Source: a virus
IMG/VR virus record: IMGVR_UViG_3300006919_000378
Location: 1 to 26,158 of that record
Strand: one strand, 5' to 3'
Length of the DNA stretch: 26,158 bases
Shown in pieces: positions 1 to 26,158 of the stretch. The notes under the pieces were generated by a model. The model saw only the letters and a program-made list of their open reading frames with translations. It had not been told where the DNA came from and did not search any database. Position 1 is the stretch's first letter, and each line of letters begins with the position of its first letter. The translations under genes and the position numbers were made by a program.

Positions 1-338
1 CGTATATAACTTATAGCTTCTTCCACAGTCTGAAAGTTTAAACTTTGAGATAGTGGATAATTTAAAATAGTTTCTGCAGCTCCTTGATAACTCTCAGCAA
101 CTGTGTCTACTAATCCAGGCAATGCATCATATAACTCATTTAAAGCTTTATGTTGTGCAAAAGAACCAGGTCCAGTAACTTTTAAATGTAACCTATGAAA
201 AGCAGGTGCAGCATCTAACATATCTGAAATACAATCTGCTAACTTATCATCTAAAGAAACCATTTGTTGACTAGGTTGTCTAAAGATAGATGGTTGTGAT
301 ACAGATACAGCTCCTGTTTTAAGCATTCTTTGTTTCAT
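1..338 (-). CDS. Ferritin/Dps-like helical phage protein (partial, C-terminus off window)
   Basis: The reading frame opens with ATG at 338 on the minus strand and runs off the left edge, giving about 112 residues without a stop. After a short Gln/Ser-rich N-terminus, the protein has a helical stretch with His-rich spacing (AAPAFHRLHLKVTG) and then a second helix containing ELYDALPGLVDTVAESYQG. This pattern of one helix with spaced His and a second with D/E and YQG resembles the small phage proteins of the DUF5856 type, which are predicted to have a Dps/ferritin-like four-helix fold. That assignment is from memory of the family. Metal binding or protection of packaged DNA would be an inference. 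It lies 2 bases after the stop of the preceding late gene (341-1045), so it belongs to the structural operon. Confidence 0.6.
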   Translation of the reverse strand, partial: MKQRMLKTGAVSVSQPSIFRQPSQQMVSLDDKLADCISDMLDAAPAFHRLHLKVTGPGSFAQHKALNELYDALPGLVDTVAESYQGAAETILNYPLSQSLNFQTVEEAISYI

Positions 339-340
339 AA

Positions 341-1045
341 TTAATTATTACCTTCAACTTCTTGCGTAGCAATCTGTTGTATATTAAATGATTCAATATC
401 TCCAGCTAAAATTTTAACAGCTTCATCAATAAGCAACTCAATAATATCATCTTTAAATTCACATTCTACATTTGCTGTTGATACTAATTGAGTATAAGGA
501 TCAGAACATCCTAAAATCTGTATTCTTCTAGGTTGTCTATAGTAATAAAGTTTTCCTGTTTCAACAGAAAATTCATTATTTGTATAAACCCTTATTGTAT
601 TATTTTGAAGAGTGCAGAAAGTTTCAGCCCATAAAAAACTAGGTTGTTTATTTTTATCCCTTAGTAATTCATCTACGTTACCTTGTTCTGCTAGATAAAC
701 AACCATTTTTCTTGGTTCATCACAACATTCATCTGTAGCATCTACGGTAATTCTTTTCCATTCAAAATAATTATCAGGCAAAGCGGGAACTTCTACAAAC
801 AAATCTTTGTTATTAAAATTAACAGTCAGTTCTGTAAGTAAGACTTGCATGTCATCAATCCTTCTTTTAGACTGTTCATCACCTTCTTGTTTAGTGTTTA
901 TTCCATGCAGTTGTCTTCTAGACCAAGTTACTTGACCTTTATTAAATGCTTCAACTATTTGCCAACATTCAATATTATCATAATCTTGACTAGCTAATTT
1001 ATTTAGCCTTTGCTGTATTTTTATTTGAATAGTAGCGTTATCCAT
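341..1045 (-). CDS. Late structural protein, probable tail stub / head-tail connector
   Basis: This 234-residue protein starts at ATG 1045, 6 bases after the stop of the upstream gene. It has no signal peptide or membrane segment. The N-terminal ~70 residues look helical and charged (QIKIQQRLNKLASQDYDNIECWQIVEAF), and the middle looks beta-rich (KMVVYLAEQ, IRVYTNNEFSVETGKLYYYRQPRRIQILG). The C-terminus is helical and acidic. A helical N-terminal half, 'YYRQPRRI' strand and acidic C-terminal helix, placed two genes after the major capsid gene, fit a ring/stub (adaptor) protein of a short-tailed phage. I see no catalytic motif. The role is inferred from position and overall shape only. Confidence 0.5.
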   Translation of the reverse strand: MDNATIQIKIQQRLNKLASQDYDNIECWQIVEAFNKGQVTWSRRQLHGINTKQEGDEQSKRRIDDMQVLLTELTVNFNNKDLFVEVPALPDNYFEWKRITVDATDECCDEPRKMVVYLAEQGNVDELLRDKNKQPSFLWAETFCTLQNNTIRVYTNNEFSVETGKLYYYRQPRRIQILGCSDPYTQLVSTANVECEFKDDIIELLIDEAVKILAGDIESFNIQQIATQEVEGNN

Positions 1046-1051
1046 TTATCA

Positions 1052-2185
1052 TTAAGAATTCCAAAGTGATTCAACTTCACCTAAAAGTTTTACTAATAAA
1101 TCTTCATTCAAAGGATTCTTTAAAAACTCAACTACGTCAGCTACATTTCTTCCTAATAAAGCTGATGATTTAGTATGATATAACATACCGTCTGGTTTTA
1201 AACTAATCATTCTAAAGAATGAAGCATCTTTAACTAAAGCTTTTAGTTTTACGGTTTCCATATCTAAAGAGCAAGTATCTATAAATCTTTGAGCAGATAC
1301 TTTAGGTTTTTCTCCACTATTACCTGCAATATACTCATCACACGCCTCATATAAAATATCAATTGGCGTATGTGTTTTATATGTAGAACTGTTTGCATCT
1401 ACTACTTTAGTAACATAAAGAAGTTTTTTAGGATTCTTACTATAAAGCTCATCAAGATGTCTAATAGCTCTGTTACGTAATTTTTTGTAAATAGTTTTAG
1501 TAGATACTGTTTGTGTTTCTTTATCTAAATAAAATTTTGGTGGTTTTGCTTTTGCTTGAGCATCTTCATAGCTTTTTGCAATAAGATCAAACCCTCCAGC
1601 TTCAATTGCCATTAATTTAATAAGATCATACGGATCTTTTAAAGGACTGAGATGAACGGGTTCATTACCAACTTTCATAGTTATTTTTTCCCAAAATTTA
1701 ATGTTTTCTGGTCTAAGTAAAGTTACCTTGTTCCAAAAGTCTGCGTCATCAATATTAAGCACATTAGTAGCTAATCTTTGTTCTAAATCAGCTACAACAA
1801 TTCTAATATTCTTAATGATTGCTTTTTTTTGTGAAGTATCAGGAATATTCTGTACTTCTGTTGCAAATTCATCAAGACCTGTAATATATCTAACAACTCC
1901 ATTTCTTTCTATAGCAGCTAACTGCTCTTCATGAGTAACTCCAGGAAAAACAACCATTCTATAATCTTCAAGACCCATATTTTCTGAATTAGGATCTATG
2001 TAAGGTTTAATTTGTATTTTTCCTACTTTAGATAAGATATCTTTTATAGTCACTTTCTTTTTTTCAATTGGTTCTAGGACATCCAATGTTTCAGGAATTT
2101 CTACTGTGACAGTTGATGCTTCAGGTAATCCAGTTACTTTAACTGTTTCTCCAGCAACGTTTTCTGTTTTTTTACGTCTTGGCAT
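1052..2185 (-). CDS. Late structural protein downstream of major capsid (unknown role)
   Basis: This 377-residue protein starts at ATG 2185. The first ~50 residues are low-complexity and charged (a basic MPRRKKTENV start, then an acidic/Val-Thr stretch), followed by a folded region with several helices. No enzymatic motif is visible. It is transcribed after the major capsid gene, but the terminator at 2222-2254 lies between them, so it is probably expressed below capsid level. The position between major capsid and the presumed tail stub suggests a head-completion, head-tail joining or inner-head protein. The extended charged N-terminus would suit attachment to the capsid interior, but that is inference. 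A 77-aa opposite-strand open frame inside it has no support. Confidence 0.5.
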   Translation of the reverse strand: MPRRKKTENVAGETVKVTGLPEASTVTVEIPETLDVLEPIEKKKVTIKDILSKVGKIQIKPYIDPNSENMGLEDYRMVVFPGVTHEEQLAAIERNGVVRYITGLDEFATEVQNIPDTSQKKAIIKNIRIVVADLEQRLATNVLNIDDADFWNKVTLLRPENIKFWEKITMKVGNEPVHLSPLKDPYDLIKLMAIEAGGFDLIAKSYEDAQAKAKPPKFYLDKETQTVSTKTIYKKLRNRAIRHLDELYSKNPKKLLYVTKVVDANSSTYKTHTPIDILYEACDEYIAGNSGEKPKVSAQRFIDTCSLDMETVKLKALVKDASFFRMISLKPDGMLYHTKSSALLGRNVADVVEFLKNPLNEDLLVKLLGEVESLWNS

Positions 2186-2221
2186 TTTAAAATTGTTTTA
2201 AGTTGGTTTATTATTCTGACT

Positions 2222-2254
2222 AAAAAAAGGGAAGGCTTTTAAACCCTCCCTTTA
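2222..2254 (-). terminator. Rho-independent terminator after major capsid gene
   Basis: Read on the minus strand, AAAGGGAGG pairs with CCTTCCCTTT (one bulged base) around a 9-base loop and is followed by a run of seven T. It lies 16 bases beyond the major capsid stop codon. It probably lets capsid mRNA accumulate over the genes downstream. Confidence 0.75.
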
Positions 2255-2269
2255 TAGTATGAGTACGTG

Positions 2270-3901
2270 TTAGAAGGACCCTCCTGTAATTGGGTTTCTC
2301 ATCACAATCTTAAGAACCTTGGTAGGATCTTTTACCCAGATTGCTGGCATACATTGAGTCATATAAACTCTATATCCATTAAACTGGCCTGAAGATTGGA
2401 ATCCTTGAGTTCTACCCATATAATCCATTGTTCCATTTTGATACCACCATTTCAATTGGTTATCCCAAGAAAGTTTTAATAGGTAAATATTATCATTTGT
2501 GTTATCAGTAACATCAAAAATAATAAAGCTATAAGAACTTAGAGGATGCCCATCAATAATTGGATTCTCAATGTCATTAGTATGAACGTTATCAAATGCA
2601 GGGTTAATTACAAATTGAACATTTGCAAGGAATGGAATCACATAACTAGTGAATGCAAATCCAAAGCCTAGATTCATACCTTTTCTAGTTACAGCTCCTA
2701 CTCCATATTTTTCAGAACCTTCAATTGTAAATAGCGAAGTAGAACCAGCTTCTCTTGCAATAGCTTCATTAACCATTCTCATACCTCCCATACCTGTTTG
2801 AACAATAATTGTTCTTTTTGGATCTGGACCAGTAAAGTCAACTTTACCTGCATAGAAGTTATAAAGTTCTGCACGGAATAATTCAAGATCAAAGCTAGAC
2901 TTGTTATATACTCTTTTGAAAGAGTTATCAAGCTGCTTCCAAAGACCCACAGACAATCTAACATCATCTGGACCATCTTGCTTAATTCTACCACCGTGTC
3001 CCCACATTAGGTAAGTTTCAATATCCGTAGCAATTTTAGTTAAGTGAGCAGCTTCTAAAGAAGTAAGGAAAGATCTAGAAAGATCACCGTTTGCAACAGC
3101 TCTTTTTACATAGTCTTTACCCATTTTGCTTACTAGATCTTCAATAGTAGAAATAGAAGGATCAACGCTTTTATCAAAGTTTCTCCAAATTTCTGTTACA
3201 GGAACTGTACCATCAGCATTAAGACCACCTTTGATAGCCATATCTGCTCTTGAAGAGATAGAGTAGTGTACGTGAGCTTCAGCTCCACCCACATAGTTAT
3301 AGAATTCTCTAAAACCAGATTTAGTTTGGATGTCAGAGAATCTTTCACCATACTCACCTCTTGCAGAACCTTTACGGAAATATTTAGTTCCTGGAGTTAA
3401 GAATTGATTTTCTAGATACTTGTAATTGTCATTGTTTACAACCTGAACAGTATACAAGAAACCGTCTCCTAGAGGAAGAATATCTTCTTCTGAAGAGATT
3501 AAAAGTTCCACACCATTGTATTTATCATAAGTGATGATATCACCATGACCAAATTCTCTAGTGTTTAACTTAATCTTGAATAGTTGCCCATCCACCCCTT
3601 TGTTTTCATTAAGAGGTTCAACGTCATCAACAACATAAGGTAGATCTTGAGAAATAGGTGTTTGCCATTTCCATTCACCACGAATGTTGTCAACTTCAAT
3701 TACATTTTTCCCACCAAAGCTAGACATTTGATAAAGAGGCATTTCTACTTTTTGAGTCATTGCCCAGATATCAACTGGCCCCATATCAGTAGGTTCTGCA
3801 TCTCTCAACATGTTAGCTAAGTGGTAACTGTCTACATGTGAACTTGCTTGATAAGAAGTATCCCTTAAAAAGAGTCCATTGTTAAAACTTGGTGTTGCCA
3901 T
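2270..3901 (-). CDS. Major capsid protein, HK97-fold type (crAss-like)
   Basis: This 543-residue protein forms the icosahedral shell. The assignment rests on position (after portal and a scaffold-like acidic protein), length, and a sequence rich in Gly, aromatic and beta-strand segments. The C-terminal part contains FGFAFTSYVIPFLANVQFVI, NPIIDGHPLSSYSFIIFDV and MPAIWVKDPTKVLKIVMRNP. This pattern resembles the C-terminal half of crAss-like major capsid proteins, whose end also has an 'IW.K.PT' segment. A Glu-rich beta segment (residues ~85-150) could be the E-loop region. The start ATG at 3901 gives MATPSFNNGL. The gene is followed at once by a strong terminator (2222-2254), as expected for the most abundant virion protein. 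No separate maturation protease was recognised in the window. Confidence 0.8.
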   Translation of the reverse strand: MATPSFNNGLFLRDTSYQASSHVDSYHLANMLRDAEPTDMGPVDIWAMTQKVEMPLYQMSSFGGKNVIEVDNIRGEWKWQTPISQDLPYVVDDVEPLNENKGVDGQLFKIKLNTREFGHGDIITYDKYNGVELLISSEEDILPLGDGFLYTVQVVNNDNYKYLENQFLTPGTKYFRKGSARGEYGERFSDIQTKSGFREFYNYVGGAEAHVHYSISSRADMAIKGGLNADGTVPVTEIWRNFDKSVDPSISTIEDLVSKMGKDYVKRAVANGDLSRSFLTSLEAAHLTKIATDIETYLMWGHGGRIKQDGPDDVRLSVGLWKQLDNSFKRVYNKSSFDLELFRAELYNFYAGKVDFTGPDPKRTIIVQTGMGGMRMVNEAIAREAGSTSLFTIEGSEKYGVGAVTRKGMNLGFGFAFTSYVIPFLANVQFVINPAFDNVHTNDIENPIIDGHPLSSYSFIIFDVTDNTNDNIYLLKLSWDNQLKWWYQNGTMDYMGRTQGFQSSGQFNGYRVYMTQCMPAIWVKDPTKVLKIVMRNPITGGSF

Positions 3902-3946
3902 TTGTTGAGTTTTTAAAAAAATTACTAATTATTGTTTAATCTTTAA

Positions 3947-5194
3947 TTACCTGCCAAAAAAGTTTCTTTTTGGTCTGTTAATTGTATTTCTTTTTGGCGG
4001 TGTTCTTTTAGCATCAGGTTGCGCAGAAGTTGTTTGATTTGTAGTAGTTCTTGTTGACTGCTCTGTTTTCAAACTTCTTACAACTTTAGCTTGTTCTTCT
4101 TGTGAACCAACACCTTTTACTTGAGATTTATAACCTTGAGGATCTGCTAAAAGCCACAAAGCTTCAGCTATAAGACCGTGATTAGGCTCTACCCATTGGT
4201 ATTTTTCTAATAAATGACCAAGTAAATTTGTTTGCTTACCATTAATAGAAGGATAATTAGATTGAACTAATCCAGAATACAACATGTTTTGAACTCTGTT
4301 ATCTATTTTAAGATCTCCTAATGTTCCTGGTTCTAATGCATGATAAACACTTTCTATATATTTTTGAGACTGTTCTGCTCTAAGAGCAGCTTGTCTTTCT
4401 TGTTCTGCTAGCTTTTGATTAACAATCTGCTGTTGCATAGCATCTAACTTAGGCTTAAACTGTCTTGCTTTCTTTTCTAGTTCTCCTCTATCTTCTAATG
4501 AATATATCTCATCTTCAATTTCTTCAGGAGTACCATAGTTAGTAGCAGATAAATAAGCTCTAATAGCATATTTTTGATGTTCTTCTTTAGATACATCAAG
4601 TTCTTTCATTTCATTAGAAGAAGCTAACGCACCAAATAAAGCTTTAAGATCTGTACCACCATTGGCAATATATTGATAAGCCTGTTGCATTTCTTCAGGC
4701 ATATTACCAAAAAATTCTTGAGGCATTACGGTTTGAAGATTATTCTGTACTTGTTCTAAGTTAGCTGCAATAAGCTCTTCAAAATCTTCAGTAGTGTACT
4801 CTTCAATTTTTTTGTCATCATCAAAAGGAAGCAGCAAACCTTTATCAATTAAATTTTTAGTAGCAGATACCATAGCTGTTGGTCTACCACCTTTATTTAC
4901 AGGTTCTTCTACTTCAATTTCTTCTGGTTGTTTTAGAGTAGTATCAATTTCTTCTTGAGTATAAGCCTCTTGTTTAGAAATATCTTCAGATTCTTTTACA
5001 ACTTCTTCTTTGTCAAGGTTTAAAAAAGACATGTCTTGCTCTATAGGAGCAAAAAGTGTTTTCTTATCCTCTGTTTTTTCTTTTACTTGTGTGTTTTCAT
5101 CAGCTAGCATAATAGAATCATTACCTGTACCTAAGATATCATCCAGGTCAATGTCTACTTTACTTACACTAGTTGTTTCTTGTGTTTCACTCAT
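3947..5194 (-). CDS. Acidic coiled-coil protein between portal and capsid, probable scaffold
   Basis: The frame can be extended to a TTG at 5200, but the ATG at 5194 (MSETQETTSV) is the likelier start, giving 415 residues. The N-terminal ~110 residues are strongly acidic and disordered (ILGTGNDSIMLADENTQVKE). An AT-hook-like NKGGRPTAMV follows, then a long Gln/Glu-rich helical middle (KARQFKPKLDAMQQQIVNQK) and a short, very basic tail (KRTPPKRNTINRPKRNFFGR). An acidic helical body with a basic C-terminus, located between portal and major capsid genes, is typical of phage scaffolding proteins, in which the basic end binds the shell. No Ser/His/Asp protease signature was found, so a protease-scaffold fusion is unlikely. 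The role is inferred from position and composition. Confidence 0.6.
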   Translation of the reverse strand: MSETQETTSVSKVDIDLDDILGTGNDSIMLADENTQVKEKTEDKKTLFAPIEQDMSFLNLDKEEVVKESEDISKQEAYTQEEIDTTLKQPEEIEVEEPVNKGGRPTAMVSATKNLIDKGLLLPFDDDKKIEEYTTEDFEELIAANLEQVQNNLQTVMPQEFFGNMPEEMQQAYQYIANGGTDLKALFGALASSNEMKELDVSKEEHQKYAIRAYLSATNYGTPEEIEDEIYSLEDRGELEKKARQFKPKLDAMQQQIVNQKLAEQERQAALRAEQSQKYIESVYHALEPGTLGDLKIDNRVQNMLYSGLVQSNYPSINGKQTNLLGHLLEKYQWVEPNHGLIAEALWLLADPQGYKSQVKGVGSQEEQAKVVRSLKTEQSTRTTTNQTTSAQPDAKRTPPKRNTINRPKRNFFGR

Positions 5195-5318
5195 AATCAA
5201 AAATTTTTGTTGGTTTTATATAACTGACATATATATTGTCTATAAATAATATACACAATTCTAAGAAAAATAAATATAATAAGTTTTAAAAAACTTCACG
5301 TAAAAAAAAATATTTTGC

Positions 5319-5335
5319 CACTATATAGCTACAAT
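5319..5335 (-). repeat. Dispersed 17-bp motif, copy A
   Basis: Read on the minus strand this is ATTGTAGCTATATAGTG. It begins 5 bases beyond the portal stop codon, in the 145-base gap upstream of the scaffold-like gene. The identical 17 bases occur at 25764-25780 on the plus strand, and a 15-of-17 match occurs at 22191-22207. The rest of this gap (5195-5339) is AT-rich leader. Confidence 0.6.
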
Positions 5336-5339
5336 ATTT

Positions 5340-8108
5340 TTAGTCTTCTTTATTTTTCTTCTTTTTTGGGATATCATACTGATTTTTATTTTCCCTAGCA
5401 ATCTCAAGATCTTTATTTTTCATATCTCTTTTTAAAGCAAGTTCTTCTCTTTTGAGGTTGAGTTTTTCATATTGCTCATTGCGTCTATCACTTGCTTTTT
5501 CTCTTTGCAAGTTTATAGTTTCTTGATATTGCTCAGTCTTTTTAAGCTTTTCAATATTATCTATAAAATCAGATTGTTGATTTTGATTTAAATCTTGCAT
5601 TGCTCCATAACCAGAAGCTCTAATTTCAGCAACAAGAATATCTTTTCTGCGTTCTTTTTCAGCTTCTCTTTCTTTAAAGTCAAGCTCCATAGCTTTTTGT
5701 TTTTCAGCTTGTTGAGCTTGCATTTCCATCATTTGTTGTTCATGCTGTCTTTGCTCTTGAGCTTTTTGCATACCTTTATCTTCAATACGTTTTAAAGCTG
5801 TAGTTAAGGTAGCCATTGAGTCAGACTGAATTATTTCTCCTAAATCATATATACTAGCTCCTGTAGTATTATTGCTAGCAGCTAGTTGTTTCATTTGCTC
5901 AAGTATTTTTCTATGATTAGCTTTTGTTGAGCAATAAACATTTATATCTCTTAGTAAAAGATCTGTACCATTAATTTCAAAATTTACTCTTTCATCATTG
6001 CTAGTCATGTGCTGTAATCTAACAGAAGGTTTTGTTGAATGATAAAATTGAGCTAAATCTGTACGCATTTCATGAACTCTAGGCATTAAATAGTCTGAAT
6101 GCTCTATAAAATACATTTCTGTTTGCGCATAAGATCCAGATACAGCTTGTTCAATACCAGTAGCAGTTTCTGTTTGACCTATTTGTTGTCCAAGTCTTTG
6201 TGGATTAACACCTACAACTTCAAAAGCTTGTTGTTTAAAAAACTGAGCTAACTGAACTCTAGACATTAATCTACCTGTCTGAGATAAATCAAGTTGTTGA
6301 AAATGCTGGAAATTTAGTGCATTTTCTGTATTAGTAATAGACGTATCTAGCGGAAGCATACTAAAGTCTTTCATAGCTACGTATGCTTTAGCTAAATTAC
6401 CTTTACCCCAATCTTCTCCTAAAGAATGTTTTGGTAAAGTATTTTGATCTATCATAACTACTGTACCTATTTCATCAACAAGTATATCTGCTATCTGATT
6501 ATTTACAATGTTATAACCAATCTGAAAAGGCTTCATCATATCCACTAATGATGTAGACCTAGTATTTCTGTCTGAAAAAATCTTACCTTCTACAGGAAGC
6601 TTACAACCATATAAAGTATTTTCTCCTTTAAATTGATATTTTAATGGCGCTATATGATTTTGATTAATACCTAAGTATATAGGATTTATTCCGTTTGTTT
6701 CTGCTCCTAAAAATGTAGGTGCATTAGGGCCTATTTTTACACCGCCCCAAACTTGATTTATCCAAATCCACTCTATATGCTCACCAAAAACAAGCGTAGA
6801 AGTATTTTTATTCTTTATAAGTTCATTATTATAGATGGGTTTGTCTGTTATAGTATATTCCTCACTTACAATATCTGTAGTTACAGCACCTGTCTCATCT
6901 ATTTTAGTAAGGTGTCCTACTTTACGTTGTGATTTCCAATAAGCTGTGGTTACACGCATCATGTTGGTAACCCACTCAGTTCCATAATCTTCACTCTCTC
7001 CAAGAACCCAACTTACTATATCAGAACCATTATTAATAAAGTTATCTCTCATAGACGTTAATTGTCTATAATTTAGTGATGGAGAGCCTACATTCCAATC
7101 ATAAGATTTAGTAGCATCATAATATGTACCATCATTTTGATAACCTGTAATAGGATAACCCGCAGCACTAATAGGATAATATTGTTGTAATGAAGCTAAC
7201 TGTTCTTCATTCATTAACCATCCATAATGATCTATTACATCAGGGACAGTCATCATATCAAGTTTTCCAACCCAATTACCATCAGATATATATCTGCAGT
7301 TAGGTGATTTATTATAGAATGTTAGTACTGGATTCCAAACTTCAGGTATGTAATCATCTTCTAACATCTTAAAATGCCAAAATTCTCTATCAGTAATAAG
7401 AGAATCTCTAAAAGCCATTTCTTCTAACTCATCCATTCTAAATCTTTGCTCATCAATGATCATCTGTTTAGAAGCCCATTTTTCAGCTATAACTTCATAG
7501 TCTTTAGAAAAGAATTCATTAATCTCAGGTAGTGTTTTTATATTATCTAAACTAAGTTGTTCTTGCATCATTTTAGCAACTTCAGGATCTTGAGGATCCA
7601 TTCCTTGCTCTATCATTTTGCTTAATAACTTTAGCTCAGCTTGTTTTACTAGAGCACTTTCTATTTCTGCTCTTTTAGCTTCCATTATTTCATTATGAGT
7701 AAACTCATCAACAGCTCTAAAAGATACTCTACTATTTCTTTTTGCAAATTCAGCAACTAATGTATTTATTACATTAGGTATAATTGGATAGAACTTTAAA
7801 TCTAATGCTGGAGCTTCATCATCAATAGCTAATTGATCAACAATCTCTAGCATTTCATTATCTTCTTCTACAATATAATCTGTTTTATCTATAAGACCTT
7901 TTGCTAACTTATAGTTTTTCATGAGTCTTCTAGCATTTCTTCTAATCTGTTTAATACCATTCCACTCTAACCAGTCCATGTTCCATGCACACCAGTCTGT
8001 GTCTTTTTCTTTTTTAGGAATAAACTGTAAAGGTTGTGACACTGCCCACAACCTTTTAGTTTCAGCTTTTTTTCCTTTCTTTAAATCAAGAGCGTTATAT
8101 ATTTTCAT
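5340..8108 (-). CDS. Portal protein (crAss-like)
   Basis: This 922-residue protein forms the dodecameric portal at the DNA-entry vertex. The N-terminal part has a portal-like layout: a helical wing, then YPIIPNVINTLVAEFAKRNS followed by a charged helix (residues ~105-150), resembling the 'P.i.N.l...e..kR' region of crAss-like portals. The middle (~270-520) alternates Trp/Tyr-rich beta strands. Residues ~660-720 hold a helical Gln-rich segment (QRLGQQIGQTETATGIEQAV) that fits the stem/tunnel-loop region. The C-terminal ~150 residues are a very long charged coiled coil rich in Gln, Glu, Lys and Arg, making the protein large for its class. Its ATG overlaps the TerL stop codon by one base (TAATG), so the two are translationally coupled. 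Confidence 0.8.
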   Translation of the reverse strand: MKIYNALDLKKGKKAETKRLWAVSQPLQFIPKKEKDTDWCAWNMDWLEWNGIKQIRRNARRLMKNYKLAKGLIDKTDYIVEEDNEMLEIVDQLAIDDEAPALDLKFYPIIPNVINTLVAEFAKRNSRVSFRAVDEFTHNEIMEAKRAEIESALVKQAELKLLSKMIEQGMDPQDPEVAKMMQEQLSLDNIKTLPEINEFFSKDYEVIAEKWASKQMIIDEQRFRMDELEEMAFRDSLITDREFWHFKMLEDDYIPEVWNPVLTFYNKSPNCRYISDGNWVGKLDMMTVPDVIDHYGWLMNEEQLASLQQYYPISAAGYPITGYQNDGTYYDATKSYDWNVGSPSLNYRQLTSMRDNFINNGSDIVSWVLGESEDYGTEWVTNMMRVTTAYWKSQRKVGHLTKIDETGAVTTDIVSEEYTITDKPIYNNELIKNKNTSTLVFGEHIEWIWINQVWGGVKIGPNAPTFLGAETNGINPIYLGINQNHIAPLKYQFKGENTLYGCKLPVEGKIFSDRNTRSTSLVDMMKPFQIGYNIVNNQIADILVDEIGTVVMIDQNTLPKHSLGEDWGKGNLAKAYVAMKDFSMLPLDTSITNTENALNFQHFQQLDLSQTGRLMSRVQLAQFFKQQAFEVVGVNPQRLGQQIGQTETATGIEQAVSGSYAQTEMYFIEHSDYLMPRVHEMRTDLAQFYHSTKPSVRLQHMTSNDERVNFEINGTDLLLRDINVYCSTKANHRKILEQMKQLAASNNTTGASIYDLGEIIQSDSMATLTTALKRIEDKGMQKAQEQRQHEQQMMEMQAQQAEKQKAMELDFKEREAEKERRKDILVAEIRASGYGAMQDLNQNQQSDFIDNIEKLKKTEQYQETINLQREKASDRRNEQYEKLNLKREELALKRDMKNKDLEIARENKNQYDIPKKKKNKED

Positions 8109-10309
8109 TAACGTAGTCTTTTATAAGGGGACCTCTTTTTTTTGAAGTTTAAGTTAGACTTTTTTCTACCTAAATTTCTAAAAGGGGTACTCTTTAATTT
8201 ATACAAATTTTGTGAATTTTCCAATTTATTTGGAATCTCATTTTCAATCCTAACTTTAGTCTTTCTATTAGAATCTTGTATTTTAACAAAAGCTATAAGA
8301 GCTGCTAGAGATACAATACGGTCAACGTTTACACCTGGTCTGTAAGCCTGCATTTCTTTTAAAGCCATAAGATCTGGTAATCTTCGTATACCATAATGCT
8401 TTTTTATAATAGTTCCTTCATCATCTATTTCTTCATCTATAGTTTCTTTTAGCCATTCAATTAAATGACTTAAAAGATGATTTTTAAATAAAGTCCCTGC
8501 ATTTTTCCAACCGTAATCTTGATAAACAGTTTTGTTTGCTTGAGCTTCTTTTAAGAAAAGCATTTGATTTTTTGGAACCAAATAATTTTGTTTTCTTTCC
8601 TTTATCATATAAAGAATAAAAAGAGATATGTTATTTTCTACAAGAGTCCATGCATTATACCATTCTATTATAAGTCTGAGTCTTTTATGCGTTTCATTAA
8701 TATCATCAAAACGTCCACACCAAGCAGCTACTATTTTATCTCCTTCTACAAAGTTTTCTATTCTATCTTCTGTATGCCGTGTAACATTTACAGCAGTTTT
8801 ATAAACATAAATAGAACATAATGAATCTGACGTAGTTGTTTTACCTTCTGAAACAGGGTCAATAGAAGCATAATAAGTTCCAAACTCAGGATCTTTATCA
8901 GGCCTTTCCCAAACTACAATAGCTCCTGTTTTATCTTCTGCATTTGTTTTAACAGGAAAATCAGTAATTGGAGCTTTAGATATTTTTTTAACTCTTAAAG
9001 AACCGTCAGGTTTTTCCTGTATATCTACTGTTTCATAAGGGTAAGCTCCTTCATTTATTTCTCTTTCTTGGTCTGCAACCAAATTTAATGGAAATACAGA
9101 CTCTTCTCTAAAATCAAAAGCTTCTTTAATGTTTCTAGGATGCTGAGATATTCTTAACTGATATAAATTAGGTCTTAATTCTTTTTTCCATTTTTTAAAC
9201 ATGCCGTCTATTGCTTCTAAAGCTTGTTCAACTAAAGAATTACCATATTTATCAATATGTGGCGGCATACCCCATTGTTCAGGAATAAATAAGCCTGATT
9301 CTCCTCTCATGCCTGTTTCATCTATAAGATCTGTTTCTACAGCATATATATTATTTTGTTTAGGGTATAATGTAAAATCTTTTAGTGGCCCACAATCTTT
9401 TAAGTCACCCACAGATCCTGCTGCTATAAACATACCTGTAGTTATTTCTCCAGCTTGCATTGCAGGTCTTACATACTCATAAGTTTTATCCATACTAGGG
9501 GCAATACCCGCTTCTTCATAAAAAAAATAAGTACAAGGACCACCTACACCTTTTGTAGCAGACTGTTCAAATGACATACCTTGCATCATACCTTTTAAAC
9601 CTACATCCTTTTTCTTACCTCCTTTTGTAACCTCAATCTTTTGTTGCCAAGTAAGAACTTTACCAGGATTCATAGGTCTATACCAAGCAGTACTCCCATT
9701 TAAAAAAGCTCTGTATTCATCTAAGAATTTCCAACTACCATTTACATTAATATAATCTTTTAAACTAGCACCTATCTTTAGTATAGGTCCTTCCTCAAAC
9801 CATATTTGATTTATAAGTTTACCCATATGAAAATATGAAGAGGCTATCTGACGTTTCTTTAGAATAGAAGCATGCTTATAATCTAGTTCTGCTAAACACT
9901 CATAAAGAGAGATATGAAGCTGTACATCCCAAACTAATGGAAAATCAAACTTCTTTTTCATTTTATCATAGATTGGAAGAAAGTTAATCCAGAAATAATA
10001 GTCTCTTGGTAAGTACCATACCTTATTATTATTTTTAAAGAATACACCTTTCCTGGATTTTTGCTTTTCAAAATCCCAGTATTTTACAAAATCCTTACTT
10101 CTAAAAGGAGCCATACAATATACGTCACCTTGTTTTCTGAAAAGTCTTGCTTGTTCATTAAATAACTGTGCTGTTTCATCAAACTCATATTTACCAGGCT
10201 CTTTAAAAGTAGATTTCACATACTCATATAGCTCTCTTCTTGAATTAAAACTTATTGTTGTCCATTCATTGTTTTCATAAACAGGTATATCTTCATAGAT
10301 TTCACTCAT
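8108..10309 (-). CDS. terL: Terminase large subunit (packaging ATPase-nuclease)
   Basis: This 733-residue motor protein packages phage DNA into the prohead. An N-terminal ATPase half shows a degenerate Walker A region near residues 150-160 (ILKKRQIASSY) and a Walker B plus catalytic Glu at residues ~260-268 (TYFFYEEAG). The C-terminal RNase H-like nuclease half has its expected acidic residues: D484 in YYASIDPVSEG, E558 in WTLVENNIS and D663 in VDRIVSLAAL. The last ~35 residues are strongly basic and probably bind DNA or portal. The P-loop has no classical GKT/GKS, a departure also met in large terminases of crAss-like phages. Start at ATG 10309. The next gene, portal, overlaps its stop codon, and the gene upstream ends 5 bases before it. 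Confidence 0.9.
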   Translation of the reverse strand: MSEIYEDIPVYENNEWTTISFNSRRELYEYVKSTFKEPGKYEFDETAQLFNEQARLFRKQGDVYCMAPFRSKDFVKYWDFEKQKSRKGVFFKNNNKVWYLPRDYYFWINFLPIYDKMKKKFDFPLVWDVQLHISLYECLAELDYKHASILKKRQIASSYFHMGKLINQIWFEEGPILKIGASLKDYINVNGSWKFLDEYRAFLNGSTAWYRPMNPGKVLTWQQKIEVTKGGKKKDVGLKGMMQGMSFEQSATKGVGGPCTYFFYEEAGIAPSMDKTYEYVRPAMQAGEITTGMFIAAGSVGDLKDCGPLKDFTLYPKQNNIYAVETDLIDETGMRGESGLFIPEQWGMPPHIDKYGNSLVEQALEAIDGMFKKWKKELRPNLYQLRISQHPRNIKEAFDFREESVFPLNLVADQEREINEGAYPYETVDIQEKPDGSLRVKKISKAPITDFPVKTNAEDKTGAIVVWERPDKDPEFGTYYASIDPVSEGKTTTSDSLCSIYVYKTAVNVTRHTEDRIENFVEGDKIVAAWCGRFDDINETHKRLRLIIEWYNAWTLVENNISLFILYMIKERKQNYLVPKNQMLFLKEAQANKTVYQDYGWKNAGTLFKNHLLSHLIEWLKETIDEEIDDEGTIIKKHYGIRRLPDLMALKEMQAYRPGVNVDRIVSLAALIAFVKIQDSNRKTKVRIENEIPNKLENSQNLYKLKSTPFRNLGRKKSNLNFKKKRSPYKRLR

Positions 10310-10314
10310 AGTTT

Positions 10315-10827
10315 TTACATCTGATCATAACCTAATTGTTGACCTCCTCTTACATGAGATTCTTGTTCTGCTTCTAAATCTTTTGCTACGCCTTTATATG
10401 ATTGACGTATAGCATCAAACTCTTTAGCTATTCTAAGCAGAGAATTTATATTACCATCTCTACCTGCTGTAACAGCTGTAGTACTCATATACTCTGTTAA
10501 ATTATCTAACATAGTTGTAATACCTTTGTATGCTCTTACTGTAGGTGTTTCATACATGCTTGTAGCTTTTTCTACTGCTGTTATTATTTCATCTTCTTCT
10601 AAACTAAAATCAATGCCTAAATCATCTATTATAACATCTTCTCTTAATTCAATTTGCATATTAAAATAAGGATTCTCTTGACTTGGACAACACATGTAAA
10701 ATATATAAGCATAAATTTTTAAAGCGTTCTCAGGATATTTTTCTTGAATAACACTTAACCATTTAATCATTTGGCAATGCTCAGTAGGCTTAACTACATT
10801 GTTTTCTATATCTAATAACTTAATCAT
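10315..10827 (-). CDS. Helical protein immediately before TerL; candidate small terminase subunit
   Basis: This 170-residue protein starts at ATG 10827, overlapping the upstream nuclease gene by 8 bases and ending 5 bases before TerL. It has a helical N-terminal domain containing CQMIKWLSVIQEKYPENALK and a CC pair (YMCCPSQEN), an acidic middle, and a long C-terminal helix (TMLDNLTEYMST...LLRIAKEFDAIRQSYKGVAKDL). Tight coupling to TerL and an all-helical C-terminal segment would fit a small terminase subunit. I do not see a clear N-terminal helix-turn-helix, so the assignment is only positional. An alternative is another packaging-associated protein conserved next to TerL. Confidence 0.45.
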   Translation of the reverse strand: MIKLLDIENNVVKPTEHCQMIKWLSVIQEKYPENALKIYAYIFYMCCPSQENPYFNMQIELREDVIIDDLGIDFSLEEDEIITAVEKATSMYETPTVRAYKGITTMLDNLTEYMSTTAVTAGRDGNINSLLRIAKEFDAIRQSYKGVAKDLEAEQESHVRGGQQLGYDQM

Positions 10828-11644
10828 AAACTTCTGGATGTAGTTTTAAATATTTTATAATAGCGTTAACTTCCTTTTTCATATAAGGCAAATCATAAGG
10901 AATAACTTCTTTTATAATAGGATCACCTGCGGCATCTGTTGCTACTAAAGGATAACCATTATCATCAGTATCTTCTACTTCAAATAAAACATGATGTATC
11001 TGCATTATACCAGGTTTTAAAGTATGATTGTGCTTAAGTATAATATACATATAAATACTTAACTGTAGAGCATAATGATTTAGATTACAATCACCTACAT
11101 GAGATAATGGGCCTTCTAAACAAGACATTTTACCTTCCCAGTTTACATAAGCTTTAGTTTTTATTTCTTTATTTGTTTTATAATCATAGATATTTACTTT
11201 ATCTCCTACAACTTCAACTCTATCTGCTTGACCACAAATTCTTGCTGATTTTAAATAAACAAAATGTTCTGGATATATACCTGGAGTTAGAACTTGAGCA
11301 GGTGAATGTTTTACACCGTCTTGCTCTATTGGATGTATAATAGGTAAATCAATACCGCTTCTTTGTATTGTTTCACACATTAAGAGTTCTTTTTCCCTTT
11401 GATCATGATACCAACTTCCCAAAGATACTGCTCTATGAGATTCATTTTTCCAGATTTCTTTTATCTTTTCTGGATCCATCCCATACCATTTAGATTTTTT
11501 ATTTTTAGAAGATTTCAATGCAATACTATCTGCATCAAAATGTGGTTTAAAAAGAGATATTAAAGATGTAGTACTTAACCATTTGGTATTAGGATTGTTT
11601 TTACTTTCATAAGTATGATTGTCTGCTTTAAATATTAATTCCAT
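10820..11644 (-). CDS. PD-(D/E)XK nuclease, RecB/Cas4-like
   Basis: This 274-residue protein is a metal-dependent DNA nuclease of the PD-(D/E)XK superfamily. The core is visible in order: H80 in LGSWYHDQRE, D141 in ICGQADRVEV, the D154-x-K156 pair in NIYDYKTNKE, and the QLxxY motif (NHYALQLSIYMY, residues 189-200) characteristic of RecB/AddB/Cas4-type members. No four-Cys iron-sulfur cluster like that of Cas4 is obvious. Nucleases of this type occur near the packaging genes of crAss-like phages. Possible roles are processing of concatemers, recombination or degradation of host DNA, none of which the sequence decides. It overlaps the following gene by 8 bases and starts (ATG 11644) one base after the upstream stop. 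Confidence 0.8.
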   Translation of the reverse strand: MELIFKADNHTYESKNNPNTKWLSTTSLISLFKPHFDADSIALKSSKNKKSKWYGMDPEKIKEIWKNESHRAVSLGSWYHDQREKELLMCETIQRSGIDLPIIHPIEQDGVKHSPAQVLTPGIYPEHFVYLKSARICGQADRVEVVGDKVNIYDYKTNKEIKTKAYVNWEGKMSCLEGPLSHVGDCNLNHYALQLSIYMYIILKHNHTLKPGIMQIHHVLFEVEDTDDNGYPLVATDAAGDPIIKEVIPYDLPYMKKEVNAIIKYLKLHPEVYD

Positions 11645-11645
11645 T

Positions 11646-11954
11646 TTACATATTATTGATTTGATTATTGATTTGATCTTCTATTTCTTCTGTTACAACA
11701 GCATCCCATTTACCTTCAGGACAAGAAGAAGATAAAGATCTTAGCTTAAACGCTAAACTACACCCGCAACTTCCACAACAAGGATTTGTACCAGGAACTT
11801 CACAGTTTTCTCCTGTAAGATCTATCTTAGGGCAAACAGTGCAAACTAAATGTCTTTCTCTAGCTACTTCTTCTATATGTTCTTTTTTAAACAAATTATT
11901 CTTAATACCCTCAAGAATTTGTTTTTTATTGCTCCATATCTTTTTTAAATCCAT
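11646..11954 (-). CDS. Cys-rich small protein, probable zinc ribbon
   Basis: This 102-residue protein starts at ATG 11954, within the end of the upstream gene (29-base overlap). After a basic helical N-terminus it has eight closely spaced Cys in its centre: CTVC at residues ~38-41, a lone C in GENCEV, and the cluster PCCGSCGCSLAF, then SSCPEGKW. Two CxxC-like knuckles imply one or two bound zinc ions. Similar Cys-rich proteins occur in Bacteroidetes phages, but I do not know a function. A role in transcription, DNA binding or nuclease partnering is possible, given its place between an IHF-like protein and a PD-(D/E)XK nuclease. Confidence 0.6.
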   Translation of the reverse strand: MDLKKIWSNKKQILEGIKNNLFKKEHIEEVARERHLVCTVCPKIDLTGENCEVPGTNPCCGSCGCSLAFKLRSLSSSCPEGKWDAVVTEEIEDQINNQINNM

Positions 11955-12312
11955 CTATCTTTTTTTTATAAAATTCCTGTTTACGTTTTATATCTTCATA
12001 AAGTAATGATTGAACATTTAAAACTTTCTCTAATTTTTCTTCTATATCTTTTTTAATTACCATCTGATTAAATGTATCTGGTTGAATAACATTTAAGTGA
12101 TTAGTATATTTCATAACAAGCTTTGGTAACTCTTTCTTTTTTATTTGAAAAGATCCTAAATTTTCAACTTGTATATTATAAAACTCTAAATTAGAGAGTG
12201 CTTTTCTTAATTCAACATAGTAAAAATTAATAACGTCCTCTATCATAGATAGATTCATATTTAGTTTTTCACTTGTTGGTTGTAAAAAATGTTTACTGTT
12301 CTTTGGTAACAT
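11926..12312 (-). CDS. IHF/HU-like DNA-binding protein (divergent)
   Basis: This 128-residue protein starts at ATG 12312. The first half has two helices (MIEDVINFYYVELRKALSNL) followed by FYNIQVENLGSFQIKKKELP, which resembles the helix-helix-strand core of HU/IHF proteins, whose conserved segment reads roughly 'v.l.gfGtF.vk.r'. The DNA-clasping arm is shortened, and a long Lys-rich helix ends the protein. crAss-like phages are known to encode IHF-like subunits near virion genes. I infer a nucleoid or virion DNA-bending role. It overlaps both its upstream (12293-12661) and downstream (11646-11954) neighbours, so the three are tightly coupled. Confidence 0.5.
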   Translation of the reverse strand: MLPKNSKHFLQPTSEKLNMNLSMIEDVINFYYVELRKALSNLEFYNIQVENLGSFQIKKKELPKLVMKYTNHLNVIQPDTFNQMVIKKDIEEKLEKVLNVQSLLYEDIKRKQEFYKKKIDGFKKDMEQ

Positions 12313-12661
12313 AAAACAATTTAAAATCTAAAACTATATTTCCTTTAGTCTGCACCTGTAGATCAGGACTCAAAGAGATTTTCTTTTTATTTGAGCCGTT
12401 TTTTTTAACTAATTTAATTTTACAAGCTTTACTTAAAAAATTACGTACAGTTTGAGGTGTCTTAAATATTTTTTCTTGAACAGTAGAATTACAAAATTCT
12501 GCTAACTCACATTCACCATAAGCACCTAATAAAGTCAAACAGTTAAGTTCATTACTACTTAACTGTATTTTATTTGTAAAACAATAAGTAATGAGTTGAT
12601 ATTTAATAATATCTCTGTGACCCATTCTTACTTTTTTAGTCACTAAATTTGCTTCCGCCAT
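12293..12661 (-). CDS. Winged-helix-like small protein
   Basis: The ATG at 12661 (MAEANLVTKK) is preferred over an in-frame upstream start at 12694, because the longer form would overlap the endolysin end and add only a Cys/Tyr-rich tail. The product has 122 residues. A helix-turn-helix-like order is visible: SSNELNCLTLLGAYG, then a Thr/Gln helix (TPQTVRNFLSKACKIKL) and a basic hairpin (VKKNGSNKKKISLSPDLQ) like a wing. This suggests DNA binding, either as a late regulator or as a packaging-site protein. A small terminase subunit is an alternative, since those also carry HTH folds and it sits in the packaging operon. The family was not recognised. Confidence 0.45.
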   Translation of the reverse strand: MAEANLVTKKVRMGHRDIIKYQLITYCFTNKIQLSSNELNCLTLLGAYGECELAEFCNSTVQEKIFKTPQTVRNFLSKACKIKLVKKNGSNKKKISLSPDLQVQTKGNIVLDFKLFYVTKEQ

Positions 12662-12671
12662 AACTTTGTAT

Positions 12672-13574
12672 TTATATAGATAACAACATATCAACTAACT
12701 CTGGTTGAGGAAAAACATCTGTCTTATCTTTTCTAACATTACAATGAGAAAGAAGACCTTTTACTTTTCCTTCAAAAGCATCCTGATGAAAACCAAAAGC
12801 TTTAGTTGGACCAAACTTTTTAATCCAGGGAATTAAACCTTGATCAATATCTATATTGTCTCTGTTAGCAATATATAATAGCCATTTTTTTGTAGCTTCT
12901 ATTTGTTTATTGCTATATCTATGATAATAAATTCTTTTTCTAAAAGGCTCTTCTAATTTAGATACCTGAGATTCTATTGCTTGGGAACCAACATAAGTTT
13001 TGTAGTCTTCTGTTAGATAACCCATAGCACAAATTTCTAATCCTACAGAATGTTTATTCATATATGATGAACCTGTTTTTCCTAAATGAAAGCCTTGACA
13101 ACCTTCTGGAAAAGCTTGTACCATAACACCATCATATCTATCATCTCCAGTTTTATGATCCTGCCCACCTAATACAAATTCAGTAGCTACCCTACCTCTA
13201 TCATCTCTACCCCAAGAATCAATAGTAGCAAAAGGATTTGAATTACCTGCGGTATGATGTAAAAAAACATAGTCATTTTGAATTTTATAACTTTCTTTTA
13301 CATATTCTCCTTTAGGTAAAAAATGCTTTTGTATAATTAACCCTTCATCTGTTGTATATTGAGATACATTTTTAAGATCTGTATCTAAAATACCCATAGC
13401 CTCCATAGTTTGTGGCCCAACAATACCATCTGCTGTTAAATTATTTTGTCTTTGCCAATGTACTATAGCATTCATTGTTTTGGGACCAAATATACCATCA
13501 GGCTTTACACCTACAACTTTCTGTATAATTTTAACAGTAGCTCTGTCAGAAGATCCTAGTTTAATAACACTCAT
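12672..13574 (-). CDS. Endolysin: peptidoglycan-binding domain plus N-acetylmuramoyl-L-alanine amidase
   Basis: This 300-residue lytic enzyme cuts the bond between N-acetylmuramate and the peptide stem. Residues ~10-62 form a PG_binding_1 domain (VVGVKPDGIFGPKTMNAIVH, then DGIVGPQTMEAMG). Residues ~100-295 form an Amidase_2/PGRP-type zinc amidase: HHT at 106-108 gives the first zinc ligand, E180 lies in SVGLEICAMG, H277 in LLSHCNVRKD is the second ligand, and KTDVFPQP (D286) lies at the third ligand site, where T7-type enzymes use Cys and other members Asp. There is no signal peptide, so export needs the holin encoded two genes upstream (13953-14381). A binding domain at the N-terminus is common in endolysins against diderm hosts. 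Confidence 0.85.
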   Translation of the reverse strand: MSVIKLGSSDRATVKIIQKVVGVKPDGIFGPKTMNAIVHWQRQNNLTADGIVGPQTMEAMGILDTDLKNVSQYTTDEGLIIQKHFLPKGEYVKESYKIQNDYVFLHHTAGNSNPFATIDSWGRDDRGRVATEFVLGGQDHKTGDDRYDGVMVQAFPEGCQGFHLGKTGSSYMNKHSVGLEICAMGYLTEDYKTYVGSQAIESQVSKLEEPFRKRIYYHRYSNKQIEATKKWLLYIANRDNIDIDQGLIPWIKKFGPTKAFGFHQDAFEGKVKGLLSHCNVRKDKTDVFPQPELVDMLLSI

Positions 13575-13576
13575 AA

Positions 13577-13870
13577 CTATTCTGTTTTTTTAAGTTTTCT
13601 ACTAACACTTTTTGCTGGAGGAGCAGGAGCTTTTTCTTGTAAGCGTTCTTCAGTCTCTTCATCTTGAGAAAAGAATTGAGATTGTTGAGCTATAGCTACT
13701 ATTTTACGCAATCTATGCTCTTCAATGTCAGCTTGTAGCTGTTCATATTGATTTTGAACCTCTAAAAACTTAATTTCTTCTGTGTAATGTGTAATTGCGT
13801 TTTTGCGGATTTGTGCAATTTGCTCTGAGGTAAGTTTTTGCTCAGAGTCTTGTTGTTGGTTTTTACTCAT
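13577..13870 (-). CDS. Small coiled-coil protein in lysis cluster
   Basis: This 97-residue hydrophilic protein starts at ATG 13870 and ends 2 bases before the endolysin ATG. It is Gln/Glu-rich with a helical, heptad-like centre (TEEIKFLEVQNQYEQLQADI) and a basic, Pro/Ala-containing tail (APAPPAKSVSRKLKKTE). No membrane segment is seen, so it is unlikely to be a spanin or holin. It could be a virion component or a regulator co-transcribed with lysis, and the family was not recognised. A predicted Bacteroidetes-type promoter (13899-13930) lies just upstream and could start a separate transcript for this gene and the endolysin. Confidence 0.55.
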   Translation of the reverse strand: MSKNQQQDSEQKLTSEQIAQIRKNAITHYTEEIKFLEVQNQYEQLQADIEEHRLRKIVAIAQQSQFFSQDEETEERLQEKAPAPPAKSVSRKLKKTE

Positions 13871-13898
13871 GACGTTTAAAATTTTTTTGATTATATAT

Positions 13899-13930
13899 CA
13901 AATATAACTAAAAATGTTTAAACTATACAA
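13899..13930 (-). promoter_or_regulatory. Predicted Bacteroidetes-type promoter ahead of 13577-13870 and endolysin
   Basis: On the minus strand TTG (13930-13928) is followed after 21 bases by TATATTTG (13906-13899), a full match to the -7 consensus TAnnTTTG of the Bacteroidetes primary sigma factor. It lies in the only sizeable gap (82 bases) of the lysis cluster. Confidence 0.5.
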
Positions 13931-13952
13931 GTTTTACTTATAACAACTTAAT

Positions 13953-14381
13953 TTATTCTTTTTCTTTTAAATTCTTTTTTGCAATTTCTCTTTCTTTCCA
14001 AAGAACCAGTTTAATTTTTTCCCAAAGATCATATCCTAGTATAATACTCATATTTTCAAATACGCTTTTAACTTCTACTATAGCTATGATACCTGAAGTA
14101 ACTTGTATCCATGGTAAAGCTGGTGTTAGATATACTTCTGCTACTTTGGATACAATAATTGCTAAAGGATAGATTATTAATTTAGAAGTAATTCTTCCTG
14201 CCTTTCTAGAAGTAATAGGGATATTTAATTTAAGAGAAGCCCAAATGCCTGTTAATGTATCAGCAAATATCAAAAATGTAATAGCTAATATTGAAGATAT
14301 TATATCTCCTATAAATAATGTTAAGAAAGCTAACACTTCTGGACAAAAACATTTTAAACCAAATATCTTAAACTCTTTCAT
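13953..14381 (-). CDS. Holin, phage_holin_4-like
   Basis: This 142-residue membrane protein starts at ATG 14381, overlapping the upstream stop codon by one base. Hydrophobic segments lie at residues ~14-40 (VLAFLTLFIGDIISSILAIT continuing through IFADTLTG) and ~65-80 (LIIYPLAIIVSKVAEVYL), with a weaker one at ~90-112. The sequence FADTLTGIWASLK ... SRKAGRITSKLIIYPL matches the 'D..TG...a....i.S.k...' pattern of the toxin-secretion/phage lysis holin family (Phage_holin_4_1). The tail is Lys/Glu-rich, as usual for the cytoplasmic end. It would open the inner membrane to let the amidase at 12672-13574 reach the cell wall. Confidence 0.75.
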   Translation of the reverse strand: MKEFKIFGLKCFCPEVLAFLTLFIGDIISSILAITFLIFADTLTGIWASLKLNIPITSRKAGRITSKLIIYPLAIIVSKVAEVYLTPALPWIQVTSGIIAIVEVKSVFENMSIILGYDLWEKIKLVLWKEREIAKKNLKEKE

Positions 14382-14785
14382 TATACAAACTGTGCTAAGT
14401 AATCCGTGACCATTGCCATGTATTTGTCTTTCCTTTCCTGTGTGAAGACTTCATCAACTGGTATGTTTGGAAGGTGTGTATTGATTGATTCAATAGCACC
14501 TGTCTGAGCAAAAGCAAGAATATCCCTAAACTTGACAAGAATAGCATCATTCTGCTCTTGTGTTGTACCCATGATTCTATTGTCTTCAACAAAGATAAAC
14601 ACAAGGTCTTGACCAAACTGCATATCCATTTGCAACCTTTCTTGAATTGATGGTGGCGTATATGGAGCATAAAATTCTGCTGTATAACCTTCACCTAATG
14701 AATCAGCAAAAGCTTGTGCATCTTCAAGTGTTGCAAATTTTTTAACAACCTCCCAATAATCTTTTGATATTTTATATAAATTCAT
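14381..14785 (-). CDS. 134-aa fibre-cassette protein, paralog 1
   Basis: This 134-residue protein was not assigned to a family. It begins MNLYKISKDYWEVVKKF, has a DAQAFADSLGEGYTAEFYAP segment, and a long nearly invariant core (DLVF.FVEDNRIMGTTQEQN). Roughly 115 of 134 residues match the protein at 15450-15854, so the two are recent paralogs. Each copy follows a receptor-binding-like gene by 1-4 bases or a short gap, so the gene travels with the fibre. By context it may be a fibre assembly chaperone or a small virion protein. Nothing in the sequence indicates an enzyme. It is coupled to the holin by a one-base overlap. Confidence 0.65.
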   Translation of the reverse strand: MNLYKISKDYWEVVKKFATLEDAQAFADSLGEGYTAEFYAPYTPPSIQERLQMDMQFGQDLVFIFVEDNRIMGTTQEQNDAILVKFRDILAFAQTGAIESINTHLPNIPVDEVFTQERKDKYMAMVTDYLAQFV

Positions 14786-14788
14786 TTT

Positions 14789-15448
14789 TTATGGTTGTAT
14801 TAAGGTGAATAATGCTGCTTTTGAATACTGATAAAAAAAGCTACTACTTGGTGTTATTTGTGTTAAATTTATTGTTGTTGGCGTGCTACCAAAATCATAA
14901 GTAACTAATTCGCTATAAGATGTTAAAACAGATAAATTTGCAGTTCCTGTGTCAATATAACCATAGGTGTCTTGCTCAACATTATTATATGATGTTTGAA
15001 ATCCACCAACATTTGAAATTACCCTAACAACATAAACTCCAGGAGTTAAATTTACATTACTTGCAAAATTAACAAAATTCCATCCTGTTACTCCTGTTGT
15101 AGTATTTGTTTGAATTTCTTGAGGCATTGTAGCAACCAAATTCAATGTATCAGTTGTTATATCATACTTATATAATGCACCATAACAAACACAAGTTGCA
15201 TTAGTACTTAAAGCATTAATTGCAAAACCCATATTTTTAAGAGTACAATTTGACTCTATTCTTATAGGATTGTAAGATGCTCTATTACCTTGCCAATTTA
15301 TTGTACTACCGCTTGATTGTGATTGACCAGCAAAATCTGTAACAGTTCCGTTCAAACTCCATGCATCAGAAACGCTACCACCACCTCCACCAGTGCTGAC
15401 TTCTTGAAAACCTAATTGTAATAAAGGATTATATTTTTGATTTGCCAT
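14789..15448 (-). CDS. Tail-fibre / receptor-binding-like protein with Gly linker
   Basis: This 219-residue protein starts at ATG 15448, one base after the upstream stop. A short N-terminus (MANQKYNPLLQLGFQEVSTG) acts as an adaptor and is followed by a GGGGG hinge. A C-terminal beta-sandwich-like domain (~residues 28-219) is rich in Asn, Thr, Ser and Gly. Blocks shared with the broken fibre gene at 15914-16830 are ALYKYDITT (there AALYKFNVTT), TGVTGW, and LTPGVYVVRVISNVGG (there LEPGLYMSVFLANNIGG). Such Gly-hinged beta domains at the end of the late operon typically bind host surface glycans. The divergence of this domain against the near-identity of the 134-aa partners fits diversifying selection on binding. 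The ligand is unknown. Confidence 0.65.
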   Translation of the reverse strand: MANQKYNPLLQLGFQEVSTGGGGGSVSDAWSLNGTVTDFAGQSQSSGSTINWQGNRASYNPIRIESNCTLKNMGFAINALSTNATCVCYGALYKYDITTDTLNLVATMPQEIQTNTTTGVTGWNFVNFASNVNLTPGVYVVRVISNVGGFQTSYNNVEQDTYGYIDTGTANLSVLTSYSELVTYDFGSTPTTINLTQITPSSSFFYQYSKAALFTLIQP

Positions 15449-15449
15449 A

Positions 15450-15854
15450 TCAATTAAATTGTGCTAAGTAATCAGTTACCATCTGGATGTATTTATCTTT
15501 TCTTTCTTGTGTAAAGACTTCATCTGTTGGTATGTTTGGAAGATGCACATTGATTGATTCAATTGCACCAGTTTGTGCAAAGGCAAGAATGTCTCTAAAC
15601 TTGACGAGTATGGCATCATTTTGTTCTTGTGTTGTACCCATTATTCTATTGTCTTCAACAAATACAAATACAAGATCTTGTCCAAATTGTATATCCATTT
15701 TAAGCCTTTCTTGGATTGTTGGTGGAGTATATGGTGCATAGTATTCTGCTGTGTATCCTTCACCAAGTGAATCAGCAAATGCTTGTGCTGCTTCAAGGTT
15801 TTCAAATTTTTTAATACAAGACCAAAAGTCTTTAGATATTCTATAATAATTCAT
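15450..15854 (-). CDS. 134-aa fibre-cassette protein, paralog 2
   Basis: This 134-residue paralog of the 14381-14785 product differs at about 19 positions, mostly conservative (for example Y/F, I/V and K/R exchanges). The first 25 residues vary most, and the block from the GQDLVF segment to DEVFTQERKDKY is almost unchanged. It starts at ATG 15854 and stops 1 base before the next fibre gene. It directly follows the broken fibre gene, so the order is fibre - 134 aa - fibre - 134 aa, which implies duplication of a two-gene module. Function is unknown; a fibre chaperone or capping role is only a contextual guess. Confidence 0.65.
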   Translation of the reverse strand: MNYYRISKDFWSCIKKFENLEAAQAFADSLGEGYTAEYYAPYTPPTIQERLKMDIQFGQDLVFVFVEDNRIMGTTQEQNDAILVKFRDILAFAQTGAIESINVHLPNIPTDEVFTQERKDKYIQMVTDYLAQFN

Positions 15855-15913
15855 TTTGTATATATTTATCTATAAAATTAAATTCTATCCATAGGATAAC
15901 TGCTTGTGGCAAA

Positions 15914-16594
15914 TTATGCTATTTCAAAATGTACTCTAAATTTATCTACTACATCATAAGGTGAAGGAACCATTTGTGCAGATGTTAATGTTGCTGCAAC
16001 GCTTCCATAATCATAAGTTGCACCTGATGTTTGTACTAATCCATAATACATACTTGTTCCACCTAAATTATGTCCAATTAATTCATAAGTTCCACTACTT
16101 GTAGATGTTGAATAACCCCAAGTTCCACCTATATTGTTTGCTAAAAATACACTCATATATAAACCTGGTTCAAGTGCATGTGGAATAGCCAATCTTGCTT
16201 CTTGCCAACCTGTTACACCTGTTGGGCTATAATCAAATTCAGCTGTTGGTTGAAATCTTAATTCCCAAATTTTAGTTGTAACATTAAATTTATATAATGC
16301 CGCATAGGCTTTTGCAGGACTATTAGTTGATAAAGATTTAATATTCATCTTTAATGCAGAAATACTTACAGGTGTTTCTATTCTAAATAATCTCCCCATT
16401 CTCCAACCGGTGTATGTACCTTGGTTACCATTTAGTGATCCTATTGCATTAACAGAAAAATCTATTGTTGCTCCAGGAATAGTATAAGCATCTGATGGTG
16501 TATAACCTCCACCACCACCAGAAGCATCAATTTGTACATCATCAGCATTTTGTGTAAGTGTAATGTTAGATCCTGCTCTTAATGTTCTAAACTC
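15914..16594 (-). pseudogene. 3' part of frameshifted tail-fibre gene (receptor-binding domain)
   Basis: The frame is open from about 16594 and ends at 15914 (226 residues). Its first ATG is only at 16399 (MGRLFRIETP). The part upstream of that ATG reads EFRTLRAGSNITLTQNADD followed by VQIDAS and a GGGGG hinge, which is standard fibre sequence and has no start codon of its own. It continues the gene at 16579-16830 if one base is restored. The C-terminal domain shares AALYKFNVTT, TGVTGW and LEPGLYMSVF blocks with the fibre at 14789-15448. Either the fibre is inactivated, or a -1 frameshift joins the parts, or the base loss is a sequencing error. A 59-base gap then leads to the 134-aa gene. Confidence 0.7.
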
Positions 16595-16830
16595 AAGTTA
16601 CTTCCAACAACGGGTGTTTTAAGAACTTCACTACCTGCCCCTGTATTAGATGCATTAACACCACCACCAATACTATCTTTTATACTTTTAAAAGTAACCA
16701 AAGCATCGTTTACTTGTGGTGTTTTAGAGTTACCTGGTTTTCTTTTACCAACTATTAAAACGTCATTATCTTCTGGAGTTACTATAGTGTTTCTTCTAAA
16801 TAACCCAAGTATTTCTTTTATTATATTCAT
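16579..16830 (-). pseudogene. 5' part of frameshifted tail-fibre gene (virion-attachment end)
   Basis: This open frame of 83 residues starts at ATG 16830, 1 base after the upstream stop. It begins MNIIKEILGLFRRNTIVTPE, continues through a Val/Asp/Ser segment and ends GAGSEVLKTPVVGSNL followed by the out-of-frame SLEH. In fibre proteins 'G.G.evlK..vgs.LeFRtl.aG..I.lTqn.d.i.I' is a frequent run. Here the first half is in this frame and EFRTLRAGSNITLTQ is in the -1 frame starting at 16594. Restoring the frame gives one protein of about 305 residues. The shift lies at 16592-16597 (minus strand AAC TTG AGT). No classical slippery heptamer is present there. Confidence 0.7.
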
Positions 16831-16831
16831 T

Positions 16832-17143
16832 TTATGATAAAGTTATGTCAGTTACGTAATAATCACCAGCTCCACTCAAAGTATAAGTAAATGTTTCTGT
16901 GACAGTTAAACCAAGAGAAGCACTAGAATATCTTATACTTGATACTCTTCTTAAAGTAGGATCATCAGGATCAGCATAAGTAAAAGTTTTTACAAGATCA
17001 TTTGCCTGATCCTGTAATTTTTTTAAATCTGCTGAAGCTCCTCCTAATGCATCATGAATTTTATTCATGATTTTAATCATAGAAAACTGCCAATTATAAT
17101 TAGATTTTCTATTTCCTTGGGTATTTTGATTACCGTATCCCAT
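16832..17143 (-). CDS. Fibre-associated structural protein (YTYADPDDPTL type)
   Basis: This 103-residue protein is the first gene of the late operon (ATG 17143). A Gly/Asn/Gln-rich start (MGYGNQNTQGNRKSNYN) leads into a helix with MIKIMNKIHDAL and LKKLQDQANDLV, then a beta part (FTYADPDDPTLRRVSSIRYS, SASLGLTVTETFTYTLSGAG, DYYVTDITLS). Small proteins with this 'Y.YADPd.PtL.rVs.I.Y.s.s.G.t.tetF.Y...g..Y.v..I.ls' pattern recur before tail-fibre genes in Bacteroidetes phages and in fibre domains. I infer a fibre, baseplate or appendage component. It stops one base before the start of the fibre gene. Confidence 0.6.
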   Translation of the reverse strand: MGYGNQNTQGNRKSNYNWQFSMIKIMNKIHDALGGASADLKKLQDQANDLVKTFTYADPDDPTLRRVSSIRYSSASLGLTVTETFTYTLSGAGDYYVTDITLS

Positions 17144-17169
17144 GTATTTAAAGTTTATATATAAAGGAA

Positions 17170-17220
17170 TATGAGTTTTTACTCATACTTTAATATACCT
17201 AATTTAAATTAGATATCAAA
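17170..17220 (-). promoter_or_regulatory. Predicted late promoter with palindromic operator and leader hairpin
   Basis: On the minus strand TTTG (17220-17217) is followed after 19 bases by TATATTAA (17197-17190), close to the Bacteroidetes -33/-7 arrangement. Between the two boxes lies a perfect 14-bp palindrome, CTAATTTAAATTAG (17199-17212), well placed for a repressor or activator. Just downstream is a perfect hairpin, TATGAGT-TTTT-ACTCATA (17170-17187), in the expected leader. The first late gene starts at 17143. Confidence 0.5.
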
Positions 17221-17232
17221 AAATTATAATGA

Positions 17233-17261
17233 AAAAAGGTCCCCTGAGAAAGGACCTTTTT
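17233..17261. terminator. Bidirectional rho-independent terminator
   Basis: AAAAGGTCC, a 9-base loop, and GGACCTTTTT form a stem flanked by A's on the left and T's on the right, so it works on either strand. It can end the zincin transcript on the minus strand and shields the late promoter just to its left. Confidence 0.75.
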
Positions 17262-17356
17262 ACCGAATCAAAGTTATGTATAAACGTAGTCTAATCTTTA
17301 AAAGCAGAAATAAGATTTGACACCTCTAATTTAAAATATTTTCTTCAAAAAGAAAA

Positions 17357-17806
17357 CTATAATTCATCTAATGGTTCTTCAGGTAATTTTTTTTCAGCAT
17401 TCTTTATAACCTTATTAACATTTCTAACAATGTCTTCAATAAGATATGCTTGTATTTCATTATTCTCACCGTTTACTTCAACACCTACAATATCCATAAT
17501 ATACCAACTCAAATGAACTGCTTCATGAACAACAGTACTCAAAACTGACGGGTGATCCTCCACATTAAAATCAGAACCTGCTAACCCTACTAATAAACAA
17601 AGATGATTACCCAATTCGTCATGTTTTAGAAGAAAAGAGTATCCCAAAGCTCCGCTAGTTCTTGACTGAGACAACTTCAAACCAGGATACATGCTTTCCG
17701 CATGCACTGTAGCATCCTTCATATTACTAGCGACAATAACCTCATACGAAACATGAAACAAAGGCACTTTTACCTTTTCAGAATATACAGAAAAATATTC
17801 TTCCAT
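17357..17806 (-). CDS. Small zinc metalloprotease-like protein (HExxH minizincin)
   Basis: This 149-residue protein has the zincin signature HEAVH at residues 94-98, in a helix preceded by a hydrophobic strand (HLCLLVGL). E117 in GENNEIQAYLIEDIV lies about 19 residues further on and is a candidate third ligand, as in gluzincin-type HExxH...E enzymes. Length and the 'NE.qAY' segment resemble small phage zincins found in crAss-like and other phages, usually of unknown substrate. It has no signal peptide, so it would act in the cytoplasm. It is transcribed alone, divergently from the early genes at 17936, and ends before the bidirectional terminator at 17233-17261. Peptide cleavage is predicted from the motif only. 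Confidence 0.65.
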   Translation of the reverse strand: MEEYFSVYSEKVKVPLFHVSYEVIVASNMKDATVHAESMYPGLKLSQSRTSGALGYSFLLKHDELGNHLCLLVGLAGSDFNVEDHPSVLSTVVHEAVHLSWYIMDIVGVEVNGENNEIQAYLIEDIVRNVNKVIKNAEKKLPEEPLDEL

Positions 17807-17935
17807 AACACAATACTTTTAGTTTATACATAAGCCTAAATATACAAAAAATAATTCTTACCCCCATACAAATTTAACCATATTATAACCCCCCAGGTGT
17901 TTTTTCATGTCAACTTATTTCAGTATATTATACTT

Positions 17936-18163
17936 ATGAAAAACCCATTAAGAACTAACTCTAAAAAACCTAAACATAGGCTAACAATACCTGCCAAAAT
18001 GATGGCAGACATAGAACGCATGTTCAAAGATCCTAATGAGTCTAACATGGAAGCATTTGAAGAATTTAAGCAAACCCTAGTAGATGAAGAGATGTACACA
18101 ATGCTTAAACAACTCTACGCCTTAGAAAAGTTCTACAAAATATACATCCCTTTCAAAAAGTAA
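17936..18163 (+). CDS. Small basic/helical early protein (unknown)
   Basis: The internal ATG at 17936 (MKNPLRTNSK) is preferred to an in-frame upstream start at 17897, which would add a hydrophobic Phe/Ile-rich stretch inside what looks like leader. The product has 75 residues. The N-terminus is very basic (NSKKPKHRLTIPAK), the middle is acidic helical (MMADIERMFKDPNESNMEAF), and the C-terminus is aromatic-basic (YALEKFYKIYIPFKK). It is the first rightward gene after the strand switch. It has no Shine-Dalgarno box. I see no family signature; a host-takeover or DNA-associated role is a guess from position. Confidence 0.55.
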   Translation: MKNPLRTNSKKPKHRLTIPAKMMADIERMFKDPNESNMEAFEEFKQTLVDEEMYTMLKQLYALEKFYKIYIPFKK

Positions 18164-18535
18164 TCTTGCCTTTTTAAAAAATTCTGGAATAGTGAATGTG
18201 TGGGGTCTTATATATTCAACTCCCCCACAAAAATTATACGGAGGCTACCCCCCGCACTTTCTGTAGCAGCATGCGTGTTTTCCTGCGTCAAACACAAAAG
18301 CATGCTTTGCTAGCAGAAAGCTTTGCTCATGTCAGATGGCTTTGCCATCTGCCATTCAACTCATGCCAAACCTCATTCATGTTTTGCTTGTGCAAGCACA
18401 AAGCAAACCATTCATGCTTTCTACAATGATCTTTGCAAGATCATAGTATAAAGGCGGTTTGTCAACTTCCCTTGCAAGCTTGCGCTTGCTGCGGTCAAAT
18501 CAAGCTGCGCTTGTCAACCTTATGTAGTAACGCTA
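18164..18535. repeat. 400-base noncoding stretch with cluster of small perfect hairpins
   Basis: No credible gene is seen here. After a TGTGGGG/CCCCACA stem (18199-18229), the interval 18297-18513 holds: the palindrome AAAGCATGCTTT (18297-18308); CAGATGGC-TTT-GCCATCTG (18333-18351); TGCTTG-TG-CAAGCA (18385-18398); ATGATCTT-TGC-AAGATCAT (18426-18444); the palindrome GCAAGCTTGC (18474-18483); and CAAGC-TGC-GCTTG (18501-18513). The word CTTTGC or TTTGC recurs in or beside most of the loops. It lies near the divergence of leftward and rightward genes, so an origin is possible. An RNA role is also possible. Confidence 0.55.
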
Positions 18536-18545
18536 TTCCTTTCTT
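18536..18545 (+). promoter_or_regulatory. TTCCTTTCTT motif, copy 1
   Basis: Shortest of seven matches (the run continues GTC instead of TT). It lies 30 bases before the ATG of the 54-aa gene at 18566. Its role as a phage-specific transcription or leader signal is inferred from repeated placement. Confidence 0.45.
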
Positions 18546-18565
18546 GTCAGCAAATTATTAAAATT

Positions 18566-18730
18566 ATGGAAAATCTAACAGACTTATTAGAGTACGTAAA
18601 GCGTAATAACCTTCAAGAAGACTTCAACAAAGTCTTAGAAGTAATTACTTCTATTGAACCAGGAAAATCAAAAGATTTTTGGTTCATTTTAGGAAACTAT
18701 GCTGTATGTATAGAAAAAGAGAAAGCTTAA
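18566..18730 (+). CDS. 54-aa small acidic early protein
   Basis: This 54-residue protein begins MENLTDLLEYVKRNNLQEDF and ends FILGNYAVCIEKEKA. The first 30 residues form an amphipathic helix pair. It has a clean ATG, coding-like composition, and its own terminator, whose stem overlaps the last four codons and stop (18720-18748). The motif TTCCTTTCTT lies 30 bases upstream. No family was recognised. Being a complete single-gene unit like its neighbours is the main argument that it is real. Confidence 0.6.
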   Translation: MENLTDLLEYVKRNNLQEDFNKVLEVITSIEPGKSKDFWFILGNYAVCIEKEKA

Positions 18731-18748
18731 CAGCTTTCTTTTTTTTTT
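18720..18748 (+). terminator. Rho-independent terminator of 54-aa gene
   Basis: AGAAAGCT-TAAC-AGCTTTCT gives an 8-bp perfect stem (18720-18739) followed by nine T. The T-run flows directly into motif copy 2. Confidence 0.85.
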
Positions 18749-18758
18749 CCTTTCTTTT
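18747..18758 (+). promoter_or_regulatory. TTCCTTTCTTTT motif, copy 2
   Basis: It directly follows the terminator T-run and is followed by the structured noncoding interval 18786-19034, not by a protein gene. Confidence 0.45.
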
Positions 18759-18785
18759 CAAAAAATGTTTATACACATGACCATG

Positions 18786-19034
18786 CTATGCTAACATAGA
18801 GGGGGGATTGTGAGAGCTGTGACTAGTACTCACAGGAGAGGGAATGTAGGCCCTTAACATTTTTTTAAATAAAAGGCGTGTGTATGCTCTGTAGTGGAGC
18901 AAGCCAGCCTTATTAATATAGATGTGGATAGGAAACCACGTTAAAAAACTTGCCACGGCAATCTATAAGCGTAAGGATAGGACTTAGCAGTGCCTAAATA
19001 ACACAAGAGGGGTAACTACCCAACTGCTATTTTT
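18786..19034 (+). ncRNA. Candidate structured noncoding RNA (~250 nt) with own terminator
   Basis: This is noncoding by inspection, with dense nested stems: CTATG-CTAA-CATAG (18786-18799); TGTGAG/CTCACA (18809-18814 with 18829-18834); AATGT/ACATT followed by T7 (18843-18861); AAGGC/GCCTT (18873-18877 with 18907-18911) enclosing TGCTC-TGTAGTG-GAGCA (18885-18901). A junction is closed by TATAGAT/ATCTATA (18917-18923 with 18961-18967) and contains GTGG/CCAC (18924-18939) and TTGC-CACG-GCAA (18950-18961). A final TAGCAGT/ACTGCTA stem (18985-18991 with 19023-19029) holds GGGT-AACT-ACCC and is followed by T5, like a terminator. GGATAGGA occurs twice. No known RNA class was recognised. The strand is inferred from the terminator and neighbours. 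Confidence 0.6.
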
Positions 19035-19044
19035 CCTTTCTTTT
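19033..19044 (+). promoter_or_regulatory. TTCCTTTCTTTT motif, copy 3
   Basis: It overlaps the T-run ending the candidate RNA and lies 45 bases before the ATG at 19078, which heads a three-gene unit. Confidence 0.5.
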
Positions 19045-19077
19045 TTAAAAAAATTGTTAATCATAAAACTTCTAGCT

Positions 19078-19215
19078 ATGAAGAAATCTCTTTTTAGCCG
19101 TCTGCTTATTGACGGCATCCTGCACTACGTGCAGACCATCACATACTCTGACGGTAAGTCCGTCAAGCGCATTGTTGACGGTCAAGGAAACTTGGTCAAA
19201 GTTGAAAAGCTTTGA
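19078..19215 (+). CDS. 45-aa small basic early protein
   Basis: This 45-residue protein begins MKKSLFSRLLIDGILHYVQT and ends RIVDGQGNLVKVEKL. It has alternating strand-like segments (ILHYVQTITYSDGKSVKRIV), suggesting a tiny beta fold. It uses more GC-rich codons than its neighbours. The ATG follows motif copy 3 by 45 bases. Its stop codon overlaps the TTG start of the next gene (TTGA), so the two are likely co-translated. No family was recognised. Confidence 0.6.
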   Translation: MKKSLFSRLLIDGILHYVQTITYSDGKSVKRIVDGQGNLVKVEKL

Positions 19216-19358
19216 CTCTCTTTGCCGTTAAGGTAGCTACGCCTAGTGGTGTGGCTACCATCAATGTTCTTGCTGCCAGTAAATGGCATGCCATGGACAT
19301 TGTAAAGAATAAATTAATTGAAGGCAGAATCATATCTGCCAAACCTAAAAAAATATAA
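19212..19358 (+). CDS. 48-aa small protein starting at TTG
   Basis: The only in-frame start is TTG 19212, embedded in the stop of the previous gene (TTGA overlap). The product has 48 residues: it begins (M)TLFAVKVATPSGVATINV and continues LAASKWHAMDIVKNKL to a Lys-rich end. The strand-then-helix pattern (KVATPSGVATINVLAAS, then KWHAMDIVKNKLIEG) reads like a genuine folded domain. It ends 5 bases before the membrane-protein ATG. A start at a later codon is possible but would remove the strand. No family is known to me. Confidence 0.5.
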   Translation: MTLFAVKVATPSGVATINVLAASKWHAMDIVKNKLIEGRIISAKPKKI

Positions 19359-19363
19359 TTGTT

Positions 19364-19639
19364 ATGAAAAATTTCTTGAAAGAATTTGAGCTGGAAAAGA
19401 ATCCAGCAAATTTATTCATGTTAATAGCTATTACTTCTGTATCAGCAGTAATAGCAATTAACTTGTTGATAGCTCTTGTGGGGTTACCTACAATTGTGTT
19501 TTGTTCAGCCTTCATATTATTTACAGCTTCAATAGCTGTAATGGTAGAACAGAAACAATGGACAATGTTGGCATTAATAATCTTTGGATTCTGCTGCATC
19601 ATTTATGGTGTGGTACATCAAGCAGGATTAACTATGTAG
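19364..19639 (+). CDS. Small integral membrane protein (91 aa)
   Basis: This 91-residue protein has a short charged N-terminus (MKNFLKEFELEKNPANLF) and three hydrophobic segments: about residues 18-38 (LIAITSVSAVIAINLLIALV), 42-60 (TIVFCSAFILFTASIAVMV) and 66-87 (MLALIIFGFCCIIYGVV). These are joined by a short EQKQW loop, so it should span the inner membrane three times. It is the last gene of a three-gene unit ended by a strong terminator. A role in superinfection exclusion or membrane remodelling is conceivable but not shown. A 85-aa opposite-strand frame over it is a shadow. Confidence 0.65.
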   Translation: MKNFLKEFELEKNPANLFMLIAITSVSAVIAINLLIALVGLPTIVFCSAFILFTASIAVMVEQKQWTMLALIIFGFCCIIYGVVHQAGLTM

Positions 19640-19642
19640 TAG

Positions 19643-19668
19643 AGAGGAGCTTATGCTCCTCTTTTTTT
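19643..19668 (+). terminator. Rho-independent terminator after membrane-protein gene
   Basis: AGAGGAGC-TTAT-GCTCCTCT is a perfect 8-bp stem followed by seven T, 4 bases after the stop codon. Confidence 0.9.
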
Positions 19669-19731
19669 GTAGGGAGTGGTATGTTATTACTATCATCTCC
19701 CAACCTTCTGTCAACCCAACATCAGACAGTA

Positions 19732-19743
19732 TTCCTTTCTTTT
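19732..19743 (+). promoter_or_regulatory. TTCCTTTCTTTT motif, copy 4
   Basis: It lies 48 bases before ATG 19780. The following leader (AAAATTATT ... ATTCACTTTTTAA) is nearly identical to that after copy 5, so conservation extends to about 45 bases. Confidence 0.55.
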
Positions 19744-19779
19744 TTATAAAATTATTATTCACTTTTTAATTCATAAACT

Positions 19780-20157
19780 ATGAAGAATTTATCATTGCCA
19801 TTTGGCATCTCAGAAATTACAGGAACAGGCTTTTGGGCAGTTAAAATGACTGCAAAAATTAGCAATGCTGATAGAGAAGAGTTGAAGAGCAGGTTCCATA
19901 ACCTTATCGTAGCAGAGGTGCCAAGTAAAGACGGTGGAGAACCCACAACACACAAATTTACTATGGTATGCACTTACCATGAAGTGTGGAAATTCTATGA
20001 TTCGCTAAAGCTGGCAATCATAGAGCGCAAACTGGAAGACCTCCGTGATGCGCGTAATAAAATCAAAAACAAGTACGCAACCGTGCCTGTAGATGATGAT
20101 GGAAGGCGTAGGTATGAGGAAATGGAGGATATCTTCTCTGATGAACTGCCGTGGTAA
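19780..20157 (+). CDS. 125-aa early protein with acidic-aromatic tail
   Basis: This 125-residue protein has a beta-rich first half (SEITGTGFWAVKMTAKISNA ... HKFTMVCTYHEVWKFY) and a charged helical second half (LKLAIIERKLEDLRDARNKI). It ends in a short acidic tail with a hydrophobic tip (DIFSDELPW). The tip recalls the C-terminal peptide of single-strand DNA-binding proteins (D/E then I-P-F), but no OB-fold signature can be proved by eye. It forms a single-gene unit between motif copy 4 and the terminator at 20164-20197. Its neighbour at 20252 also has an acidic-aromatic tip. Function unknown, with replication-associated as a speculative reading. Confidence 0.6.
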   Translation: MKNLSLPFGISEITGTGFWAVKMTAKISNADREELKSRFHNLIVAEVPSKDGGEPTTHKFTMVCTYHEVWKFYDSLKLAIIERKLEDLRDARNKIKNKYATVPVDDDGRRRYEEMEDIFSDELPW

Positions 20158-20163
20158 GAAAAA

Positions 20164-20197
20164 GGTTGAAGCCCATTTAGGGCTTCACCCTCTTTTT
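20164..20197 (+). terminator. Rho-independent terminator after 125-aa gene
   Basis: TGAAGCCC-ATTTA-GGGCTTCA (20167-20187), extended by GG/CC, is followed by CTCTTTTT, 9 bases after the stop. Confidence 0.8.
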
Positions 20198-20202
20198 CAA
20201 CT

Positions 20203-20214
20203 TTCCTTTCTTTT
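20203..20214 (+). promoter_or_regulatory. TTCCTTTCTTTT motif, copy 5
   Basis: It lies 49 bases before ATG 20252, just downstream of a terminator. It shares the extended A/T leader with copy 4. Confidence 0.55.
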
Positions 20215-20251
20215 TTAAAATTATTTTTATTCACTTTTTAAATTATTAATT

Positions 20252-20674
20252 ATGGCACTTACAGCTAAAATCTTGAGACAGTACAACAAGGATTACAACG
20301 GAGAAAAACGCACAATGTATGTGTACACCATTCACGGCAGCTCTGCCGAGGTAGCGGAGTATATCTCTGCACAAGGAGAAAACTGCCAATACTCAGCAGA
20401 AAATCCTGAAATTCCTCTATTGTTTACGTCCCTGTACGTACAAGATGAAATGCCTGTGCGTTACAGCGCATACAACAAAAGGTATGCTCTAGACACCAAT
20501 TTTGCTGAAAGATTACTATCTCAAGCAAAATACTTTGGTGCAGAAGAAACGTTCAGGGAGGCGTACGGCAATATGCTAGCGCAACAACTTTCAGGAATCA
20601 AAATCTCCCAAGAACCTACCACACCTAAACTCACTCCAGCCGTTGAGGATGAAGAAGAGTTTCCATTTGAGTAA
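20252..20674 (+). CDS. 140-aa early protein, paralog of 21677-22063
   Basis: This 140-residue protein is clearly related to the product at 21677-22063. Shared features in order are a strand block (YVYTIHGSSAEVAEYISAQG against FVYGVSGNATELAEFEAAQG), a 'P L.FT' segment, and a C-terminal helix with alternating Ala/Gln (LAQQLSG against AAQSILG). It ends in an acidic-aromatic tail (VEDEEEFPFE) of the kind found at the tips of single-strand DNA-binding proteins. The N-terminal half is probably a small beta fold. It forms a single-gene unit: motif copy 5, gene, terminator 20682-20707. Function unknown. An ssDNA- or RNA-binding role is speculative. Confidence 0.65.
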   Translation: MALTAKILRQYNKDYNGEKRTMYVYTIHGSSAEVAEYISAQGENCQYSAENPEIPLLFTSLYVQDEMPVRYSAYNKRYALDTNFAERLLSQAKYFGAEETFREAYGNMLAQQLSGIKISQEPTTPKLTPAVEDEEEFPFE

Positions 20675-20681
20675 CCAATAA

Positions 20682-20707
20682 GGCCCGTGTAACAGCGGGT
20701 CTTTTTT
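20682..20707 (+). terminator. Rho-independent terminator after 140-aa gene
   Basis: GGCCCG-TGTAACAG-CGGGTC (6 bp including one G-U) is followed by six T, 7 bases after the stop. Confidence 0.85.
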
Positions 20708-20719
20708 AAATTATCAAAT

Positions 20720-20797
20720 ATGTTAGGTAGTCTTTTAATAACAGTTCTAATATGGATAATCTTTTACAAGGTTGCCATAGAAGAACCAAAACCATAA
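20720..20797 (+). CDS. 25-aa single-span membrane mini-protein
   Basis: ATG 20720 opens a 25-residue frame whose first 18 residues are a hydrophobic span (MLGSLLITVLIWIIFYKV), followed by a polar end (AIEEPKP). A 25-base leader separates it from the previous terminator, and its own terminator follows 5 bases after the stop, so it has a complete unit to itself. That is the main reason to take it as real. Small phage peptides of this kind often act on the host membrane, but nothing specific is visible. Confidence 0.45.
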   Translation: MLGSLLITVLIWIIFYKVAIEEPKP

Positions 20798-20802
20798 AAA
20801 AG

Positions 20803-20834
20803 ACAGGTGATCCTCACGGAACACCTGTTTTTTT
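20803..20834. terminator. Rho-independent terminator after mini-protein gene
   Basis: ACAGGTG (20803-20809) pairs with CACCTGT (20822-20828) around a 12-base loop and is followed by seven T. The preceding A6 makes it potentially bidirectional. Confidence 0.8.
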
Positions 20835-20848
20835 CTGAAGAAATGGCT

Positions 20849-20952
20849 TTGCAACAAGTTGCAAGTCATATATTTCAAGCATAAATGCTTGAAGGAAATG
20901 GTGTTCACTGCGTTCACGCTATGGTTTAATGATGCAAGACGCAAGCATTGCG
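20849..20952. repeat. Second cluster of short-loop hairpins
   Basis: Within a 240-base noncoding gap lie three perfect hairpins: TTGCAAC-AA-GTTGCAA (20849-20864), TTCAAGCAT-AA-ATGCTTGAA (20874-20893) and CGCAA-GCA-TTGCG (20940-20952). The word GGCTTTGC, also in the 18297-18513 cluster, occurs at its left edge. Loops of 2-3 bases suit cruciform DNA better than a folded RNA. No gene is seen here. Confidence 0.5.
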
Positions 20953-21039
20953 CAAAGAGCTTTACTATCATCATCCTCCTTCCTTCTACATTATACAGAA
21001 TACAGAGGAAATCCAAGAAATTTTTTGTATATTAGAAAT

Positions 21040-21336
21040 ATGAGCAAACAGACAAATAAGAGAAACCGCAACGCTGGCAAAAGCACAGGCAAAAGCAAGT
21101 CAGCAAAATACTTTGCTAAGAATCCCAAGGCAAGAGCAAAGAAGAATGCCTACAACAAAGAATACCACAGCACACCAGAGCGCAAGAAATACAGAGCCAA
21201 GCTTAATAAGGTCACAAGAAAGAAGAGTATACCGGGTATGGACGTGTCCCACACTAAATCAGGCAAGCTAGTAAGAGAAAAGCGCTCTACTAACCGCGCT
21301 AGAAATGGTAAGAATGGCAAGTCTAGTAAGAAATGA
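21040..21336 (+). CDS. Lys/Arg-rich basic protein (phage 'DxSHT' family)
   Basis: The ATG at 21040 (MSKQTNKRNRNAGKSTGK) is preferred to an in-frame start at 20929 because the upstream part is Ser/Leu-rich and lies in the hairpin region. The 98-residue product is very basic throughout. It contains a KNPKARAKKNAYNKEYHSTP block, an RKKYR helix, then PGMDVSHTKSGKLV and NRARNGKNGK near the end. The combination 'KNP.AR.KK.AY...Y.sTP.rrkyRa.L...r' with 'DvSHTk.G.lV' recurs in small proteins of many tailed phages. These remain uncharacterised. Its charge suggests nucleic-acid binding, possibly packaged-DNA or ribosome/RNA association. A terminator-like palindrome follows at 21355. Confidence 0.65.
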   Translation: MSKQTNKRNRNAGKSTGKSKSAKYFAKNPKARAKKNAYNKEYHSTPERKKYRAKLNKVTRKKSIPGMDVSHTKSGKLVREKRSTNRARNGKNGKSSKK

Positions 21337-21354
21337 ATCTCTGTCAACTCCTTT

Positions 21355-21387
21355 AAAGTCTTTTAAAGACTTTTAAAGTTATTTTTT
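21355..21387 (+). terminator. A/T-rich palindrome and T-run, probable terminator
   Basis: AAAGTCTTT-T-AAAGACTTT (21355-21373) is followed by TAAAG and TTATTTTTT. Related TTTTAAAG words recur at 21520-21540. It lies 18 bases after the basic-protein stop codon. Confidence 0.55.
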
Positions 21388-21412
21388 CAACTCTTTTTTC
21401 AACTCTTTTTTT

Positions 21413-21424
21413 TTCCTTTCTTTT
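21413..21424 (+). promoter_or_regulatory. TTCCTTTCTTTT motif, copy 6
   Basis: It is followed by a short noncoding interval with its own stems (21436-21550) and then by copy 7. No gene lies between copies 6 and 7. Confidence 0.45.
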
Positions 21425-21435
21425 TATTAATATTT

Positions 21436-21550
21436 ACTTGCGTTTTCTGCGCAAGTTTAGCTACGTCAGCTCTTATAGTCATACTGTAATTGAGCTATGT
21501 CAGCTTGTTTAGGGTAAAAAGTCTTTTAAAGTCATTTAAAGCCACTTTTT
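21436..21550 (+). ncRNA. Candidate short noncoding RNA between motif copies 6 and 7
   Basis: About 115 bases without an open frame. A 7-bp hairpin ACTTGCG-TTTTCTG-CGCAAGT (21436-21456) starts it. AGCTACGTCAGCT (21459-21471) and AGCTATGTCAGCT (21493-21505) are direct repeats with one mismatch. A distal stem AAAAAGT/ACTTTTT (21516-21522 with 21544-21550) runs into a T-tract like a terminator. Placement between two motif copies fits a short independent transcript. The remaining bases of the 340-base gap 21337-21676 hold the A/T palindrome at 21355, the motifs and the leader of the next gene. Confidence 0.4.
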
Positions 21551-21562
21551 TTCCTTTCTTTT
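21551..21562 (+). promoter_or_regulatory. TTCCTTTCTTTT motif, copy 7
   Basis: It lies 126 bases before ATG 21677, giving the longest leader of the set. Confidence 0.45.
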
Positions 21563-21637
21563 CCTTAATATATTTATTACAGCTCTATTAGCATAAGCGT
21601 TATGAGCAAGTAATGAATATATGTCAGAATCAGTAAT

Positions 21638-21667
21638 CAATTTTTTAACCAACAATTTTTTAACCAA
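21638..21667 (+). repeat. Perfect 15-bp tandem duplication in leader
   Basis: CAATTTTTTAACCAA occurs twice without spacer (21638-21652 and 21653-21667), ending 9 bases before ATG 21677. It may set leader length or translation, or be a recent slippage duplication. Confidence 0.7.
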
Positions 21668-21676
21668 ATCAAAATT

Positions 21677-22063
21677 ATGAACATTACACTAATCAGATCT
21701 TACAGATCAAAAAACGGAAATCCTACCTTTGTTTACGGAGTATCAGGTAACGCAACAGAATTAGCAGAGTTTGAGGCTGCACAAGGAGACTACCACAGAG
21801 TAGATGAAGAAACAGGAACACCTCTATGGTTTACAACAAGATGTGTTGGACCAAGTGGTAAGCTGATTATCACGTCAAATGGCAATGTGGTACCAGACAT
21901 GTCAGCATTTGATCAGGCTGCAAGCTTAGCTCAGCAGTATGGTGGTAACTTTGGAGATGCACTTGCAGCACAAGCAGCACAGAGCATTTTAGGTGTTTTC
22001 AAAGCACCTGCACCTCAAAACACTGTTCAAAACACTGCAGACGCAAGTTTAGAGGACTTATAA
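21677..22063 (+). CDS. 128-aa early protein, paralog of 20252-20674
   Basis: This 128-residue protein is paralogous to the 20252-20674 product: FVYGVSGNATELAEFEAAQG aligns with YVYTIHGSSAEVAEYISAQG, a 'P L.FTT' segment follows, and an Ala/Gln-rich helix (DQAASLAQQYGGNFGDALAA) lies in the same place. The end is Pro/Ala/Asn-rich with a mildly acidic tip (ADASLEDL) rather than the aromatic one. Two divergent copies about 1 kb apart suggest an old duplication with separate roles. Motif copy 7 and the 15-bp tandem repeat lie in its leader, and a 22-bp-paired hairpin follows at 22098-22154. Function unknown. Confidence 0.65.
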   Translation: MNITLIRSYRSKNGNPTFVYGVSGNATELAEFEAAQGDYHRVDEETGTPLWFTTRCVGPSGKLIITSNGNVVPDMSAFDQAASLAQQYGGNFGDALAAQAAQSILGVFKAPAPQNTVQNTADASLEDL

Positions 22064-22097
22064 GAGAGTTTTTGCGGGTAAAACCGTGGAAAAACTT

Positions 22098-22154
22098 CAA
22101 GTATGTGGAGATATGTGAGTAGGAACCAACCTCCTACCACATTCTCCGTACTTG
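22098..22154 (+). other. Long composite hairpin (22 bp) downstream of 21677-22063
   Basis: Four co-axial segments pair in order: CAAGTA/TACTTG (22098-22103 with 22149-22154), GGAGA/TCTCC (22107-22111 with 22143-22147), ATGTG/CACAT (22113-22117 with 22138-22142) and GTAGGA/TCCTAC (22119-22124 with 22132-22137), with a 7-base loop ACCAACC. It has no T-run, so it is not a standard terminator. It may be a stable 3' end or a small RNA. Confidence 0.65.
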
Positions 22155-22190
22155 TATTAAACCAAAATTGCTAACACAGCTAAAGTAATA

Positions 22191-22207
22191 TACTATATAG
22201 CTACAAA
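22191..22207. repeat. Dispersed 17-bp motif, copy B (15/17)
   Basis: TACTATATAGCTACAAA differs from copies A and C at its two ends. It lies 12 bases before ATG 22219, so it would sit in the promoter or leader of that gene. Confidence 0.5.
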
Positions 22208-22218
22208 GTTAATAGAAC

Positions 22219-22551
22219 ATGAGCAGAATAAAAAATTATTATCATGACCTATTTGAGTGGCAACACCTCTGTGAGAATAATGACAGAATGGAAATGCCAT
22301 ACTGGCTGTTAGAGCATTACAACATGTCAGAGTATGATGCCACAGCTATGGGAATCAGAGTCCAGTCACTTGCACCTCTAGATGACTATACAGATGAGGA
22401 GAAAAACTATTTCTACTTCCTGCAAAACAAGTATGACAATGAAAAACTCAATGAAGAGTTTGAAAAGCTTAAGCCAGGAGAGCGTATGATTATAGGAATA
22501 TCTGTAGATGAACATGGTAATCATTATGAAGAATACCTCACAAAAGAATAA
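22219..22551 (+). CDS. 110-aa acidic early protein (unknown)
   Basis: This 110-residue acidic protein is rich in Tyr, Glu and Asp. Helical segments include LFEWQHLCENNDRMEMPYWL and EEKNYFYFLQNKYDNEKLNE. The C-terminus is strand-like (ERMIIGISVDEHGNHYEEYL), as in a small alpha/beta fold. It has no membrane span or catalytic motif. The dispersed 17-bp motif lies just upstream and the first TGCGTCA palindrome (22555-22572) begins 3 bases after the stop. An acidic, compact protein in this region could be a DNA-mimic inhibitor, but nothing specific supports that. The 112-aa opposite-strand frame is a shadow. Confidence 0.6.
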   Translation: MSRIKNYYHDLFEWQHLCENNDRMEMPYWLLEHYNMSEYDATAMGIRVQSLAPLDDYTDEEKNYFYFLQNKYDNEKLNEEFEKLKPGERMIIGISVDEHGNHYEEYLTKE

Positions 22552-22554
22552 AAA

Positions 22555-22726
22555 TGCGTCATCAGTGACGCACATAACAACAATAGAGTATATACTTCTT
22601 ATGTTATATTCTATTGTTAGGTTATAAGAAAAGCCACGTAAGTGGTTCATAGCTAGTGAGTTAAAAGTGAATTTAGATACAAGTTTTGCGTCACAGGTGT
22701 CGTACCTATGCGTCACCAGTGTCGCA
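22555..22726. repeat. Three copies of TGCGTCA-type palindrome plus long hairpin
   Basis: Copy 1 is TGCGTCA-TCAG-TGACGCA (22555-22572, perfect 7-bp arms). Copies 2 and 3 are TGCGTCACAGGTGTCGTA (22687-22704) and TGCGTCACCAGTGTCGCA (22709-22726). Between them AACAATAGA/TCTATTGTT (22579-22587 with 22610-22618) forms a further stem with extra A/T pairing inside. The third copy ends about 60 bases before ATG 22786. Suggested reading: operator-like or iteron-like sites. No gene lies in this 234-base gap. Confidence 0.55.
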
Positions 22727-22785
22727 TTCTTGTAAAATCACTTAAAATTTATTACCTTTATTAAATCAAAGAAAGAGTAAAGCGT

Positions 22786-22995
22786 ATGAAAATAGTAGCA
22801 TGGCAAGCTACACCTAATGGAAAGGTAAAACTTGCAATCAAAACATACAGAAATGACATGTACAAAATTGTCATAGTAGATAACATACATGGATTAGATG
22901 ATATCTTATCTGATATACCTGAAATAACAGGTTCAGATGTAGATGCAATGACAGAGTACTTGTACTCAACATATCATTGGAATCCAGTAATCTGA
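22786..22995 (+). CDS. 69-aa small protein before structured RNA region
   Basis: This 69-residue protein begins MKIVAWQATPNGKVKLAIKT and contains strand-turn-strand (VAWQATPNGKVKLAIKTYRN), a second strand (MYKIVIVDNI) and a helix (VDAMTEYLYSTY). It looks like a compact alpha/beta domain with no motif I recognise. Its stop codon directly abuts the first stem of the noncoding region (22996), so that RNA could be its 3' untranslated part. The TGCGTCA palindromes lie upstream and may regulate it. A 61-aa opposite-strand frame is a shadow. Confidence 0.6.
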   Translation: MKIVAWQATPNGKVKLAIKTYRNDMYKIVIVDNIHGLDDILSDIPEITGSDVDAMTEYLYSTYHWNPVI

Positions 22996-23187
22996 TTTGG
23001 GTCAGAATAAACAGGTGCTTAAGCCCAAAGCGTTGGAGAATAATCTCCAGGTGCACTCAGGAGGAGTTGGCAGCGTAGACACCATAGCGGTGAATGCTGT
23101 AGGTAGACAACAGTTTCCTAGGAACTGCCTTAGACACACCGAAGATTAGTAGGTGTGTTTAAAAACTTGTCAAAAGAATAAGTTTTT
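22996..23187 (+). ncRNA. Candidate structured RNA upstream of the Ro60-like gene, 5' module
   Basis: About 190 noncoding bases with six or seven stems in series: TTTGGG/CCCAAA (22996-23001 with 23024-23029); TGGAGA-ATAA-TCTCCA (23034-23049); ACTC/GAGT (23055-23067); CAGC/GCTG enclosing CACC/GGTG (23071-23099); CAGTT-TCCTAGG-AACTG (23111-23127); ACACACC/GGTGTGT (23134-23158); AAAAACTT/AAGTTTTT ending in a T-run (23161-23188), which could terminate it. TAGACA occurs three times between the stems (23076, 23104, 23131). No T-arm motif of a tRNA-like fold was seen. It is a candidate ligand for the downstream DUF2828 protein, by analogy with Y RNAs beside Ro60 genes. That link is inference. Confidence 0.55.
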
Positions 23188-23191
23188 TGAA

Positions 23192-23464
23192 AGATTGATT
23201 CAGCATTAATACATCAGTAATAAAGCAACACACAGATCAATCTGATTACACCAACGGCTAAAGGATGATTCAGCAGTATCTATAATCATTAACTACACAT
23301 AACATCCTGACCGTTATTTAAAAACAAAGATTATGTCAGCAGTCTCTATAACTACAACAACACTAGAGAGGCTTTCCGTATAAGGGGAATCCATAATCTG
23401 TACTATTTAACACCCCTTGGAAAGCCACAAATTAACAACAGGGGAGAGTGTAATAGCTCTCCCC
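23192..23464 (+). ncRNA. Candidate structured RNA / leader, 3' module before DUF2828 gene
   Basis: Further stems lie here: AGATTGAT/ATCAATCT (23192-23199 with 23236-23243); a nested set AACGG/CCGTT (23253-23257 with 23311-23315), GGATG/CATCC (23263-23267 with 23303-23307) and ATGATT/AATCAT (23265-23270 with 23284-23289); GGCTTTCC/GGAAAGCC (23370-23377 with 23419-23426) continued by AAGGGG/CCCCTT (23382-23387 with 23413-23418); and the perfect GGGGAGAG/CTCTCCCC (23441-23448 with 23457-23464). TCAGCAGTATCTATAA (23270-23285) repeats with one mismatch at 23336-23351. It may be the leader of the DUF2828 gene, or the second half of one ~470-base RNA. No gene is seen between 22996 and 23506. Confidence 0.5.
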
Positions 23465-23506
23465 AAAATTAAATCAAATCTAAATCAAATCACAAATATC
23501 AAAGCT

Positions 23507-24901
23507 ATGACAAACGTAACACTAACACAAGCACTACAAGACATCCAAACTTTAACTGATAACGGTTGTGTAACCAACCAGACATCTATGGACAAATGTC
23601 TAGATATGTTCTTCCTAGCAGGAGCATCTAGACATATGTCTACTGATGATATCATTAGAGTTTGGAACAGTGCCTATGCTGAAAACCCCCAACTAGCCTG
23701 TAAAATCTTGTATTGGGCAAGAGATTGCAGAGGAGGGGCAGGAGAGAAGAGATTATTCCAAACCATAATGTCTTACTTGTATAAAGTTGATAGAGATTTA
23801 TTCTCACAGCTTATTATACATATTGAGGAGTATGGTTATTGGAAAGATATCTTCAAATCTGCCCAGCCTGATGCTGATATGCTAAACTATTTAGCTACTC
23901 AGTTGGAGGAATCAGATAACGCAGGCTTACTCGCTAAGTTCTTTCCGAGAAAGGGAGAATGGTTCAATGCTATGCGTAAATACAAAGGTTGTACACCTAA
24001 AGATTTACGCAAGTACATTGTATCCAAATCCCAAACGGTTGAGCAGAAGATGTGCGCGCAAGATTGGAGTAACATCCAATATGAGCATGTACCATCTGTT
24101 GCCATGAAGAACTATGGTAGAACCTTTGCTGTCAAAGATGAGAAACGTTACACCAAGTATATAGAGAATGTCCTTGCGGGCAAAACCTCTATCAATGCAG
24201 GTGTGCTTCATCCTCATGAACTTATCCTTAAGCTAGAAAGAGACAACATTGATGCCATTCAGGCTCAGTGGAGTAATCTTATAGATTATATGGAGGGTAG
24301 TGAGGAGAGGTTGTTTCCAATTTGCGATGTCTCAGGTTCTATGAGCGGTTTGCCTATGGAGGTGTCTGTTGCTTTAGGGCTTTACATATCTGAAAGAAAC
24401 AAGTCTTGTTTCAAGGATTATGTGATGACCTTCAGTGAAAATCCCCAGTTCCATCATGTAGTTGGTAACAACATATATGAGAGAGCTACAAGTCTGTATC
24501 AAGCAGATTGGGGGATGAGCACTGATCTAGAAAAAGTTTTTAAACTTATACTAGATAAAGCAGTTGAACATAACGTATCTCCATCAGATATGCCAACTAA
24601 GCTACTTATCATTAGTGATATGGAGTTTAATCAGGCTACTGATACCAAGGAGAGTGCTTTGCAATACATTAGCAGGATGTATGCTGAAGCAGGTTATGTC
24701 AGACCTGATATCATCTTTTGGAACGTAAACGGAAGACTTGGTAATGTACCTGCAAAGTGCAATACTCAAGGTGTGGGATTGGTCAGTGGATTTAGCCCTT
24801 CCGTGCTACAGTCAGTTCTTCAAGGGTCTGTAGAGACTCCTATGGAGCTGATGCTCAGAACTGTAAACGTAGAGCGTTATGACCGTATAGTCATAGCGTA
24901 A
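23507..24901 (+). CDS. DUF2828 protein: TROVE/Ro60-like helical half plus vWA domain
   Basis: The ATG at 23507 (MTNVTLTQALQDIQ) is chosen over an in-frame TTG at 23417, because the extension would run through the GGGGAGAG hairpin. The product has 464 residues. Residues ~30-235 match the DUF2828/TROVE-like helical-repeat pattern: DMFFLAGASRHMSTDDIIRV, ENPQLACKILYWARDCRGGA followed by GEKRLF, then EYGYWKDIF, QKMCAQDWSNIQYEHVPSVA followed by MKNYGR, and INAGVLHPHEL. Residues ~265-455 form a von Willebrand A domain with an intact metal site: D274-x-S276-x-S278 in CDVSGSMSG, T339 in GMSTDL and D371 in ISDMEF. Ro60/Rsr proteins of this build bind structured noncoding RNAs. DUF2828 is the variant found in viruses and plants, with no established function. 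A terminator follows. Confidence 0.85.
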   Translation: MTNVTLTQALQDIQTLTDNGCVTNQTSMDKCLDMFFLAGASRHMSTDDIIRVWNSAYAENPQLACKILYWARDCRGGAGEKRLFQTIMSYLYKVDRDLFSQLIIHIEEYGYWKDIFKSAQPDADMLNYLATQLEESDNAGLLAKFFPRKGEWFNAMRKYKGCTPKDLRKYIVSKSQTVEQKMCAQDWSNIQYEHVPSVAMKNYGRTFAVKDEKRYTKYIENVLAGKTSINAGVLHPHELILKLERDNIDAIQAQWSNLIDYMEGSEERLFPICDVSGSMSGLPMEVSVALGLYISERNKSCFKDYVMTFSENPQFHHVVGNNIYERATSLYQADWGMSTDLEKVFKLILDKAVEHNVSPSDMPTKLLIISDMEFNQATDTKESALQYISRMYAEAGYVRPDIIFWNVNGRLGNVPAKCNTQGVGLVSGFSPSVLQSVLQGSVETPMELMLRTVNVERYDRIVIA

Positions 24902-24933
24902 GCGCGTTTGCAGTTCTGCACATATAAACTTTT

Positions 24934-24973
24934 AGAGACTGCAGGATTCTTTCTTGTAGTCTCTTTATTTTTT
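24934..24973 (+). terminator. Rho-independent terminator after DUF2828 gene
   Basis: AGAGACTGCA (24934-24943) pairs with TGTAGTCTCT (24955-24964), 10 bp with one G-U, and is followed by TTATTTTTT. Confidence 0.85.
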
Positions 24974-25027
24974 ACTATCATCATCTCTTCCTAACTAAAT
25001 CTAGATTACACAGAGTAAATTCAAATC

Positions 25028-25516
25028 ATGAAAAGAAAAAACAAAAAAAGCATAGAATTAGATTTCAACATAGATAAAACAATTGCCTTATCTATGATAC
25101 AGAGCAGGCTGCAGAATATCAACAAAAATACAGTCAATGATCCAGAAATAATAGAAGCTGTTGTATCTTTAATATCTGCATCAAATCTTGATGTAAAAAA
25201 GCTTTTCTTAGCTACATTAGGAGTATACCCTGAAGAAGGTCAGTATACGGCTAATGATGAGGTATACGTTGGTACAAGCTATATTGAAACCTGGAACATA
25301 GCCAAAGAGCTAATGGAAGAAAAAGGTCTAATCATCAAAGATATGGTAAAAGCTACTGTAGAAGAATATAACAAGTATACGGAACAATATACCATAACAT
25401 ATAACTATTTATATTATACTGATGATAATCCTTTAAAAACAAACACTATTGAGATTTCTCAAAAAGCTATAAAAGGTTTAGTAGAAGATTATCCTGTTAA
25501 TTTAGAAATAGTATAA
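25028..25516 (+). CDS. 162-aa protein of unknown function, coupled to Rep-like HTH gene
   Basis: This 162-residue protein has a Lys-rich start (MKRKNKKSIELDFNIDKTIA) and a helical first half with Ile/Leu/Asn repeats (MIQSRLQNINKNTVNDPEII, then AVVSLISASNLDVKKLFLAT). The second half is Tyr-rich and strand-like (ATVEEYNKYTEQYTITYNYL, then YYTDDN). No catalytic residues stand out. Its TAA overlaps the ATG of the next gene (TAATG), so the two are translated together and may act together in replication or regulation. It starts after a terminator, so it has its own promoter within 24974-25027, where I see no confident consensus. Confidence 0.55.
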   Translation: MKRKNKKSIELDFNIDKTIALSMIQSRLQNINKNTVNDPEIIEAVVSLISASNLDVKKLFLATLGVYPEEGQYTANDEVYVGTSYIETWNIAKELMEEKGLIIKDMVKATVEEYNKYTEQYTITYNYLYYTDDNPLKTNTIEISQKAIKGLVEDYPVNLEIV

Positions 25517-25764
25517 TGAAAAGGAAAACAAGATTTGGTATTGTAGATGCAGATGTTATCCAAGATCCGTCTTTATCTACAACTGCCAAAGCTGTTTATG
25601 CGTTGTTATGCACATATGCAAGAAAAGACAGAACTTGTTTTCCATCTATAACACATATATCAGAGTTATTAAACGTAAGCAGAAGGACCACAGAAAGAGC
25701 AATAAAAGAATTAAATTCTAAAGATTACATACAAAAAAATGGTAAAATATTTACGCTTAAATAA
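25516..25764 (+). CDS. Winged-helix DNA-binding protein, replication-initiator N-domain type
   Basis: This 82-residue protein has the HTH_36-like pattern of plasmid and phage replication initiators: FGIVDADVIQDPSLSTTAKA, then VYALLCTYARKDRTCFPSIT, the recognition helix region HISELLNVSRRTTERAIKEL and NSKDYIQKNGKIF as the wing. The motif 'l....k..y..L.......g.cfPs...la..l..s..tv.rai..L...gyi' matches that family well. Here the domain stands alone without the usual long C-terminal part, so it may act as a regulator or as one subunit of an initiator. It overlaps the upstream gene by one base. Copy C of the dispersed 17-bp motif overlaps the last base of its stop codon. Confidence 0.7.
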   Translation: MKRKTRFGIVDADVIQDPSLSTTAKAVYALLCTYARKDRTCFPSITHISELLNVSRRTTERAIKELNSKDYIQKNGKIFTLK

Positions 25765-25780
25765 TTGTAGCTATATAGTG
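25764..25780 (+). repeat. Dispersed 17-bp motif, copy C
   Basis: ATTGTAGCTATATAGTG overlaps the end of the preceding stop codon and lies 84 bases before ATG 25864. It is identical to copy A read on the minus strand. In both places the motif sits just after one gene and about 85-125 bases ahead of the next, in the direction of transcription. Confidence 0.6.
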
Positions 25781-25811
25781 CGTATTATTTAAATAGCAGA
25801 AATATTAATAA

Positions 25812-25842
25812 TTGTTGATACAAAGTAAATATGCTATATTTG
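25812..25842 (+). promoter_or_regulatory. Predicted Bacteroidetes-type promoter for 79-aa gene
   Basis: TTGTTG (25812-25817) is followed by TATATTTG (25835-25842), a full -7 consensus TAnnTTTG at a 17-20 base spacing. Transcription would begin about 15 bases before ATG 25864. Confidence 0.65.
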
Positions 25843-25863
25843 AAATTATCATGTATGTAAAAA

Positions 25864-26103
25864 ATGTTTTATCAGTTGCCTAATGGTAAAGTCTTATATT
25901 TATCTGTTGAAGAATACTTAAGTCTTACAGATGAAGAATTACATCAGCTATCTAATAGCGGATATGGTGAGTATATGTCACCAAATGCAAGTTTCACAGG
26001 GAGAAAGCAGAAATTTAAATCTATAGAAGATGATTTAGATTATAAACCTGATGATGATGAAACAGATACACGCGGTCCTATCAACCTAGATAATTTAGAA
26101 TAA
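25864..26103 (+). CDS. 79-aa acidic protein (crAss-like conserved small protein)
   Basis: This 79-residue protein begins MFYQLPNGKVLYLSVEEYLS and continues LTDEELHQLSNSGYGEY, then has an extended acidic tail (DDLDYKPDDDETDTRGPINL). Small proteins starting 'M.YQLPNGKv.ylsleqyL.mtDedl..L...nyGey' recur, as I remember, in phages of Bacteroidetes including crAss-like ones. Their role is unknown. A good promoter (25812-25842) precedes it and a terminator overlaps its stop, so it is a single-gene unit with host-type signals. That contrasts with the TTCCTTTCTT units further left. Confidence 0.6.
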   Translation: MFYQLPNGKVLYLSVEEYLSLTDEELHQLSNSGYGEYMSPNASFTGRKQKFKSIEDDLDYKPDDDETDTRGPINLDNLE

Positions 26104-26133
26104 CAGAAGAAAAGCACCACTTCTGTTTTTTTT
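26102..26133 (+). terminator. Rho-independent terminator at window end
   Basis: AACAGAAG (26102-26109) pairs with CTTCTGTT (26120-26127) and is followed by T8. The loop holds GCACCA, which could alternatively pair with TGGTGC further on. The stem overlaps the stop codon of the 79-aa gene. Confidence 0.8.
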
Positions 26134-26158
26134 ATTTTTTTTTTGGTGCATTTTTCAA

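Follow-up and report, generated by a model that had tools for sequence, protein, structure and literature searches.

A phage Ro60-like DUF2828 gene with a linked, covarying CAGCA-stem RNA behind a predicted Pistol ribozyme

We analysed a stretch of 26,158 nucleotides (positions 1 to 26,158 of the IMG/VR virus record IMGVR_UViG_3300006919_000378), referred to here as the window. On its plus strand, an ORF of 69 aa and unknown function (22786..22995), which has no match in Pfam or PHROG, is followed by 511 bases and then by the gene of a DUF2828/DUF7788 Ro60-like protein (23507..24901; start ATG 23507, stop ending at 24901, 464 aa). A preliminary description of this stretch had called the intervening bases noncoding and structured, and both points stood. 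The sole ORF listed there on the plus strand is a TTG-started extension (23417) in the frame of the 464-aa ORF, and the fold of 23053-23475 (-111.1 kcal/mol, z -5.33) was equalled in stability by 0 of 100 shuffles. A perfect 8-bp G/C-rich hairpin, also described earlier, was found between the RNA and the start codon (23441..23464, plus strand; arms GGGGAGAG at 23441-23448 and CTCTCCCC at 23457-23464). The block is not the single RNA of ~470 bases that had been assumed. It is a composite of a Pistol self-cleaving ribozyme (22991-23056) and two different elements, a structured 5' domain (23059-23162) and a tandem of stems presenting CAGCA (23190-23436).

We assessed the protein by profile and structure comparison. 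Pfam assigned it to DUF7788 (E 4.9e-49) and to DUF2828 (PF11443; E 3.4e-35, 122.1 bits, above the curated cut-off of 29), and PHROG 850, "RNA-binding protein", matched it at E 3.2e-126. The Pfam TROVE model (PF05731) gave nothing at E 0.1 on the protein and matched 0 of 7 records searched. An AlphaFold model (pLDDT 77.9, pTM 0.67) was matched by Foldseek to the TROVE domain 9kop (E 6.4e-7), Ro60 1yvr (1.1e-5) and the Thermus phage Ro60 9l5y (1.4e-4), and by VIA to 9kop with a Z of 15.5 over 390 of the 464 residues and to the Deinococcus radiodurans Rsr 2nvo with a Z of 11.7. As judged from the predicted model, the protein has the Ro60/TROVE fold, a helical-repeat domain followed by a vWA domain. 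This bears out the TROVE-like helical half, vWA domain and intact MIDAS proposed earlier from the sequence; an alignment of 21 proteins shows no variation at any of D274, S276, S278, T339 and D371. Of 50,697 phage records, 674 contain relatives of the DUF2828 protein. Felix O1 and KVP40 are among these phages, as are phages of mycobacterium, Listeria, Campylobacter and Vibrio, and most of the matches listed carry the annotation hypothetical or RNA-binding.

The ribozyme (22991..23056, plus strand) matches Rfam RF02679 at full length (model positions 1-68 of 68) with 51.1 bits against a gathering cut-off of 34.5 (E 9.1e-7). It is the only Rfam match in the region to exceed its cut-off; three further listed matches (E 0.96-1.8) lie far below theirs. 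The match covers P1, P2, P3 and the conserved core, and the loop-junction pseudoknot is present, TTTGGG in the P1 loop being complementary to CCCAAA before GCGT. The 66 bases overlap the stop codon of the upstream ORF, an overlap that recurs in the sister-phage locus L088. Since the stop codon lies inside the first ribozyme stem, the transcript of the ORF and the ribozyme is probably continuous. The accessible text of Harris et al. 2015 (PMC4604425) places Pistol cleavage at the GU joining P3 and P2. By this rule the cut would fall between G23051 and U23052, and by analogy the products would carry 2',3'-cyclic phosphate and 5'-OH ends.

Pistol ribozymes are found well outside this setting. Pattern scans of IMG/VR for Pistol cores yielded 93 stretches, and of 80 loci tested against RF02679 (those of the window phage, L055 and any with a number above L127 being excluded) 75 exceeded the cut-off (48/50 and 27/30), so phage Pistols elsewhere are not rare. 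No Pistol was found in 39 other DUF2828 records, from which we conclude that the ribozyme is not a general part of the system; an empty result of this kind is weak alone, though the same family finds the window. Nor was a Pistol found in the records of L163 and L164, which share with the sister phages a downstream gene and element.

The sequence behind the ribozyme also recurs. Besides the window phage, five loci (L063, L064, L088, L121 and L128) continue past the Pistol with window-like sequence; L166 and the incomplete L165 joined the family later. We built a covariance model (R1) from four sister-phage sequences, with the window left out. The model recovered the window at 23059..23162 (plus strand; 38.6 bits, E 9.7e-5 in 541 kb), where the 5' domain comprises four helices and an 11-nt loop (GAAGATTAGTA). 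In 86 further sources R1 found the five family members, and the sole additional match at E up to 5 was on the reverse strand of L088 (E 0.19); the model had no match in 39 other DUF2828 loci. In a seven-sequence alignment, 161 of 161 cells are paired and 12 of 24 pairs are changed on both sides, while partners shifted by 1-3 columns leave 29-45% paired; the structure was used in fitting the alignment, and the greater part of the both-sided changes set the window apart from the rest.

We rejected the block as a single DUF2828-specific RNA, because the Pistol and the 5' domain occur together in the sister phages of L063, L064, L088, L121, L128 and L166. One of these phages, G020, has tblastn matches to 40 of 95 mechanical ORFs (≥ 90 aa) of the 110-kb record of the window phage (G002), and its terminase is 57% identical to that of the window phage. 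Searches of sister-phage records found neither phrog_850 (G019, G020 and G077; three tested) nor TROVE (G019, G020, G044, G077 and G084; five tested), and these records may be incomplete; the record of L166 was in neither test set. The 5' domain is thus not specific to DUF2828 and not its dedicated partner. In G019, G020 and G077 the domain is followed by genes other than DUF2828, so the Pistol and the 5' domain form a cassette independent of DUF2828. The preliminary description had made the whole RNA the partner of the protein. That idea is supported for 23190-23436, which is linked to DUF2828 and covaries, and fails for the Pistol and 23059-23162, which also occur in records where no DUF2828 was detected. 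In our reading the 5' domain would serve as a cap, for protection or for recognition, on whichever accessory RNA or mRNA comes behind it.

A search with a second model (R2, which includes the window) across 13 other DUF2828 loci found the 5' domain in L270 only, and it was absent in the other 12. The DUF2828 protein of L270 is 54% identical to that of the window, and the order of the locus is 5' domain (659-725; E 3.3e-5), two CAGCA units and the gene. This domain lacks most of its fourth helix and contains two non-standard pairs. Directly 5' of the domain, in the place of the Pistol, lies a hammerhead core (CUGAUGA, GAAA and GUC) with three stems that fold at -20.1 kcal/mol. Its Rfam scores are below the cut-offs (RF03152, 32.6 bits against 56.3, E 0.08; RF00008, 24.6 against 48.5). 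A hammerhead scan of 4.6 million strand-bases gave 6 distinct matches, namely L270 and five in four Pistol-pattern loci. Cleavage after GUC would yield a product starting UGCACUGCAUGAAGUU, of which the first 16 bases are identical to the Pistol product of L063; the predicted product of the window shares the first six (UGCACU). That two ribozyme classes are predicted to leave the same end suggests, in this one case, that the end itself matters.

The third element consists of three CAGCA units on the plus strand. Unit 1 (23190..23244) has the stem 23193-23199/23236-23242 and CAGCA at 23201-23205. Unit 2 (23260..23309), with the stem 23263-23267/23303-23307 and CAGCA at 23271-23275, is enclosed by AACGG (23253-23257) and CCGTT (23311-23315). 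Unit 3 (23326..23426; stem 23329-23335/23392-23398, CAGCA 23337-23341) is a possible pseudoknot. It has a crossing stem (23370-23377/23419-23426) with AAGGGG (23382-23387) and CCCCTT (23413-23418) inside. The crossing stem comprises 8 Watson-Crick pairs and was matched by 3 of 100 shuffles. In relatives, the crossing stem of the last unit is clear in L260, L261, L270 and L271 (0/100 shuffles), at a strength like that of the window or weaker in L277 (2), L273 (5), L274 (9) and L272 (13), and absent in L276 (49/100), and hence not universal. Rfam 15 returned no family for the units in the stretches searched (E up to 5, 0.5, 0.1 and 5).

A pattern for the units of the window, run against virus contigs, gave eight matches beyond the same phage, which we took as chance: seven sit in long frames that are open on one strand, and in L171, the eighth, the unit stem is absent from the fold. 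A 46-base BLAST match to Lactococcus phages (E 0.01) was likewise taken as chance.

The units recur beside DUF2828 genes in other phages. Phages found through their terminase carried DUF2828 in 2 of 47 records, G132 and G174, with proteins 55% and 54% identical to that of the window. In the window (23190-23436) and in the noncoding stretches 5' of the DUF2828 genes of G132 and G174, the units share the build AAAG-stem-TCAGCA-...-stem'-CTG, and the stems differ in sequence and remain complementary. Neither a Pistol nor the 5' domain was found in the 47 records, a result that is weak alone, though both searches find the window. The nearest named relatives of the window-phage terminase are uncultured "cr" phages (~25% identity), which we take to be crAss-like. 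Bacteroides and Flavobacterium phages among the 120 matching terminase records make a Bacteroidota host likely. A unit search over all collected loci found units directly 3' of DUF2828 in 15 more (L004-L014, L017, L031, L037 and L038), several of which are near-duplicates, and one match elsewhere (L157).

We then defined a general unit by the order of its parts: a stem arm that starts with G and forms 5-9 Watson-Crick pairs, a spacer of 0-4 bases, CAGCA, the complementary arm (which begins no earlier than 12 bases past the C of CAGCA and is complete within 160), any base and G. The scan covered 450 bases to each side of the gene. In the discovery set, 22 of 32 DUF2828 loci contained 34 units, against a mean of 0.32 and a maximum of 2 in 60 dinucleotide shuffles; the loci were hand-picked, near-identical or incomplete ones were omitted, and several were inspected before the pattern was fixed. 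Other phage loci contained 84 units in 1.71 million strand-bases, or 0.044 per 900. A control with 150 random 5-mer cores, CAGCA itself being among those drawn, gave a mean of 1.0; the highest cores after CAGCA were its shifted versions ACAGC (17) and TTCAG (15), followed by TTACA (7).

The pattern was then frozen and applied to new loci. Among virus loci (65 of 80 used, 15 on contigs already seen being dropped, and deduplicated to 44), 27 contained a total of 42 units, compared with a mean of 0.175 and a maximum of 1 in 40 shuffles and 2 units in a coding control. Among genome loci (27 of 34 used, 7 partial ones being dropped, and deduplicated to 25), 5 contained 6 units, compared with a shuffle mean of 0.5, a maximum of 2 and a coding control of 1. 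Deduplication was internal to the test sets, and at least L290 (like L012) and L344 (like L030) carry nearly the same units as discovery loci. The pattern misses 10/32 discovery, 17/44 virus and 20/25 genome loci. By eye, some missed loci show variant cores (L018, L027 and L041) and others show nothing. Among named phages, units lie upstream in Listeria phage P100 (three) and Campylobacter phage NCTC12673 (one) and downstream in Mycobacterium phage Faith1 (three) and Felix O1 (one); none was found beside the gene in KVP40, phiM7, S-CoN_Ph8 and XbC2, or beside the Ro60-like gene of G004.

Covariation was assessed on 78 units, of which 76 are distinct; part of the discovery loci supplied 30 and the frozen-pattern test 48. 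The distinct units have 60 different stems, and in 62 of 76 an A follows CAGCA. The pair flanking the stem on its outside, which the pattern leaves free, formed in 71 of 76 units (AU 56, UA 9, GC 5 and GU 1), so that a single type, AU, makes up 56 of the 71. With partners shuffled, the mean was 50.0 (sd 2.2) and 0 of 5000 trials reached the observed value, a control that ignores the kinship of the loci. The CAGCA RNA is linked to the DUF2828 genes of many distantly related phages, and it covaries. Covariation in relatives, to which the preliminary description had looked for support, exists both in the 5' domain (12 of 24 pairs) and in the CAGCA flanking pair (71 of 76, with units on either side of the gene), the former in an element that is not DUF2828-specific.

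A long structured leader is not the rule at DUF2828 genes. The idea was rejected because the upstream gap measures 24-122 bases in 32 of 36 other loci with a readable ORF. Longer gaps occur in the remaining four (L019, L020, L024 and L040), with folding z-scores of -2.0, 0.0, -0.2 and 0.1, and the short gap of L029 (88 bases) reaches -3.6; folding was computed for gaps of at least 80 bases. In many of the phages behind these 36 loci the RNA sits 3' of the gene instead. Just ahead of the gene, the relative L260 has what may be a long-range stem with a run of seven T behind it.

Starting from the ribozyme match, the 5' domain covariation, the linkage and covariation of the units and the Ro60 fold of the predicted model, all demonstrated here, we consider it probable that the locus encodes a phage ribonucleoprotein (RNP) that works like the bacterial Ro60-Y RNA particle, with the RNA beside the protein gene. 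The gene at 23507-24901 would give the Ro60-like protein, and 23190-23436 would be its cognate RNA, three stems that each present CAGCA opposite a long loop, the last possibly pseudoknotted. The RNA would be made within a longer transcript, the upstream part of which the Pistol would remove if the ribozyme cuts in vivo. The cut would leave a 5'-OH RNA starting UGCACUC and headed by the conserved structured 5' domain. The Ro60-like protein may bind the CAGCA units to form a particle, which may act in RNA quality control or repair during infection. A covarying RNA beside DUF2828 in many distant phages is what a dedicated RNA partner predicts.

Such linkage and covariation would also arise from autoregulation, and the units might be cis-acting controls of the DUF2828 mRNA (autoregulation or translational control) rather than a separate partner. 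This account suits the window and its closer relatives, whose units occupy the leader immediately ahead of the start codon, but units of the same structure lie after the stop codon in many phages (L004, L006, L012, L017, L026, L030 and others), and we regard cis control as rather unlikely. The units might also be substrates or sponges, for example repair substrates of other phage enzymes, that are simply carried along with DUF2828 in islands of RNA-repair genes close to tRNA clusters. A scan of 40 DUF2828 loci, some of which are near-duplicates, found tRNAs downstream within the flank in 17. Felix O1, P100 and a Campylobacter phage have tRNAs near the gene, and a stretch of ~6 kb in G004 holds, all on one strand, the Ro60-like gene, 13 tRNAs, a Pistol and RtcB. 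However, ARAGORN found no tRNA in the 110-kb record of the window phage, which nevertheless keeps three units, and the units lack an Rfam match; we give this explanation a slight chance.

It is highly improbable that transcript processing alone accounts for the locus, the Pistol merely detaching the DUF2828 mRNA from the gene before it and the remainder being ordinary leader structure. The overlap of the ribozyme with the upstream stop codon, as in L088, and the frequency of phage Pistols in other contexts (75 of 80 records above the cut-off) would agree with such a role, yet both downstream domains covary, and CAGCA units are linked to DUF2828 also in records that yielded no Pistol. This linkage already disfavours processing alone.

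Returning to an RNP of the Ro60 type, its task is best guessed as RNA quality control or repair. The guess draws on the Rsr-like protein reported in virions and the abundant ncRNAs near its gene (PMC12282133), on a jumbo-phage survey that, in its accessible text, treats TROVE proteins under RNA repair (PMC7824862), and on the gene cluster of G004. We are evenly divided over a wider proposal, in which DUF2828 and CAGCA-stem RNAs would be a general phage RNP system, a viral counterpart of Ro60-Y RNA in hundreds of phages of many hosts, with the protein perhaps delivered in the virion. In crAss-related phages, the RNA would be matured by exchangeable ribozymes, Pistol or hammerhead, both of which would leave a shared cap domain with an identical 5' end. 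A conserved, linked RNA of one to three CAGCA stems makes the missing RNA partner of the DUF2828 family directly testable, and a DUF2828 protein of unknown role becomes a testable RNP, in phages whose hosts are common laboratory strains. Natural phage Pistol and hammerhead ribozymes acquire a definite product whose 5' end is conserved, a point relevant to the purpose of phage self-cleaving ribozymes.

Rfam contains Y RNA families, and the searches of Rfam 15 (E up to 5, 0.5, 0.1 and 5 in the stretches searched) reported no match to any of them, so kinship with known Y RNAs is unproven. Y RNAs of the YrlA type have a tRNA-like module, and a scan for tRNAs proper (ARAGORN) found none in the window. 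The canonical Ro60-binding motif is GNCGAAN0-1G, and it was absent from three leaders tested. In the accessible literature on Ro60, Y RNA, Rsr and phage, the passages and listings consulted gave the CKA15 proposal and no defined RNA family for DUF2828; subscription literature, including key bacterial Y RNA papers, lies mostly outside it. Mentions of DUF2828 in the accessible literature are plant papers, judged by title.

The nearest published parallel is Listeria phage CKA15. The accessible text of its report (PMC12282133) describes abundant ncRNAs within 2 kb upstream of the Rsr-like CKA15_055, on the same strand, which the authors proposed to be Y RNAs, and lists CKA15_055 among the proteins of purified virions by proteomics (Table 1). 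The abundant region is at 26,236-26,727 of CKA15. In that text the authors define no motif or family for these ncRNAs. Going by the paper's term "P100-like", CKA15_055 would be the counterpart of P100 gp165. In Listeria phage P100, the three CAGCA units lie directly upstream of the DUF2828 gene and a ROOL-like RNA lies nearby. ROOL and GOLLD are described, in the accessible part of PMC12286853, as large structured phage RNAs often near tRNA islands; Rfam reported no match of the window RNA to either.

Compared with known systems, the locus combines familiar and distinct features. Bacterial Ro60 (Rsr)-Y RNA and phage Ro60 (Thermus phage phiLo, 9l5y; TROVE domain, 9kop) share the two-domain fold predicted for the window protein. 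Unlike the proteins of those systems, the window protein belongs to DUF2828/DUF7788, outside the TROVE Pfam model. Unlike known Y RNAs, the window RNA is a tandem of CAGCA stems without an Rfam family, behind a ribozyme. The Pistol (RF02679) is here coupled to a conserved product domain, and in L270 a hammerhead core stands in its place. As in Ro60-Y RNA systems, where the RNA is encoded beside the protein gene, the CAGCA RNA is encoded beside DUF2828.

In one phage locus (L152, G004:20000-34000), the Ro60-like gene is followed by a tRNA cluster with a copy of Pistol, the self-cleaving ribozyme, at its middle and then by a gene for the RNA ligase RtcB, all in the same direction on the - strand. 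The ends of the type that Pistol generates are of the kind that RtcB joins. A second phage record (G078) also has both, with the RtcB gene at 58355-59443 and Pistol at 60307-60376, at most 1 kb apart.

We observed further elements in the sister phages, which share with the window the covarying 5' domain that follows Pistol. A second structured RNA, of the CAGGCAGTTGTA... type, lies 5' of Pistol in three of them (L063, L121 and L166) with its 3' end directly before the ribozyme, and also occurs near position 7120 of L163, a related phage locus. The conserved element TAACCGTGGGAAGTTAAAGCA precedes a terminator-like hairpin at nine sister-phage loci (5359-5379 in L063 and eight more); a search of the window for a relaxed form, with up to 3 mismatches, did not find it. 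A 13-codon ORF (ATG AAG TTT GTA ... TAG) spans the 5' domain in L063, L088 and L166 and, as read from the sequences, is absent from the 5' domain of the window.

Two other stretches of the window are structured. The intergenic stretch 22551-22786 (fold z -8.1) contains three GCGTCA-type copies. The stretch 18430-19345 folds strongly (z -10.7) into many hairpins, and a sequence resembling TTTTCCTTTCTTTTC occurs three times around it; an Rfam search of this stretch returned no family above the cut-off.

In Listeria phage P100 (DQ004855), which has a DUF2828 gene, we found a ROOL-like RNA (L178 2420-2971, + strand) that scored 86 bits (E 3.6e-16), under the gathering score of 99.1. It is flanked by tRNA-Pro and tRNA-Met, with the DUF2828 gene ~1 kb downstream, and may correspond to one of the abundant ncRNAs reported for Listeria phage CKA15. 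The Rsr-like protein of that phage, CKA15_055, appears in the protein list of purified particles, with 20 peptides and 57.1% coverage (PMC12282133). Such proteins may therefore be carried in the virion.
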